NCBI RefSeq assembly: GCF_900129985.1
Contig: NZ_FQXN01000006.1
Coordinates: 1-62,690, forward strand
From: Thermosipho atlanticus DSM 15807
Lineage (GTDB): Bacteria > Thermotogota > Thermotogae > Thermotogales > Fervidobacteriaceae
Direction: 5' to 3'
Length of the DNA stretch: 62,690 nucleotides
In this document: in pieces, positions 1 to 62,690 of the stretch
Layout of the letters: the number at the start of each line of letters is the position of its first letter
Numbering within the stretch: the first letter of the stretch is position 1
Translations under genes and position numbers: made by a program
Notes under the pieces: generated by a model
Told to the model about the DNA's origin: nothing
The model's input: the letters and a program-made list of their open reading frames with translations, nothing else
Database searches by the model: none

Positions 1-1
1 T

Positions 2-568
2 TTAATCAGCGTCATATACACATGTTCCCATTCCATAACCATATGCATGTTCTCTAACTTTGTTTTGTGGTCTGTTCATCATTCTACCTCTTACATTCCT
101 TCTTTCCATTTCTGTATATGTATTTCCTCTGTTATTTTCCATTCCTCTTCTTGCAAATACTGGAAATCCGTTTTCTCTTACCACTATTTCTTTTCCATCT
201 ATTACTGCTTTGTCTACTACAATGTATGTTTCATCTTCTGTTGAAATTATTCTACCACTGATTTCTATATTTACTCCTACTTCTAAGCCATCATACAACC
301 AAATTGGTCCTGTGTGTACTTCATATTCTTCTCCTTCAGCATCAATGATTACTTCCATCCCTTCTCCTGGTATCATTTCAATTTCCTTTACTGTACCTGA
401 TATGGTTGTTTCAGAAACTGTTGCTCCTTCAGGTAAATTTTGATAAAGTGGTTGTGTTCGACTTGTTGTGTTTGTCTGTACATAATTGCTCCTCCATGGT
501 CCTACTGCAAATATACTTGCTGTTAACACTAATACTGTTAATAAAACTACACTAATCTTTTTAAACAT
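2..568 (-). CDS. Small secreted protein of unknown function
   Basis: I do not recognise a family. The 188-residue product begins with a basic n-region (MFKK) and a hydrophobic stretch to about residue 22 that ends in A-V-G, a likely signal peptide, so the protein is probably exported. Residues ~55-125 are rich in alternating beta-type segments (SGTVKEIEMIPGEG, VNIEISGRI), which could be an OB-like or other small beta-barrel; that is inference. The tail from ~140 is rich in Arg, Asn and Met. The ATG is preceded by CAGGAGGTGG with good spacing. The stop lies at the very edge of the window, so the downstream context is not visible. Confidence 0.7.
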   Translation of the reverse strand: MFKKISVVLLTVLVLTASIFAVGPWRSNYVQTNTTSRTQPLYQNLPEGATVSETTISGTVKEIEMIPGEGMEVIIDAEGEEYEVHTGPIWLYDGLEVGVNIEISGRIISTEDETYIVVDKAVIDGKEIVVRENGFPVFARRGMENNRGNTYTEMERRNVRGRMMNRPQNKVREHAYGYGMGTCVYDAD

Positions 569-976
569 AATTCCACCTCCTGGTTTTTTTGAATTTGGTT
601 TTTTGTTTCTACACTTCTTGTGTTACTCGCTTTTGCTTAATAAATCCTTATAACTTCCTTAGAGTTCCCTTAGAAAAAACCAATAAACAAAGCAAAAAAA
701 AATAAAAAATTTTTTAAATTAACAAGAAAGGAGATTCTCCTTTAAGCTAATTTTTTAACATATATAAATTGACACATTAGGAATCTATTTAACTTTTTGT
801 ACAGATAGGAAGAAAAATTAGGGAGTCAAATTAAAAAAAAGAGGTTGCAAAAAAGGTAACAGAAGAAAAATGTCTCGCGATTTTTAAATTTTCTTTGTGC
901 GTTAATCATTTTTCTACTATTTTCTAAAAGATTTACACAAGAATAAAAAAACACAATTACTGATATTTCGATTAAT
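569..976. other. Intergenic region, no gene seen
   Basis: This is AT-rich DNA between two minus-strand genes. It should hold the promoter of the secreted-protein gene. A short perfect inverted repeat (AAAGGAG ATT CTCCTTT, about 726-742) is present. I see no open frame with coding character and no RNA I can name. Confidence 0.4.
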
Positions 977-1732
977 CTATGTTATTTTGTTTTTTGAATT
1001 CTTTTTAGGTTTTGTATTTTTCAATTCTAACAACTTCTCAAGTATTTTACCTTCAATTTTTTCAAGTTGTCCTGGTCTAGGAACAAGCGAAATGTCTATA
1101 GGACCATGAGAAATTCTTTTAAGTTCTAAAACTTTATGACCTATATGTTTAAAAAGTCTCTTTACTTCATGTTTTTTCCCTTTTATCATCACTATTTTTA
1201 AAATAGTATAATCAAAACCCTTTTCCAGGATAGAAACATCTTTACAAATTAAAAATTCCCCATTATCTTCGAATCCTCTTTTCAATTTCTTTAGTTCTTC
1301 TTTTTTTACACTTCCCTTTACTTTGACAATATATATTTTTTCAATTCCATACTTTGCACTAGTTAATACGTTAATCAAATCTCCATCATTTGTAAGAATC
1401 AGAACACCAGTAACATCTTTATCCAATCTTCCAGCAGGTTTGAGAGGCTCTTTAATATTTTTCAACAAATTTTTCAGTGTTTTTTTCTCCTTTGGGTCAT
1501 AAAGGCTGCTTACATAACCCTTAGGTTTATTAAGCACACAATACACATATTTTTTTCTGAATTTTACTATTCGTGATTTTCCATTGATTTTTATCTCATC
1601 CTTTTCTTTGACATCATACCATGGTTCTTTAATAATTTTACCGTTTACTTCTACCTTCCCATCGAAAACCATTTCGTCTGCTTTTCTTCTTGAATATCCC
1701 AATTGCTGTAAATACTTTTGAATTTTGATAAT
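977..1732 (-). CDS. RsuA/RluB-type rRNA pseudouridine synthase, non-canonical start
   Basis: The product should convert a uridine in rRNA to pseudouridine. An S4 RNA-binding domain fills the first ~60 residues. The catalytic block GRLDKDVTGVLILTNDG contains the Asp of this family, and KGKKHEVKRLF is the later family motif. In the frame, TTG at 1702 is the first conventional start, but it would remove the first S4 residues and has no ribosome site. Ten codons upstream a perfect TAAGGAGATGAT stands directly before ATT (1732) and ATC (1729), and the extra residues (IKIQKYLQQLGYSRRK) are exactly the usual S4 beginning. I therefore place the start at ATT 1732 or ATC 1729. The exact rRNA target (16S or 23S) cannot be told. 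Confidence 0.88.
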   Translation of the reverse strand: MIKIQKYLQQLGYSRRKADEMVFDGKVEVNGKIIKEPWYDVKEKDEIKINGKSRIVKFRKKYVYCVLNKPKGYVSSLYDPKEKKTLKNLLKNIKEPLKPAGRLDKDVTGVLILTNDGDLINVLTSAKYGIEKIYIVKVKGSVKKEELKKLKRGFEDNGEFLICKDVSILEKGFDYTILKIVMIKGKKHEVKRLFKHIGHKVLELKRISHGPIDISLVPRPGQLEKIEGKILEKLLELKNTKPKKNSKNKIT

Positions 1733-1773
1733 ATCATCTCCTTATCAATGAATTATACACCAAATATATTATA

Positions 1774-1801
1774 AAAAAATAAGGGGCTTTTAAAAGCCCC
1801 T
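1774..1801 (-). terminator. Rho-independent terminator after clpC
   Basis: A perfect palindrome (GGGGCTTTTAAAAGCCCC with flanking AA/TT) lies just after the clpC stop. On the minus strand it is followed by TTATTTTTTT. It separates clpC from the pseudouridine synthase gene. Confidence 0.85.
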
Positions 1802-4176
1802 TATTTTACATTAGATAATTCTTTCTCTTTTTCAATTACCATTTTTCCATTTCTCACATCAACTAAAATTCTGTCGCCTTCAGTTATTTCTCCAGCTATT
1901 ATTTTCTTCGATAATGGAGTTTCAATCTCCCTTTCAATTAATCTTCTCAACGGACGAGCTCCAAACGCTGGATCATAACCTTGTTCAGCAAGAAATTCTT
2001 TCGCATTATCTGTCAATGTTATTTTCAATCGTTTTTCACTTAACCTTTTTTCAAGTCTAGCCACAAGTTTTTCAACTATTTCTTTCATATGTGCTTTTGT
2101 TAAAGGCTTGAAAATCACAACATGATCAATTCTGTTTATAAATTCAGGTCTAAAATAGTGCTTGAGATCTTCTCTTACCGATTCTTCTATTTTCTCAAAT
2201 TCAATTCCCGCCTCTACTTTTCTTAAAATCTTATCACTTGCAAGGTTACTTGTCATTATAATAATTGTATTTCTAAAATCAACCGTATTACCCTTTCCAT
2301 CAGTAAGTCTTCCATCATCAAATACTTGCAGCAAAATATTGAATACTTCTGGATGAGCTTTTTCTATTTCATCAAGTAATATAACGCTATAAGGTTTTCT
2401 TCGTACCGCTTCAGTTAATTGGCCCCCTTGATCATATCCAACGTATCCTGGTGGTGCACCAATCAACCTAGCAACAGAATGTTTTTCCATATATTCACTC
2501 ATATCAATTCTAATCAAAGCATTCTCAGAACCGAATAAGAGTTCCGCAATTGTTTTTGCAAGTTCAGTTTTTCCAACTCCACTTGGTCCTAAGAACAAAA
2601 ATGTTCCAATAGGTCTGTTTGGATCTTTTATACCTGCACGAGCTTTCCTTATGGCATCTGCAACAACTTTCACAGCTTCCTCTTGATCAACCATTCTTTG
2701 ATGTACAAACTTTTCAAAATTTAATAACTTTTCTTTTTCAGATTCCATCATCTTACTAGCTGGAATCCCTGTCCAAGACTCTACAACTTTTGCTACAGTA
2801 TCAGCTGTAACTTTATCAGTACCGTACTTTTTTTCAAGCTCTTCATATTGACTTTGAAGTTTATACATTTGTTGCTTCATTTCGGCAGCTTCTTTGTATT
2901 GAGAATTAATAGTAAGTTCATCTATTTTTTCACTTAAAGATTTAATTTTTTCTTTTAATTCTGTAATCCTTGGATCACTAGATTTTAGACTTACCTTTGC
3001 TGCCGCTTCATCAATTAAGTCTATTGCTTTGTCAGGTAAAAATCTATCTTGGATGTATTTTGAAGAAAGCTTTGCAGCTGCCTCAATGGCTTCATCTGTA
3101 ATTTGAATATTGTGGTGTTTTTCATATGTTTCTTTTAAACCTTTAAGAATTTCAATTGTTTCATCAACTGACGGCTCATTCACTAAAACAGGTTGAAACC
3201 TTCTCGCTAAAGCTTTATCTTTTTCAATGTATTTTCTAAATTCTTCTAAAGTAGTTGCACCAATTGCATGGAGTTCTCCTCTTGCAAGTGCTGGTTTCAG
3301 CATATTTGATGCATCCATCGCGCCTTCTGCAGCACCAGCACCTACAATTGTGTGAAGTTCATCGATAAAGAGGATAACATTCTCTTTCATCTTTTTTATT
3401 TCTTCCATCAATTTCTTTAATCTTTCCTCAAACTCTCCACGATATTTACTACCTGCTATCATCTTACCAAGATCTAACATTAAAACTTTTTTGTTTTTCA
3501 ACTTATCAGGAACTTTTCCTTCAACAATTCTTTGAGCTAAACCTTCTACAATTGCTGTTTTTCCAACTCCTGGATCACCAACAAGAACTGGATTGTTTTT
3601 AGTTTTTCTAACCAAAATTTCAATGACTCTTTCAAGTTCTTTATCTCTTCCAATTACCGGTGAAAGTTTCCCCTCTTTTGCAAGTTTTGTGAGATCAACT
3701 GTATACTTTGCTAATACGTTTTTATCGTCGTCCCCAAGCTCGCCTGACTCTGCCAAATCTTTTACTACATTTAGAACTGTTTCGTATGATACTCCATACT
3801 TTGACAAAATAGCGGCACATTGTGTAGAAGCATCTTTGAGAACAGCAAGTAGAAAATGGAGAGGCGAAACTTTTGTTGAACCTAAAAGCTTTGCTTCTTT
3901 TTTTGAAAGTTCAAAAATTCTTGAAAGTTCGTTAGACATATAAACTTGCGAACCAGAACCATAATATACCCCATATTGACTTTCAATTAATTCTTCAAGC
4001 CTATCAATAACTTCTTCAACGTTCACTTTTAACGTTTCAAAAATTTTCTGCACAGTCTCCTCTTGAAGAACTTCATACATAACATGCTCTGGTTTCAATA
4101 AATTTTGTCTTTTTTGAGATAAATGTTCAGCTGCTTGTTGTACAAGTTCGTTCATTCTTTCATCTAAATATCTCAT
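1801..4176 (-). CDS. clpC: ClpC-type AAA+ chaperone/unfoldase
   Basis: This is a Hsp100 ATPase that remodels or unfolds proteins, often feeding ClpP. The product is 791 residues. Two Clp N repeats occupy residues ~5-145. AAA-1 has Walker [14 protein letters not shown] and Walker [11 protein letters not shown] short coiled-coil middle domain with a UVR-like [11 protein letters not shown] sequence (~410-455) is typical of ClpC rather than ClpB. AAA-2 has [12 protein letters not shown] and [15 protein letters not shown], and the C-terminal D2 domain has GARPLRR. The start is ATG 4176, eight bases after GGAGGTG; the upstream in-frame ATG overlaps that site. The loop before [10 protein letters not shown] is short and reads [11 protein letters not shown], without the clear [LIV]-G-[FL] tripeptide used to dock ClpP. 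No clpP is in the window. Confidence 0.92.
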
Positions 4177-4299
4177 ATATACCACCTCCAACATATTTTT
4201 TTCTCAATTGTTATCACTCACATATTTAGACTGCTAACCATATTCAGAGTTCGAATTTATTAGTTAATAAAAATTTACAATTTAGTAACAAATTAATTT

Positions 4300-4325
4300 T
4301 TATACGAATATCTTCTGTGGTATAA
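4300..4325 (+). promoter_or_regulatory. Extended -10 promoter of the diguanylate cyclase gene
   Basis: TGG-TATAAT (about 4317-4325) forms an extended -10 element some 35 bases before the ribosome site. No good -35 hexamer is seen 17 bases upstream. Confidence 0.5.
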
Positions 4326-4374
4326 TTAAAATAAAATTAATGCAGTAACATGTGTTCAATAAGGAGTGGCTAAT

Positions 4375-5811
4375 GTGATTTACATCCTCACATTTTTTAT
4401 ATTTGTTTTAGCTTTTGTTATTATACTTTTATATCTAAAGAATACTAAACTCCTAAAAATTTTAAGAATTTTATCTGAAAAAAACAAGCAAATTTCTTTT
4501 GGAATTTGGAAAAGTGATAAATTGTTCTATTACACTCCTACTTTTGAAGAAAGTGCTAAAAAATTAAATATTAATTTCAATGAATTCAAAAAGGTTTCAA
4601 AAAACAAATTAAAATCACTTCTTGAAAAATATCCTACTTTACAGGAAATATTAGAAACGATTATTTTAAATTATCACGATGAAAATATTTCATTTGATAT
4701 TGAATTACCAATTGGAAATGAATTTTTCTTTGTTAAGTTCTTCAGAACAAAAATAAACAATATTAAATATTCATTCGTTTATGTAATAAACTTATCCACC
4801 AATATCAAAAACTTCGCTGAAGATCTTCTCAAGCCTCTTTTGAACACTCCAAGTGAAGTCTTTCAGTGTGTTCTAGATGGAAAGTCAACACACATATTGG
4901 GCGAAAAAATTTTCCAATACTTGAATAAAATCAATATGGTTGATTCTTTTGTTCTGGGGGTTAAACAAAATGATGGTTCAGTTAAAATTCACTATGCTAA
5001 CGTTGATGGAGAAGAACTAATAGATTTTATTATTCCTCCAGAACAGAAGTCTATAACTTCATATATTATTGATTTCAAGGTCAAACAATACTTTAAAAAT
5101 TCTTTTGATATCAAACTTCCACCAGGGTATAAAAAGATACACGTTGGCGAAAATATTCCAAATTCAATATATGGGGTACCTTTGTCTTTTGATAACCAAA
5201 CTTTCGGAGCTGTTTTGTTTGAAAAAAGAGGAATAGATCAGTTTACTTTTAAAGATTTCTATCTCTTTGATTTATTTGCATATATTATTTCTATAAACTA
5301 CAAATTAAAAAATACTATACGGGAATTGAGAATAGAAAAAGAAAAAAATTATTTAAATTCAATAGTTGATCCTCTAACAAAAGCATTTAATAGGACATTT
5401 TTAAACCATTTTCTCGAAAAAACAATTGCATATTCTAAAAGGAACAAACAAGAAAATACTTTGGTATTTATTGATTTAGATAACTTTAAACATATAAATG
5501 ATCAACATGGACATTTCTATGGAGATGAAATATTAAAAAATTTTGTTTCAGTAGCTAAAAAAACTCTGAGAAAAATGGATGTTATTGCAAGATACGGCGG
5601 TGACGAATTTATAATTGTTTTACCAAATACAAATATTAAAACCTCAAAAAAAGTTATCAATAGACTTCAAAAAGAAGCTTCAAAGCTTCAAACACCTATA
5701 CGATTTTCATATGGCTTAATCAACATAGATCCCGAAAAAGATTTAGAAGAGACTCTTAGAACGGTAGATGAAAAAATGTATGAAATGAAAAAAATGCAAA
5801 AAGACAGTTGA
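4375..5811 (+). CDS. Membrane-anchored diguanylate cyclase (GGDEF)
   Basis: It should make cyclic di-GMP from two GTP at the membrane. One transmembrane helix spans residues ~2-22. An unassigned sensory region (~40-310, possibly PAS or GAF-like) leads into a GGDEF domain at ~320-478. The active-site motif is intact (ARYGGDEFIIVLP, near residue 410), and a product-inhibition I-site RxxD (RKMD) lies five residues before it. The start is GTG 4375, eight bases after AAGGAG; the in-frame GTG at 4366 overlaps the ribosome site. The gene stands alone, divergent from clpC, and no terminator is obvious before the tRNA promoter. Confidence 0.9.
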   Translation: MIYILTFFIFVLAFVIILLYLKNTKLLKILRILSEKNKQISFGIWKSDKLFYYTPTFEESAKKLNINFNEFKKVSKNKLKSLLEKYPTLQEILETIILNYHDENISFDIELPIGNEFFFVKFFRTKINNIKYSFVYVINLSTNIKNFAEDLLKPLLNTPSEVFQCVLDGKSTHILGEKIFQYLNKINMVDSFVLGVKQNDGSVKIHYANVDGEELIDFIIPPEQKSITSYIIDFKVKQYFKNSFDIKLPPGYKKIHVGENIPNSIYGVPLSFDNQTFGAVLFEKRGIDQFTFKDFYLFDLFAYIISINYKLKNTIRELRIEKEKNYLNSIVDPLTKAFNRTFLNHFLEKTIAYSKRNKQENTLVFIDLDNFKHINDQHGHFYGDEILKNFVSVAKKTLRKMDVIARYGGDEFIIVLPNTNIKTSKKVINRLQKEASKLQTPIRFSYGLINIDPEKDLEETLRTVDEKMYEMKKMQKDS

Positions 5812-5911
5812 CAATCTTTTTGTATAAAATTTGATTACAGTATTGACTTTTCCATAAGTTATGATAATATTTTATTTGGAGTTTGAAATCAGCTTGCAAA
5901 AACAAGGATTA

Positions 5912-5940
5912 TTGACAAAAAATGGGAAATATGGTATAAT
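5912..5940 (+). promoter_or_regulatory. Strong sigma-70-type promoter of tRNA-Asn
   Basis: TTGACA (5912-5917), a 17-base spacer and TATAAT (5935-5940) preceded by TGG. It is a consensus promoter about 20 bases before the tRNA. Confidence 0.85.
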
Positions 5941-5960
5941 ATAATATGAAATTGATAAGT

Positions 5961-6036
5961 TCCGGCGTAGCTCAATAGGCAGAGCGGGTGGCTGTTAACC
6001 ACTAGGTTGGGGGTTCGAGTCCCTCCGCCGGAGCCA
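5961..6036 (+). tRNA. tRNA-Asn (GTT)
   Basis: A full cloverleaf can be drawn. The acceptor stem is TCCGGCG/CGCCGGA, the anticodon loop CTGTTAA reads GTT (5994-5996), and the T-loop is GGTTCGAGTCC. The CCA is encoded at 6034-6036 after discriminator G. The last 13 bases are repeated at 9439-9451, marking an integration site. Confidence 0.97.
6024..6036 (+). repeat. Left attachment-like repeat (tRNA-Asn 3' end)
   Basis: TCCGCCGGAGCCA here is identical to 9439-9451. It lies inside the intact tRNA gene, as expected for an element that integrated at a tRNA 3' end and restored it. Confidence 0.75.
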
Positions 6037-6046
6037 GCTTAGTTTC

Positions 6047-6085
6047 TAAGGAGGGGTGTGAGTCGGAAGGTGCTCCCCTTTTTTG
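6047..6085 (+). terminator. Possible terminator after tRNA-Asn
   Basis: AGGAGGGG (about 6049-6056) can pair with CCCCTTTT (6077-6084) around a 20-base loop, partly through G-T pairs, and a T-run follows. The stem is imperfect, so the call is tentative. Confidence 0.4.
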
Positions 6086-6359
6086 TTTATTTTGACAATT
6101 ATTTTTGAATTTCTCCAAAAGCATTTTACACCTTCTCCCTCAAGAAAAAGCTAGAAAAAATTGAAATTCTCTCTTTTTTCTGTTCTAAGTTGACAATAAA
6201 GTCCATCATTCCTCCTAAAGGAGAAAAATTTTTTAAAAATGGACGGGGAACGTTCTAAAAATAATAGAAAAATAATAATAGGTAACCCAAAACAAACTCA
6301 AAAATATATATAAAAATAAAAGCAACTAATATATCTTCAAAAAATGGCCAAAATTATCT

Positions 6360-6969
6360 TTACATATAACTTACAATATAAAGAAACTTTAATAATCCCG
6401 ATATTCTTGTCATGTCTTCTCTACATGCATAAACATATTTTCCAGGTTTTGTTTTTACAATTCTAAATAATTCCTCATTTTTCTACATTCTTCATTCAAT
6501 GGCCTCTCGCAAAATGAATTCCTTCTTTTATTACTACTTTCATATCTTGTAATCTCAAATATTTCTCAAACTAAAACACATCAGATAATTTGTTTGCTAT
6601 AAATATGGTACCTTTTAACTTTATTTTTTAAGATGTTTTCAAGTAGTTTTATCCCACTTGAATATGTTTTCCCAATTTCTACGTATTGGAAGGACTTATA
6701 TTTTTCTTTCGTTAATACTATTTCATGCATTATATGTTTCTCACATGATGTATTCACATATTTCTTATCCAGCTTAAGAAGTATGTTTTTCTAAATCTAA
6801 TCCTATACCAGATATCAAACACTATATATATATTTTCTTCACATCAGCTCATATATTCATGGATATAATTGATATAATTAATAAAAGAATTCTATAATTT
6901 CTTTAATTAAAGAAGCTTATAATGAAAGTTTCTAAGTGACAGGCCTTTATTAATGTATAATGTCCTCAT
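6360..6969 (-). pseudogene. Decayed gene of unknown family
   Basis: Several protein-like stretches lie in successive minus-strand frames. Reading down they are an ATG-led MRTLYINKGLSLRNFHYKL (6969), IYIVFDI and GIGLDLEK, then a ~65-codon open stretch with KLDKKYVNTSCEKHIMHEIV and KTYSSGIKLLENILKNKVK (about 6790-6581). These are followed by FEKYLRLQDMKVVIKEGIH (6570-6496) and KTKPGKYVYACREDMTRIS (to 6360). Stops and frameshifts interrupt it, so it is not functional. I do not recognise the family. It is the best candidate for a lost mobility or accessory gene of the island. Confidence 0.4.
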
Positions 6970-6992
6970 TTTCAATGTTTCTCTAAACAAAA

Positions 6993-7013
6993 AAATAAGC
7001 AGTTTTTTAAGAA
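6993..7013. terminator. Possible hairpin terminator
   Basis: AGCAGTT/AACTGCT arms around a 7-base loop. There is no long T-run beyond the stem, so this is weak. Confidence 0.3.
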
Positions 7014-7276
7014 CTGCTAATAAATATACTTAAACAGAATATTTTTTAGTTCTATTATTGTTGGTAAACTTTTGAGAAAATTATGATAGAATATTAGTGT
7101 AAAACTTAAGTTTGAACGTTACTTTATTTTTGTTTTTCTTATACTAGGAAAGATTATATCATTTTCCCCTTTATTTTCAAAGTTTCATATACTATTTCTG
7201 AAACAAATCCAAATTAACTTGTCTTTTTATTTTTCTTTTCTATACATTACAATATTATGCTAAACAATGACAAATT

Positions 7277-7489
7277 TTGACTGACTTAAAAGAAGTTAAA
7301 ACTATGATGGGAAGAAATTCTCCTATAATGGACCTTAAAAATACTGCAAAAAATTTAAAAATAGAAAAATTTGCTTCTTATAGGATAGGAAAGGAATATA
7401 AAATTTTTAGTGTGAAAATTAATAAAGGAAAAAACAGGAAGATTATTGTTGTTGGAATTGTACATAACAAAGAATTGATAGGTAAATAG
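7277..7489 (+). CDS. Doubtful small ORF
   Basis: Seventy codons from a TTG, or about 61 from ATG 7304, without a convincing ribosome site. The composition is Lys-rich (NKGKNRKIIVVGIVHNKEL). It could be a fragment of a lost gene in the island. I do not recognise it and would not treat it as a confirmed gene. Confidence 0.2.
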   Translation: MTDLKEVKTMMGRNSPIMDLKNTAKNLKIEKFASYRIGKEYKIFSVKINKGKNRKIIVVGIVHNKELIGK

Positions 7490-7581
7490 ATAAAGTAATG
7501 TAAAAGTCAAGAAAAAAATATATAAACAAGTTATCAAAAAATTCGCATCATGTCCTTAAAAATTAAAAGGAGGAATAAAAT

Positions 7582-8559
7582 ATGATGAATGAAAATGCAA
7601 AAACTCCTGGGGGGTTATTTAGGAATAATTTCTCAGGTAAAAACTTGAGAGAAAAATCTACAATTCAGACCAGCAATTTTGTAATTAAAGACACTCCAGA
7701 AATTCAGACATATTCATTACAAGAAGTATTGAATAAGGTAATCCTGGGAGATGCTTTAAAAGTACTAAAGAAATTACCGAAAGAATCAGTAGATATGATT
7801 TTTATGGATCCCCCCTATTTCCTTCAACTACCGAACAAAAAATTAAAACGGTGGACAGTTAAAACTGAAGTGAACGCAGTAGATGATGACTGGGATAAAT
7901 TTGAATCTTTTGAAGAATATGATAACTTCATTAAAAATATACTCACGGAACTTAAAAGGGTTATGAAACCAAACGCTACAATATGGGTTATAGCAACATA
8001 TCACAGTATTTTCAGGATCGGTAAAATTATGCAGGATTTAGGTTTTTGGATACTTAATGATGTTCATTGGGTCAAAACAAACCCTATGCCTAACTGGCTA
8101 GGTGTTAGATTTACAAACGCAACAGAAACCTTGATTTGGGCTGTAAAGGACAAAAAAGCCAAAAAATATACCTTTAATAAAGCTTTGGCTAAAGAATTCG
8201 GAATTGGTAAAGTCGGAGCTAATGTATGGGTTCTTCCGATATGTAATGGGAAAGAACGATTGAAAGATGAAAATAGTAAAAAATTACATTCTACTCAAAA
8301 ACCAATTGAATTGTTAAAGAGAGTTATTTTGACAACCACTAAAGAAGGCGATGTTATTCTTGATCCTGTAGCGGGTGTAGGTACCACTGGATATGTAGCA
8401 AAAGCACTTAACAGGAATTTTATCATGATTGAAATCATTCCCAAATATGTGGAAGGTATTAAGAAAAGATTCCAAAAACCATTGAAGATCAGTTTAAATG
8501 GTTTTTCAAAAAATCAAAAGAAAATACAGGAATACTTGAACTTAAAGGTGAAAGAATGA
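7582..8559 (+). CDS. Type II DNA methyltransferase, HinfI-like beta class
   Basis: It should methylate adenine in a short DNA site and protect it from the enzyme encoded next. The order is catalytic motif IV first (VDMIFMDPPYF, Asp76-Tyr79) and the AdoMet motif I last (ILDPVAGVGTTG, ~261-272), which is the beta-class order. Blocks such as VDDDWDKFESFEEYDNF, FWILNDVHWVKTNPMPNW and KLHSTQKPIELL closely recall M.HinfI as I remember it, so GANTC is the likely target; this is inference. The length of 325 residues fits the family. AAGGAGG precedes the ATG. The stop overlaps the endonuclease start by ATGA. Confidence 0.93.
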   Translation: MMNENAKTPGGLFRNNFSGKNLREKSTIQTSNFVIKDTPEIQTYSLQEVLNKVILGDALKVLKKLPKESVDMIFMDPPYFLQLPNKKLKRWTVKTEVNAVDDDWDKFESFEEYDNFIKNILTELKRVMKPNATIWVIATYHSIFRIGKIMQDLGFWILNDVHWVKTNPMPNWLGVRFTNATETLIWAVKDKKAKKYTFNKALAKEFGIGKVGANVWVLPICNGKERLKDENSKKLHSTQKPIELLKRVILTTTKEGDVILDPVAGVGTTGYVAKALNRNFIMIEIIPKYVEGIKKRFQKPLKISLNGFSKNQKKIQEYLNLKVKE

Positions 8560-9419
8560 ATTATGAAAGATTCGTTGAATTATTGAATCAACACATTTTT
8601 GAAAAAGAAAAAAGAGATTTATTAAACAAGCTAGCAGAAAGACCAGAACGATTTATAGGGTTGTTTAGACCTACTAAACCCAGAGCAAAAATACTTCAAC
8701 ATTTACTTCAATCCCATGAAATAAGATTTGGAGATGCTATTGAAGAACTCACAACAGAAATTATAGCAGAACTAGGATATAGGAATCTTTCAAAAACTAT
8801 TAAAAATAGTAATGATGAAGTTTTATCACTTGATCAGTATTTTACAGATGGCAATACATATTATTTTATTGAACAAAAAGTAAGAGATGATCACGATTCA
8901 ACAAAAAAGAGAGGTCAAATAAATAATTTTGAAAAAAAGTTAGAAGTGCTCCATAACCTTCATAAAAATAATCTGGTAGGAATTATGTACTTTATTGATC
9001 CAGACTTAACTAAAAATAAAAATTTTTATGACAAGAAACTGCAATATTTTGCTAAATTTTATGGTTTAGAACTGAGGCTGTTTTATGGAAGAGAATTGTT
9101 TGAATACTTTAACGCACCTCAAATGTGGGACAATATAATCCAATGGCTAACTAAATGGAAAAATAATCTACCAGATTTACCTAAAATAAACTTTGATGAG
9201 AACCCAGAACAAAGCTTTGAAGAAATTAAAGAATTGGAAATCCGAAACTGGAGAAAATTACTTCAAAACGATAAATTATGGGAAGAAGGCATCATTTATG
9301 TACTTTTTAGAACTGGTGAAACTCTTCGATTAGTCCTAGAGTATTTTAGAAAACAAACCTCAACTCCATACATAAATCTCGAAAGGTTATTAAAAAAACG
9401 GTTAGAAGAGTATTATTGA
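8556..9419 (+). CDS. Type II restriction endonuclease (partner of the HinfI-like methyltransferase)
   Basis: It should cut unmethylated copies of the site modified by the upstream enzyme. The 287-residue protein has a PD-(D/E)xK-type core: Asp93 in SLDQYFTDG and Glu106-Gln-Lys108 in YYFIEQKVRDDHDSTKKRG. The block after EQK, with RDDHDSTKKRGQ, is what I recall from GANTC-type endonucleases, but I cannot confirm the subfamily. It is translationally coupled to the methyltransferase by a 4-base overlap. Both genes share the low GC of the region, so composition does not reveal a donor. Confidence 0.82.
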   Translation: MNYERFVELLNQHIFEKEKRDLLNKLAERPERFIGLFRPTKPRAKILQHLLQSHEIRFGDAIEELTTEIIAELGYRNLSKTIKNSNDEVLSLDQYFTDGNTYYFIEQKVRDDHDSTKKRGQINNFEKKLEVLHNLHKNNLVGIMYFIDPDLTKNKNFYDKKLQYFAKFYGLELRLFYGRELFEYFNAPQMWDNIIQWLTKWKNNLPDLPKINFDENPEQSFEEIKELEIRNWRKLLQNDKLWEEGIIYVLFRTGETLRLVLEYFRKQTSTPYINLERLLKKRLEEYY

Positions 9420-9438
9420 TTTCCTAATTGACATTTCT

Positions 9439-9451
9439 TCCGCCGGAGCCA
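9439..9451 (+). repeat. Right attachment-like repeat
   Basis: An exact copy of the last 13 bases of tRNA-Asn including CCA. It lies 19 bases after the endonuclease stop. It has no function as a tRNA and most simply marks the right end of the insertion. Confidence 0.75.
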
Positions 9452-9478
9452 ATTAAATAGCCTTTCACATTATTAAAT

Positions 9479-9509
9479 AAAACGTCCAGTAATTACACTG
9501 GACGTTTTT
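9479..9509 (+). terminator. Rho-independent terminator
   Basis: AACGTCCAGT and ACTGGACGTT pair perfectly around AATTAC and are followed by TTTTTG. It probably ended the tRNA-Asn transcript before the island arrived, and now ends the restriction-modification transcript. The A-rich other side means it may also work on the minus strand. Confidence 0.85.
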
Positions 9510-9572
9510 GTTTTATAGTCTTTCAACGTTATGAGTATTAATAAAAAGTTATTATAGAATATTAACACTTTC

Positions 9573-9581
9573 TGGTATAAT
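9573..9581 (+). promoter_or_regulatory. Extended -10 promoter of the corrinoid operon
   Basis: TGG-TATAAT lies about 17 bases before the ribosome site GAGGG. No clear -35 hexamer and no cobalamin riboswitch are seen. Confidence 0.5.
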
Positions 9582-9607
9582 TTAATAAAAAGACTATGAG
9601 GGCTAAT

Positions 9608-10228
9608 ATGGACAAAATTCTAAGAAAATTTACTGATGCTTTGCTGGATGGAAATAAAGTATACGCATCCCAAATAATCGAACAAAACATTTTCGAGTTT
9701 TTTTCTTTCGAAAAATTAATAGTAAATTCTTTAGAAAGAATAGGAAAGTTATGGGAAAATGGTGAAATATCTTTGGCCCAAGTATACATTAGCGGTATCA
9801 TATGTGAAGAATTGATGGACAAATGGACTAAAATGTATCAATTTAACAACGAAACAAATTTAAATTTAGCAATAGTTGTCTTAGAAGATCATCACACTCT
9901 TGGAAAAAGAATTGTCCAATCAATCCTAAAATCGTCCGGGTATAAGGTTAAAGATTATGGCTTGGGTAAAACTGTAGATGAAACTATCGATTTAACAATA
10001 AGAGATAATATAGAAATATTATTAGTATCTACATTAATGCTACCAGCAGCTTTAAAAGTCAAAGATTTAAAAACAAAACTACAAGATATGGGTATAGATA
10101 CCAAGATAATAGTAGGTGGAGCTCCTTTCAGAATTGACAAAACTTTATGGAAAGACGTTGGGGCAGATGCATACGCAGAACATGCTTCACAAATATTTGG
10201 TATATTGAAAAAGATGGTGAAAAAATGA
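9608..10228 (+). CDS. Corrinoid (B12-binding) methyl-carrier protein
   Basis: This is a cobamide carrier of the MtaC/MtbC type that shuttles a methyl group between two methyltransferases. A helical cap (~1-85) is followed by the Rossmann B12 domain. The signature DxHxxG is present as D94-H95-H96-T-L-G99, with His96 as the lower axial ligand. The SxL (VSTLML, ~141) and GG (IIVGGAPF, ~170) elements follow. The start is ATG 9608 behind GAGGG; an upstream ATG (9596) overlaps that site. It overlaps the next gene by ATGA, so the two are translated together. Confidence 0.92.
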   Translation: MDKILRKFTDALLDGNKVYASQIIEQNIFEFFSFEKLIVNSLERIGKLWENGEISLAQVYISGIICEELMDKWTKMYQFNNETNLNLAIVVLEDHHTLGKRIVQSILKSSGYKVKDYGLGKTVDETIDLTIRDNIEILLVSTLMLPAALKVKDLKTKLQDMGIDTKIIVGGAPFRIDKTLWKDVGADAYAEHASQIFGILKKMVKK

Positions 10229-11277
10229 AAGAAATGACCTCGGCAGAAAGAGTTTTTACTTCTATATCTTTCAAAGAACCTGATAGAGTTCCTTTATTTT
10301 TATGTCTTTCCTTTTATGGTGCTAAAGAACTGGGAATGTCAATAAAAGAATACTACTCTAATTATGAAAATGTTGTAGTTGCGCAGATCAAAATGAAAGA
10401 AAAGTATAACAACGACTGCTATAACAGTTTCTTTTATGCCTCTTTGGAAATAGAAGCATTTGGCGGAGGTACCATTTTTAGAGAGGACGGCCCTCCAAAT
10501 GCCAAAGAACCTATTATAAAAAAATTAGAAGATATAGATAACTTAGAAGTTCCTGATGTTAAATTTTCAAAACCATTAGAACAAGTTTTCGAAGTTCAGA
10601 AAAGGCTAAAAGAAAAAAGCTTAGGTAGCGTTCCTATTGTTGGGATCATCATTTCACCATTTTCACTTCCCATTATGCAAATGGGATTTGATAAATATTT
10701 AGAATTAATCTATTTTCACTCCGATTATTTTTGGAAATTAATGAATAAAAATATGACTTTTTCAATATCTTGGGCTAACATGCAATTAAAAGCTGGTGCG
10801 GACGTGATAGTTTATTTTGATCCCATGCTTTCTACTGAAATGCTTCCCAAAGATATCATTTTAAAAACCGGATATAAGATAGCTAAAAAAACCTTATCAT
10901 TAATAAATGGGCCCGTAGCAATCCATCTTGCTTCTGCAAAAACCGAAGGAATTGTAGAAGATTTAATAAAAACAAAAGCGATTGCATTAGGAATAAGTAA
11001 AAATGACAATTTAAAGTTTTTAAAAAGTAAAACATATGGAAAAATAAGCATTATTGGCAATCTAGATACTATATCAATGAGAAAATGGAGTTATAAAGAA
11101 GTGGAAGAAAATGTGAAAAAAGCAATTTTTGAAGGCGCAAAAGGTGGAGGTTTCATTCTTTCTGATAATCACGGTGAAATTCCTTGGCAAGTAAATGAAG
11201 AAATACTTTTCTTAATAGCTGAAGCAGTAAGAAAATATGGTCAATACCCTATTAGAGAGGAAAGTTACTATGGATGA
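10225..11277 (+). CDS. UroD/MtaA-family cobamide methyltransferase without the usual zinc cysteines
   Basis: The product is related to uroporphyrinogen decarboxylase and to MtaA/MtbA, and should move a methyl group on or off the corrinoid protein encoded just upstream. The start MKEMTSAERVF with RVPLFLCLSFYGAKELG is typical. In MtaA zinc is held by HxC and a later Cys. Here the first motif reads AIHLASAKTEG (H-L-A) and the later one GGFILSDNHGEIPW, so both cysteines are missing. Methylation of a thiol by the MtaA mechanism is therefore doubtful, and a different substrate or a sensory role is possible. The start at ATG 10225 overlaps the corrinoid gene. The end overlaps the next gene. Confidence 0.85.
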   Translation: MKEMTSAERVFTSISFKEPDRVPLFLCLSFYGAKELGMSIKEYYSNYENVVVAQIKMKEKYNNDCYNSFFYASLEIEAFGGGTIFREDGPPNAKEPIIKKLEDIDNLEVPDVKFSKPLEQVFEVQKRLKEKSLGSVPIVGIIISPFSLPIMQMGFDKYLELIYFHSDYFWKLMNKNMTFSISWANMQLKAGADVIVYFDPMLSTEMLPKDIILKTGYKIAKKTLSLINGPVAIHLASAKTEGIVEDLIKTKAIALGISKNDNLKFLKSKTYGKISIIGNLDTISMRKWSYKEVEENVKKAIFEGAKGGGFILSDNHGEIPWQVNEEILFLIAEAVRKYGQYPIREESYYG

Positions 11278-12730
11278 TAAGATTAAATTATTTGTATGCG
11301 AAAATTTTGAAAAAGAATTCAAAAATGTGGCAAAAACTCAAAAAGAAAATTTAAATATTTATTCATTTCCGTCATATTGCACAAGTTTAAAGTTAGACAA
11401 ACAGGAAAAGTTTATTAAAGATAATCTCGAAAATTTAAAAAATTCTATTTGTATATGTGGGCGTTTTTGCGAATTATTAAACAAAATTCCAGAAAAAATC
11501 AAAAAAAATATGAAAATTTATCAATTAGATAACTGCTTCTATATTTTTGGAAAAAATAAAGTAAACAAATATCTAAATGAAAATTCATTCATTGTTACTC
11601 CGGAATGGTTAGAAAAATGGAAAGAAATTATGTCTAACTATGGATTTGACAAAAAAACTGCTCGAAAATTTTTTAACGAATCATTTAAGAAAATTGTTCT
11701 TTTTGATACTAAAATTAATGATAAGATCATAGATCAATTAATAGATTTCTCAAACTTTGTATCACTACCATACAATATTGAAGAAATAGAATTGGATTTT
11801 CTAGAAATTTTTGTTTCAAAAATTCTTAATGAATTCAAATTAAAGCAAGAACTTGAAAAAAAAGAAAAAAAGATTAAAGAATTAAACTCCGAAAAAAGTA
11901 ATTATATTGCTGCTATGCACATGATAAAAGAGTTTTCAACAATTGAATCTTCCGAAGAAATTATTAAAGGCATAATAAACGAGCTAAAAATTTTGTTTGC
12001 ACCTAAACAAATTCAATACGTTAAATATGATGGAAAAGATTTTTTAAATGGGAAAAAGTTTTAAACTATAAATAAAAATGAAGGTTTTATCATTAAAATC
12101 GAATATGAAAACAAAATTTTTGGCTATATAAAGTGTAAAGATTTTTTATTCCCAGAATATTTTTATGAATATCTAAACTTCATTGTAAATGTTTCTGAAG
12201 TATATGGTTTAATGCTTTCAAATGCTTACAAAATTGAACAAATAAAATTACTTTCTATAACCGATCATCTAACCGGTATATATAATAGAAGATATTTTGA
12301 AATTAGACTAAAAGAAGAAATAGAGAGAGCTAAAAGAAATAAAAGCGCTTTTTCCATAATATTATTTGATATAGACGACTTTAAGTTAATAAATGATAGT
12401 TACGGTCATGAAATTGGGGATAAAATACTAAAAAAGATTGTTGACCTGGTTAAAAGCCGCATACGAAGTACGGATTTATTTTTTAGATGGGGTGGAGATG
12501 AATTTATTATCTTATTACCTGATACAGATTTAAATAATGCAAAAGTTTTAGCTGAACAACTAAGGCAAAAGATATATGAAACTAATTTCGAGATTAATAA
12601 CAATATCTCTGCAAGTTTTGGTATAACAAGTTATACCAAAGGTATTTCTTTAACAGAATTAATGAAAAAAATAGATTTCTTGATGTATGAAGCCAAAAAA
12701 CTTGGAAAAAATAAGATTTGTTATTCATAA
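11270..12730 (+). pseudogene. DUF1638-like/GGDEF protein interrupted by one in-frame TAA
   Basis: One reading frame of 486 codons is broken only by TAA at 12062-12064 (codon 265). Residues ~1-190 resemble DUF1638, a family often next to corrinoid methyltransferases (SICICGRFCELL, IYQLDNCFYIFG, SFIVTPEWLEKW). A coiled coil (~195-215) and a GAF-like region follow. After the stop the frame continues with the rest of the GAF-like part and a complete GGDEF domain (FRWGGDEFIILLP; I-site RSTD five residues before). The start ATG 11270 follows GAGAGGAAAG and overlaps the methyltransferase stop. The cyclase part could restart only at ATG 12212, which has no good ribosome site. The options are a recent nonsense mutation, readthrough, or a sequencing error. 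Confidence 0.75.
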
Positions 12731-13536
12731 ATTTTAAAAAGAATTTTTTTAAATCATTTTTTTAAACTAATAGAAAACAGAAAATCAAATTTTCTCCGTT
12801 GCCTATTCAAATCTGGAAAAAGTACGCTCACACCAACCCAAAAGCAAAGGACATGAGAATGTAAATCACCTGGATGAAAATTTAACCAAACAAAAATGAT
12901 AAAACTATAAACTGTAATTTGGATTCTCTGTAATTAAAAATTGTTAAGGAAAACGTGCAAAGACATGCGGCAAATAAAATTTAAAGCAAAATCCACATAT
13001 GTAAATTCAAGGAATATTTATTTTCCCTTAAAGTAAGAGATATGTTAGCGGGCATGGGCTTTTTTGATATTTTATACTTTGTTCCTATTGAATTCAATTA
13101 ACAAGTTGGGTGTACTCATATAACACATTTGCTTATTGAGAAACATTGGATACGACTTGGAACATTGCACTAAACGACTACATGCAAAAAAAATCTTTAT
13201 TTTTATAATAAATATCAAAAAGTCTCATATCCTCAAACTTTCGACTTTTTAAAAATAGATGTGAAAATAAAAAATTTACCTTTCCTTGCGGGTAAGAGCT
13301 TTTGCTATTTACTTACTCCCCACTATTACTTATTATTTTCTGTTTAGCTTTTTATAAAATTTGCATGGATATTCATATGAACTTTGTGTTTGAAGTTAAT
13401 TGCTTTACCTTTTTTCATTGGCCCCTTGTTATTCTAGGAAACTTTTTGTTAGAATATACAGTATAAAAGGTAAAGATTCCCAATGTATGTAAAGATTTAA
13501 AAAATAAAATTGTTAACAATGAAATGAGGTGAAGTC
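12731..13536. other. ~800-base region without a recognisable gene
   Basis: Stops crowd all frames. Short open pieces such as MLAGMGFFDILYFVP (13042 on) could be remnants of a decayed gene, but I cannot place them. The promoter of pcp should lie in the last 100 bases (possible TATACAGTATAAAA near 13455). Confidence 0.4.
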
Positions 13537-14184
13537 ATGAAAATTCTTTTAACAGGGTTTGATCCTTTTAACGGTGAAAAAATAAACCCTTCATGGGAAG
13601 CTATTAAAAGGTTCCCAAAGATGATTGGAGGAGCTAACATATTAAAAACTAAAATTCCAACAGTTTTTTATAAAAGTATACAAAAACTAGAAGAAATTAT
13701 TGAAAAAGAAAGACCTAATATCGTAATTTGTGTAGGACAAGCTGGTGGAAGAACTGATATTACAGTTGAAAGAGTGGCAATAAATATTAATGATGCAAAA
13801 ATCCCCGATAATGAGAAAAATCAACTAATTGATACACCAATTTTCGAAGATGGCAAGAATGCCTATTTTTCAAATCTCCCAATTAAAGCTATAGTTAAAG
13901 AGATTAGGAAAAATAACATACCCGCATCTATTTCAAATACTGCTGGAACATTTGTATGTAATCATTTAATGTATGGTCTTTTGTATTTAATTGATAAAAA
14001 ATATCCCAACATTAAAGGCGGATTTATTCATGTCCCGTACATTCACAAACAAGTATTAAACAAACCAAATATCCCAAGTATGTCTCTGAAAGATATTATT
14101 AAAGGATTGAAAATAGCAGTTGTAACATCCATCAAGTTTTATAACAAGCAAGATATAGAGTTTTCTGACGGTAAAATTTCCTAA
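13537..14184 (+). CDS. pcp: Pyrrolidone-carboxylate (pyroglutamyl) peptidase
   Basis: This cytoplasmic C15 cysteine peptidase removes N-terminal pyroglutamate from peptides. The catalytic triad is visible: Glu78 in [11 protein letters not shown], Cys141 in [10 protein letters not shown] and His165 in FIHVPY. The start [20 protein letters not shown] and the length of 215 residues are typical. GAGGTG precedes the ATG at 13537. It stands alone between an empty region and a promoter for the next gene, although the two genes are only 42 bases apart. Confidence 0.95.
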
Positions 14185-14201
14185 AATTCTAATTTTGCTT
14201 G

Positions 14202-14210
14202 TGATATAAT
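14202..14210 (+). promoter_or_regulatory. Extended -10 promoter before the VWA gene
   Basis: TGA-TATAAT (to 14210) stands about 16 bases before the start codon, with the ribosome site AGGGTG between them. The leader would be very short. Confidence 0.45.
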
Positions 14211-14226
14211 CTTCAAGGGTGAAAAA

Positions 14227-15390
14227 ATGATTAAGAAAGCTTTAGAAATATTAACAAAGGAAAATCCTTTCTATGCTTACCTTCTTCTTGGTGTACAATT
14301 AAAAAATGATAACAATGTACGAAATATGTCACTTAAGTTTTCCAAAAATGGTGATATAATTTTTCTTTATAATGACAAAATAAACAAAAAACCTCTTTGG
14401 TTTTTGAAAGCTATAATTCTCCATGAATTAATGCATATTATTAACCAACATTTTAGAATTAAGCCCAAAAACAGTAGAGAAAAGAAAATATGGGATCTAG
14501 CAATGGATGCAGCAATTAATCAATTCATTCCCGAACTCGATGCTAGAAGCATTCCACTAAATCTACTCATAGAAGAAGGCCATGGTGTTGATAATGAAGT
14601 TATGTTTGCAGGTCCTCCTCCTTTTATGATAAATGCTACAGCTGAAGAATATTTTGAATGGATGATGAAAGAATTTGAAAAAAAAGGTGATTTTGACATA
14701 GAATCTCTTCCGGATAGCTTAGATGATCATTCCAATATGTTTGATTCAGACATACCTGTTGAAATGATTATTGAACTTACACAAAACAAAGTAGGAAAAG
14801 CATTTAACTTATTTGGCAAAACTCTTGAAACAGGAGTTAAACAAATGATATCGCTCTCATTGCAAAAATCGACAATCGATTGGCAAACACTAATTAGGAG
14901 GTTTGCAGGTGTAACAATCAAAGGAGAAAAATATTTAACTCCTTTAAAACCCAACAGAAGATATGAAAATCAACCGGGATGGAGATACGAATACAAATCT
15001 AAACTCGCAGTAATAATGGACACAAGTGCAAGTATCATTGAAGAAGAATTGAATCAATTCATCTCAGAAATTGAAAAAATTTCAAAGTACGACGTTGACA
15101 TTACTTTAATTCAAGTAGATGAATCAGTAACTCTTGTAACAGATTATAAATCAGGAAAATGGAAAGATCTTGAAATATATGGTGGTGGAGAAACTAATCT
15201 TCAACCTGCTGTTGATCTTGTCCAAAGTCAAACAAGAGTTGAAGGAATTATAATCTTTACTGATGGACATGTTGATGTTCCTGCAGTAAAAAGAAGAGTA
15301 TTATTCGTTTTATCTTCTAAGCACAATCCAGAGTTTATAGAAGATGCAATTAAAATATACGGTAAAAATTCAGTTGTAATTCTAAAATAA
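14227..15390 (+). CDS. Putative metallopeptidase with VWA-like domain (DUF2201 type)
   Basis: The N-terminal part has a zinc-protease HExxH (ILHELMHIINQHF; His66, Glu67, His70). The C-terminal part is a von Willebrand A-like fold with a metal site DxSxS (VIMDTSASI, near residue 264) and a later DGHVD. This layout matches the DUF2201/VWA-like family, often linked to AAA+ ATPases in other genomes, but none is adjacent here. The substrate is unknown. The 387-residue protein lacks a signal peptide. The gene is followed after 17 bases by an ABC-2 permease gene and probably shares its transcript. Confidence 0.8.
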   Translation: MIKKALEILTKENPFYAYLLLGVQLKNDNNVRNMSLKFSKNGDIIFLYNDKINKKPLWFLKAIILHELMHIINQHFRIKPKNSREKKIWDLAMDAAINQFIPELDARSIPLNLLIEEGHGVDNEVMFAGPPPFMINATAEEYFEWMMKEFEKKGDFDIESLPDSLDDHSNMFDSDIPVEMIIELTQNKVGKAFNLFGKTLETGVKQMISLSLQKSTIDWQTLIRRFAGVTIKGEKYLTPLKPNRRYENQPGWRYEYKSKLAVIMDTSASIIEEELNQFISEIEKISKYDVDITLIQVDESVTLVTDYKSGKWKDLEIYGGGETNLQPAVDLVQSQTRVEGIIIFTDGHVDVPAVKRRVLFVLSSKHNPEFIEDAIKIYGKNSVVILK

Positions 15391-15407
15391 ATTGGAAGGA
15401 GATCGAA

Positions 15408-16505
15408 ATGAGACTGGTTCTTGAATTAAAAAGAATTCTAAATAAACCAATAAACATTATTTTAATCATTTTGCTTCCACTGTTACTTACAATTGCAAGT
15501 ATTGTTTTTTTCAATGGGTTTGGAATTGTAAATGTAAAATTAGGAGTATATAACATGGATAACTCTCCGTTATCTCAGTTTACCATAAAATTAGTAATGT
15601 CATTTTTCAAAGGTGGTACTCTGACATATGTAGATGAAAATTACACTAAAAAATTGGAAACGGGTGAGCTTAATGCTGTGCTAATAATTCCCGCCAATTT
15701 TACAAACGCTCTATACAAAGGTCAAAAAGTTAGTATTGATTTTATTCCAAGCCCCGTAGATTTACAATTATCCGTGGGAATTTTCAATGTTCTAAATTCA
15801 ATATTTAAGGATTTAAGCGGCACTCCGTTTTTTGATCCAAAAGTTCTGAGATATCTTTTCGTAAGTGAGGGATCCCCAGCTCCTGAATTTACTCCAAAGG
15901 CGAAAAATTTCAGTACTGAATTTGGAGATTTATTTTCACCAGCCATTTTATTTCTATCAGTCGTTTTTTTAATTCTATCAATTGGTATTTTAAGTATTGT
16001 AAATGACAGAGAACTTGGTCTAATTTCCATTTTCAAAGTCAATAATGAAAAATGGTATAAATATGCGTTAATAAAATTTACTGTTTTATTTGTTTTAGGA
16101 ATCATTATTTCTTTAGTTGTTTACTTTGCTGGACTTACCTTCGGAATTAATATCCCTATTAATATATTTTTACCTCTGGCACTACTTGGAGTTCTCTTTC
16201 ATTCTTCTCTTTCACTTATTTTGTCTTCTCTATCCCCCAACAAAACTGTTGCAAATATACTGAGTATTTCATTTGCGATGTTTTTCTTCTTTTCAAGTGG
16301 CAGTATTACTCCTGTTTCATCGCTCCCGAAATTCATGTTCAAACTTGCTTCATATACTCCTGTGTATAAATTAACTTACGCCATTAGAAACTATCAATTA
16401 AATGGTGCAAGTATACTAGGTGAAATAAATTATCTCCTTATAATTTCGTTTATAACCTCGGCAATAATGATATTGACTGTAAAAAAAGAATTTGCTAAAA
16501 AATGA
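15408..16505 (+). CDS. ABC-2 type transporter permease
   Basis: The 365-residue protein has one N-terminal helix (~15-37), an extracytoplasmic domain (~40-175) and five or so helices in the C-terminal half. This is the layout of ABC-2 export permeases such as YhaP or YbhR. ELGLISIFKVNNEKWY is the cytoplasmic coupling stretch. AAGGAGATCGAA precedes ATG 15408. No ATPase gene is adjacent, so the partner must be elsewhere or this is an orphan. It follows the metallopeptidase/VWA gene. The cargo is unknown. Confidence 0.8.
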   Translation: MRLVLELKRILNKPINIILIILLPLLLTIASIVFFNGFGIVNVKLGVYNMDNSPLSQFTIKLVMSFFKGGTLTYVDENYTKKLETGELNAVLIIPANFTNALYKGQKVSIDFIPSPVDLQLSVGIFNVLNSIFKDLSGTPFFDPKVLRYLFVSEGSPAPEFTPKAKNFSTEFGDLFSPAILFLSVVFLILSIGILSIVNDRELGLISIFKVNNEKWYKYALIKFTVLFVLGIIISLVVYFAGLTFGINIPINIFLPLALLGVLFHSSLSLILSSLSPNKTVANILSISFAMFFFFSSGSITPVSSLPKFMFKLASYTPVYKLTYAIRNYQLNGASILGEINYLLIISFITSAIMILTVKKEFAKK

Positions 16506-16567
16506 TAATGCCAAAGTAATACATTAAACACTAGATAATTTTGACTTTTTAAAAGTGAATAATTGAA

Positions 16568-16827
16568 TTATTTTGTAGTATATCTCACTGTGTAGATTTT
16601 TTTGTTGTAAAATTCTTCAAATTCTTTTTGCTTTTTCAACTAGTTCTTCATATTTTGCAGTGTCTCTTAGCCATACAATTTCCTTTTCGTATACTCAAAA
16701 ATGCCTTCCCGTGTTTGCATTTCATCCTATATCCCCAATTATGTACGAGGATTTTACAAATAAGTTTTATTGCACCTATTGGAAAAATTCTTTCAAGTTC
16801 ATAGTATAATCGAGTGAGCTCGTTCAT
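16568..16827 (-). pseudogene. Frameshifted small gene of unknown function
   Basis: Three minus-strand frames give one continuous protein of about 86 residues: MNELTRLYYELERIF... to FLSIRKG, then EIVWLRDTAKYEELVEKAKR, then EFEEFYNKKIYTVRYTTK and a stop. Two frameshifts (near 16668 and 16628) break it. I do not recognise the family. It sits in the otherwise empty 590 bases between the ABC-2 permease and the DUF2207 gene. Confidence 0.5.
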
Positions 16828-17038
16828 TTTATAAATTCTCATTGGGTTTGAGACCGAAGAATCTCTGACTCGAGAAAAAAGTATACTTTCTTTTGAAATT
16901 TTAGAATTACTTTCTCACCTTTTAGTTTAAAGTAATATTGGAGTAATTCACTTTTTTTCATATGAACATTCGACTTTATTATTTTATTAACCCAAATTGA
17001 GCAATATCTTTATAGCTATTTACATTTGTATATGTTTT

Positions 17039-17063
17039 AGAGGCTTTTTAAAGCCTCTTTTTT
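17039..17063 (+). terminator. Rho-independent terminator
   Basis: AGAGGCTTT and AAAGCCTCT arms with a short loop, followed by TTTTTT. It should stop transcription from the ABC-2 permease side before the DUF2207 promoter. Confidence 0.8.
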
Positions 17064-17068
17064 AATGT

Positions 17069-17074
17069 TATAAT
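17069..17074 (+). promoter_or_regulatory. -10 element of the DUF2207-lemA operon
   Basis: TATAAT lies just after the terminator and ten bases before GAGGGAGGGG, so the leader would be only about 13 bases. Confidence 0.4.
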
Positions 17075-17093
17075 TGATAGAGGGAGGGGTTAA

Positions 17094-18812
17094 ATGAAAA
17101 AAGTAATTATTAGTATCTTTGGTTTAATTCTTGCGTACATTATATTTGTATTATTCATAAGTGGATATGTTAAATGGTTCTTTGGTGGAATGTACGAAAT
17201 AGAGTCTGCCAATATAGAACAAGTAATGGATGAAAATGGAATTCTTCATGTGCATGAAATAATAACGTTCAAAATGAAAAAACCTTTTAGAGGTGTATAT
17301 AGGGAAATACCACAAAGTAGAGCTGTAAATATAGAAAATGTAAAGCTTTGGATAGAAAATGTAGAAGGAGAATGGGTAGAATTTTTAGAAAAAGACTCAA
17401 GAGGTTTTAAAGCACGTGTTTGGATTTCAAAAACACCCATCTCACCAGAAAAACTCAATAAAATAATTTTACATGTTAAATACGATGCAAAGTATGTATA
17501 TGAAAAAGGACAAGACATTGGCCAAGTTTTCAGGCAATTTTGGGGGGATAAATGGGATTCACCCGTTAGAAAGCTAACTGCACACTTCTCATTTCCACAA
17601 AATGTAAAAATCTTGAAAGTTTATTCCCATCCAAAAATAATGTTTCAAAAAAATGGAAATGAGTATATATTCAACATCAAAAATATACCTCCTAACACAT
17701 TTGCAGAGGTCAGATTTTTAATTGATAACTTTACGGCAGAGTATCAATATAATAATCCTTCTTTGACCTTGAAAGAAGTAGAAAAAATTGAAAGCAATTA
17801 CTCTAGAAAGTATGTATTTTCATTTGTTTTACCTCCCATAACGCTTTTTGTGATAATTGGTTTGTTGATTTTAACATTTAATTTCTTTGGAAAAGAAAAG
17901 AATATATCATATGAAGGTATCTATGAGAGAGAAATACCTTATCCTGATCCACCTGATATAGTAAATGCAATAGTAGTTAATCAATTGGAAAAGATAGATG
18001 AAAATGGAATCAATGCTGTTATTATGGATTTATACAGAAAAGGTTTTATAAAACTTGATAAAAAAAGTATAATAGTTTTGGAAAAAGAAGGGAACTTGAA
18101 TTCGACAGAGAAGTATTTCTATGACTTTTTAAAAAAATATTCATCGGATGGCGTTTTTTCGTTTTCAGATTTGAAAAAATCACTTTCTAAAGATAAGAGA
18201 CTTGCAAAAGAGTTTTTGGCCGATTTCAAAGCGTATAAATCTATAGTCTTAGATGAAGCAAAATCGAGAAATTATCTTTCTTTGAAAGGAACTTATATAT
18301 CATATATAATAGGTATTTTCTCTATTTTATTTTCATTCCTCTATTTTGCAGTGTTTTTTAAATTAAATCTCCTCTACCAGGGAATTTTTTCTGGAATTTT
18401 ATTTGTTTTAGGAGGTAGCATCTTTGCTTTTCCACGCGATGTTTTTGGAAGTTGGTCAAAAGAAGGAAGAAAATATTATCTAAAATGGGTTAACTTCATG
18501 AATTTCTTACAAGATTATTCTGCACTTTCTATGTACCCACCAGAATCTGTTATTTTGTGGGAAAATTATTTGGTTTATGCAACGGCACTTGGGATAGCAA
18601 ATAAAGTGGAGAAATATTTGAAAAAAGTTGCTCCAAAAGAAATAGAGGAAAGTCGACTATACTATTATCCATATATGGGATTTGGGCGTCAATTTCTAAT
18701 TATTTCATCTGTAGCAACAAGCACAGTTTCCGCCTCTTCTTCAGGGACTTTTTCAGGTGGAGCAGGTGGCATTGGTGGAGGCTCCGGAGGAGGTGGAGGC
18801 GGAGCATTTTAA
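17094..18812 (+). CDS. DUF2207 membrane protein with glycine-rich tail
   Basis: An N-terminal helix (~4-24) acts as signal anchor. An extracytoplasmic beta-rich domain (~40-235) contains the family pattern FRGVYREIP. A second helix (~243-268), a cytoplasmic part and a helix pair (~400-450) follow. The last ~20 residues are almost only Gly and Ser, ending GGGGGGAF, as is usual in DUF2207 proteins. Function is unknown. The lemA gene follows directly, a pairing common in bacteria that suggests joint work at the envelope. GAGGGAGGGG precedes ATG 17094. Confidence 0.88.
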   Translation: MKKVIISIFGLILAYIIFVLFISGYVKWFFGGMYEIESANIEQVMDENGILHVHEIITFKMKKPFRGVYREIPQSRAVNIENVKLWIENVEGEWVEFLEKDSRGFKARVWISKTPISPEKLNKIILHVKYDAKYVYEKGQDIGQVFRQFWGDKWDSPVRKLTAHFSFPQNVKILKVYSHPKIMFQKNGNEYIFNIKNIPPNTFAEVRFLIDNFTAEYQYNNPSLTLKEVEKIESNYSRKYVFSFVLPPITLFVIIGLLILTFNFFGKEKNISYEGIYEREIPYPDPPDIVNAIVVNQLEKIDENGINAVIMDLYRKGFIKLDKKSIIVLEKEGNLNSTEKYFYDFLKKYSSDGVFSFSDLKKSLSKDKRLAKEFLADFKAYKSIVLDEAKSRNYLSLKGTYISYIIGIFSILFSFLYFAVFFKLNLLYQGIFSGILFVLGGSIFAFPRDVFGSWSKEGRKYYLKWVNFMNFLQDYSALSMYPPESVILWENYLVYATALGIANKVEKYLKKVAPKEIEESRLYYYPYMGFGRQFLIISSVATSTVSASSSGTFSGGAGGIGGGSGGGGGGAF

Positions 18813-18832
18813 AAACTAAGGAGGTGTTCTTC

Positions 18833-19372
18833 TTGATTTGGTTTATTGTTATTCTAGTTATATTCATTTATTTTGTTATAACTTACAATGGACTTGTTAA
18901 ATTGAAAAAATTTGTGGAAAATGCTTGGAGTCAGATAGATGTCCAGCTAAAAAGAAGGCACGATTTGATACCTAATCTTGTTAATTCTGTAAAAGGGTAT
19001 ATGAAGTTTGAACAAGAAACTTTGGAAAAAGTTATGCAAGCTAGGGCAGCCGCTATTTCTAGCAAAGACATAACCAAAAAGATAGAAAGTGAAAATGAAT
19101 TAACAGGTCTTTTGTCACGACTTTTGGCAGTTGTGGAAAATTATCCAGATCTGAAAGCAAGTGAAAATGTAAACCAGCTAATGGAAGAACTTAGAAAAAC
19201 TGAGGATAAAATAGCGTATGCAAGACAATTTTACAACGACATAGTTATGAAATACAATACTAAAATTTCTGTATTTCCAACCAATATTGTGGCAAAAATA
19301 TTCAATTTTAAGGAAAAACCGTTTTTCAACATTGAAAAAGAGGAAAAAGAGGTGCCGAAAGTTAAAATATGA
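18833..19372 (+). CDS. lemA: LemA family protein
   Basis: One N-terminal membrane helix (~1-18) with little outside is followed by a long helical bundle. NAWSQIDVQLKRRHDLIPNLV is the family hallmark and ENYPDLKASENV lies in the middle. The start is TTG 18833, six bases after AAGGAGGTG; the in-frame GTG 18824 lies within that ribosome site. The length is about 180 residues, as usual. It is in one operon with DUF2207, 20 bases downstream. Its biochemical role is unknown. Confidence 0.92.
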   Translation: MIWFIVILVIFIYFVITYNGLVKLKKFVENAWSQIDVQLKRRHDLIPNLVNSVKGYMKFEQETLEKVMQARAAAISSKDITKKIESENELTGLLSRLLAVVENYPDLKASENVNQLMEELRKTEDKIAYARQFYNDIVMKYNTKISVFPTNIVAKIFNFKEKPFFNIEKEEKEVPKVKI

Positions 19373-19487
19373 TCAAATTATTAAATTAAATATTTTATAA
19401 CGAAAAAGACATCACTTTTGCAATTTTCTGTGCCAAATACTTCTTAAAAACTATGTGTTTGTTTATCTTTACCACTATTTTTTTAAA

Positions 19488-21008
19488 CTATAACTTCTTA
19501 AACAATTCTTTGTTTTTTTGATAAAGTTCTATGTAAATCTCATAATATCTATCATAAATTTCCTTAACTCCAAAATCAGGAACTATTGGTTCAGAATATT
19601 TTACCCACTCCTTAATCTTCGTTGGGGAATTAATAACACCAACTCCAAGTGCTGCTAAAAAAGCATCTCCATATGGAGCTTCTACTTGGTTTGAAACTCT
19701 TTTCATTTTATAACCTGTAACATCTGCAAAAATTTTAGTCCAAACCGAAGATTTTGCCACTCCTCCAACCAAATAACACTCTTCATTTATTTTTAGACCA
19801 GCTTTTTTACCCTCTTCTATATTATGTCTAAGAGCATATGCTCCGGCTTCCATTAATGCTCTATAGATATGTTCTCTTTTATGATACAAACTTAATCCAA
19901 AAATTAAGCCTCTTGCATATGGATCCCATATTGGTGATCTTTCTCCCATAAAATAAGGTAAAATAACCAAACCTTCACTGCCAGGCTTAATTTTACTAAC
20001 CTCATCATCAAAAATTTCATAAGGAGATTTAGATAACCTTTTTCCTACCAAAGTTTCAACCTCTCCAAATTCTTCTTTAAACCACTTTGCGAGTGCTCCA
20101 GTTGTTGCAGAGCCACCAAATGTGTATATTTTTTCTAAATCGTCAATAACATACGGAAAATTTACTAACCCAAAAACTGGTTTTTCCTTTTTGTTAATCG
20201 TTCCCCAACACATGGAAGTACCAACCATCGCCACATGTTCTCCTTCAAACATGGCTCCGGCAGATAATTGGGCAACTGGAGCATCTATTCCTCCCGCTAC
20301 GACTGGAGTACCTTCTAAAAGTCCGCAATTTTGCGAAGCTTCTCTAGAAACGAAACCAACAATTTCAGAAGATCTCACAATTTTCTCAGGTAAGTAACTT
20401 ATTGGAATACCAAATTCATTACATAACTCTTCAGACCAATATAATTTGTTTAAATCAAAAATCCCACCTATGTTTCCAGCCGAAGAGTAATCAATAACTA
20501 CTTTTCCGGTTAAATGATAAATTACGTAATCTTTTGGAGTAACAAATTTATATATCCTTTTCCAAATATCTGGCTCTTTGTTCTTTATCCAAAGCATCTT
20601 TGTGAACCCATAATATGAATCAACATAATTTCCCGTTATCTTAAAAAGTGTTTGTTTATCCACCTTATTTTTTACCCATTCAGTTTCTTCAACAGCCCTC
20701 CGGTCCATCCATATCAAACAAGGTCTTAAAGGATTTAAATTTTTGTCAACCGGGATGCCAGACCCTCCATACAATCCACTTAAAGAAATCCCTCCAATTT
20801 CAGCTTTATTAACATTAGATTTCTCGATTAATTCTTTAATAATCTCTAAACTTGCCTTCAACCACACATCCGGCCATTGTTCAGCCCAATTCGATTTTGG
20901 AGTTAAAACATCATACTCTCTATATGCTTCATTGATTATCTTTCCTTCCAAATCTACTAATATACCTTTTGCTCCTTGAGTACCAATATCTAAACCTATT
21001 AGATACAC
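19488..21008 (-). CDS. FGGY-family sugar kinase (xylulokinase-like)
   Basis: It should phosphorylate a keto-sugar or sugar acid with ATP. IGLDIGTQGAKGILVD is the N-terminal phosphate loop, WMDRRA and VAGGIDAPVAQLSAG are FGGY motifs, and YLVGGVAKSSVW is the ATP-binding block near residue 415. The length of 506 residues is normal. The start is GTG behind GGAGG. It is the last gene of an apparent dctP-dctQ-dctM-aldolase-kinase operon, so the sugar entering by the TRAP transporter is probably its substrate. The true substrate cannot be read from the sequence. Confidence 0.9.
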   Translation of the reverse strand: MYLIGLDIGTQGAKGILVDLEGKIINEAYREYDVLTPKSNWAEQWPDVWLKASLEIIKELIEKSNVNKAEIGGISLSGLYGGSGIPVDKNLNPLRPCLIWMDRRAVEETEWVKNKVDKQTLFKITGNYVDSYYGFTKMLWIKNKEPDIWKRIYKFVTPKDYVIYHLTGKVVIDYSSAGNIGGIFDLNKLYWSEELCNEFGIPISYLPEKIVRSSEIVGFVSREASQNCGLLEGTPVVAGGIDAPVAQLSAGAMFEGEHVAMVGTSMCWGTINKKEKPVFGLVNFPYVIDDLEKIYTFGGSATTGALAKWFKEEFGEVETLVGKRLSKSPYEIFDDEVSKIKPGSEGLVILPYFMGERSPIWDPYARGLIFGLSLYHKREHIYRALMEAGAYALRHNIEEGKKAGLKINEECYLVGGVAKSSVWTKIFADVTGYKMKRVSNQVEAPYGDAFLAALGVGVINSPTKIKEWVKYSEPIVPDFGVKEIYDRYYEIYIELYQKNKELFKKL

Positions 21009-21024
21009 TTTTTACATACCTCCT

Positions 21025-21930
21025 TTAAAAGATCTTCAGAGAAAACGAATATTTTTCACTTAACTTTATTAATTCATTTTCAACTTTTTCCAACTTTCGA
21101 GAATCTGGCAACGAAAACGGAAATCTCATACCACCAAATTTTAGTCCTCTAAGTCTCATAACGGCCTTTAACAACGGAATATCTGCCCCATTACCAATTG
21201 TTAATGACAATTCGGTTAATTTTTCTTGAACTCTCTGTGCTTCTTTTATATTACCTTCCTCAAACAAATTCCATACTTGAACGAAAAATTCAGGAAAAAC
21301 CCCGGCCGGGCCTGAAACACAACCCTTTGCTCCCATAACCAATGAAGGTAAAAAAGCTTCATCATAACCGACCAAAACATCTAAATCTGTCTTTATCAGT
21401 GACAAAATATGTTTAAAACTACCACTACTGTCTTTTACTCCAACAAAATTATCAAAACTCTTCTTTAAAGTTTTTAAAACATCGGGGGTTACCCAATTGT
21501 TTGTTAATCCCGGTATATTATATGCAAAAACTGGCAAACTTTCCGCTTGTTTACAAACTTCACGATAAAAATTTATTATCTCATCTTTAGAAAACTTATA
21601 ATAAAATGGTGTAACTACTGCTATAGCATCAACATCTATGCTTTTTGAGAATTGTATCAATGCTTTAATCTCAGAAAAATTAAGTGAACCACAATGTGAA
21701 ATTATTTTTAACTTTCCTTCCGAATATTTTTTAAACTCATACAATATTTTTTTCTTTTCATCAAGTTCTAATAACAAACCTTCTCCTGTAGTACCATTAA
21801 CAAATACACCATTTACACCTTTTTGATATAAAAAATCAACATAGTCTTTTATTAAAACTAAATCCACATTCTCACCATATTTATCCAGTGGAGTCAAACT
21901 TGCAACTATTACGCCTTTTATAGTACTCAT
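21025..21930 (-). CDS. DapA-family lyase/aldolase (2-keto acid aldolase type)
   Basis: This TIM-barrel class I aldolase forms a Schiff base. The Tyr (FAYNIPGLTNN) and Lys (FVGVKDSSGS) of the family are both present, and GTTGEG is the 2-keto-acid carboxylate loop. Its place behind a TRAP transporter and before a sugar kinase argues for a catabolic keto-sugar acid or sialate-type aldolase rather than lysine biosynthesis; this is inference from context. AGGTGATAGT precedes ATG 21930. A related copy (36267-37196) also lies beside a TRAP cluster. Confidence 0.88.
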   Translation of the reverse strand: MSTIKGVIVASLTPLDKYGENVDLVLIKDYVDFLYQKGVNGVFVNGTTGEGLLLELDEKKKILYEFKKYSEGKLKIISHCGSLNFSEIKALIQFSKSIDVDAIAVVTPFYYKFSKDEIINFYREVCKQAESLPVFAYNIPGLTNNWVTPDVLKTLKKSFDNFVGVKDSSGSFKHILSLIKTDLDVLVGYDEAFLPSLVMGAKGCVSGPAGVFPEFFVQVWNLFEEGNIKEAQRVQEKLTELSLTIGNGADIPLLKAVMRLRGLKFGGMRFPFSLPDSRKLEKVENELIKLSEKYSFSLKIF

Positions 21931-21974
21931 ACTATCACCTCACCATAATTCAAACAAAAAGTTGATTACAACCT

Positions 21975-23270
21975 TTAACCTTTATAGCCAAATAACCTTG
22001 GTATCAATAAGACAAAATCAGGCCAATAAGTAATTATCAAAAGAGCAAGTAGCTCAATAGGAATCCAATATTTAATCATCTCCTTAAAAACATCCTTTAC
22101 AGGAGTTCCACTAATAGCACTTGTTATATAACCAGTTTGCCCATATGGTGGAGTATCTAGTGCCATCATTAAATTGACAGTTGTAATAACTCCAAAATGA
22201 ACTAGATCTATTCCTGCTTGCTGAACAAGTGGCAAAATCATTGGAATAACTACTAACTGAATAACCGAAACGTCAATAAACATTCCAAGGACGAAATACA
22301 AAAGATTTATTCCAAATAGCAAAAGAACTTTACTCGAAAGCATACCAGACTTTATGAAGGCTGATGTTATAGCTGCGGGAACTTGTTCGCGAGCCATAAT
22401 ATAAGAAACCATATATGCAGCTGCGACAATAATACTTATAAAACCTATGGATTGAACAGTCAGAACGAAAATCCTATAAAGTCTTCTTAATCCTAAAGTT
22501 CTATACACAATAATGCTTATAATAATAACATATAACCCGACTACAGCTGCAGCTTCTGTGGCAGTAAAAGCTCCTCCATATATTCCCACTAACAAAAGTA
22601 TCGGTGCAAGCAAAGCAGGGAAAGATTTCAAAAATGACCTAAACAAAATTGGAATTGGATATTTTTCACCAAGCGGATAATTTCTCTTTTTTGATAAATA
22701 GAAAACCATCAACATTTCCAAAGCTCCTAATAATAATCCTGGCAAAAATCCTGCTAAAAACAAATATCCTAATGATGCTCCAGTGAGCATAGAATAAATT
22801 ACCATAGGTATACTTGGCGGTATTATAGGTCCAATTGTTGCAGAAGCAGAAGTAACAGCACAAGAAAATGGTCCATCATATCCTGCATCCTGCATTGCTT
22901 TAATTTCTATTGCTCCAATCCCTGCAACATCGGCAATTTCTGAGCCACTCATACCAGCAAAAATGATACTTGCCAAAATATTAGCATATCCAAGTCCTCC
23001 TCGTATTCTTCCCATCGCTTTTACAATAAAGTCAAACATAATTTCCGTTACTTTACATTCATTCATAACATTTGCTGTAAATATAAATAATGGAACTGCA
23101 ATCAATACTGTTTGAGAAGAAAAGTGTATAACAAGCATATCAATAAGTCCTGAAAGACTTAAACCAGAAAACAACATGTATAAAATTCCACTCGCAATCA
23201 TAGCAAGAGCCAAAGGATAACCAAATAAAAACATCAAGCCAAATGTTAGAAAAAATGTAGTTAAAGCCAT
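21975..23270 (-). CDS. dctM: TRAP transporter large permease
   Basis: The DctM subunit of a sodium-driven tripartite transporter, with about 12 membrane helices in 431 residues. Motifs include FAGMSGSEIADVAGIGAIEI (~107-126), TIGPIIPPSIPMVIYS and ALDTPPYGQTGY. It overlaps dctQ by TAATG, so the two membrane subunits are coupled. The expected cargo is a sugar acid or similar carboxylate. Confidence 0.95.
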   Translation of the reverse strand: MALTTFFLTFGLMFLFGYPLALAMIASGILYMLFSGLSLSGLIDMLVIHFSSQTVLIAVPLFIFTANVMNECKVTEIMFDFIVKAMGRIRGGLGYANILASIIFAGMSGSEIADVAGIGAIEIKAMQDAGYDGPFSCAVTSASATIGPIIPPSIPMVIYSMLTGASLGYLFLAGFLPGLLLGALEMLMVFYLSKKRNYPLGEKYPIPILFRSFLKSFPALLAPILLLVGIYGGAFTATEAAAVVGLYVIIISIIVYRTLGLRRLYRIFVLTVQSIGFISIIVAAAYMVSYIMAREQVPAAITSAFIKSGMLSSKVLLLFGINLLYFVLGMFIDVSVIQLVVIPMILPLVQQAGIDLVHFGVITTVNLMMALDTPPYGQTGYITSAISGTPVKDVFKEMIKYWIPIELLALLIITYWPDFVLLIPRLFGYKG

Positions 23271-23755
23271 TATTTCTCCCCCAGTTGCTTGAATTCTTTG
23301 ATTTTTTCGATAATCGATTCTATGTTATGAATTATCAATAAAATCATAAACAACGGAAGGCAGATAATAAGATAAGTCCATGGAATTCTTAAAACTTGAG
23401 ATTTTATTATCTTATACCATATAGATTGACTAATTACTGGATATAATGATATTGAAAAAGTAAAAATAACAATTATATCAAAAATTATTTCAATAACTAT
23501 CTGTTTCTTTCGAGAAAACTTTTCTACCAATATATTAAATCTTATATGTTTGTTAAGTCTCTTAGCATATGCTGCGCTTAATAACGTTACCCACACAAAA
23601 CTGTATGAAGAAATTTCATATAAAGCAGGTGAAGGATTATTTAGTATATATCTCATTACCACTTGACCTATCATACTCACAAATAAAAGTAAAAAGAAAA
23701 TAACCGAAAAATGTACCTCAATGACATCTATTATCATCTTATAAAATTTTTTCAT
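23270..23755 (-). CDS. dctQ: TRAP transporter small permease
   Basis: Four membrane helices in 161 residues. VMRYILNNPSPALYEIS followed by Y-A-K-R-L-N-K-H-I-R is the normal DctQ centre. AAAGGGGTGA precedes ATG 23755. The gene lies between dctP and dctM. Confidence 0.92.
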   Translation of the reverse strand: MKKFYKMIIDVIEVHFSVIFFLLLFVSMIGQVVMRYILNNPSPALYEISSYSFVWVTLLSAAYAKRLNKHIRFNILVEKFSRKKQIVIEIIFDIIVIFTFSISLYPVISQSIWYKIIKSQVLRIPWTYLIICLPLFMILLIIHNIESIIEKIKEFKQLGEK

Positions 23756-23803
23756 TCAATCACCCCTTTAGAAAATGTGGAAGCCGCAGGGCTTCCACAT
23801 CCT

Positions 23804-24793
23804 TTACATATTTTGGATCTTCTTATACATGCCTTTTCCCCAAAGTTTATCGAATTGAGGTTGGCTATAATATTCCAAAGCACGTTTCATAAATGCTTCT
23901 TTATTAGGAATAACAATTTCCATACCATAGTCTTTAACGAATGTGTTTAACAATTCTGCTTCTTGTTGAGTTACAAGATAGTTCATATAATATCTTGCAA
24001 CTTCCATAGCCTTTTTAATATAAACTTTGTACTCTTCAGGCATTGATTCCCATAATTTTTCATTAATTACAGGATTTAAAATACCAATAAGATGATCTGT
24101 CAAGACAATATATTTCGTTACTTCTACAAATTTTGCAGCTAAATCAGTTGGAAGAGGATTATCTTGCCCATCAATTGCGCCAGTTTTTAATCCAAGATAA
24201 ACATCAGTAAAATCCATCGGTGTTGGTTGTGCTCCAAGAGCACGTCCCATATCTAAATAGACCTTACTGTTGGGCATTCTTAGTTTAACACCTTTCAAAT
24301 CTTCTGGAGTTTTTACTGGCCCTACTTTCGAAGTTAAATTTAATTCTCTTGTCCCTAAATACCAGGTATCAAGTACTCTAAGATTTGTTTTTTTGGCAAG
24401 TTGATTAAACATATCTTGGACCATTTTACTTGTCATAACTCTATACATATGATCTAAATCCTTGAAAACATATGCAGCGTTGAAGACTCCAAATTCTGGC
24501 ATACCACCAATATCCGCAAACCAAGCTGGCCCAGTATCACAAAGCATATCCAAATCTCCGCGCATAACAGCTAAAATCATTGAACGTTGATCTCCTAACT
24601 GTCCAGAATGAAAGATTTGCACTTCAATATTTCCACCACTAAGTTCTTTAACAACTTCTGCAAATTTTTCCATAGCTTTTACCTGAGGCTGAGTTGGAGC
24701 TGCAACTGTTCCAAATTTAAGAATATACTTTGGAGCAGCTATTGCAAAAATTGAGAACACAAGAATCAAAAAAACAAATAATACCTTTTTCAT
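23804..24793 (-). CDS. dctP: TRAP transporter solute-binding protein
   Basis: A secreted substrate-binding protein of 329 residues with a signal peptide (~1-20, ending AIA). FHSGQLGDQRSMILAVMRGD is the DctP N-lobe motif and LKGVKLRMPNSKVYLDMG carries the Arg that usually pairs with the substrate carboxylate. GAIDGQDNPLP is the later family block. It is the first gene of the TRAP operon. A perfect LacI-type operator (24828-24839) lies about 35 bases before the ATG. Confidence 0.95.
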   Translation of the reverse strand: MKKVLFVFLILVFSIFAIAAPKYILKFGTVAAPTQPQVKAMEKFAEVVKELSGGNIEVQIFHSGQLGDQRSMILAVMRGDLDMLCDTGPAWFADIGGMPEFGVFNAAYVFKDLDHMYRVMTSKMVQDMFNQLAKKTNLRVLDTWYLGTRELNLTSKVGPVKTPEDLKGVKLRMPNSKVYLDMGRALGAQPTPMDFTDVYLGLKTGAIDGQDNPLPTDLAAKFVEVTKYIVLTDHLIGILNPVINEKLWESMPEEYKVYIKKAMEVARYYMNYLVTQQEAELLNTFVKDYGMEIVIPNKEAFMKRALEYYSQPQFDKLWGKGMYKKIQNM

Positions 24794-24827
24794 ACTATCC
24801 CTCCTTTAGAAAAGTTTACAAATATAC

Positions 24828-24839
24828 GCAAACGTTTGC
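24828..24839. promoter_or_regulatory. LacI-family operator before dctP
   Basis: GCAAACGTTTGC is a perfect palindrome. It sits between dctP and the divergent LacI-family gene, and the same motif recurs at 37296 and, with one mismatch, at 36021. Confidence 0.75.
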
Positions 24840-25017
24840 ACACACATTGTCAATTATATAATAACCTGATTTATGATTACAAATCTAGTATTTGTCTTCT
24901 ATTTGCCATTACATGTGTTTACGTTTAATTATCTGACAAATTCTTTACTGGACTTTTGATTTATATTATGTTACAATTAACATGAAATTTTACTCAAACT
25001 TTTGCGTGGTGGTTAAA

Positions 25018-26025
25018 TTGAGTATTACAAAAATTGCAAAAGACTTAGGTGTTCATCCTTCAACGGTTTCAAGAGCACTTTCTGGAAAATCGGGTGTTAG
25101 TGACAAACTCAGAAAAAAAATTATTGAATATGCTGAACAAATCGGGTTTTACCCTGACGCACGAGCTAGTTCGTTACGACGCAAAGGGAAAACTGGAACG
25201 TTGGGAATTGTTGTTCCTGACGTTGGAAATCCTTTTTATGCCGAAGCTATAAAATCTATGGAAGATGTTTTTTATTCTCATAATTTCAACTTTTTTCTAT
25301 GTGTGTCAGATGAAAATCCAGACAAAGAAAATTTTCATCTGAAAAATCTTATTTCTCACAGGGTCGATGGAATAATTGCTGCGCCAACTTTAGACAAAAA
25401 AACCGAAACTTTTTACAAGAAAATCGCAGAATTAAAAAAACCGATTGTATTTTTCGACAGATATATACCTTCACTTGACATTCCTTATGTAGTCACAAAC
25501 AACAAAAACGGGATCATCAAGCTGTTGAAATATCTGCTTAAACTTGGACATAAGACACTTGGGATTGTTTCGTTATCTCCTGAATCCATAACAGGAAAAA
25601 TAAGATTAGAAAGTGCTTTAGAATTCTCGAAAAAATTTGAAATTGAAATTAAACCAAACTGGATTCAAGGATTCGATTCAACACAGGAATCTGGCTACTT
25701 ATCTATGAAAAAAATATTACAACTAAAAAATAAACCTTCAGCTGTATTAATTTTAAACGATTTAACAACTCTTGGTGCTTTAAAGGCAATTAAAGAAATG
25801 AAAGTTAAAATTCCTAACGATATCTCAATAGTTAGTTTTGATGATACATTCTGGAATCAAATTTTCGATCCTCCAATAACCTGCGTTAAACAAGAACCAA
25901 AAGAGATGGGAATTTTAGCAGCAAAGATGTTAATCAACTTGCTAAATCACAAGAACAATTTGAATAAACGTATATATCTCGAGACTAAACTCATTATTCG
26001 AAATTCAGTAAAAAAATTACTCTAA
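25018..26025 (+). CDS. LacI-family transcription regulator
   Basis: The helix-turn-helix starts at the N-terminus (SITKIAKDLGVHPSTVSRAL), followed by a periplasmic-binding-protein-like effector domain (IVVPDVGNPFYAEAI, FVVTNN-type core, SIVSFDD). The start is probably TTG 25018 behind GGTGG; an ATG at 24982 would add 12 residues before the DNA-binding helix. It is divergent from the TRAP operon and presumably represses it through GCAAACGTTTGC. Its 3' end overlaps the convergent rhamnulokinase-type gene by four bases. Confidence 0.9.
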   Translation: MSITKIAKDLGVHPSTVSRALSGKSGVSDKLRKKIIEYAEQIGFYPDARASSLRRKGKTGTLGIVVPDVGNPFYAEAIKSMEDVFYSHNFNFFLCVSDENPDKENFHLKNLISHRVDGIIAAPTLDKKTETFYKKIAELKKPIVFFDRYIPSLDIPYVVTNNKNGIIKLLKYLLKLGHKTLGIVSLSPESITGKIRLESALEFSKKFEIEIKPNWIQGFDSTQESGYLSMKKILQLKNKPSAVLILNDLTTLGALKAIKEMKVKIPNDISIVSFDDTFWNQIFDPPITCVKQEPKEMGILAAKMLINLLNHKNNLNKRIYLETKLIIRNSVKKLL

Positions 26026-27389
26026 ACTATTTTTGTTAATTCAAATGAATTTTTAATTATTGTTTTTAAATCTTTTATACTTTTCATTTTCTCTTGAATG
26101 TAAATCTGACTCAAAATGTTTCCAATTGCAGAACTTTCAGAAACTCCTGTAAAAACAGGTATTTTTAATTTTTCAGATAATAATTTACAAAACAATCTAT
26201 TTTTCACTCCTCCTCCAACCAAATAAACCCTATTCAATCCCCCTACAATACTTTTTAGAAACCTAAAAACAATATCAACTTCATTAACCACGCTATTTAA
26301 TGCAACTCTTATTACGTCATTTATATTTCTTATTTCTTTTATTTCATTTTTCAATTTAGAAATAATATTTCCTGGTGTTTGGAAATCTACTTTTTTAAGA
26401 CTTACGTAATAATCATCTAAGGTTGACGTTGATGCTAGTTTAAGCATCATATCATAATCAACTCTCTTACCTTTATAATTTAACTCCCTTAAAATTTCTT
26501 CCAAAATCCAAAAACCCGGTGTATTAGAGACTAACCTAAATTTTCCTTCGAACGTTCCTTCATTAGAAAACTGTCTTTTGTAAACATCTTCGTTTAAAAT
26601 AGGTTTATCTACTTTTACGCCTATCACGTTCCAACTTCCTGAACTAATTATTAAAGTTTCTTCATCTTCAAAAGGAAGAGTGTTAAACGCACAAGCAGTA
26701 TCATGTGATGAAATGTTAATAATGTCAACTCCATTAAATTGTCCAGCAATTCCTGCAGGAATTCTTATCGCTCCCATATTTTCTTTTTTTATTCCTAAAA
26801 ATCCTAAAATTTCTTCATCCCAATCTTTATTTTCAATTGAATATAATTGTGTTGTTGTAGCCAAAGTATATTCTGCAAATTCTTTATTGCCCAATAAATA
26901 AATTAACAATTGAGGAATATTCAAAATTAAAAAATGTTTATAAAAAATTCTCGGCTCCAATGTTTTTAAAAGTTCAATTTGAAATAATGTGTTATAAGGA
27001 TGTGGAAAAACCCCTGTTTTTTTGAAAAGAAAATATCCACCTCCTAACTCCTTTATTGTCTTATTCACAATATCTGTATGCTCAAACATATTTCGATAAT
27101 GGAAAGGGAATATTAAAAAAGGAGAATTCTTAAAAACTATTCCAAAATCAACTCCCCATGAATCTATTGCAAAAGACAATATATTATATTTTTCTTTTGC
27201 CCAATCAACGGCATGAAAAACAATATCAACAAAACTCCCCAAGTTCCACAAGTAAAATGAATTATTTTTAAGATATTCGTTATTATACCTTTTTCTCTCT
27301 AAAATTTTTACTCTAGCCCCATCAAATTCACCAACAACAGCTTTCACACTAGAAGCTCCAAAATCAATTGCTAAGTATCTTTTTGACAT
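26022..27389 (-). CDS. FGGY kinase of the rhamnulokinase type
   Basis: The product likely phosphorylates L-fuculose or L-rhamnulose. LAIDFGASSVKAVVGEF is the N-terminal loop, and FAIDSWGVDFGIV is the hallmark of rhamnulokinases. INISSHDTACAFNTLPF and YLVGGGVKNRLFCKLL follow in the usual order. The length is 455 residues. GGAGGTAGTATAAACA precedes the ATG. It is the last gene of the L-fucose-type operon, three bases after the aldolase gene, so L-fuculose is the more likely substrate. Confidence 0.87.
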   Translation of the reverse strand: MSKRYLAIDFGASSVKAVVGEFDGARVKILERKRYNNEYLKNNSFYLWNLGSFVDIVFHAVDWAKEKYNILSFAIDSWGVDFGIVFKNSPFLIFPFHYRNMFEHTDIVNKTIKELGGGYFLFKKTGVFPHPYNTLFQIELLKTLEPRIFYKHFLILNIPQLLIYLLGNKEFAEYTLATTTQLYSIENKDWDEEILGFLGIKKENMGAIRIPAGIAGQFNGVDIINISSHDTACAFNTLPFEDEETLIISSGSWNVIGVKVDKPILNEDVYKRQFSNEGTFEGKFRLVSNTPGFWILEEILRELNYKGKRVDYDMMLKLASTSTLDDYYVSLKKVDFQTPGNIISKLKNEIKEIRNINDVIRVALNSVVNEVDIVFRFLKSIVGGLNRVYLVGGGVKNRLFCKLLSEKLKIPVFTGVSESSAIGNILSQIYIQEKMKSIKDLKTIIKNSFELTKIV

Positions 27390-27392
27390 TGT

Positions 27393-27992
27393 TTATACTA
27401 CCTCCAAATTTTCATCATAAACATAGAAATTCCTTGGGTTCTTCAACAAGAATCCCAATTTACAAATAAATTCTAGCATTTCCAGTTTTGCAAACGCCAT
27501 TTCTATGTTTTCTGCAATCACAGTTACTCCATGGTTTTTTAATATGAATATGTCTGCTCCATTTTTTAAACCCGAGAGTAACTTTTGTGCAAATCTATCA
27601 GTTCCAGGAGTTTCGTAAGTCGTGTAATAAATTTTTTTAAGATAAATTTGAGATTCAGGTGTTAAATAAATTGGTATTTCCTCACCATTTATAGCAAACA
27701 AAGTAGAATAAGGTGGATGAGCATGAATAACAGAGTTTATCTCTGGCCTTGTTTTATAAATTAAAGCATGCATTCTCCACTCAGATGAAGGTTTCCTAGA
27801 ACCTTCAATTACTTTTCCATTGACGTCTATTGTTACTATATCTTTTTTTTCTATTAGTGTTTTTAGAAAAGTAGTAGGGGTAATATAAATCCTATCATTA
27901 AACCTTATACTAAAATTCCCTCCTATACTCTCAGTTAATTTTCTATCCCAAATGAGTTTTGAAAAATAAACCAATTTCTCAACCAAATCCAT
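27393..27992 (-). CDS. fucA: Class II aldolase, probable L-fuculose-phosphate aldolase
   Basis: It cleaves L-fuculose-1-phosphate to dihydroxyacetone phosphate and lactaldehyde, with zinc. Ligands and base are visible: Glu71 in SSEWRMH, His90 and His92 in IHAHPP, His153 in KNHGV. The length of 199 residues is slightly short for the family (~215). The start is ATG 27992, six bases after AAGGAGGTTG. The L-ribulose-phosphate 4-epimerase branch of the same fold is possible, but FucI and FucU in the operon favour fuculose. Confidence 0.88.
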   Translation of the reverse strand: MDLVEKLVYFSKLIWDRKLTESIGGNFSIRFNDRIYITPTTFLKTLIEKKDIVTIDVNGKVIEGSRKPSSEWRMHALIYKTRPEINSVIHAHPPYSTLFAINGEEIPIYLTPESQIYLKKIYYTTYETPGTDRFAQKLLSGLKNGADIFILKNHGVTVIAENIEMAFAKLEMLEFICKLGFLLKNPRNFYVYDENLEVV

Positions 27993-28006
27993 TAAAAACA
28001 ACCTCC

Positions 28007-28936
28007 TTAAAATGCTACTTCTTCTTTCATTGGCATGGATGATGCTCCACCATATTTCGATGCTACAATTCCTGCAATGTGAGAAGCAAAATTCATAATT
28101 TCATGTATATCTTCATACTTCAGAGTATTTCTTTTTTTATTTATCATATATAAAACAGCAGCCATATATGCATCACCACAACCGGTTGTATCAACTACTT
28201 TGCCTTTTTTCATCGCTCTAACTTTAAAATCCTTTCCTCTATAAATGGCTTTTGAACCTTTTTCTCCCATTGTTAAAATAGTTAACTTATCTTCTCTTTT
28301 TAAATCTTTCACAAAGGATTCAAAAGTACCATTTGGCACAAAAAAATTCATATCTTCAACGCTTAATTTTAAAACGTCTGCAAATTTCATCATTTTAATT
28401 AACCTTTTTCTATATTCATCTACATCAAAAATTAAATTACTTCGTACATTTGGATCTAATGATACTATTTTTCCCTTTTCTTTTGCTTTAAAAAATAATT
28501 TTGTTAGATTCTTTGCTGTTTCACCTCCTATTAAGGAAATTGAACCAAAGTGAAAAATTTCAAATTTTTCAATATCGATCTCTTTTATTTCACCTTCAGT
28601 TATATATAAATCTGCTGTGTTTTGTCTATAAAAATCATATTCAGGAACTTTATTTTGAGAAAGGGCGATAAATGCTAAAGGTGTTTTTTGATTAAGGCTT
28701 TTAAAAACGTATTTTATTTCAACTTTCTCGTTTATCAAAAATTCTTCGATCTTTGTCCCAAAATAATCTTCACCTATTTTAGTTAAAAAGGCTACTCTTG
28801 TCCCCAATCTTGCAAGACCTACAACTGTGTTCAAAGGCGAACCGCCAACTCTTGGCCTAAAAGAATCACTATTTTTTATTCCTTTTCTTTTTTGTCCTAT
28901 CATATCAATTAGTGCTTCACCAGCGCATAAAATCAT
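28007..28936 (-). CDS. PfkB-family sugar kinase
   Basis: A ribokinase-fold kinase of 309 residues. CAGEALIDM, RVGGSPLNTVVGLARLG and the C-terminal anion-hole motif DTTGCGDAYMA are present; most relatives have GAGD where this has GCGD. The overall pattern is fructokinase-like. The substrate is unknown. Inside an L-fucose operon with a second kinase it could act on another keto-sugar, or make the phosphorylated product used by the transaldolase-like protein upstream; that is inference. AAGGAGG precedes the ATG. Confidence 0.88.
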   Translation of the reverse strand: MILCAGEALIDMIGQKRKGIKNSDSFRPRVGGSPLNTVVGLARLGTRVAFLTKIGEDYFGTKIEEFLINEKVEIKYVFKSLNQKTPLAFIALSQNKVPEYDFYRQNTADLYITEGEIKEIDIEKFEIFHFGSISLIGGETAKNLTKLFFKAKEKGKIVSLDPNVRSNLIFDVDEYRKRLIKMMKFADVLKLSVEDMNFFVPNGTFESFVKDLKREDKLTILTMGEKGSKAIYRGKDFKVRAMKKGKVVDTTGCGDAYMAAVLYMINKKRNTLKYEDIHEIMNFASHIAGIVASKYGGASSMPMKEEVAF

Positions 28937-28938
28937 CT

Positions 28939-29559
28939 TTAGTCCTCCTTAAAATCATTTTCAAATTTTTCGAAATCGTTTTCTGGAAAACTAATATCAA
29001 AATACTTTTTTGCTACTTTTTCATCAATTGTAAAATTTTTAAATCCCATTTTAATGACTTTGTTTATATCATCTTTACTTTTCAAACTAGCTACTAGAAA
29101 TTTTTCTGGATATTGAAAAACTTTCAATAAATCTTGAATATAATTACTTGAATATTCGTTTCTTAACATTCTAGAATAATAAATGGCTAAAAAATCTACA
29201 TCCATTTCTAATGCACTAATTATTTGACTATATTCATATATTGCTGTTGCACAAATTTTATAATTTTTTTCTTGAAGTTGTTCAACAAAACTTGTAACTT
29301 TAAAAGGAATCCAGGGTATTTTCACAATGAATTTTTCACTAAGCTTCGGCCTCTCGATCAAATATTCAAAATATTTTTTGTCCTTTAAACTTATTTGGAT
29401 AAAGTGAAGTCCTCTAGTTTTTAACAAAACTTGGATTGCATCATAAAAATTTAAATTATTCTTCTTTAAAATAGTTGGATTGGTTGTTAAGCCTTTGAAA
29501 AAAGAATGCTTATTCACCAAATTAATAGCTTCAGAAGATATTGAATCAATAAAGATCAT
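28939..29559 (-). CDS. Transaldolase / fructose-6-phosphate aldolase-like protein
   Basis: FFKGLTTNPTILKK is the family signature and KFIVKIPWIPF carries the Schiff-base lysine. FLVASLKSKDDI replaces the usual ILAASIR-type block. The 206 residues are close to the short MipB/FSA type, but the sequence is divergent and Lys/Phe-rich. It probably cleaves or transfers a three-carbon unit of a sugar phosphate. The start ATG overlaps the fucU stop (ATGA). Confidence 0.75.
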   Translation of the reverse strand: MIFIDSISSEAINLVNKHSFFKGLTTNPTILKKNNLNFYDAIQVLLKTRGLHFIQISLKDKKYFEYLIERPKLSEKFIVKIPWIPFKVTSFVEQLQEKNYKICATAIYEYSQIISALEMDVDFLAIYYSRMLRNEYSSNYIQDLLKVFQYPEKFLVASLKSKDDINKVIKMGFKNFTIDEKVAKKYFDISFPENDFEKFENDFKED

Positions 29560-29978
29560 TTAATTACAACCCCTTTTTTTAAAATTACATTTGCATACAA
29601 TGCTGTTTCACTTGTGGCAACAATTGCAAAAACATTTTTACATCTTTCGTAAAATTTAAATCTTTCTAAAGGTTCGTAACTATACTTTTCACCAGAACTT
29701 TCTAAAATTTTCACATATTCATTCCAAATTTTCGGCTTTTCCTCTAAACCATTATCCATTAAAAATACATTTGTTTTAACAAACGTATCCAAAGGCAAAA
29801 ACTTCAAAATCGCTTCCATAAGTTCAGGTATTCCTAATCCATCTGCTCGAATAACTTTTTTGTCATATGAATGCGCTGGAAAATTCCCATCAGCGAGTAA
29901 AATTTCATCTCCATGCCCCATTTCCATTAATGTTTTCATTAAATCTGGCGAAATTTGAACAGGAATTTTTTTTAACAT
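29556..29978 (-). CDS. fucU: RbsD/FucU-type mutarotase, probable L-fucose mutarotase
   Basis: It interconverts sugar anomers before the isomerase. The 140-residue protein has the family start LMKTLMEMGHGDEILLADGNFPA with the catalytic His, and ends with CKNVFAIVATSETALYANVILKKG. The start is ATG 29978 behind AGGAGTGATATT; an upstream in-frame codon would run into the permease gene. It follows the ABC permease and overlaps the transaldolase-like gene. Confidence 0.9.
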   Translation of the reverse strand: MLKKIPVQISPDLMKTLMEMGHGDEILLADGNFPAHSYDKKVIRADGLGIPELMEAILKFLPLDTFVKTNVFLMDNGLEEKPKIWNEYVKILESSGEKYSYEPLERFKFYERCKNVFAIVATSETALYANVILKKGVVIK

Positions 29979-29988
29979 AATATCACTC

Positions 29989-30927
29989 CTAATCATTTGA
30001 TTTCTTTTTCCTAAACTGATCGATAGCAACAATCACAACCAAAATTATACCTACAATTATTCTTTGCCAAAAAGGATTTATATTCAGTAAAACTGCTCCA
30101 TTGTAGATTGTTATCATAACAAGTGCTCCAAAAAATGCCCCTAAAGCACTACCTTCTGCACCAAATAAACTCGCTCCACCCAGCACTGCCGCTGCTATTG
30201 CATCCAATTCATATCCAGTACCTGTCGTTGGGACTCCCATCCACAATCTTGTTGTTTCAAGAATTCCGCCAATTCCCCATAAAAAACCTGCCAGAGCATA
30301 TACACCATAAGTTACTATCCGTAAATCCACTCCAGAAAGTCTTGCAGCTTCTGGATTACTCCCTAACGCATAGACATATTTTCCAAATCTAGTTTTTCTA
30401 AGAATTAGTTCCATCACAATTACTGTAATAATTAAAAACCAAAATAAAGTAGGAATTCCCAAAAAATCAGAAGAAGCAAAATTTGCAACACTTCTTGGTA
30501 AACCAAATACGTTGCTTCCTCCTGAGATCAGTAACGTTGCCCCCCTTGCTATCGTCATCATCGCAAGTGTTGCAATAAAAGCGGGAACCCCAAAATCATA
30601 TATTACTATCCCATTTATTAAACCTACTCCCGTAGAAATAATCAAGACAATGAAAATGGCAAGTGAAATTGAAACATGTCCGGCTAACATCTTTGATAAC
30701 ATTATATTCACTAACGCAACAACTGAACCAACTGAAAGATCAATTCCAGCGGTGATTATTACTACCACCATTCCGACTGCCAAAACTCCCTGAATTGCCA
30801 TTTGTCTCATAATATTTCTTATATTAGAATATGTTAAAAAATATTCACTTGAAACAGCAAGAAATATCCATAATGCTATCACAACCAAAAATAGTATCAT
30901 CTGAGTATTAAATTTAACTTTTTTCAC
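29989..30927 (-). CDS. ABC sugar permease (RbsC type)
   Basis: 312 residues with about 9-10 membrane helices. VIITAGIDLSVGSVVALVNI and AAVLGGASLFGAEGSALGAF are RbsC/AraH family blocks. The start GTG overlaps the ATPase stop (GTGA). It forms the channel of the fucose-type importer together with the double-domain ATPase and the binding protein. Confidence 0.94.
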   Translation of the reverse strand: MKKVKFNTQMILFLVVIALWIFLAVSSEYFLTYSNIRNIMRQMAIQGVLAVGMVVVIITAGIDLSVGSVVALVNIMLSKMLAGHVSISLAIFIVLIISTGVGLINGIVIYDFGVPAFIATLAMMTIARGATLLISGGSNVFGLPRSVANFASSDFLGIPTLFWFLIITVIVMELILRKTRFGKYVYALGSNPEAARLSGVDLRIVTYGVYALAGFLWGIGGILETTRLWMGVPTTGTGYELDAIAAAVLGGASLFGAEGSALGAFFGALVMITIYNGAVLLNINPFWQRIIVGIILVVIVAIDQFRKKKSND

Positions 30928-32438
30928 TTTGAATCTACCTCCTCAACAATTGAAGATTTGATTGCATATGCTAAAATTTTCTCTTCATTAAATTCTTCTC
31001 TTGGAATATTGGCAACTATTTTTCCTGAATTCATGACCAAAATCCTATCACAAATTCCCATTAATTCAGGCATATATGAGGAAATAAATAAAATCGAAGC
31101 CCCGTTCTTGGCAAGCTCATTCATTATGGAATATATTTCTTCTTTAGCACCTACATCTATTCCATTAGTTGGCTCATCCATTATAAATACTTTTGCATTA
31201 CTCGCAAGCCATTTTGCAATTACAACTTTTTGTTGATTTCCTCCACTCAAATTCTTAACCGTTTTATAGATATCAGGTGTCTTTATATTTAATTTTTCAA
31301 CAAAATCCTGTGCAATTTGTTTTTCCTTTTTCGAATTAACAAATCCAAACCTTGAAATTTTTCTATAAATAGGTAAATTGATATTTTCTTTAACCGAAAG
31401 TTTTAATGCAAGCCCCTGGTTCCTTCTATCTTCAGGTATAAGTGCTAATTTATTATTAATACCTTTTAAAGTATTGGTTATATACTTCAAACTACCATTA
31501 ATGTAGATATTTCCTCTGTCAATTTTATCTGCTCCAAAAATTGCTCTTACTAATTCTGTTCTACCTGAGCCAACTAATCCGTACAATCCAACTATCTCAC
31601 CTTCAAGGAGATTAAAACTACAGTTTTTGAGTTTTCTATTCTCTAAATTTTCCACTTTTAATATTTCTTTTCCCTTTTTTCTTAATACATAGAAATCTTT
31701 CCTCAATTTTCTTCCTACCATATAAGATATAAGTTCATCTTCATTTGTCTCTTTTATGTCTTTTTCAATTACAAACTGTCCATCTTTCAAGACATAAGCT
31801 TTGTCACATATTTCAAAGATTTCTTCCAACCTGTGCGAAATGTAAATCACCGATACTCCCTCTTTTTTTAATTCTCTAATTATTCGAAATAATTCATCCG
31901 TCTCTTTGCTAGTCAATACAGCTGTAGGTTCATCAAATATTACTATTTTTGCATTCTTTGAAATTGCCCTTCCTATTGCAACTATTCCTTGATGCGCTAC
32001 TGATAGATTTTTAACTTTTTCTCTCGGATCAATTATGTGATCGTATTCTAACTTTTTTAAAACTTCTTTAGCCATTTGGTTTAAAACATTTTCACTAACA
32101 AAACTTAGTTTAGAAGGTAAATCGTTGAGAAAAATGTTTTCTGCCACAGTCAAATGCGGTGCTAAAACGAGATTTTGATATACAGCGGAAATCCCTAATT
32201 TTTCTGAAATTATTGGAGTCATCCTTTCTATTCTTTTTCCAAAAATATAAATCTCTCCCTCATCAGCAAAATAGGCTCCTGTAAGTATTTTTATTAATGT
32301 GGATTTTCCCGCTCCATTTTCTCCTATTAAAGCTTTTATTTCTCCTCTCTCTAATCTGAAATCCACATTTTTTAATGCTTGAACACCTGGGAAATATTTA
32401 GAAATACCTTTTAATTCTATAGCATAAATATTTTGCAC
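30924..32438 (-). CDS. Sugar ABC transporter ATPase, two domains (RbsA/MglA type)
   Basis: 504 residues with two nucleotide-binding domains. The first has Walker A GENGAGKSTLIK, a weak signature NLSVAHQGIV and Walker B IVIFDEPTAVL. The second has a degenerate GLVGSGRTELVR loop, an LSGGNQQKVV signature and FIMDEPTNGID. This asymmetry is normal for the family. The start is GTG 32438 behind GGGGGTG; the longer frame would run through the terminator hairpin. The hairpin between this gene and the binding-protein gene probably reduces its expression. Confidence 0.93.
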   Translation of the reverse strand: MQNIYAIELKGISKYFPGVQALKNVDFRLERGEIKALIGENGAGKSTLIKILTGAYFADEGEIYIFGKRIERMTPIISEKLGISAVYQNLVLAPHLTVAENIFLNDLPSKLSFVSENVLNQMAKEVLKKLEYDHIIDPREKVKNLSVAHQGIVAIGRAISKNAKIVIFDEPTAVLTSKETDELFRIIRELKKEGVSVIYISHRLEEIFEICDKAYVLKDGQFVIEKDIKETNEDELISYMVGRKLRKDFYVLRKKGKEILKVENLENRKLKNCSFNLLEGEIVGLYGLVGSGRTELVRAIFGADKIDRGNIYINGSLKYITNTLKGINNKLALIPEDRRNQGLALKLSVKENINLPIYRKISRFGFVNSKKEKQIAQDFVEKLNIKTPDIYKTVKNLSGGNQQKVVIAKWLASNAKVFIMDEPTNGIDVGAKEEIYSIMNELAKNGASILFISSYMPELMGICDRILVMNSGKIVANIPREEFNEEKILAYAIKSSIVEEVDSK

Positions 32439-32453
32439 ATCTTCACCCCCATT

Positions 32454-32479
32454 AAAAAAGGGGGAGGGCACCTCCCCCT
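32454..32479 (-). terminator. Attenuating terminator between binding protein and ATPase
   Basis: AGGGGGAGG pairs with CCTCCCCCT around GCA; on the minus strand TTTTTT follows. It lies inside the operon, so it probably lets through only part of the transcription. Confidence 0.8.
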
Positions 32480-32496
32480 AAATGATTTTATTTACA

Positions 32497-33489
32497 TTAC
32501 CAATCTTTATGATAATTAATAGGATCTAATACTTCATCTGCCGCTCCTGATTTAAGCATCTCAGGAGTTACAACTACTATTCCTGTATCAATATTTTTTC
32601 CAAGTGGGACACCATTTCTTGCCATAATTGCATATGCGACACCGGCATACCCCATTATCCAAGGTCTTTGTACCAGAATGGCATCAAGATATCCATTTTT
32701 TAACCCCCAAACTTCTTGAGCACCACTGTCTACTGCCACTGTTGCTAAATCTTTTCTTCCCATCATATCTAATGCTCTAACCATTTCATCACCTGTATAC
32801 TGGTTACTTGCATAAATTCCATCTAAATTTGGAAAGGCAGTCAATAAATCTTGTGTGATCCCTATTGTATTTCCTTGCTTTCCTTGTGCATCTCTAACCG
32901 CAACAAGTTTAATTTTCGGATATTTCTCCTTCAATCTATCAATGAAACCAGCTTTCCTTTGTTCTAGTGAACCAACACCTGACATGAAAGTAATAAGTGC
33001 AACTTCACCCTTAGGCTCACCATTTTTTTCAGCTAGCAGTTCTGCCATTTTATCTGCAGCAGCTTGACCTATTTTATAATTATTTGAAGCAAGAAAACTT
33101 ACATACATATCGGTATTAGCTGCTGAATCTATGATTATTACTGGTATCCCCATTTTCATAGCATGTTCAATACCTGGAACTAAAGCATCTGCAACAGTTG
33201 GAGCAATTACAATCGCATCTGGATGAGTTGAGATTGCTGTTTCCAAAATTGCTACTTGTTTTGAAACATCTGCTTCGGTTGTAGGCTCCTGGTGAATCAA
33301 AGTTACTCCAAAATGTTTAGCAGCTTTTTCTGCTCCATTTAAAACTATCTGCCAATATTCCGATTCACTTGCTTTCACTATGAAAAACACTTTCATCTGT
33401 TTTGTCGAAACAGCCTTTTCAGCAAATACATTCAAAGACATTGAAATAACAAATAAACCTAAAAATACCAACAACAAAATCTTTTTCAT
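32497..33489 (-). CDS. Sugar-binding protein of ABC transporter (RbsB type)
   Basis: A 330-residue secreted protein with a signal peptide (~1-23, ending VFA). The body is a type I periplasmic binding fold: KVFFIVKASESEYWQIVLNGAE, GIPVIIIDSAA and GIYASNQYTGDEMV. Its sugar is not readable. Its place between fucI and the ATPase suggests L-fucose or a similar 6-deoxy sugar. An inverted repeat lies just before its ribosome site, and a terminator lies after it. Confidence 0.93.
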   Translation of the reverse strand: MKKILLLVFLGLFVISMSLNVFAEKAVSTKQMKVFFIVKASESEYWQIVLNGAEKAAKHFGVTLIHQEPTTEADVSKQVAILETAISTHPDAIVIAPTVADALVPGIEHAMKMGIPVIIIDSAANTDMYVSFLASNNYKIGQAAADKMAELLAEKNGEPKGEVALITFMSGVGSLEQRKAGFIDRLKEKYPKIKLVAVRDAQGKQGNTIGITQDLLTAFPNLDGIYASNQYTGDEMVRALDMMGRKDLATVAVDSGAQEVWGLKNGYLDAILVQRPWIMGYAGVAYAIMARNGVPLGKNIDTGIVVVTPEMLKSGAADEVLDPINYHKDW

Positions 33490-33510
33490 AATTTCCCCAC
33501 CTCCTGGTTA

Positions 33511-33530
33511 TTTTTGGGGTTCACCCCAAA
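33511..33530 (-). other. mRNA hairpin before the binding-protein gene
   Basis: TTTGGGGT and ACCCCAAA pair around a two-base centre, right after the lacI stop and before the ribosome site CAGGAGGTGG. There is no T-run. It may be a processing or stability element rather than a terminator. Confidence 0.45.
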
Positions 33531-34601
33531 TCATAATTTTTGCACGGAGTTTCTTATTATTAATTCCGTATTTAAAACTATATTTTGTGGGATAACATCT
33601 TCACCATCCAACCTTCCCATCATAATAGTTGCTGCATTTTTACCAATTAAAAGTACAGGTTGTTTTATTGTTGTTATTGGTACCTCATATAATTCATTTT
33701 CTATATTGTCATCAAATGCAATTAATGATAAATCAGAAGGAATTTTTCTGTTATATCTTTTTGCAGCTTTCAAAATTTGTTGAGTAATATAATGATTGGT
33801 TGCAATAATCGCAGTTGGACCTGTTTTATCAAAAATTGCTTTCAACCTTTTCATGTTTTCTCTTTCATTATTTGAAAGGACAATAATCCATTCGTTTTTA
33901 TATTTCACGTTAAACAAATTACAACCATCGATAAAACCTTTATATCTTTCTTTTAGTGTATAAACCATTGGCTCAATCAAGCAAAGACCAAGGTTTTTGT
34001 GCCCCATATCTCTGACTAAATATTTAATTGCACTTACAATCGCATGATAGTTATTAATAGTTACTGTATCAAATTCACTTTCAGCCTCTTCAATTTTTCT
34101 ATCGTATAAAACCACAGGTATTCCACTTTTCTTTATACGTCTTAAAAGATTTAAATTATTTTTATTATTCTTTCCAATTGTTGGTGCTATAATAATTCCA
34201 TCAACTCCATGTTCTAAAAACCACTTTAAATATGTCTTTTCTTTTTCTAAATCTTCGTTAGAAGTCGCAAGCAACATTTTGTATTTTCTTGGAAAAAATA
34301 TTTTTTCAACCCCATCCAAAAAATCCAAGAAAAATGGATTTTTTATGTCAGACAAAATTATTCCAATTGTCATGGTTTTTTTTGTCCTTAAAGACTTTGC
34401 TTGAAACGATAAAATATATCCTAATTCTTCTGCCTTTTCTTTTATTTTTTTCTTTAATTCAAGATTTACTCCAGGTTTATCATTCAAAGCTCTGGAAACC
34501 GTTGAAGGATTTACTCCTAATTCCTTGGCAATATCTTTAATAGTTATTCTTCTTTTTATAATCTCACCCCTTTTTTCAAAGTTATAAAACAGTGTAATCA
34601 A
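33531..34601 (-). CDS. LacI-family regulator of the fucose operon
   Basis: The helix-turn-helix RITIKDIAKELGVNPSTVSRALNDKPG is at the N-terminus, followed by the effector domain (IGIILSDIKNPFFLDFLDG, LIAFDDN, ITTIKQPVLLIG). It lies between fucI and the binding-protein gene, so it is autoregulated with the operon. The start is unclear. A TTG at 34601 lies inside the end of fucI. The best ribosome site (AAGGGGTGAG, about 34564-34573) stands instead before ATT-ATA-AAA codons, giving IKRRITIKDIAK. A rare ATT or ATA start is therefore possible. Confidence 0.88.
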   Translation of the reverse strand: MITLFYNFEKRGEIIKRRITIKDIAKELGVNPSTVSRALNDKPGVNLELKKKIKEKAEELGYILSFQAKSLRTKKTMTIGIILSDIKNPFFLDFLDGVEKIFFPRKYKMLLATSNEDLEKEKTYLKWFLEHGVDGIIIAPTIGKNNKNNLNLLRRIKKSGIPVVLYDRKIEEAESEFDTVTINNYHAIVSAIKYLVRDMGHKNLGLCLIEPMVYTLKERYKGFIDGCNLFNVKYKNEWIIVLSNNERENMKRLKAIFDKTGPTAIIATNHYITQQILKAAKRYNRKIPSDLSLIAFDDNIENELYEVPITTIKQPVLLIGKNAATIMMGRLDGEDVIPQNIVLNTELIIRNSVQKL

Positions 34602-35994
34602 TATTCTTCATTGTACAGAACTTTATTAATTCATCCATATAATCTCCATAAACACCATGAGTATGATTGCAGGGATAAAGTTCTAAAAATCTTTCTTTTG
34701 ATGTATGTAGTTTCACATAAACATGCGGCCATTCTTCTTGGACTTCTTTGGATAATTTCTCTTTAAGTTCTTCACTTATATCAACAACTTCTCCCTTAAA
34801 AATTGTCATATGATATTTTCCATTTTTCCTGGTTAATCTTGCAAAAGTCATTTCACCGGGTGCTGCAAAGTGTTTCACTGCTGCACCACCTGCCGGGAAG
34901 TAAAAAGTCTCAGGATAGAAAACAACATTTTTCAAATTTTCTTTTGGATTCTTTGATCTTGCCGCAAAATATGTAGCATGAGTTCCAGAATTACACAGAT
35001 CAAGCAATCCTTCATTTTCAAAATAATGTCTTACATCTGCAAATAACACTGGTTCACCAGAAATATGTTTTAAAATTTCCATTGTAAGTGCCCCATCCAT
35101 ATCTGTTTCAGTAGCAGCAACAATAGGATCCTTGGGACCATCCCAATCGTACGGATCGTTTAAGAAAGCTTCTGCAACATCTAAAGTAGCATAATTATTT
35201 GTCATTTCTGGTTGACCTTTAAACCCTACAAAATCTAGTTCATATTCATCTATTAACTCTCTTGCCGCATAATACAATGCTATTTGTTTTTCAAATTTTT
35301 CCGGAGTCAATTGTTTACCATCATATAGTACATTAGAATACTGTTCAAGCCACTCTCTAGCTTTTGTTACTTTGTTTTTATCAACTTTTTCCGCTCTAAG
35401 TACCAATTCGTATTGGTCAATTTGCTCAACATCTATTCCAAACTCTTTCATCCATTGATCTCCATTTGCTGCAGCTGTATACATACCCATTGGCCTTCCA
35501 CCAAATTGACCATATCGTTCCCCTTTCAATCTATTCACCGCTGAAGCAGCCCTTACAAATTTTAAAACTTTCTCGATTACTTCCTCATTTTCAGGTTCGC
35601 CGTATACTCTAAAAGGATATTTACCTATTTGTTCCAACGCTCCAGCTGCCGCTAATAATCCAACCATACCTGGATATTTTGGATTTATCTGCCCATATAA
35701 CAAATATGGACCAGGTGCATATAAAGAAGCTATAACTGTAAGATGCGGCCAACACCAAATAGAATAATTAAATATAGTTGCCTCTACTTCTGCCTTCATC
35801 AGTTCCTTACCCGCTTTTTTAGCTAAAGAAGGCTTCCAAACGATTTCACTTGCTTTTACTACCTCAACCTCTCCCGTTGCTTCTAAAGCCTTAATCAACC
35901 TCTCTTCAAATTTTTTATTCATATTCAGTAATTCTTCATGCACAAATTTCCTTCCGTCTGAAAACGTTATTATTCCTACTCTTTTCTTTTTCAT
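34582..35994 (-). CDS. fucI: L-fucose isomerase-type enzyme
   Basis: It should interconvert L-fucose and L-fuculose with a divalent metal. The protein is 470 residues. GFKGQPEMTNNYAT, VAATETDMDGALTMEIL and FADVRHYFENEGLLDLCNSG are the conserved blocks holding metal-binding acidic residues, as in the fucose/arabinose isomerase C-terminal family. The related L-arabinose isomerase-like proteins cannot be fully excluded. The start is ATG 35994 behind GGAGGGG; a longer frame has no ribosome site. It is the first gene of a ten-gene operon with a LacI operator 27 bases upstream. Confidence 0.85.
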   Translation of the reverse strand: MKKKRVGIITFSDGRKFVHEELLNMNKKFEERLIKALEATGEVEVVKASEIVWKPSLAKKAGKELMKAEVEATIFNYSIWCWPHLTVIASLYAPGPYLLYGQINPKYPGMVGLLAAAGALEQIGKYPFRVYGEPENEEVIEKVLKFVRAASAVNRLKGERYGQFGGRPMGMYTAAANGDQWMKEFGIDVEQIDQYELVLRAEKVDKNKVTKAREWLEQYSNVLYDGKQLTPEKFEKQIALYYAARELIDEYELDFVGFKGQPEMTNNYATLDVAEAFLNDPYDWDGPKDPIVAATETDMDGALTMEILKHISGEPVLFADVRHYFENEGLLDLCNSGTHATYFAARSKNPKENLKNVVFYPETFYFPAGGAAVKHFAAPGEMTFARLTRKNGKYHMTIFKGEVVDISEELKEKLSKEVQEEWPHVYVKLHTSKERFLELYPCNHTHGVYGDYMDELIKFCTMKNIDYTVL

Positions 35995-36020
35995 TTTATC
36001 CCCTCCAATGCAATATATCG

Positions 36021-36032
36021 GCAATCGTTTGC
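36021..36032. promoter_or_regulatory. LacI-family operator before the fucose operon
   Basis: GCAATCGTTTGC differs by one base from the perfect GCAAACGTTTGC sites at 24828 and 37296. It lies just upstream of the fucI ribosome site. Confidence 0.65.
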
Positions 36033-36185
36033 AGTCATTTTTCAGTATACCAGATTTTACATTCGAAATTTAAATTCAAAAATCCACAAACTCACACTCC
36101 TGTATCGCAATATTTTCAATAAGCGCAATAATACTTTGAATTTTTCATGTTTTTATTGTTTTTTCTAAGTTATAATAATATCCAT

Positions 36186-36207
36186 AAAAAAAGCCCTCTT
36201 AAGAGGG
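36186..36207 (-). terminator. Rho-independent terminator after the second aldolase gene
   Basis: CCCTCTTAAGAGGG hairpin, followed on the minus strand by GCTTTTTTT. It separates the dapA-type gene from the fucose operon. Confidence 0.75.
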
Positions 36208-36222
36208 ATTTAAAAAAACTGT

Positions 36223-36269
36223 TTAACAGATTTTTTTAATATCATCCTGTACATCAAGAAAATAATTTA
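36223..36269 (-). pseudogene. Duplicated 3' end of ndk
   Basis: Read on the minus strand it gives NYFLDVQDDIKKIC and a stop. The first ten residues equal the last ten of the ndk product. At DNA level 22 bases are identical (36248-36269 against 39775-39796), followed by silent differences. The stop codon of the dapA-type gene is built into its beginning. It marks a recombination border. Confidence 0.75.
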
Positions 36270-37196
36270 TTCTAATTCACTGTAGGCCTTTCTGGCTTTT
36301 TCTAAAATTTCTTTTATAAAGTTTCTATCTTCTTCCGAGTAAGTTAAAAGCGGCAACCGAGTTCTTGACACAGGTAACCCACTTTCTATTTCCAAAGCCA
36401 TTTTTACTCCTGGAGTTGGATTGACACGAGTGTCTGAGATACCAAAAAAGCTTTTAAATACATCATAAAGCAGTTGAAATAATTTTATTGACCTTTCCGT
36501 TTTACCAGTTAAAAATGAATCAATCATATCCCTAATTATATCACCAACAACATGCGCCCCACCACTAACCACCCCAACTCCTCCTTGAGATAAAACTTGT
36601 AACACCATTACATCGTCACCTGAATATACAGATAACCTTCCCTTGGATTTTTTAATAAATTCAGACGTTTGAAGAGGATTTAAACCTGCTTCATCCTTCA
36701 CTGCTACTATATTGTCTATTTCAGATAACCTTCCAACTGTTTCAGGTGCAATACTCATATTTACAAACAAAGGAATGTTATAAATAATCAAAGGCAACGA
36801 TGTTTTTTTTGCGATTTCTTTAAAATGCTGATAAATTCCTTCTTGTGTTGGATGACAATAATACGGCACCACTATCATTGCTGCATCATATCCTAATTTT
36901 TCAGCTTCTTTCGTTAATTCTATTGTTTCTTTTGTTGTTACTGCCCCTGTTCCTGCAATTAATGGTACTTTGTCACCAACTTCATCTTTTATTTCTTCAA
37001 AAAGTTTAACCCTTTCTTCAAAAGAAATAGAGTGAAATTCTCCAGTTGTACCTGCTACAATCAAAGTATCACAATAATTTTTTTCCACTAAATAACTCGC
37101 AACTTTTCTAGCAATCTCATAATTAACGGAAAAATCTTCGTTAAAAGGAGTAATCATAGGCAAAAGAATTCTACCAAACTTCTTTACTATATCCAT
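36267..37196 (-). CDS. DapA-family lyase/aldolase, second copy
   Basis: A 309-residue class I aldolase with the Tyr (IIYNIPLFVNMS) and Schiff-base Lys (IVAVKDEAGLN) in place and a GTTGEFHS loop. It is related to 21025-21930 but clearly different. Beside the broken TRAP genes it was probably part of a keto-acid or sugar-acid pathway, although lysine biosynthesis cannot be excluded. A perfect LacI-type operator stands 100 bases before the start. The reading frame is intact although the neighbouring transporter is decayed, so the enzyme may still be used. Confidence 0.87.
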   Translation of the reverse strand: MDIVKKFGRILLPMITPFNEDFSVNYEIARKVASYLVEKNYCDTLIVAGTTGEFHSISFEERVKLFEEIKDEVGDKVPLIAGTGAVTTKETIELTKEAEKLGYDAAMIVVPYYCHPTQEGIYQHFKEIAKKTSLPLIIYNIPLFVNMSIAPETVGRLSEIDNIVAVKDEAGLNPLQTSEFIKKSKGRLSVYSGDDVMVLQVLSQGGVGVVSGGAHVVGDIIRDMIDSFLTGKTERSIKLFQLLYDVFKSFFGISDTRVNPTPGVKMALEIESGLPVSRTRLPLLTYSEEDRNFIKEILEKARKAYSELE

Positions 37197-37295
37197 AAAA
37201 ATACCTCCTCTTGTACAATTTAAAAACTAACTTCAAAACCTAAATTATGCTCTTAGAATTTTTTGGAATTTTACTAATACTGACACAACATAATA

Positions 37296-37307
37296 GCAAA
37301 CGTTTGC
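37296..37307. promoter_or_regulatory. LacI-family operator before the second aldolase
   Basis: GCAAACGTTTGC, perfect palindrome, identical to 24828-24839. It lies between the aldolase gene and the broken divergent TRAP genes. Confidence 0.75.
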
Positions 37308-37738
37308 ATGAAAACTAGTATACCAGAATTACTTAACCTAAATAAAATCTTTCCGCGACTGTTTTTTTGGATGTTTTTAGATATTATCACCAAAAATTGA
37401 AATAATTCTTTTGCTTATTCAATATATCGCAATATCACATTCCCATACAAGCGATTCAAAACTAAAACAATTATTAAGAAAGAAAATTTTAAATATTTAA
37501 TAATAAGATTCCAACGTTGGCTGTAATTTACTCTTATTATCTTTGTTGACATAATAAAAAATCTACTATATTACCAATAACACAAAGTTTGCATATAGAT
37601 TTCCGAGATTTAATTAGACTATCAATACTTTATTTGAACTTTTAAATAAAAACAACAATTTTGAATTATTTGGCCATATTTTTAAATGTTTTTTAAAAGC
37701 AAATTTTCTTAAACCCTACGTTTATTTTTATTACTTTT
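37308..37738. other. Intergenic region, no gene seen
   Basis: AT-rich and full of stops. It should have held the promoter and the 5' part, including the signal peptide, of the dctP pseudogene, but neither is recognisable. Confidence 0.4.
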
Positions 37739-38614
37739 CATTCTGTAGTTTTAAAACACTTGGACGAAAATGAAGTAGAACGACTCACAGGTAGAAGAAT
37801 TAAAGTAGAACTTTACCCATCGGGACAACTTGGTGACCAACGCTCAGCTATAGAACAAGTAAGAAGAGGAACAATAGAGACTTATAACATTAGTTCCGGA
37901 GTTTTAGCTTCTGCATATTATCCCCCTTTAGAAGTATTGGACATGCCATTTTTATTTTCCTCCAATGAACATATCTTACTATTTGGAAATAGTGATTTTA
38001 TAAAACAACTTATAGAAGATTGGGCAAAAAACTGGTATCAGAATCCTTTCAATACAGTCTTTTGGTTTTAGACATATATTTAATAGCAAAAGACCTATAA
38101 AAGTACCTAATGATTTAAAAGGTTTAAAAATAAGAACTATGGAAATTGTTCCACATATGAAACTTATTAAAGCAGCAGGCGGTACTCCTGTCCCTATGCT
38201 AATGTTAGAACTTTACACCGCTTTACAAACAAAAGTGGTTGATGGAGCTGAAAATACTATTTCAAACATCTTGGCACAAAAATATTATCAAGTTCAAAAA
38301 TACTTAACCTTAACGGGAAATGTTATGGGAATAGGAGTAACTATAATAAATGAAAAATGGTTTCAATCACTCCCAGATGACTTAAAAGGTGCTCTCATAG
38401 AAGCCGAAAGAACTGCTTTGCTAGTATATGCAAGAATATCTCAACTTGTTTCTGATGTCAAACTTGATGATTTGAAAAAAAGATGAAAGTATATATTTCA
38501 ACGCCCGAAGAAATTAAACTATGGAAAGAAACAACTCAACCTTATGTTAAAGAATACCTCATAAAAAAACTTGGTAAAGATCTTGTTAATAATTTCCTCA
38601 ATGCCATTGAATAA
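37739..38614 (+). pseudogene. dctP: Decayed TRAP solute-binding protein gene
   Basis: Three frames together give most of a DctP protein. Frame one: RRIKVELYPSGQLGDQRSAI to IEDWAKN (37739-38071). After a slip at AAAAAAC near 38030: GIRILSIQSFGFRHIF, KVPNDLKGLKIRTMEIVPHM and VDGAENTISN to KLDDLKKR (38486). A third slip gives MKVYISTPEEIKLWK to LVNNFLNAIE and a stop at 38614. The signal peptide and start are missing. Two frameshifts make it non-functional. Confidence 0.88.
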
Positions 38615-38695
38615 CCAAGACAACAAATGCTTTCAGAAGCCAGAAATTTAGGCAAATGACCGTTTAACCTTTCACGGAGGGAACCATTTTTTACC

Positions 38696-39536
38696 GTGAT
38701 GGAAATAGCTTTGTCTTTTACTATGTTTTTAAGCTCCATCTTATATTTTCTCGTTAAAGGAGTACCACTTTATTTGGTCGTCCACACTTTTTTTCATAGG
38801 TTTAGATTTTTTAACCCTTTTGGCAATTCCTTTTTTCATTTTGGCAGGAAAATTAATAGCATATTCTGGAACTATAAATATGGAATCATAAATAAAATAT
38901 CTGAATTTTTAAATTTATTGGTTGGTAAATATAGAGGAGGATTGGCTTATGTAAACGTTTTAGCCAGCATGCTTTTCGGAGGAGTTTCAGGATCTGATAT
39001 TGCGGATGTTGGTGGTATAGGACGTTTAATAGTGGATTTAATGGTTGAAGCTGGTTATGATAACTTCAACTGCTATTCTAATGCTTACAGGTACTTCAAG
39101 TATATTTGCTAGAATTTTAGCAGTAGAAAAAATCCCAGATGTTCTCACAAATTTTCTTCAATCAACAATAGGAGATAATAAATATTTATTCTTATTGTTT
39201 GTGAATGTTTTTCTTTTACTTTTTGGTATGGTCATGGATGCTATGCCAGCTCTATTAGTTCTTGCTCCTACATTTTTACCAGTCGCAGTTAATAATTATG
39301 GACTAAATCCCGTTCATTTCGGCGTTGTAATGGGTTTTAATTTAATAATTGGTCTTATGACACCTCCATATGGCCCCGCTTTATTTACAGGAGCCGCTGT
39401 AAGCAGTTTGCCTATTGGGAAAACATCAAAAGAAATGATCCCATTTATACTTGCTTCAATTGCTATCTTACTTTTAGTAACATTCTTACCGGATATTGTA
39501 TTATATCTTCCAAAAATATTTGGGGTCTCTGAGTAA
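38696..39536 (+). pseudogene. dctM: Decayed TRAP large permease gene
   Basis: The N-terminal half (MEIALSFTMFLSSILYFL, then in another frame LLAIPFFILAGKLIAYSG, then YRGGLAYVNVLASMLFGGVS to LMVEAGYDN) is joined near 39060 to the C-terminal part (MLTGTSSIFARILAVEKIP to LPDIVLYLPKIFGV). About 200 middle residues are deleted and at least two frameshifts occur. No dctQ gene lies between this and the dctP remnant. Confidence 0.88.
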
Positions 39537-39761
39537 ATGAAAAAACTAGAATCATAAAAATATTTTACTACTTTAATTATTTGATTATAATTGATTATTT
39601 TTCCATAAAAAGTCTTTTTATTATTATTTCTCCTATTTCTAATTCACTTACAGTTTTTAAAACTTCTCAGCTTTTTTATAATTGAATTAACTAAACAACA
39701 GATTTTTCACTTTATTTTACTTTTCACTTAGAGTCTTATTCAAATTAAATTATTCATTTAA

Positions 39762-40205
39762 TTATATGTCATCTTGTACATCAAGAAAATAATTTACTAT
39801 TTCTTCCTCATTAAAAAATATCTTATATTCTCTTTCATAACTTTCTAGTGAATCACTAGCATGAATAAGGTTTTTAGTAATTGTCAAAGCAAATTCTCCT
39901 CTGATCGTTCCAGTGCCTGCTTTTAAAGGATCAGTTTTTCCAATTATATGCCTAACCATATCTATTACACGTGGAGCCTCTACAATCATCGCAACAACTG
40001 GTCCGCCTGTTACAAATTCAATTAATTCTTCATAAAAATCTTTTCCTTTATGTATTTCATACAATTGTTCTGCTTGCTCTCTTGTCATCCAGAATAGTTT
40101 TAACGCAACAATTTTTATCCCTCTTTGTTCAAATCTTTTGATTATTTCTCCTACTAGTCCTCGTCTAACAGCATTTGGTTTTAAATAGATAAACGTTCTT
40201 TCCAT
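39762..40205 (-). CDS. ndk: Nucleoside diphosphate kinase
   Basis: It transfers the gamma-phosphate of ATP to other nucleoside diphosphates through a phospho-histidine. Start ERTFIYLKPNAVRRGLVGEI, catalytic His115 in NLIHASDSLESYERE, length 147 residues, all normal. AGGTGCTTAC precedes the ATG, and the start overlaps the upstream gene's end by 25 bases. The last ten codons are repeated at 36223-36269. Confidence 0.96.
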   Translation of the reverse strand: MERTFIYLKPNAVRRGLVGEIIKRFEQRGIKIVALKLFWMTREQAEQLYEIHKGKDFYEELIEFVTGGPVVAMIVEAPRVIDMVRHIIGKTDPLKAGTGTIRGEFALTITKNLIHASDSLESYEREYKIFFNEEEIVNYFLDVQDDI

Positions 40206-40723
40206 GTAAGCACCTCCACATATTCAAAATTAGTTGAAAGGGCTTTTAAGACCTCCCACATTTCATTATTGGGATATTTAGTAAGGACAAAAGTAAAATC
40301 TTCATCAAAGATCTTTGGTAAAGATTTTATAACATCTATTTGACCAATGTATTCTGGAAAAACTTTTTTTGCACTTTTGTTTTCTATACACTCTTGCTGT
40401 ATATCCCTGCCAATTAATTTTTTCAACGATATATTTTTAGATTTTGAGTACAATTCTTTGAACGCTGCGTCAATTGCAAACACCACTTTTGGATGGCCTG
40501 GAAAAATTCTTTCCAATTTTTCCGAAATACAAAATGCATCTTCTATTGTTGATAACTCAACCGTATATCTAAATTCTTCAATAACCCCCATTATAGTTTT
40601 ATAATTTTCTCCCCTACTTTTTTCAGGAACAATAGCACCGGTACCAACATTTACATCGTCAGTTACTTCAACAACAACATATTCTCCTATCTCTGACCTC
40701 TTTAAATTGTAGAAAAATTTCAT
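40181..40723 (-). CDS. Conserved-looking protein of unknown function
   Basis: A 180-residue cytoplasmic protein that I do not recognise. It begins MKFFYNLKRSEIGEYVVVEV and has a mixed alpha/beta look (AIVPEKSRGENYKTIMG, VVFAIDAAFKELYS). The start ATG 40723 overlaps the penicillin-binding-protein stop by one base (TAATG) and follows GGTGGAG. The end overlaps ndk. The tight coupling suggests co-translation with both neighbours. Confidence 0.7.
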   Translation of the reverse strand: MKFFYNLKRSEIGEYVVVEVTDDVNVGTGAIVPEKSRGENYKTIMGVIEEFRYTVELSTIEDAFCISEKLERIFPGHPKVVFAIDAAFKELYSKSKNISLKKLIGRDIQQECIENKSAKKVFPEYIGQIDVIKSLPKIFDEDFTFVLTKYPNNEMWEVLKALSTNFEYVEVLTWKERLSI

Positions 40724-42633
40724 TAATCTCCACCCCCTAGTAGACTCCAAAGCTGCAATGTTAAATCTTGAGAAATTGAATTCATAAATGATAAAAACTC
40801 AAATAACGATTCATCATCAAAGGTTTTTAAAATTCGAACTAGAGTATCAATTGTCATTTTCCCTTCTTGTATCATTTGATATATATATTGATAATCAATA
40901 TATTTTAATGGATTTATCTTTATTACACTAAGTTTTCTATAAATTGATGAAATATTAAACGGCGTTTTTCCAATATCGATTTTCGATGCTATTGCTTTCC
41001 ACAACGGCGCAACATCTCTTCCACCCAATAGGTCTTTTCCATCTTGCGAAATAATCATCAATTTTTCCCCGTCAGCTCCCATAAACCAAGCATATTGTTC
41101 TGCAGTTCCCGTCTTACCAACAATATATCTTCCTGGAATTCTCGCTCTTACACCTGTTCCTCTTCGTACGACTTCTTTTAATAAATTAATCAACAAGTAA
41201 CTAGCCTCAATTTGTGACCTTCTTGAGCCTTTAATAACATTCTCAACTGTTGTTTTGGATTTATAATAAACAATTCCATCATAACTTATAACTTCATCAA
41301 CAATATGTGGTTTAACAACCACTCCTCCGTTTAAAAGGCCAGAAAAACCTTTAGCTAATTCTTCATGGGAAGTTTCAAGCGTTCCAAGGGCTAATGTTAA
41401 ATCATTCGGGTAAAATCCACCAATTTTAAGTTGTTTTTGCAAAAATGTCCTTACATTATTATCGCCCAACATTAAATAAAGATTTAATGAAGGTACATTT
41501 CTAGAATGAACTAAAGCTTCTTCTAACGTAGTTTGACCATGAAAATCCTTTTCAAAATTCTCAGGTGTCCAATCACCAATTTTTATCGGTAGATCAAACA
41601 ATTTTGAGTCTAAATTATAACCTTCTAATAATGCTTTATAGTAATAAAATGGCTTGATTAATGATCCCGTTTGTCTTCTACCTGAATGAACTCCTTTTCC
41701 ATAGTAACCCAAAATCTCGCCTGTCACGTAATCAAAAATTAGTGCAGCATTATTTTCAGACAAGGTTTTTGCTAAAATTTCATTATATTCTTTTACTAAA
41801 GTTGTTTTTACTCTAAACCCTTTTCTTAATATATCCAAACTAAAACCTAATTCTTTTAGTTCTTCAATTATCCTCCAGAAAATTTCTTCATCGTATTTTT
41901 CCTCAACTACCTTATGCGATTTTACTTTCAAAAGCTCTTGACTATATTTCTTATATTCTTCCGTTGTAATTACTTCTTCATTTAATAGCCTTTTCAGTAC
42001 AATAACAGCCTTTTTGTAATTTCCCTTCAAATCTTGAGGATTGTAATATTCAGGTGATTTGACAGTATTCACAAGTAGTGCTATCTCTGGAAGAGTTAAA
42101 TCTTTCGGTTCCTTTCCAAAATAGTATTTTGAGGCTGTTCCAAAACCATATATCCCATTCCCCATGTAAACGGTGTTTAAATACAATTCAAGAATTTCTT
42201 CTTTTGTTCTCATTTTTTCAAGATAAAAAGAAATAAAAATTTCTTTTATCTTTCGTTTTATAGTCCGTTCTTGAGTAAGATACAAGCTTCTAGCAAGTTG
42301 TTGGGTTAAAGTACTTCCACCTTGTATATCCTTTTTGATAAAAGTATTATACAAACCTCTTAAAATTCCTAATACATCTATACCAATATGAACAAAAAAA
42401 TCTTCGTCTTCAGAAATAATTAATGCATTTATTAACTTTTCAGGATAGTCATCTAGATTAAACCAAAGGGCACGCGGAAAATAAAAGGGACTTCCATCGG
42501 AATATTCAACAACTAAACTAGATGGGATTACAGTTTCGGGCTCAGGTAAATCTTTTGTAAATGTAATATACAAATAGAATAACGAGAAAAAAGCGAGAAA
42601 AAAACCTATTAAAAAAATTATCAATCTTTTCAT
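40723..42633 (-). CDS. Class A penicillin-binding protein (transglycosylase/transpeptidase)
   Basis: It polymerises and cross-links peptidoglycan outside the membrane. One N-terminal anchor helix (~3-24). The GT51 domain has SEDEDFFVHIGID and GGSTLTQQLARSLYL (~75-120). The transpeptidase domain has all three motifs: SLIK in RQTGSLIKPFY, SRN in HSRNVPSLN and KTG in VGKTGTAEQYAW. At 636 residues it is compact. It overlaps the hydrolase gene upstream (ATGA). Confidence 0.94.
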   Translation of the reverse strand: MKRLIIFLIGFFLAFFSLFYLYITFTKDLPEPETVIPSSLVVEYSDGSPFYFPRALWFNLDDYPEKLINALIISEDEDFFVHIGIDVLGILRGLYNTFIKKDIQGGSTLTQQLARSLYLTQERTIKRKIKEIFISFYLEKMRTKEEILELYLNTVYMGNGIYGFGTASKYYFGKEPKDLTLPEIALLVNTVKSPEYYNPQDLKGNYKKAVIVLKRLLNEEVITTEEYKKYSQELLKVKSHKVVEEKYDEEIFWRIIEELKELGFSLDILRKGFRVKTTLVKEYNEILAKTLSENNAALIFDYVTGEILGYYGKGVHSGRRQTGSLIKPFYYYKALLEGYNLDSKLFDLPIKIGDWTPENFEKDFHGQTTLEEALVHSRNVPSLNLYLMLGDNNVRTFLQKQLKIGGFYPNDLTLALGTLETSHEELAKGFSGLLNGGVVVKPHIVDEVISYDGIVYYKSKTTVENVIKGSRRSQIEASYLLINLLKEVVRRGTGVRARIPGRYIVGKTGTAEQYAWFMGADGEKLMIISQDGKDLLGGRDVAPLWKAIASKIDIGKTPFNISSIYRKLSVIKINPLKYIDYQYIYQMIQEGKMTIDTLVRILKTFDDESLFEFLSFMNSISQDLTLQLWSLLGGGD

Positions 42634-43211
42634 ACTATACCTCTCTTAAAAAAGGGATTTATCTTAAATAATTCAGAAACTTTACATATATTCTCGTGAC
42701 CGGGTAGAATTAACATATCTTCTAAAAATTCCAAAAATTTCTTGTTTAATTTTTTGATTGTTTCATTCATTAGCTTTTTTGAACCCCCTAAATCACTTCT
42801 TCCTATTGTCGAACAAAATATTGTGTCACCCGTAAAGATTAAATTACCATGAATTACTATTCTCGAACCAAGAGTATGTCCGGGGGCTTTAATAGTATCG
42901 AAAAGTTCATCAATATTTTTTGTATCTCCTTCAAAAATAAACTTTTGTCCAAAAAGATAAGAAAAATTTTTTTCAGCATCATATAGCATTTCTTTATCTT
43001 CATCTGAAATGTAAACATCAATAAGATTTAGTTCTGGAAGCCCAGCAATATGGTCAAAATGTCCGTGAGTTAATAACGCAATTACAGGTTTATCTTTCAA
43101 ATAATTTCCTATTCCATAACCGGGATCAACAACGTAAGTTATTCCATCTTTTTCGAAAATATAAGTATTTGTTGCCAAAAATCCTGAAGTTTTAATTAAT
43201 TTAAAATTCAA
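42630..43211 (-). CDS. Metallo-beta-lactamase-fold hydrolase (glyoxalase II-like)
   Basis: A two-metal hydrolase of about 193 residues. The metal motif THGHFDHIAG, TLGSRIV, FTGDTIFCSTIGRSDL and ILPGHEN are in order. Short relatives act on thioesters or unknown substrates. The start is probably TTG 43211, seven bases after AAGGTG; an in-frame TTG at 43217 sits on the ribosome site. It is followed directly by the penicillin-binding protein gene. Confidence 0.9.
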   Translation of the reverse strand: MNFKLIKTSGFLATNTYIFEKDGITYVVDPGYGIGNYLKDKPVIALLTHGHFDHIAGLPELNLIDVYISDEDKEMLYDAEKNFSYLFGQKFIFEGDTKNIDELFDTIKAPGHTLGSRIVIHGNLIFTGDTIFCSTIGRSDLGGSKKLMNETIKKLNKKFLEFLEDMLILPGHENICKVSELFKINPFFKRGIV

Positions 43212-43267
43212 GCTCAATCACCTTGACTTTAATATCAAAATTATACCATCTATCCTCATTTAGTTTT

Positions 43268-44389
43268 TTATTTTACAAACTCCTTGATTCTCTGAAAAGC
43301 TCCGCTAAGATTTTTCATTGAATTTGCAAAGGAAAGTCTTACAAATCCTTTTGCATCAAAAGCACTACCAGGTACAAGTGCTACAAGTTTTTCTTCAAGT
43401 AACTTTTTGCAAAAAGTTTCATCATCGTTCAATGGAGATTTAAAAAACAAATAAAACGCGCCATTAGGATTAACAAATTCCAAACCTATCTTTCGTGCTT
43501 CTTCAACCGTAAAATCTCTTCTTTTCTTAAATTCATCTATCATATATTTATTATCTACTTTATCTGCTTCAACTGCAGCGAATTGAGCTATAGAATTGAC
43601 AGAAGACGTAGTATGCCCTTGTATTTTTGATATTCTATTATAAATAACTCTATTTTTTGTTGCACAATAACCTAGTCTCCACCCCGTCATTGCATAAGCC
43701 TTAGAAAACGCATTAATATATATTAACTGCTGTGGGTTAACAAAGTTATATAATGAAACAAAAGGTTTATCATATACAAGCGAATCATAGACCTCATCCG
43801 CAATAACATATAATCCTTTCTTATTTGCTATTTCTGCAATACCTTTAATAACACTCTCTGAATAAACAACACCTGTAGGATTATTCGGAGAATTTACCAA
43901 AATTGCCTTAGTTTTAGAAGTAATATTTTTTTCTATCTCATTAACATTTGGTAGAAATCCTTCTTCGAATGTAGTTCTAATTATTACAGGCTTAGCTCCA
44001 GCCAATAAAATCATAGGCACATAACTAACCCAGAGCGGTGAAAACAAAATCACTTCATCGTCTTTATCTAAAATAGCTAATAATGCGTTATAAATGGCTT
44101 GCTTTCCTCCATTTGTTACTATTATTTCGTCTGCCGTATATTCAATTCCCTTCTTGGAAAGTAATTTTGAAATAGTCATTCGTAGCTCAAAAATTCCCTT
44201 ACTGTTAGTATATTTTGTAAAATCCTTATCGAGAGCTTCCTTTGCTTTCTCTTTTATTCGTTCGGGAGTTGGAAAATCAGGTTCTCCAGTTGTTAAGTTA
44301 ATCACATCTTTCCCTTCATTCATAAGCTTTGTCGCAATTGCGTTAATTTCTAATGTTTTTGAAGCAGGAATTTCATCAATGATTTTCAT
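43268..44389 (-). CDS. aspC: Class I aminotransferase (aspartate aminotransferase-like)
   Basis: A PLP enzyme of 373 residues. LVNSPNNPTGVVYSE and the lysine block NAFSKAYAMTGWRLGYCA are present, together with NLTTGEPDFPTPERIKE and the C-terminal Arg in FVRLSFANS. The substrate is probably aspartate, but other class Ib transaminases look alike. AGGAGGAACTTAT precedes the ATG. Confidence 0.92.
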   Translation of the reverse strand: MKIIDEIPASKTLEINAIATKLMNEGKDVINLTTGEPDFPTPERIKEKAKEALDKDFTKYTNSKGIFELRMTISKLLSKKGIEYTADEIIVTNGGKQAIYNALLAILDKDDEVILFSPLWVSYVPMILLAGAKPVIIRTTFEEGFLPNVNEIEKNITSKTKAILVNSPNNPTGVVYSESVIKGIAEIANKKGLYVIADEVYDSLVYDKPFVSLYNFVNPQQLIYINAFSKAYAMTGWRLGYCATKNRVIYNRISKIQGHTTSSVNSIAQFAAVEADKVDNKYMIDEFKKRRDFTVEEARKIGLEFVNPNGAFYLFFKSPLNDDETFCKKLLEEKLVALVPGSAFDAKGFVRLSFANSMKNLSGAFQRIKEFVK

Positions 44390-44401
44390 ATAAGTTCCTC
44401 C

Positions 44402-45391
44402 TCATTTTATTATCAAATAATATTTTACATATTCTTTTTTGTTTTCTCCTCTAACACTTATCATTAAACTATTGTATTCATTACTGAGAACAAAAGGTCC
44501 TGCATATAGTATCCCGTTTTTTATATAGCTTTTTACTATGCCTTTTTCTCTTATGTAAACAACAGGATTTTCGTAATTTTGGGGTACTTTAATCCTAGCT
44601 TTTACATAAAGTTTTTCATTTTTCCAATAAAAGGGTATGTTGTCTGTAATTAAGGCTTCTCTTGATAAAACGTATCTTACGTGCGATTCTGTAGCCCAAT
44701 CTTCAAGCAAAGCTTCTCTTGGAATTTCAAAAGGTGAAATTTCCTTATTATATGGTCCTGAAAGTTGGATAAAAGCTAGTTTAAAGCCGTTTTTTTTCAA
44801 TACTTCAATCATCTCTTTATTATAATATCCATAAGGGTAGGCATAGTATTTTAAAGAAGTTCCCATGTGCTTATACCATATATCTAAACCTTTCTTCAAA
44901 TCACTTTCGAAATATTTGATAAATTCTTCTTTATTCATATTTTTGTACACACTTGGAAATTTATCATGACTATAAGAATGATGCCCAAAAACCACTCCCC
45001 ATTCTGACATTTCTTTAACCATTTCCCACGTTAAATACTCCTTACTTTTCCCTACTCCCTTAAAATAAAGAAACACTGAAAAAGGAATGTTATATTTTTT
45101 AAAAATTGGAAAAGCATTTGTGTAAACAGTTTTGTAACCATCATCAATAGTAAAAATAACTGCATTTTCCTCTTCTTTTTTCCCATATACATACTCTTCG
45201 AGGTCTTTTAAAGTCCATATTTTATACCCTAATTTTTTAACAAGATTAATATGTAATTCTAATTCACTGGTCCATGTATTTGTTGTTGGATATCTCTCAT
45301 CGTCAAACCTATGATAGACAAAAACAATTATATTAGAAAAACTAAGAAAACATACTACAAATGTAAATAATAAAACCAAATATTTCTTCAT
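44402..45391 (-). CDS. Secreted polysaccharide deacetylase
   Basis: It has a signal peptide (~1-19) and a NodB domain: FTIDDGYKTVYTNA (Asp-Asp metal/base pair), HHSYSHDKFP (HxxxH) and YAYPYGYYNKEM. The C-terminal ~90 residues are beta-rich (KLYVKARIKVPQNY). It should deacetylate a cell-wall or other surface polysaccharide. GAGGTGAATTT precedes the ATG. It lies 12 bases upstream of the aminotransferase gene on the same strand. Confidence 0.9.
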   Translation of the reverse strand: MKKYLVLLFTFVVCFLSFSNIIVFVYHRFDDERYPTTNTWTSELELHINLVKKLGYKIWTLKDLEEYVYGKKEEENAVIFTIDDGYKTVYTNAFPIFKKYNIPFSVFLYFKGVGKSKEYLTWEMVKEMSEWGVVFGHHSYSHDKFPSVYKNMNKEEFIKYFESDLKKGLDIWYKHMGTSLKYYAYPYGYYNKEMIEVLKKNGFKLAFIQLSGPYNKEISPFEIPREALLEDWATESHVRYVLSREALITDNIPFYWKNEKLYVKARIKVPQNYENPVVYIREKGIVKSYIKNGILYAGPFVLSNEYNSLMISVRGENKKEYVKYYLIIK

Positions 45392-45479
45392 AAATTCACC
45401 TCAACTACTATTTTAAACTATTCAGTAAAATTCTCCACTAATAAAAAAATTTAAAATAACCTGTAATCAAAAGAATACT

Positions 45480-46373
45480 TTAATTCTCTAGCGATAAGAA
45501 ATATTTTCTAAATAAATCTTTTAATTCTTCAAAATCCTCTATTTTCATTACTTGCGCTCTAAATTCTCTAGAGTTCTTTAACCCTTTAGTATAACCTGTA
45601 ACAAACTTTCTAAATTCTACTACCGCTCTGTTTCCCACTTCTTTATATAAAAAATCTAAATGATTTAAAATAATATTTAACTTTTCTGCTAAACTTGGAT
45701 TTCCATTTGAAAAAATCCAAGGATTACCAATAGCCCCTCTTCCAATTAAAACTCCTTCAGCTCCAGAAATCTCCATAGCCTTTTTTGCATCTTCCAAAGA
45801 ATTTATATCACCATTTATATAAAAAGGAATATATCCCTTATTCCTAACATTCCAAGTCGCTTTTCCCAAATACATTTGTTTAGCTGTTCTGCCATGAACA
45901 GCTATCATATCTGCTCCAGCTTCAACTACTGTGTCATATATTTTGTCAAATTCATTTTTTTCAAAACCTAATCTTACTTTCACTGAAACTTTACAACTAA
46001 CAATCTTCTTTATTTCTTCAATAATCTTTTTTAACTTTCTTAAATCTTTCAAAAGCGCACTACCAGCACCCTTTCTTATCACCTTTTTCACAGGACATCC
46101 AGCATTTATATCAATCCAAGCTCCCTTGGTTTCAAGCATCTTTGCAGCTTGAGCCATAACAAATGGATCTGAACCAAATATTTGAATAGCCACTTTTTCT
46201 TTTTCATCATCATGTGGAAAATATAACTCATTAACTTTAACGTTTCTAATTACACTCTCCGCACTTATCATTTCAGTATATGCAAATTCTGCTCCAAAGG
46301 TAAAACAGATTGTTCTGAAACTGTAATTTGTAATCCCAGCCATCGGTGCAAGGCCAACTTTACCTATCACCAT
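45480..46373 (-). CDS. tRNA-dihydrouridine synthase (Dus family)
   Basis: A flavin enzyme that reduces uridines in tRNA. GLAPMAGITNYSFR, VAIQIFGSDPFVMAQAAK, INAGCPVKKVIRKGAGSALL (catalytic Cys), VKVRLGF, HGRTAKQMYLGKA and LIGRGAIGNPW are all in place. The length is about 297 residues. AGGAGG stands three bases before ATG 46373 and six before GTG 46370, so either may start it. The start lies inside the end of nadD, which couples the two. Confidence 0.94.
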   Translation of the reverse strand: MVIGKVGLAPMAGITNYSFRTICFTFGAEFAYTEMISAESVIRNVKVNELYFPHDDEKEKVAIQIFGSDPFVMAQAAKMLETKGAWIDINAGCPVKKVIRKGAGSALLKDLRKLKKIIEEIKKIVSCKVSVKVRLGFEKNEFDKIYDTVVEAGADMIAVHGRTAKQMYLGKATWNVRNKGYIPFYINGDINSLEDAKKAMEISGAEGVLIGRGAIGNPWIFSNGNPSLAEKLNIILNHLDFLYKEVGNRAVVEFRKFVTGYTKGLKNSREFRAQVMKIEDFEELKDLFRKYFLSLEN

Positions 46374-46986
46374 AAACCTCCTCAATATATGGTATTAATT
46401 CATCAGGAACAAATCCATATATACTTTGTTTATTTTTTACTCTTTCTCGTATCATTGTGGAAGAAATCTGAATCAAAGGAAGATCTAATATATAAACTGA
46501 ATTTGCTAAATTACCTAAAATATTTTCGGCTCTCTCTACAATCTTTATATCTTTATATCTTGGATATACTATCATCTTTATTTTTTTCAAAAGCTCGTCA
46601 TATTTGTACCATTTTTCAATTGTTAACAAAGCATCTTCGCCTACTAGATAAAAAATGTTGTTGTACATCTTCTTGTAGTATGCCACAGTGTTTATTGCAT
46701 AACTTATTCCTCCAAGTTTATTTTCAATATCACTTACAAGCAAACCCGTTTTCTTAAATGCAATTTTGGTTAACTCAAATCTTATACCAAAAGGAACATC
46801 TACTTCTTTATGTGGAGGAATTGAATTTGTAACAACATGCATATCAACAGAATTGCCAAACATTTCTCTAACAAGTTGTGCTATTATGATATGACCATTA
46901 TGTGGGGGATTAAATGAACCACCAAAAATTACTATACTATTCTTTGTATTCAAAAGCTCTTCCGGCAATCCAAACTGTATCCCCAT
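46360..46986 (-). CDS. nadD: Nicotinate-nucleotide adenylyltransferase
   Basis: It makes deamido-NAD from NaMN and [22 protein letters not shown] is the nucleotidyltransferase motif and [13 protein letters not shown] the C-terminal ISSTxxR motif. The start is uncertain. The ATG at 46986 lies 50 bases inside obg and adds about 14 residues. A TTG at 46953, behind GGAAGAG, would give a more usual N-terminus. Confidence 0.93.
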
Positions 46987-48244
46987 TTTTCACACCAGCC
47001 TTTCTAAGTTTTTCTTCTAGGCCGTTTTTATTCAATAACTCCATAAATCTTTTAAATCCATCCCTTTGATTTAAATTTAATCTTTTAGCCCATTGTTCAA
47101 CATAAGTTCCCGTAACTATATATTCACCATCTTCATCTCTTTCAATTTCAATCGGAAATCTTTCAGGTAATCTTATCCATACAGGCTTTGGCCTCTTGAT
47201 TTTTTCATTAATAATCTCTTTATTTTCGTAAAGTTTTTTACTCTCTTTGATTTTTTCATACAATGTGTACATTACTTTTTTTATACCTTCGCCTGTTAAC
47301 GTACTGATAGGAAATATTTCTTTTCCAATAGCATGCTCTAATTTTTTGATCTTTTCATTTAGCTCTTTTTCATCTATTAAATCTATTTTGTTAGCTATTA
47401 CTATTTCTTCTTTTTTTGCCAATTCTTTACTAAAAAACTCCAATTCATTCCTAATATCAAAGTAATCTTGAACAGGGTCACGACCTTCTATTCCTGAAAT
47501 GTCAATAATATGTGCTATAACGCTGCAACGTTCTACATGTCTTAAAAAGATGTTACCTAATCCTACACCCTTATGCGCCCCTTTTATTAATCCTGGAATA
47601 TCAGCTATAACAAATTGTGTATCATTAACCGTAACAACACCTAAATTAGGAATTAATGTGGTAAAAGGATATTCAGCTATCTTTGGACGTGCATTGCTCA
47701 CCTTTGAAATAAAGGAACTCTTACCAACATTAGGATAACCAACTAAGGCTACATCTGCGAGAAGCTTCAGCTCTAGTATTAGCTTTCGTTCTTCACCATC
47801 TGACCCTCTTTCAGCTATTTTAGGAGTCCTCATGGTTGGGGATTTAAAATGTACATTCCCTCTTCCACCTCTACCACCTCGCGCTACACAAACAACCATA
47901 CCCGGTTTATCTAAATCCGCTATAAGCTCTCCTGTTTCTAAATCTTTTACTACTGTTCCTACAGGTACATCAATTATAATATCTTCACCATTTTTCCCAT
48001 GTTTTTTGCCCCCCATACCATTTTCACCATTTTGTGCTATATATTTTTTCTTCTCTGAAACACTTAATAAGGTAGAAAGATTGGGATTTGCTCTCAAAAA
48101 AACAAAACCACCGTCGCCTCCGTCACCTCCATCAGGTCCACCTTTTGGTACATATTTTTCATGTCTAAAACTTGCAGAGCCATCTCCGCCTTTACCACCT
48201 TTTACATAAATTATTACACGATCAATAAAGTCTGCTTTTTTCAT
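46937..48244 (-). CDS. obg: Obg family GTPase
   Basis: A GTPase for ribosome assembly and stress control. The glycine-rich Obg domain ([19 protein letters not shown]) is followed by the G domain with [19 protein letters not shown] and NKIDL. A C-terminal OCT domain (~360-435) completes it. The length is 435 residues from ATG 48244, which follows GAGGTGATAT. It is first in an obg-nadD-dus run. Confidence 0.96.
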
Positions 48245-48280
48245 ACATATCACCTCAATAATATTTTACCAAAACAAAAA

Positions 48281-48299
48281 ATCCCCCTAAAAGGGGGTG
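48281..48299 (-). terminator. Terminator after tRNA-Thr
   Basis: CCCCC-TTTTA-GGGGG on the minus strand, followed by ATTTTTTG. It ends the tRNA transcript before obg. Confidence 0.8.
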
Positions 48300-48375
48300 T
48301 GGAGCCAACGGAGGGACTCGAACCCTCAACCTACGCATTACGAATGCGCCGCTCTACCGATTGAGCTACGTTGGC
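48300..48375 (-). tRNA. tRNA-Thr (CGT)
   Basis: On the minus strand the acceptor stem GCCAACG pairs with CGTTGGC. The anticodon loop between GCAT and ATGC contains CGT (48340-48342), the T-loop is GGTTCGAGTCC, and CCA is encoded (48300-48302). Confidence 0.96.
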
Positions 48376-48422
48376 CTGTCACCTAGTCTTATTTTATCAA
48401 ACGCAAATTAAATGTCAATATT

Positions 48423-49568
48423 TTACAAAACAATCAAGGGAACATAAAGTTCTTCTTCGGTCAGCGCACCATGCATCCCTTCAAGTTTGTCTTCTCCACC
48501 GGTATAGAGATATGTAAATGCGTAATTTTCTTTGGTTACAAGAACCAAATCGCCAATTCTATTTAATGTTTCCGGATGAAGTTTCCCGATGCCAAAATAA
48601 CCTTCTGCTAGCGCTTCTTTCGATGAAATTAATTCAAAACGATTTTTAAAATTGTCATTAAAATAATCTACTAGTTGTTGTTTTTTACCCACTTTTGTGT
48701 ACAAATACATCATTCGCATTTCTCCTGTTGGAGGTATTCTCAAAAACTTTCTTAATTCATCCCCTAAAAATACATTTTTATTCCTTGGTATCTGAACCAT
48801 TCCATGATCAGCTGTAATAAATACTCTTGTGTTTTTACCTTTTTGCAATTCTATAATTCTCTTTAACTCACGCAATATATATTCTGCTTCTGTCTCATAC
48901 GAATAGCTATCCGGACCTTTTTTGTGACCTAAACCATCAAGCATTCCATAGTATACATAAACTAAACCCTTAAATTCTTTTTGAAATAATTTTGATATCG
49001 TTGCAAACATATCTCCCAAAGTATAATACGTCAAAACATTTGCATCTTTTTGAATCAAGAACGAAAGGCCAGAATTTGCAATGTTAGAACCAGTTAATAT
49101 ACCTGCATAATAACCTTCTTTCTTTATTTTTTGAAAAACATTTGGTAATCTCTTAATTTTTCTTTTTATTAATGTATCAAAACTAGTACTAGACATTCCA
49201 GGATAACTGAAATCAATCATATTCAAAATTGTACCTAATTCCCGCAAAAACTGGATATATCCTAATAATCCATGTTCTTGTGGGGTGAGTCCTGTCATAT
49301 AACTTGTTATTGCAGAAACAGTAGTGGTAGGAAATACACTACTTAATTTGTAATACTTTTCAAACTTTAATTTTTCATTTAGTGTTAAAAATTTATTATA
49401 CCCTAAACTATCGATAATCAACACAATTATTTTATCTGCTCCCTCAAGCTCAGGAGCTAAAAGATCCTTCATATCATTAAATTCTTCATGAATAACTTCT
49501 GATTTAAACTTACTCAATAATACATTAACAAAAGCTACTATACTATTTTTGTAATCTGGCTTCAACAT
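48423..49568 (-). CDS. Type I phosphodiesterase / nucleotide pyrophosphatase family enzyme
   Basis: An alkaline-phosphatase-fold hydrolase of about 381 residues without a signal peptide. IIVLIIDSLG gives the first metal Asp, FPTTTVSAITSYMTG the catalytic Thr, GLDGLGHKKGPDS-like YGMLDGLGHKKG the Asp/His pair and FITADHGM the Asp-His pair. The last conserved His is in GMHGALT. The substrate is unknown. It follows malG on the same strand. GGAGGATAAT precedes ATG 49568. Confidence 0.88.
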   Translation of the reverse strand: MLKPDYKNSIVAFVNVLLSKFKSEVIHEEFNDMKDLLAPELEGADKIIVLIIDSLGYNKFLTLNEKLKFEKYYKLSSVFPTTTVSAITSYMTGLTPQEHGLLGYIQFLRELGTILNMIDFSYPGMSSTSFDTLIKRKIKRLPNVFQKIKKEGYYAGILTGSNIANSGLSFLIQKDANVLTYYTLGDMFATISKLFQKEFKGLVYVYYGMLDGLGHKKGPDSYSYETEAEYILRELKRIIELQKGKNTRVFITADHGMVQIPRNKNVFLGDELRKFLRIPPTGEMRMMYLYTKVGKKQQLVDYFNDNFKNRFELISSKEALAEGYFGIGKLHPETLNRIGDLVLVTKENYAFTYLYTGGEDKLEGMHGALTEEELYVPLIVL

Positions 49569-49612
49569 ATTATCCTCCAAAAATAGAACTATAAACTAAC
49601 AGATATGTTTCT

Positions 49613-52030
49613 TTAACCCTTTACCGATCCTTTTGTTAAGCCACCAACAAGATATTTTTGCATTGAAAGGAACAAGATAACCATTGGCGCCATCCCTATT
49701 AATGCTGCAGCTGAGAATAATCCCCACTCTGTCTCGTACGGACCAGTTGAAAAAGTCCAAAGCCCAACAGCATAAGTATATTTTTCAACATCTTGCAAAA
49801 TGATTCTAGCTAACACAAATTCATTAAACGTGCCCATAAAAGACAAGATTACAACCACAGCCAATATTGGTGAAGCAAGCGGAAGAACAATTCTCCAGAA
49901 TGTTTGCCATCGAGTTGCTCCATCAATCATCGCAGCTTCTTCAAGAGAACTTGGAATTGTGTCATAAAAACCTTTAATTAAATACATATTAAATGCTATA
50001 CCACCTAAATATACAAATATCAAACCTCCAAGTGTATTCAAACCAAGAACCGGAATATATCTTCCCAAGAAACTCAAAAATCCATATAATGCAACCATAT
50101 ACATAATTGCTGGGAACATCTGGATAAGAAGTAATGACATTATACCATATCTTCTACCTCTAAATCTCATTCTACTAAATGGATAGGCTGCCAGTGCGTT
50201 AACTAAAGTAGTAATAATTGCAACAAGACCTGCTACAATTACACTGTTTATAATCCACCTAATTAAATGATGTTCCGTTTTCTCTTTCCAAATTTGATCA
50301 ATTCTAAACAAACTTTGATCTATTATCTTTAACTCTGAATTTGCTCCTTTAAGAGGTAACAAATCAATTAAATCTGTGGAACCCTTTGAAGATAAACTTA
50401 AATTTGAACCTATTCTTGCAGGATAATCTGACTGAATTTTTGGAAATAATTGTGCAAGTGCTGATATTCGAATCTTTAAACCGTTTTTTGCAGACCGAAT
50501 TGCGTTAGGCCCTATTTCCTCTATATTACTAACATGTTTATCAAATTCATCCAAAAAAGCTTTCATATCTTTTGAAAACGTCTCATATCTTTTTTTGAAA
50601 TTTTTATACGTTTCTACCCAATCCATGCTTCTTAGATAGGACCTTAATTCCTTTCGCTCAGTGTCATCATCTACATAAGATAGATAATTATTTAAATTTG
50701 TTCTTAAAATTCTTATCGCAAGATAAGCCTTGTTTATATCCTTAGGAAGTTTATATTTTTTCACTTTATTAATAAATGAATCAATTTTATCACTCAATAT
50801 TACGCTAAAAACATATTTTTCAGCAGGTTGAAGTTCCTTTAATTTTGAATCATATTCAGCTGTTAATTCAGACAATTCAGATTTACTCTTTACCAATTCC
50901 ATATTTACTGACTCAAGTAAGTTTGAAAGCTCAACATACTTATCAACTATTCCAGAAAAATTAACCAACAATCCAACGCTTTCCTTTAACTGTTTTGAAG
51001 CTTTTAAATTAAAAAGCCTTATAGTAGATAAGAAATCTGCATATCTACTTGTCGATTTCCCAGGATAATTTTTCCACTTTTCTAAAATTTCATCTGCAAG
51101 ATTATTTAATTTCTGTATTTTTTTAGAAAATTCAGAAAACTCATCAGTAAATTTTAGTGTTGCCAATTCTTGCAGATAATTTCTAATTTTTTCAAATTCT
51201 TCCATTTCATTTGTTTCGGTTACTAACGCTTTCACAGAATTATCAAAATTGTTTAAAATATCCAATGCTACAATCAATGTATCCTCAAAACTTAAAAATC
51301 TTGGAAAAATAGATTCCTTAATAATTCCTGAAATTCTAGTATATTCTCTTTGATAAACATCTAAGCTTTTTTTCAATGAATTAATTTGAGCCTCTAAACT
51401 TTTTATACTTTCTTTTTTCTTCTCTATATTATTGATTAAATCGGAGTATAAACTTTCCCATTCTTTATAGTATGACTCAACCTTATTCATATCAAAATAC
51501 TTTTTTATATCTCTTTCTTTTACTTTAGATTCTTTCAAAAGAACATTTATCGCAATATACAACTCTCTTTCTTGAGGAACTGTTTCTTTGGATTTTTCTT
51601 TCATAAGTTTTGCATTATTTACCAAATTTGAAACTAATTCATCAGAGTTGTCCATAATAAATTGTTGTATAGCTTCATATTTTTCATCTGACTTCTCAAT
51701 CAATGATCTAGTTTCTATTGAATAATTTTTTAACCTCTCAATATCTTTGTTAAATTTTGCAATGAGGGCATCGTAAGTTTTTTCCGTATATGGTGATGAA
51801 TTAGTCGTAATTGATTCTATGTCTTTAAGCAGTCTTAAAACGTTTTGTTCAGGAAATAGTAAATCTTTATAATTTTGTATACTTAGTCTAGAAGAAAATA
51901 ATTTGGTTGAAAAAGCAGCGTTATCTCGTCTAAGTGAGGTAGAGACAACCCAAACTATAGGAAAAAGTATTAATATAATTAAGACAATTAAAATAAAATG
52001 TGTCAAAAAATTTCTTCTTTTTACAACCAT
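49613..52030 (-). CDS. malG: Maltose-type ABC permease MalG with ~530-residue insertion
   Basis: An inner-membrane subunit of a maltose/maltodextrin importer. Residues ~10-32 form the first helix and the normal core resumes at ~595 (RWIINSVIVAGLVAIITTLVN), with five more helices and the EAA loop (EEAAMIDGATRWQTFWRIVLP). Between them, where ordinary MalG has a short periplasmic loop, lie about 530 residues of charged, heptad-rich helix (KKKESIKSLEAQINSLKKSL). Total length is 805 against ~280-300 in most MalG proteins. No frameshift or second start is visible, so it is one protein. It overlaps malF by TAATG. Confidence 0.92.
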   Translation of the reverse strand: MVVKRRNFLTHFILIVLIILILFPIVWVVSTSLRRDNAAFSTKLFSSRLSIQNYKDLLFPEQNVLRLLKDIESITTNSSPYTEKTYDALIAKFNKDIERLKNYSIETRSLIEKSDEKYEAIQQFIMDNSDELVSNLVNNAKLMKEKSKETVPQERELYIAINVLLKESKVKERDIKKYFDMNKVESYYKEWESLYSDLINNIEKKKESIKSLEAQINSLKKSLDVYQREYTRISGIIKESIFPRFLSFEDTLIVALDILNNFDNSVKALVTETNEMEEFEKIRNYLQELATLKFTDEFSEFSKKIQKLNNLADEILEKWKNYPGKSTSRYADFLSTIRLFNLKASKQLKESVGLLVNFSGIVDKYVELSNLLESVNMELVKSKSELSELTAEYDSKLKELQPAEKYVFSVILSDKIDSFINKVKKYKLPKDINKAYLAIRILRTNLNNYLSYVDDDTERKELRSYLRSMDWVETYKNFKKRYETFSKDMKAFLDEFDKHVSNIEEIGPNAIRSAKNGLKIRISALAQLFPKIQSDYPARIGSNLSLSSKGSTDLIDLLPLKGANSELKIIDQSLFRIDQIWKEKTEHHLIRWIINSVIVAGLVAIITTLVNALAAYPFSRMRFRGRRYGIMSLLLIQMFPAIMYMVALYGFLSFLGRYIPVLGLNTLGGLIFVYLGGIAFNMYLIKGFYDTIPSSLEEAAMIDGATRWQTFWRIVLPLASPILAVVVILSFMGTFNEFVLARIILQDVEKYTYAVGLWTFSTGPYETEWGLFSAAALIGMAPMVILFLSMQKYLVGGLTKGSVKG

Positions 52031-53736
52031 TATCTATTCACCTCTTCAAAAGAACCTGAAATTCTAAAGTTTACAAAGCTTATTCCTGCCACAATAAAGA
52101 ATATTAAAATTGAAATAGCACTTGCAAAACCAAAATCTTGTCCCCTACCCGCTTCAAATGCAAGTTTGTATGTATAAGATATCAAAATATCAGTTGCACC
52201 AGCAGGTGTAGATGTATTCGGTATAGCCGGGCCTCCTCCTGTTAAAAGATAAATATTTACAAAGTTATTGAAATTAAATGCAAAACTACCAACTAAAAGT
52301 GGAGCAACTGTAGTCATTAAAAGTGGAAAAGTAATTTTCCAAAATCTTTGCGACTTTGAGGCACCATCAATTGACGCCGCTTCGTATAATTCATCAGGTA
52401 TACTTTGAAGAGCTCCCAAACTAACAGTCATCATGTATGGAAAACCAAGCCAAGTATTAACTATTAAAACAGCTACTTTAGCCCAAAACGGATTTGTCAT
52501 CCATTGAATTGATTCTTTGTTTAACAATCCGTTTAAAATGAATTTGTTAATTATTCCATATGTCTCATTGAAAAATCCATTTTTCCATATGAGCACCGAA
52601 ATAAATGCAGGAATAGCCCAGGGAATAATTAATAATGTTCTATATACAGATCTTCCTCCAAGAGTATTGTTGTTCAACACTAATGCGAAAACTAACCCTA
52701 TTACAAACGTAAATAACACACTTAGAGCAGCATATGTGAAATTCCATAAAAATATTTTCAAAAATGGACCTGAGATAGTTGGGTTGGTAAAAATTTGAAT
52801 AAAATTTTCTGGACCAACGTAAGAAATGTAACCCATTATCGGTACTTTCTCACCATTTTTATCAAAATCATAAAAGGTTCCATTCTCTTCCAATAAAGGC
52901 TTATTTGTCATATCATTTACCAAAACAGTTTTCACAACATTTCTTCCATTTTCTATTACTTCCGCTAATGCCAGTCTATATAAATGTCGAATAGTTTTCA
53001 ATCGTAAAGTCCCATCTTCACTAAATCTCATTGATAACCTGTTTCCTTCTTTGTCAACAATTTCAACCTTACTTAGTAAAGGAAATCCTATATGAGATTT
53101 AAAAAACGTCTCATTAATTGCTGTATCTTTATCATCTGGAGAATAAAAATAATTGTATGTTTTGCCATTCTCTAAGATGGCCATTATTCTCCCGTTTTCT
53201 CTAATTAAGTCAAATCCTTCAATATCTTTCAATTCTGCTTCCCCAAGCAACATTTTTCCCGATTGAACTCTTATACTCTTTATATCACCCATTATATATT
53301 CTTTTCCATCTTGAGAAATTACCAATAATTTGAAATCTTCCGTGGGATTGATCCCATCAAATCTTACAAATACTTCATAGTTATATTCTTTGGAATTTTC
53401 AGGAATGTACGTAAACACAGGATCAGTCAAAAGTCTATCTACAACTTCCTGTCGAGTCATTATATGTCCAGTTCCATAATTTGTAAATGCAGTTTTTATC
53501 GTAAAAGCAATTGGATATAAAACCAATATAAACAACAAAATAATCGCAGGAATCATATATCTAAAAGGATATGAATTTTTATTAAAGATAAAATAATCAA
53601 TCAATACTATTAATACAAAAAATGTGACCGATAATTCATAAAATCCTTTTTGAAATAAAAACAACGCTCCCCAAATAGAAAAAGCGTTAAACAAAGCAAG
53701 TGAAAGCCAACCCATCAATTTCCAAAATTTTTTCAT
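52030..53736 (-). CDS. malF: Maltose-type ABC permease MalF with periplasmic domain
   Basis: About 568 residues. Helices lie at ~10-30, ~38-52 and ~62-82, then a periplasmic P2-like domain (~100-300; MTRQEVVDRLLTDP, FVRFDGINPTED). A membrane core follows, with the EAA loop YEAASIDGASKSQRFWKITFP. This domain is normal for MalF. The start is ATG 53736 or GTG 53739 behind GGGAGGAG. It partners MalG, MalE and an ATPase that is not in the window. Confidence 0.93.
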   Translation of the reverse strand: MKKFWKLMGWLSLALFNAFSIWGALFLFQKGFYELSVTFFVLIVLIDYFIFNKNSYPFRYMIPAIILLFILVLYPIAFTIKTAFTNYGTGHIMTRQEVVDRLLTDPVFTYIPENSKEYNYEVFVRFDGINPTEDFKLLVISQDGKEYIMGDIKSIRVQSGKMLLGEAELKDIEGFDLIRENGRIMAILENGKTYNYFYSPDDKDTAINETFFKSHIGFPLLSKVEIVDKEGNRLSMRFSEDGTLRLKTIRHLYRLALAEVIENGRNVVKTVLVNDMTNKPLLEENGTFYDFDKNGEKVPIMGYISYVGPENFIQIFTNPTISGPFLKIFLWNFTYAALSVLFTFVIGLVFALVLNNNTLGGRSVYRTLLIIPWAIPAFISVLIWKNGFFNETYGIINKFILNGLLNKESIQWMTNPFWAKVAVLIVNTWLGFPYMMTVSLGALQSIPDELYEAASIDGASKSQRFWKITFPLLMTTVAPLLVGSFAFNFNNFVNIYLLTGGGPAIPNTSTPAGATDILISYTYKLAFEAGRGQDFGFASAISILIFFIVAGISFVNFRISGSFEEVNR

Positions 53737-53758
53737 CACATCTCCTCCCGCTTATTTT

Positions 53759-53785
53759 AAAAAGGGGGGAATTACAATTCCCCCC
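53759..53785 (-). terminator. Attenuating terminator between malE and malF
   Basis: GGGGGGAATT and AATTCCCCCC form a hairpin; TTTTT follows on the minus strand. Like the one at 32454, it lies directly after the binding-protein gene and before the membrane subunits. Confidence 0.8.
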
Positions 53786-53806
53786 TAGCAATATATCACT
53801 TTAAAA

Positions 53807-54979
53807 TTATTTTATACCTGCCAATATTGTATCAACAGCTTCTTTCAAAGCTTGTTCAACGGGAATTCCTTGATCAAGTGCTTTAGAAATTGCATCTCCC
53901 ATTGCTCCCCATACACCAGCCATTTCAGGTACATTTGGCATTGGAAGACCATAGTTTCCTAAGAATTCTGCAAATGCCTTTGTTACATCATCAACCAATG
54001 GTAATAAATCTTTTCTTGAAGGTACCCTTGGATCAGCAAGGTAAATCCTGTACATTACATCTTTTGTTGCAATAAATTTGGTTAAAAATTCAATTGCATA
54101 AAGTTTATTTGGGCTCTTTGCGTTAACCATAAATCCTTGTGCACCAAAGAATGGTTTCGGATTAACTCCAGGTTCAAGTTGAGGAATTGGAGCTACTCCA
54201 AAATCAATTCCTGCTTCTCTCCAACCAGGAACTGCCCATGGACCATTGATTATCATAGCTGCTTGCCCATCTTTGAAAAGTCCGTCCATAACATTGTAAT
54301 TATCTCCAGATTCAAGAATTCCTTCATCAACAAGCTTTTTAATCAATGACAATCCTTTAATTGCTCCTTCATTAGCAAGTCCTATATCTTTTACATTAAC
54401 TTTACCATCTTTTTCTCCAAACACATATCCGCCATATCCAAAAATAGCGAAACTACTGAAATAGAAGTTTTTAAAATCGTAAACAAATCCTCTTACTTCC
54501 CCTTCGTATTCATCTTGAATTTGCTTTGCAAGTTCAATAAGTTCATCAAATGTTTTTGGTGGTTCTTCAACATAATCTTTGTTGTAAACCAATGCGGGCC
54601 CATCAAATGCATATGGGATTCCATAAAGTTTCCCGTTAAATGTAAAAGCTTTAAGTGGTGTTGGCAAGTATTGATCTTTTTCAGGAAGTACAGGAATTGG
54701 TTCAAGAAGTCCATTTGCTACAAGTTCACCAACCCAGTCGTGAGCTCCGACAATAATGTCTGCACCCTCACCCGCTGGAGCAGCTGTTAAAAATTTTGAT
54801 TTTATATCACCAAAATTAACTTGTACAACTTCTACATCAATACCGTATATTGACTTGAACTCATCACCTAATTTTGTAAGAATAGGAGCTTGGGCTTCAG
54901 AAGTCCAAATAGTGATTTTTACAGCAAAAGCACTAATAATAACTACCATTAATAAAATGGTAACAAGCCACTTTTTCAT
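53807..54979 (-). CDS. malE: Maltose/maltodextrin-binding protein
   Basis: A secreted sugar-binding protein of 390 residues. The signal peptide is ~1-18 (ending AFA). KITIWTSEAQAPILTKLGDEF, GADIIVGAHDWVGELVANGL, YGIPYAFDGPALVYNKD and AAMIINGPWAVPGW are typical of family 1 binding proteins for maltose-type sugars. AGGAGGGGAAGTTT precedes the ATG. It is first in malEFG. The ATPase (MalK) is not nearby. Confidence 0.94.
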   Translation of the reverse strand: MKKWLVTILLMVVIISAFAVKITIWTSEAQAPILTKLGDEFKSIYGIDVEVVQVNFGDIKSKFLTAAPAGEGADIIVGAHDWVGELVANGLLEPIPVLPEKDQYLPTPLKAFTFNGKLYGIPYAFDGPALVYNKDYVEEPPKTFDELIELAKQIQDEYEGEVRGFVYDFKNFYFSSFAIFGYGGYVFGEKDGKVNVKDIGLANEGAIKGLSLIKKLVDEGILESGDNYNVMDGLFKDGQAAMIINGPWAVPGWREAGIDFGVAPIPQLEPGVNPKPFFGAQGFMVNAKSPNKLYAIEFLTKFIATKDVMYRIYLADPRVPSRKDLLPLVDDVTKAFAEFLGNYGLPMPNVPEMAGVWGAMGDAISKALDQGIPVEQALKEAVDTILAGIK

Positions 54980-55017
54980 AAACTTCCCCTCCTTTTTTAA
55001 TGTGGGTTTGCTCTAAT

Positions 55018-55023
55018 ATTATA
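55018..55023 (-). promoter_or_regulatory. -10 element of malEFG
   Basis: TATAAT on the minus strand about 40 bases before the malE ATG. An inverted repeat TTGGAA-CAGT-TTCCAA (55051-55066) lies upstream, across the end of the second clp gene. It could be an operator, but that is only a guess. Confidence 0.4.
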
Positions 55024-55066
55024 CTACATTTACCTCAAAAACGTTTTATTTTGGAACAGTTTCCAA

Positions 55067-57274
55067 TTATTCAATTTCATAAACAATATTATTATTTATA
55101 GCCTTAAATATAATCTTATTCCCACTTTTTATTTTTTCATTTATTATCAAATCTGAAATTGTAAATTCTATTGTATTTTCAAATAGCCGTCGCAATGGTC
55201 TTGCGCCCATTGTTGGAACATAACCAAATTCGGCAAGATATTTTTTGGCCGTTTCATCTACCAAAACTGTTATACCCTGTCCTTTGAGTTTACTATTTAA
55301 TTCCTTGACATAAATATCAACAATCTCCTCAATATGTTCCTTTTTAAGGGGTTTAAAAATAACTATAGCATCAAGTCTATTTAAAAATTCTGGTTTTAGC
55401 TTTTCCTTTACCGCATTTTCTATAAGGACAGGGATATTTGTATCCTCATTTTCTTCAATAGCTTTTGTAATCAGTTCACTTCCTACATTACTTGTCATTA
55501 TTATTATTGTATTTCTAAAATCAACTGTGTTTCCTTTTCCATCTGTGAGTCTACCATCATCAAAAACTTGAAGCAAAATGTTAAATATTTCAGAGTTTGC
55601 TTTTTCAATTTCATCTAATAAAACAACACTATAAGGTCTCCTTCTAACTGCTTCAGTTAATTGACCTCCTTCTTCATGACCTACGTATCCTGGTGGTGCT
55701 CCTATAAGTCTTGACACCGAATGTTTTTCCATATATTCACTCATATCAATTCTTACTAAAGTGTTCTCAGAACCAAATAAAATATCTGCCAATCTTTTTG
55801 CAAGCTCAGTTTTACCAACTCCAGTTGGTCCTAAAAACAAAAATACACCTGCTGGCCTTTTTTCATTTCGTATACCTGTTCGTGACATTCTAATAGCACT
55901 TGCAACAATTTTAACTGCTTCTTCCTGATCAACAAACTTTTCATGGATTAGTTTTTCAAGGTTTCTTAATTTTTCTTTTTCCGTTTCTAAAATTTTTCCG
56001 GTCGGTATACCAGTCCACATTTCAACAGTCTTAGCAATATCCTCATCTGTGACTACCTCACCACCTAATATCTTCACTCTCGAGGCTGATTCATCAATCA
56101 AATCCACAGCTTTATCTGGCAAAAATCTATCTGTAATGTATCTTGCAGCTAACTTTGCAGCAGATTCTATTGCCTTTTCTCCTATCTTCACTTTATGAAA
56201 TTCTTCAAAAGAACTTTTCAAACCCTTCAAAATATTTATAGTTTCCTCAACACTTGGTTCATTAACATATATAGGTTGGAATCTTCTTTCAAGGGCTTTG
56301 TCTTTTTCAATATACCTTCTATATTCTTCCACCGTAGTTGCTCCAATACACCTTAACTCCCCTCTTGCTAATTCCGGTTTCAAAATATTTGCAGCATCTA
56401 CTGAACCTTCGGAGGCACCTGCACCAACAACGGTATGAATTTCATCTATGAAAAGAATTATATCCGGTGACTTTTTGACCACATCTACTATTTTTTTTAA
56501 TCTTTCTTCAAATTCCCCCCTAAATTTTGTGCCTGCAATCACCCTTGCTAAATCGAGTTTTAATATTCTCTTATCCTTTAAAAACTCTGGAACATCTTCT
56601 TTTACAATTTTCTGTGCAAGTCCTTCAACAATAGCAGTTTTACCAACACCAGGATCACCTATAACTACCGGATTGTTCTTTAATTTTCTTCCTAAAATTT
56701 CCATCATCCTAAAAATCTCTTTTTCCCTGCCAACAACAGGTAACAGCTTTTTTTTACGTGCAAGTTCTGTTAAATCCTCCGTAAATTTAGCTATAACATC
56801 AGCATTTTCATCCTCAGAAATTTCACCCGAGGTTCTTAATTCCTTTATAGCCTGGTAAATCCTATCTTGCGTAACTCCATATCTAGACAATATTCTAAAA
56901 GTCATACTCTCTGGTAAAAGTGTCATTGCTAAAAGAAGATGATCGGTCCCTATTTTCTCATCCCCCATTCTTTTAGCTTCTTTTTTTGCTTCTTCTATTA
57001 CATGCCTCGCATCAGGTGTTATAAATATTTGTCCAGTAGGGGCTGCTGCTTTTACTCCATATCTTGAAATAAAAGTTTCTATTTCAGATTTTAATTCACT
57101 TAAATCAATTTTTAAATACTTTAAAATGTCTTTCGCAGCGTTTTCGTCATCTTCTAAAATCGCTAGAAGAATATGCTCTGACGACATTTGATTTTGTTTA
57201 TATCTTTTCAAAATGTCAGAAACAGACATTAATACTCTTTGACCATTTTCAGTATAATCGTTCAAATCAAACAA
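55067..57274 (-). CDS. Second Clp ATPase, ClpA/ClpC-like without middle domain
   Basis: A Hsp100 unfoldase of 735 residues. Clp N repeats (~10-145), AAA-1 ([27 protein letters not shown]) and AAA-2 ([27 protein letters not shown]). The link between the two AAA modules ([17 protein letters not shown]) lacks the coiled-coil middle domain seen in the copy at 1801-4176. The segment before [10 protein letters not shown] ([14 protein letters not shown]) shows no [LIV]-G-[FL] ClpP tripeptide. The start is TTG 57274, six bases after AAGGAGGTG; the GTG at 57283 lies within that site. Confidence 0.9.
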
Positions 57275-57294
57275 ATAGAACACCTCCTTTTTTA

Positions 57295-58455
57295 TTAAGT
57301 CTCAAAAGTACCTCTTTTTAATAGCTTTTTTTCATACATTAAAAAATTACCTCGACTTATAACACCATCTATTTCAAAATCTTTATCCAAAATCACCAAG
57401 TCCGCATCAAAATTTCTCTCAACTTTTCCTTTTGTTTTTAACTTCAACACTTTTGAAGGGTTAAGTGTAATTGTTTTTAATGCTTCTTCTAAAGGCAAAT
57501 AGCTTTTTTCAACACTTGTTTTTACTATATCAAATAAAGAAGTAACTTCACCTATTTTTAATCCTACGAATTTCCCTTCTTCATCAAATTTAGGTAGACT
57601 ACCTTGACCGTCCGATGTTAATGTTACTTTGTCTATAACCCTATTTTCATAACATTCCTTTAGAAATTTTACCGTTTTGATTTTTCCTTCTTCAGTTGAT
57701 GTGCTTGTCGTTAAATCAAAATATCCTCCCATTTTTGCAAATTCTATTCCTTGAAATAATAATTTTTCATTACGATTCATATGAGTTGGATATAAATTGG
57801 TAATTGGTATCTCAGATTTTAATACTATTTCAAATAAATAATCTATTCCTCGCTCTCCTGCCCCAACATGAAAATTAACAATACCTGCTTTCCCAGAAAG
57901 TAGGCCACCTAACCTTGCATTCGAGGCTATTTTTTTTATCTCTTCTAAGGTTGGCTGTGTTGATCTATGATCGGAAATTGCTATCTCTCCTACACCTACA
58001 ACCTTATCTATTAATACTATGTCCTTCACAATACTTCCAGTAAAAGTAACTGGAGGAACGGCATATGAACCAGTAAAAATTAATGTTGTTATTCCTTCTT
58101 CATCTAAAGCTTTTGCTTTAGCATATAAATTCTCTAGACTTCTTGTAATCCCATCTGTTCCAAGACATCCAATTACGGTGGTAATTCCTCCTTCTATTAA
58201 TTGACTTAAGTTTATCTCAGGAGTTCTCGTCGAATATCCTCCTTCACCTCCTCCGCCTGTTAAGTGCACATGACTATCAATAAATCCTGGAACTACTGTT
58301 TTACCGGTCAAATCATATGTTTCAATTTCCAAAGGAAAGGTTGCAATATTTATTTCCTTCTCAACTAATCCTATCTTTTCACCTAAGATCAATATATCTC
58401 TTCTTCCCAAATATTTTGGAGTATAAACTATCCCATTTTTTAACAACTTAATCAT
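57295..58455 (-). CDS. iadA: Isoaspartyl dipeptidase
   Basis: An amidohydrolase that cleaves beta-aspartyl dipeptides from damaged proteins. [24 protein letters not shown] is the metal HxH plus the family signature. [29 protein letters not shown] and [11 protein letters not shown] follow in order. The length of 386 residues is normal. It lies just upstream of the second clp gene on the same strand, so both may serve protein quality control. Confidence 0.93.
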
Positions 58456-58477
58456 TTGATTTTCCCCCCATATCAGA

Positions 58478-58483
58478 TATAAT
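58478..58483 (+). promoter_or_regulatory. -10 element before the CPBP gene
   Basis: TATAAT directly before GAGGTGG and the ATG at 58501, implying a very short leader. No strong -35 is seen. Confidence 0.35.
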
Positions 58484-58500
58484 TAACCTGAGGTGGTAAA

Positions 58501-59184
58501 ATGAACATTCTTATTTCTTTTGCTATTGTTTTTATTATAATATTTCTTTACATTATAATCATTAAAAAAATTTCAAATAAGTTGTATAAATTAATTACAC
58601 GAGATATTTTTAAAATTCAAATTATTCTAGTCCCCATAACTATATTATACTCTATAATATTTGCTTATTTTTTAAAAATAAATTTTGTAGAAATGGGAAT
58701 TCAAATAGGTGATTATAAAAAAGGTTTAACTTTTGTTAGCATTTTTGGGTTACCAATCTTTATTTTGACATATATCTTTGCAAAATTAACTAAAAAAAGC
58801 GAGTTAAATGATCTTAAATATTTAACAATAAATTCAAAATGGCAAATGATTTATATTTGGATTTTTGTTGGTTTAACTGAAGAAACTTTTTTCAGGGGAT
58901 TAATACAAACATATCTTAGCAAAAGTATTGAAGGAAGTTTTATGAAAATCTCATATTCTGTTATTATAACAAGTGTTATATTCTCCCTATTTCATATTTT
59001 AAATGTTAAAAACAAAAATGAGACATTAAAGGCATTTTTGCAACTCTTTCCTACTAGGTTTTTAATTTCACTAATTCTTGGCTACACTTTTCAAATATCT
59101 AAAAGCCTTATTTATCCAATAATTATTCACAACCTTATCGATGTTATAACATTTTCAACAATTAAAAAAACTATTAACAATTAA
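58501..59184 (+). CDS. CPBP-family intramembrane metalloprotease
   Basis: A 227-residue protein with about seven membrane helices. The family motifs are EETFFRG (~125), FSLFHILN and IHNLIDV, which provide the Glu and His residues of the Rce1/CAAX-like site. The substrate is unknown. GAGGTGG precedes the ATG. Confidence 0.88.
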   Translation: MNILISFAIVFIIIFLYIIIIKKISNKLYKLITRDIFKIQIILVPITILYSIIFAYFLKINFVEMGIQIGDYKKGLTFVSIFGLPIFILTYIFAKLTKKSELNDLKYLTINSKWQMIYIWIFVGLTEETFFRGLIQTYLSKSIEGSFMKISYSVIITSVIFSLFHILNVKNKNETLKAFLQLFPTRFLISLILGYTFQISKSLIYPIIIHNLIDVITFSTIKKTINN

Positions 59185-59196
59185 TCAGTATTGTAG

Positions 59197-59202
59197 TATA
59201 AT
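59197..59202 (+). promoter_or_regulatory. -10 element before the NifX-like gene
   Basis: TATAAT about ten bases before AAGGAGGTG. Confidence 0.4.
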
Positions 59203-59222
59203 AAATATAAGGAGGTGTAAAA

Positions 59223-59585
59223 ATGAAAATAGCTCTACCTGTAGTTGAGAATAGAGGTGCTAATTCTTTAATATCTGAACATTTTGGGCATGCTCCATTT
59301 TTTGCATTTGTAAAAATAGACGAAGGAAAGATCGAAATAAATATCGAGAAAAACCCTTTAGAAGAACACAACCCCGGCGAAATACCAGAATATTTAAAAA
59401 ATCAAGGAGTTAATTTAATAATTGTTCGTGGTATAGGGCAAAGGGCTATTTCGTTTTTTAACCAATTTGGCATTGAAGTAATACGCGGGGCTAATGGTAC
59501 AGTTGAAAAGCTTATTCAACAATATCTTGAAGGGAAACTTAGAAATATAAATTATGAAGTAAAAGAAAAATTTCATAAACATTAA
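59223..59585 (+). CDS. NifX/NifB C-terminal-like (FeMo-cofactor-binding-type) small protein
   Basis: A 120-residue single-domain protein. KIALPVVENRGANSLISEHFGHAPFFAFV and LIIVRGIGQRAISFF match the dinitrogenase iron-molybdenum cofactor domain. No nitrogenase gene is near, and such proteins are common in anaerobes that do not fix nitrogen, where they may handle metal clusters. AAGGAGGTGTAAAA precedes the ATG. Confidence 0.9.
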   Translation: MKIALPVVENRGANSLISEHFGHAPFFAFVKIDEGKIEINIEKNPLEEHNPGEIPEYLKNQGVNLIIVRGIGQRAISFFNQFGIEVIRGANGTVEKLIQQYLEGKLRNINYEVKEKFHKH

Positions 59586-59625
59586 AACAATAACCACTCA
59601 CATATAAGATCCTTAACCACTAACA

Positions 59626-61641
59626 TTATGAAAATTTGTCATAAATTTCTTTGATTTCAAAATGATATTTTTTAAATATTTCCAGAATTTCTGGGTTAAA
59701 ATCTTCTGGAGATGTTCTTCCATCACCTTCTAGAATTATTCTAAGTGCTTTTTCGTGAGTAAATTCTTTTTTGTATGGCCTTGAGGATCTCAAAGCATCA
59801 TAAACATCTGCTATAGCTACAATCTGTGCTTCTATTGGAATTTCCCCGTTTTTTAACCCATATGGATATCCCTTCCCACTATATTTTTCATGGTGGTATA
59901 GTGCTATGTTTTTCGCAGTTTCAAAATATGGATCATCTAAAAGTTTAGCACCAAATATTGTATGTTTTTTGATTTCGTCGAATTCCTCTTCACTTAATCT
60001 TTCATTTTTTCTGAGCAATTCCCTATTAATAAATATTTTACCAATATCATGCAAAGGAGCAAACGATGCTATTTCTTTAATTTTCTCAGTTGGAAGTTTC
60101 AATTTTTCCGCAATAAATTTTGAGATTTTTCCTACTCTATAAACGTGCGCACCTGTTATGTCATCATAAGCTTCAGCTATAATTGAAAGCTTTTCTGCAA
60201 ATTTTAAGTATGCTCTTCTTATTTCTTCCAATGATAATTTCTCTAACCAGAAAGCCTTCATTAAATTTCCTAAACCACTTATTAACTTCTTTGATTGCTC
60301 AGAAAAAGATTTTTTACTTTTTACGTCTATGTCTAATGAAAGCTTTATCCATAGTTCAGGTTTCAATTGAATTTCATTAACTAAAGTCTCTTTTGAAGGC
60401 TTTGCAGCTTTTCTTAATGTTTCATACTCCTCTTCTGAAAACTCCTCGATTTTCTCAGTATTAACAATATCTTTAACTATTCTTATATTCTCCCTTCGAG
60501 GAACTAAAGTAAATAATTTTTTAATCTGCTGAAGCTTTTTTAAATCGTGCCCATAGGCAGCTACAAATCTTGCAGTTTTATTCTTTGTATTTAGAAGAAT
60601 AATACTTCCATAATCTGCTTCTGGAACAATTTGCACAGCTGTTTCAAGTACAACTTTATAAAACTTTTCTATATCTTGGCCCGGTGTCATCGTAGATAAT
60701 AAATCAATCATTCTATAAAGGTTTTCCGAAAAATGCTTATTTTCTTTATATAATTCTTCTAGTTCCTTGTTTTTTATCAAAAGTTCACTTGTAGCTACTT
60801 TTAATGCTTTTCTATGTAAATAGAGAAAAACTGATATTACCAAAATTATTAATAAACTTACAGATACAAACCATCTTATCCAACTTGGAATTTCACTCTT
60901 ACCAATTAATAAATACTTATCGAGTAATTCATAATAAATTGAAGTACTATCTGCTTTCCACTTTTTCAAATAAAAATCAATTTTATCTATTATTGTTTTA
61001 TCAACATTTTTTGAAAATCCAAAGTAGATTTCAACGGGAGAAAAAATTATAGGAGTTTTATAAATTGAGTAAATACTACCAGAATATATCCTACTTACAA
61101 CTCCCGCATAGGCTTTTTTTTCACTTACTGCTTTTAAAACTTCATCATATGATGTAAATTCGAGAAAATTGATATTTAAATGGAAACTTTCCGCAATTTT
61201 CCTTATACCTTCATCACCTGTATAATAAATATCACCCTTTAACACTGCCACAGTTTTATCATTCAAATCTAATATAGATTTCAAACTTTTATCGTAAGAA
61301 TAAACAAGTCCCCAATTAACAAACACCGATTCTTTATTAAAAAGGATATCCTTTGCTCTTTCGTCGGAATAAGCTATATCTAAAAGTATATCAATTTTTC
61401 CTTGTTTTAGTTCGTTATATAATGTAGCGAAATCATCAAGGTATCTATAAGTTAATTTCCAATTTTCTTTACGAGCAATTACATTCAAAATTTCAGTTAT
61501 AAATCCCTTTACTTTTCCGTTTTCATAATAAATTAAAGGTTTATTGTTGTAAATACCAACAATTATATTTCTACCAAATATTCCTCTTGAGAAAATCACT
61601 AAAGAAATTAGTAAAATTAAGTAAAAACATTTTTTGTTCAT
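59626..61641 (-). CDS. HD-GYP sensor: SBP_bac_3, membrane helix, GAF-like, HD-GYP
   Basis: A probable cyclic di-GMP phosphodiesterase of 671 residues. Signal peptide (~1-22). An extracytoplasmic amino-acid-binding-type domain (~23-245; IIVGIYNNKPLIYYENGKVKG, GKIDILLDIAYSDERA). One membrane helix (~257-277), a coiled coil, a GAF-like part (~310-450), then HD-GYP (~485-665) with APLHDIGKIFI, HHEKYSGKGYPYGL and VAIADVYDALRSSRPYKK. The catalytic residues look intact. The start is ATG 61641 behind GAGGAGTTTTTA; the longer frame has no ribosome site. Confidence 0.92.
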   Translation of the reverse strand: MNKKCFYLILLISLVIFSRGIFGRNIIVGIYNNKPLIYYENGKVKGFITEILNVIARKENWKLTYRYLDDFATLYNELKQGKIDILLDIAYSDERAKDILFNKESVFVNWGLVYSYDKSLKSILDLNDKTVAVLKGDIYYTGDEGIRKIAESFHLNINFLEFTSYDEVLKAVSEKKAYAGVVSRIYSGSIYSIYKTPIIFSPVEIYFGFSKNVDKTIIDKIDFYLKKWKADSTSIYYELLDKYLLIGKSEIPSWIRWFVSVSLLIILVISVFLYLHRKALKVATSELLIKNKELEELYKENKHFSENLYRMIDLLSTMTPGQDIEKFYKVVLETAVQIVPEADYGSIILLNTKNKTARFVAAYGHDLKKLQQIKKLFTLVPRRENIRIVKDIVNTEKIEEFSEEEYETLRKAAKPSKETLVNEIQLKPELWIKLSLDIDVKSKKSFSEQSKKLISGLGNLMKAFWLEKLSLEEIRRAYLKFAEKLSIIAEAYDDITGAHVYRVGKISKFIAEKLKLPTEKIKEIASFAPLHDIGKIFINRELLRKNERLSEEEFDEIKKHTIFGAKLLDDPYFETAKNIALYHHEKYSGKGYPYGLKNGEIPIEAQIVAIADVYDALRSSRPYKKEFTHEKALRIILEGDGRTSPEDFNPEILEIFKKYHFEIKEIYDKFS

Positions 61642-61910
61642 TAAAAACTCCTCTTCTTTCTTACGTATATATGAAATACCTACTATAAAAAATAATAACA
61701 AATTATTTTTCAATATGCAACAATAGGAAATATATTTTTACAATTAGAATAAAATATATGATTTAGTTCAACTACGTAATTTGTACTAAAAAATAGCCAA
61801 ATAAATTACAACTTAATCTTGTAATTTTAATTACCTCTACTTATTGTTTATGAAAACAAAATTATACAGTTATCAAATAAGTCATTTATCTCACAACTTT
61901 GCAAACAAAA

Positions 61911-61939
61911 AAAGCTCTCCGGAGAAGGAGAGCTTTTTT
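61911..61939. terminator. Terminator of the rRNA operon (bidirectional)
   Basis: AAAGCTCTCC and GGAGAGCTTT pair around GGAGAA with a T-run on both sides. It stops the minus-strand rRNA transcript just after 5S. Confidence 0.88.
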
Positions 61940-61960
61940 CAAAAGTATTCACATAACGAT

Positions 61961-62078
61961 CCCGGGCACTACCTACTCTCGCAAGGGGCGGACCCCTTAC
62001 TACCATCGGCCCAGAGCGGCTTAACGGCCGGGTTCGGGATGGGACCGGGTGGTTCCCGCTCTGGTATCGGCACCCGGG
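61961..62078 (-). rRNA. 5S rRNA
   Basis: The ends pair as CCCGGG. The minus strand begins CCCGGGTGCCGATACCAGAG and has the conserved GAAC and GGTAGTGCCCGGG parts, over about 118 bases. The GC content is far above that of the coding DNA. Confidence 0.9.
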
Positions 62079-62121
62079 AAAACTGGTGCCATTCAAAAAT
62101 GCATAGGGTAGTACCAGATAG

Positions 62122-62690
<569 letters not shown>

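Follow-up and report, generated by a model that had tools for sequence, protein, structure and literature searches.

Gene content of the locus

The window analyzed here (62,690 nucleotides, contig 6 of the 1.64-Mb genome of Thermosipho atlanticus DSM 15807) contains a module of three genes, and all of the features described below are on the + strand. The first gene (9608 to 10228) encodes a 206-amino-acid corrinoid (B12) carrier protein with a four-helix cap and a Rossmann B12 domain, which matched Pfam B12-binding_2 (36.5 bits) and B12-binding (61.2 bits). The second gene (10225 to 11277) encodes a 350-amino-acid UroD/MtaA-like TIM-barrel protein (Pfam URO-D, 164 bits), a predicted corrinoid methyltransferase. 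The third starts with a DUF1638 domain (residues 1 to 175; 11270 to 11794), followed by a coiled coil and the first part of a GAF-like domain (11795 to 12061), which were delineated with an AlphaFold2 model of the homologue in genome G059 and with Foldseek. An in-frame TAA stop codon (12062 to 12064) splits the sensor from its output. Past the stop, the same frame contains the remainder of the GAF-like domain and a signaling helix (12065 to 12211; assigned by alignment with intact homologues) and then a GGDEF diguanylate cyclase domain starting at the next ATG (12212 to 12730; Pfam GGDEF, about 159 to 160 bits). The GGDEF active motif (12491 to 12505) and the RxxD I-site (12464 to 12475) are intact. 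A PilZ-type c-di-GMP receptor was not detected in the genome.

The corrinoid and UroD genes overlap by 4 bp (10225 to 10228) and the UroD and DUF1638 genes by 8 bp (11270 to 11277). This layout shows one operon encoding the corrinoid carrier, the UroD-superfamily protein, and the DUF1638-coil-GAF-output protein. A terminator-like hairpin with a 12-bp stem, a 6-nt loop, and a T-rich tail (9479 to 9508) lies between the module and the upstream DNA-methylase genes, but it is weak on its own (1 found versus 1.4 in shuffled sequences). A gene relic was also looked for in positions 12731 to 13536, and none was convincing.

A sequence-only reading of this DNA had described a B12 carrier with an intact DxHxxG motif, a UroD/MtaA-type protein, and overlapping genes, and each of these was recovered here. 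It had also assigned residues 1 to 190 of the third protein to DUF1638, and the profile search placed this domain at residues 1 to 175 (36.4 bits, E value of 6e-9, curated cut-off of 27). The DUF1638-like/GGDEF protein that it proposed was confirmed as to both domains, which were matched by Pfam, but not as to their continuity, as the TAA at 12062 to 12064 interrupts the frame.

Corrinoid and UroD proteins

The cobalamin-binding motif DxHxLG of the corrinoid protein (residues 94 to 99; 9887 to 9904) is invariant, with D94, H96, L98, and G99 present in 100% of 77 sequences. The protein has the cap, B12-binding domain, and DxHxxG motif that characterize the MtaC/MtbC/MtgC type. Among the named subfamilies, its best match was NCBIfam pyl_corrinoid, at 72.6 bits and thus below the cut-off of 215.3.

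The UroD protein gave profile matches to MtaA (4ay7; MtaA structure, E value of 2e-15) and to UroD structures. Its scores against the MtaA/CmuA-type families, 75 to 100 bits overall, were all below the cut-offs of 235 to 600, including those for TIGR01463 (87.9 bits; cut-off, 235) and NF040654 (75 bits; cut-off, 400). In MtaA, the zinc ligands are HxC and a distal Cys. Alignment to MtaA placed H234-x-A236 (10924 to 10932) at the HxC position, and H234 and A236 were each conserved in 99% of 86 sequences. The MtaA zinc cysteines are thus missing from the family: the first motif reads HxA in 99% of the sequences, and the distal Cys is replaced by DNH in 90% to 99%. The latter corresponds to D314-N-H316 (11164 to 11172), in which D314 (98%) and H316 (99%) are invariant active-site candidates. 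Since the first zinc cysteine position is occupied by alanine, activation of a thiol acceptor in the manner of MtaA is unlikely.

Predicted sensor protein and premature stop codon

The DUF1638 domain contains four near-invariant cysteine residues, Cys10 (11297 to 11299; 98% of 61 sequences), Cys37 (11378 to 11380; 97%), Cys67 (11468 to 11470; 97%), and Cys89 (11534 to 11536; 92%). An AlphaFold2 model of the G059 homologue (pLDDT of 93) places each cysteine after the C-terminal end of a strand, the four strands being consecutive; this arrangement would bring the cysteines together. The canonical stand-alone DUF1638 protein of genome G045 lacks the second cysteine. No convincing solved relative of DUF1638 was identified by sequence or by fold (no clear match in Foldseek).

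For the middle domain, the best plausible Foldseek matches were GAF domains (probability of about 1.0 to several of them, with E values above 0.001). This region matched neither Pfam GAF nor any other Pfam family, both in the window and in the other sensors that were scanned, and PocR and MEDS domains were likewise without a Pfam match there. In at least nine sensor genes, the GAF-like domain is present and DUF1638 is not detectable. DUF1638 therefore cannot be the only input, and the core of the relay may lie in the GAF-like domain.

In the window, the TAA codon ends the frame of the third gene after 264 amino acids, in the middle of the GAF-like domain; the frame beyond it remains open. A continuous DUF1638-GAF-GGDEF reading frame is thus absent here, whereas it is present in seven other Thermotogota species. 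The TAA is aligned with a GAA (Glu) codon, one base apart, in G059, the closest relative. Between the window and G059, amino acid identity and dN/dS are alike on either side of the stop (dN/dS, 0.09 to 0.17). Because of this alignment and the low dN/dS on both sides, the comparison points to a nonsense mutation of recent date or to an error in the sequence rather than to old decay. Barring a sequence error, the stop would uncouple DUF1638 from the cyclase, leaving the cyclase silent or produced as a free GGDEF protein.

Relatives within Thermotogota

A DUF1638 search of 103 Thermotogota species identified eight genomes, including that of the window, and a ninth (G026) was recognized through its UroD gene. 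Among the eight relatives, seven (G016, G014, G059, G025, G026, G042, and G046) combine the corrinoid and UroD genes with a DUF1638-GGDEF gene encoding an uninterrupted sensor of 478 to 512 amino acids. The eighth, G045, has a more distant version in which a stand-alone DUF1638 gene is followed by an overlapping gene for an HD-GYP-type HD-domain protein; this domain is the usual c-di-GMP phosphodiesterase fold. Searches for DUF1638-GGDEF fusions and for the three genes together in other Thermotogae thus agreed with what had been proposed from the window, the gene set recurring in seven further species of Thermotogota and in dozens of genomes besides.

The copy in the window is closest to that of G059, a member of another family (78% identity for the UroD protein and 72% for the corrinoid protein). 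The identity of its UroD protein to that of G016, a genome of the same genus, is only 62%, whereas the RpoB identities are 94.5% to G016 and 64% to G059. These values rule out vertical inheritance of the window copy. Because UroD is nearest to G059 while RpoB is nearest to G016, they show horizontal acquisition of the copy in one of the lineages concerned.

Distribution and outputs beyond the phylum

The DUF1638 protein, used as a single query sequence against genome contigs, gave no match. We describe the wider distribution from a scan of GTDB genomes that was keyed only on alignment to UroD, the neighboring genes being outside the query. It yielded 255 relatives, of which the best 80 loci (47% to 62% identity to the window UroD) were kept. 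These best 80 loci are spread over at least 13 named phyla and include some from methanogenic archaea. The gene directly after UroD encodes DUF1638 and/or the conserved GAF-like domain in 72 of the 77 assessable loci, and the gap between the two genes is 50 bp or less, or the genes overlap, in 63 of these 72. Two of the five exceptions stop at a contig edge, and another, L127, has a second UroD gene and then the sensor. A corrinoid gene is located upstream of UroD in 69 of the 77 loci. Confinement of the fusion to Thermotogota, which had been considered, was dropped, as the sensor gene follows UroD in loci of at least 13 phyla.

Most of the sensors are fused to an output: about 45 have the motifs of histidine kinases (confirmed with Pfam for 12), 15 have GGDEF domains, and one has a SpoIIE phosphatase. 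On the UroD tree, at least nine switches occur between GGDEF and kinase outputs, and five of these are forced by well-supported branches. Over the family, the output (GGDEF, histidine kinase, or SpoIIE) has been exchanged repeatedly. A further two-component signaling protein is encoded nearby in 42 of the 80 loci, a raw count given without a genomic background rate; the nearby two-component genes have a strong strand bias, with 63 of 72 on the same strand as the module. Across the 80 loci, no catabolic or metabolic gene family was recurrent beside the module, and neither homocysteine-methyltransferase nor pterin-binding genes recurred there.

The link to c-di-GMP that had been suggested for the window stands only in part: GGDEF is indeed an output, but it is one of several, and histidine kinases are commoner. 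For this reason, the essence of the family is the corrinoid-coupled sensor and not the c-di-GMP link as such.

Catabolic genes in the genome

The absence of MtaB or MttB next to the module, noted from the sequence alone, extends to the whole genome. The genome also contains no RACo/RamA-type corrinoid reactivase. Its only pterin-binding protein (285 amino acids) is taken, because of its length, to be dihydropteroate synthase, an enzyme of folate synthesis, and on this assignment no methyl-folate methyltransferase is present. Since MttB, MtaB, a corrinoid reactivase, and a methyl-folate methyltransferase are all missing, a catabolic role in this genome is unlikely, and the view of the module as a sensor rather than a catabolic unit is strengthened. 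MttB and MtaB are likewise absent from G016, G014, and G059, and the reductive activase (RACo/RamA) is absent from G000, G016, G014, and G059, the last of which is not among the 18 matching genomes. The coupling of DUF1638 with RamA/RACo described by Price et al. for alphaproteobacteria, if taken as universal, fails in Thermotogota.

Other Thermotogota UroD genes, about 24% identical to that of the window, often adjoin RACo (e.g., in G043, G044, G047-G050, and G052), which gives them the look of turnover-type corrinoid operons. The contrast favors a sensor role for the clade to which the module in the window belongs.

Relationship to known systems

In Phaeobacter inhibens, which makes methionine with a split B12-dependent synthase, DUF1638 is required for this synthesis and, together with a RamA-like protein, has been assigned to B12 reactivation with no specific function given (PMC5764234); the assignment was repeated for Ruegeria (PMC12478193). 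As in our module, the Phaeobacter DUF1638 (PF07796) gene adjoins that of a B12-binding corrinoid protein and is needed for corrinoid function. However, the Phaeobacter protein is stand-alone, occurs with homocysteine and pterin methyltransferases, and has no signaling domain, whereas DUF1638 of the module is fused to a GAF-like domain and an output and occurs with a UroD protein. The MtaA/CmuA-type methyltransferases share with the module the UroD fold and a corrinoid partner encoded next door, but the module differs in the replaced zinc motif (HxA and DNH for HxC...C), in its scores below the cut-offs, and in having no substrate-specific partner.

Kinases that contain PocR or MEDS domains and are encoded beside methyltransferases have been described before (PMC9768040, PMC11784639). 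The PocR/MEDS sensor MecA of the dichloromethane cassette is a signaling protein encoded with a corrinoid protein and UroD enzymes and predicted to sense C1 compounds (PMC9768040). The module, in contrast, has no PocR or MEDS domain, uses DUF1638-GAF as its input, consists of a three-gene operon only, and has variable outputs. It resembles other GGDEF diguanylate cyclases with N-terminal sensors in its intact GGDEF motif and I-site and in the coiled coil leading to the catalytic domain, but its input unit would be an enzyme pair plus DUF1638-GAF. To our knowledge, the RdmS/MsmS kinases of Methanosarcina have no corrinoid protein and UroD protein of their own. As far as the account cited in PMC11784639 goes, these kinases are, like the module, tied to corrinoid methyl-transfer physiology, and the published description sets them apart by their input domains.

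In the open-access literature, with subscription papers and preprints outside the search, no description of a corrinoid-UroD-DUF1638-GAF-output module was found, in line with the earlier remark that no such system was known. The three-gene sensing operon is thus apparently undescribed.

Proposed mechanism and alternatives

We consider it probable that the locus belongs to a widespread family of corrinoid-methyltransferase-coupled signaling operons, in which a dedicated corrinoid is monitored by DUF1638-GAF for its methyl-transfer or redox state, which is then sent to a swappable output, and that the member in the window is broken at one codon. The predicted sensing role is well supported by the anatomy of the operon, and we infer the ligand and the direction of signaling as follows. 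The UroD protein would catalyze methyl exchange between the cobalt of the carrier and a small, conserved substrate. Through its putative four-cysteine metal or thiol site, DUF1638 would dock on the carrier, maintain the cobalt in its active form, and read its methylation or redox state. This state would then be relayed via the coiled coil and the GAF-like domain to the dimeric output, here for c-di-GMP synthesis.

The same proteins could instead form an operon for the catabolism or assimilation of a methyl compound, in which UroD and the corrinoid protein obtain carbon by demethylation of a substrate, the fused sensor doing no more than tuning expression. UroD-superfamily and corrinoid proteins have catabolic roles together in the use of chloromethane, methanol, and dichloromethane, the mec cassette encodes a PocR histidine kinase next to its methyltransferases (PMC9768040), and formate-tetrahydrofolate ligase adjoins the module in two relatives. 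However, a second methyltransferase, MttB, MtaB, and RACo are missing from the genome of the window, the last three also from G016, G014, and G059; the 80 loci have no recurrent catabolic neighbor; and it is the other, 24% identical UroD genes that often lie directly beside RACo. We regard this possibility as quite unlikely. Reporting of cobalt oxidation or B12 supply, rather than of a methyl donor, by a maintenance unit like that for the split methionine synthase, with DUF1638 keeping the corrinoid reduced, would suit the cofitness of DUF1638 with the RamA-like reactivase and the split methionine synthase in Phaeobacter (PMC5764234), the four-cysteine site, and the presence of modules in genomes that lack RACo, for which DUF1638 might substitute. 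Such a unit leaves unexplained a UroD protein conserved at 47% to 62% identity to that of the window across phyla, and no homocysteine-methyltransferase or pterin-binding gene recurs beside the module; it is a distinctly improbable account of the family.

Two further proposals concern the site at which the signal arises. The GAF fold is a classic small-ligand pocket, and in a variant of our preferred explanation, the GAF-like domain would be the true input, binding a small product of UroD, with DUF1638 only an accessory. Its retention in at least nine sensors without DUF1638 and the Foldseek support for the fold agree with this, but most sensors have DUF1638 with its four near-invariant cysteines, and the conserved GAF residues are mostly structural-looking, so that we think the variant rather doubtful. 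It is unlikely, though conceivable, that sensing is covalent, the four-cysteine site of DUF1638 receiving a methyl group (or an electron) from the UroD/corrinoid pair and the modification itself switching the interchangeable output. Finally, the locus in this genome alone might be a decaying remnant without function, which would be compatible with the explanation preferred for the family. The stop codon at 12062 is in keeping with decay, as is genome G018 of the same genus, in which UroD is cut at residue ~152 and joined to an unrelated domain and DUF1638-GGDEF is lost, so gene loss does occur in the genus. Against this, the corrinoid and UroD genes are intact, with every invariant residue kept, and dN/dS with respect to G059 is about 0.1 to 0.17 on both sides of the stop. 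A remnant is therefore possible but, in our judgment, somewhat unlikely.

Significance

The known role of B12 enzymes is catalysis, and regulation by B12 itself runs through riboswitches and CarH. A dedicated corrinoid protein and methyltransferase with no other task than supplying input to a kinase or cyclase would represent a new kind of sensory input. It would extend over at least 13 phyla, with methanogens, sulfate reducers, and methanotrophs among its hosts. Covalent methyl sensing, if true, would be an enzyme-driven sensing mode across bacteria and archaea, unlike that of the ligand-binding PAS, GAF, and PocR domains. As the module is small (three genes) and its thermophilic versions should purify easily, the idea is directly testable. 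The proposed family would explain the role of many DUF1638 proteins, supply a hypothesis on the ligand of dozens of orphan kinases, and tie one-carbon metabolism to c-di-GMP and phosphorelay control.

Genomic surroundings of the module

The module lies directly downstream of an N6/N4 DNA methylase gene and an overlapping gene for a 287-aa protein (window 7582-9419). The 287-aa protein has no Pfam match, and together the two genes are likely to be a restriction-modification pair; their position immediately 5' of the module is consistent with an acquired island. On the other side, the module is followed by about 800 bp (window 12731-13536) that contain no credible gene and extend as far as a pyroglutamyl-peptidase-like gene; tblastx comparison of this region with relatives found no gene relic. 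A second GGDEF protein (481 aa) is encoded ~4 kb upstream of the module (window 4366-5811). The genome carries about eight intact GGDEF genes, and no match to the c-di-GMP receptor PilZ was found in it.

Related loci in other genomes

In G018, a genome of the same genus, UroD is reduced to its N-terminal 150 residues, which continue in frame into a PEP-utilising mobile domain (locus L051, 955-2121), and the sensor is gone. A formate-tetrahydrofolate ligase gene is convergent with the module in both L004 (G016, same genus) and L005 (relative G014). Six Desulfobacteraceae loci encode versions without DUF1638. After the GAF-like domain these carry a conserved tail, CxHCKxxRDDxGYWxQ...C..C, with the appearance of a metal-binding element; at one of the loci (L101), a gene for a pentapeptide-repeat class-I adenylate cyclase comes next.

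Other, distant UroD genes directly adjoin or lie near genes for the corrinoid reactivase RACo in eight Thermotogota genomes, an arrangement that we regard as a separate, catabolic-looking type of corrinoid operon. In the relative G045 (locus L019, 1793-4082), a stand-alone DUF1638 gene overlaps one whose product carries an HD (HD-GYP-type) domain at its C-terminus. Judged from its domain type, this partner would act on c-di-GMP in the opposite direction, and it is encoded next to a distant form of the corrinoid/UroD enzyme pair.
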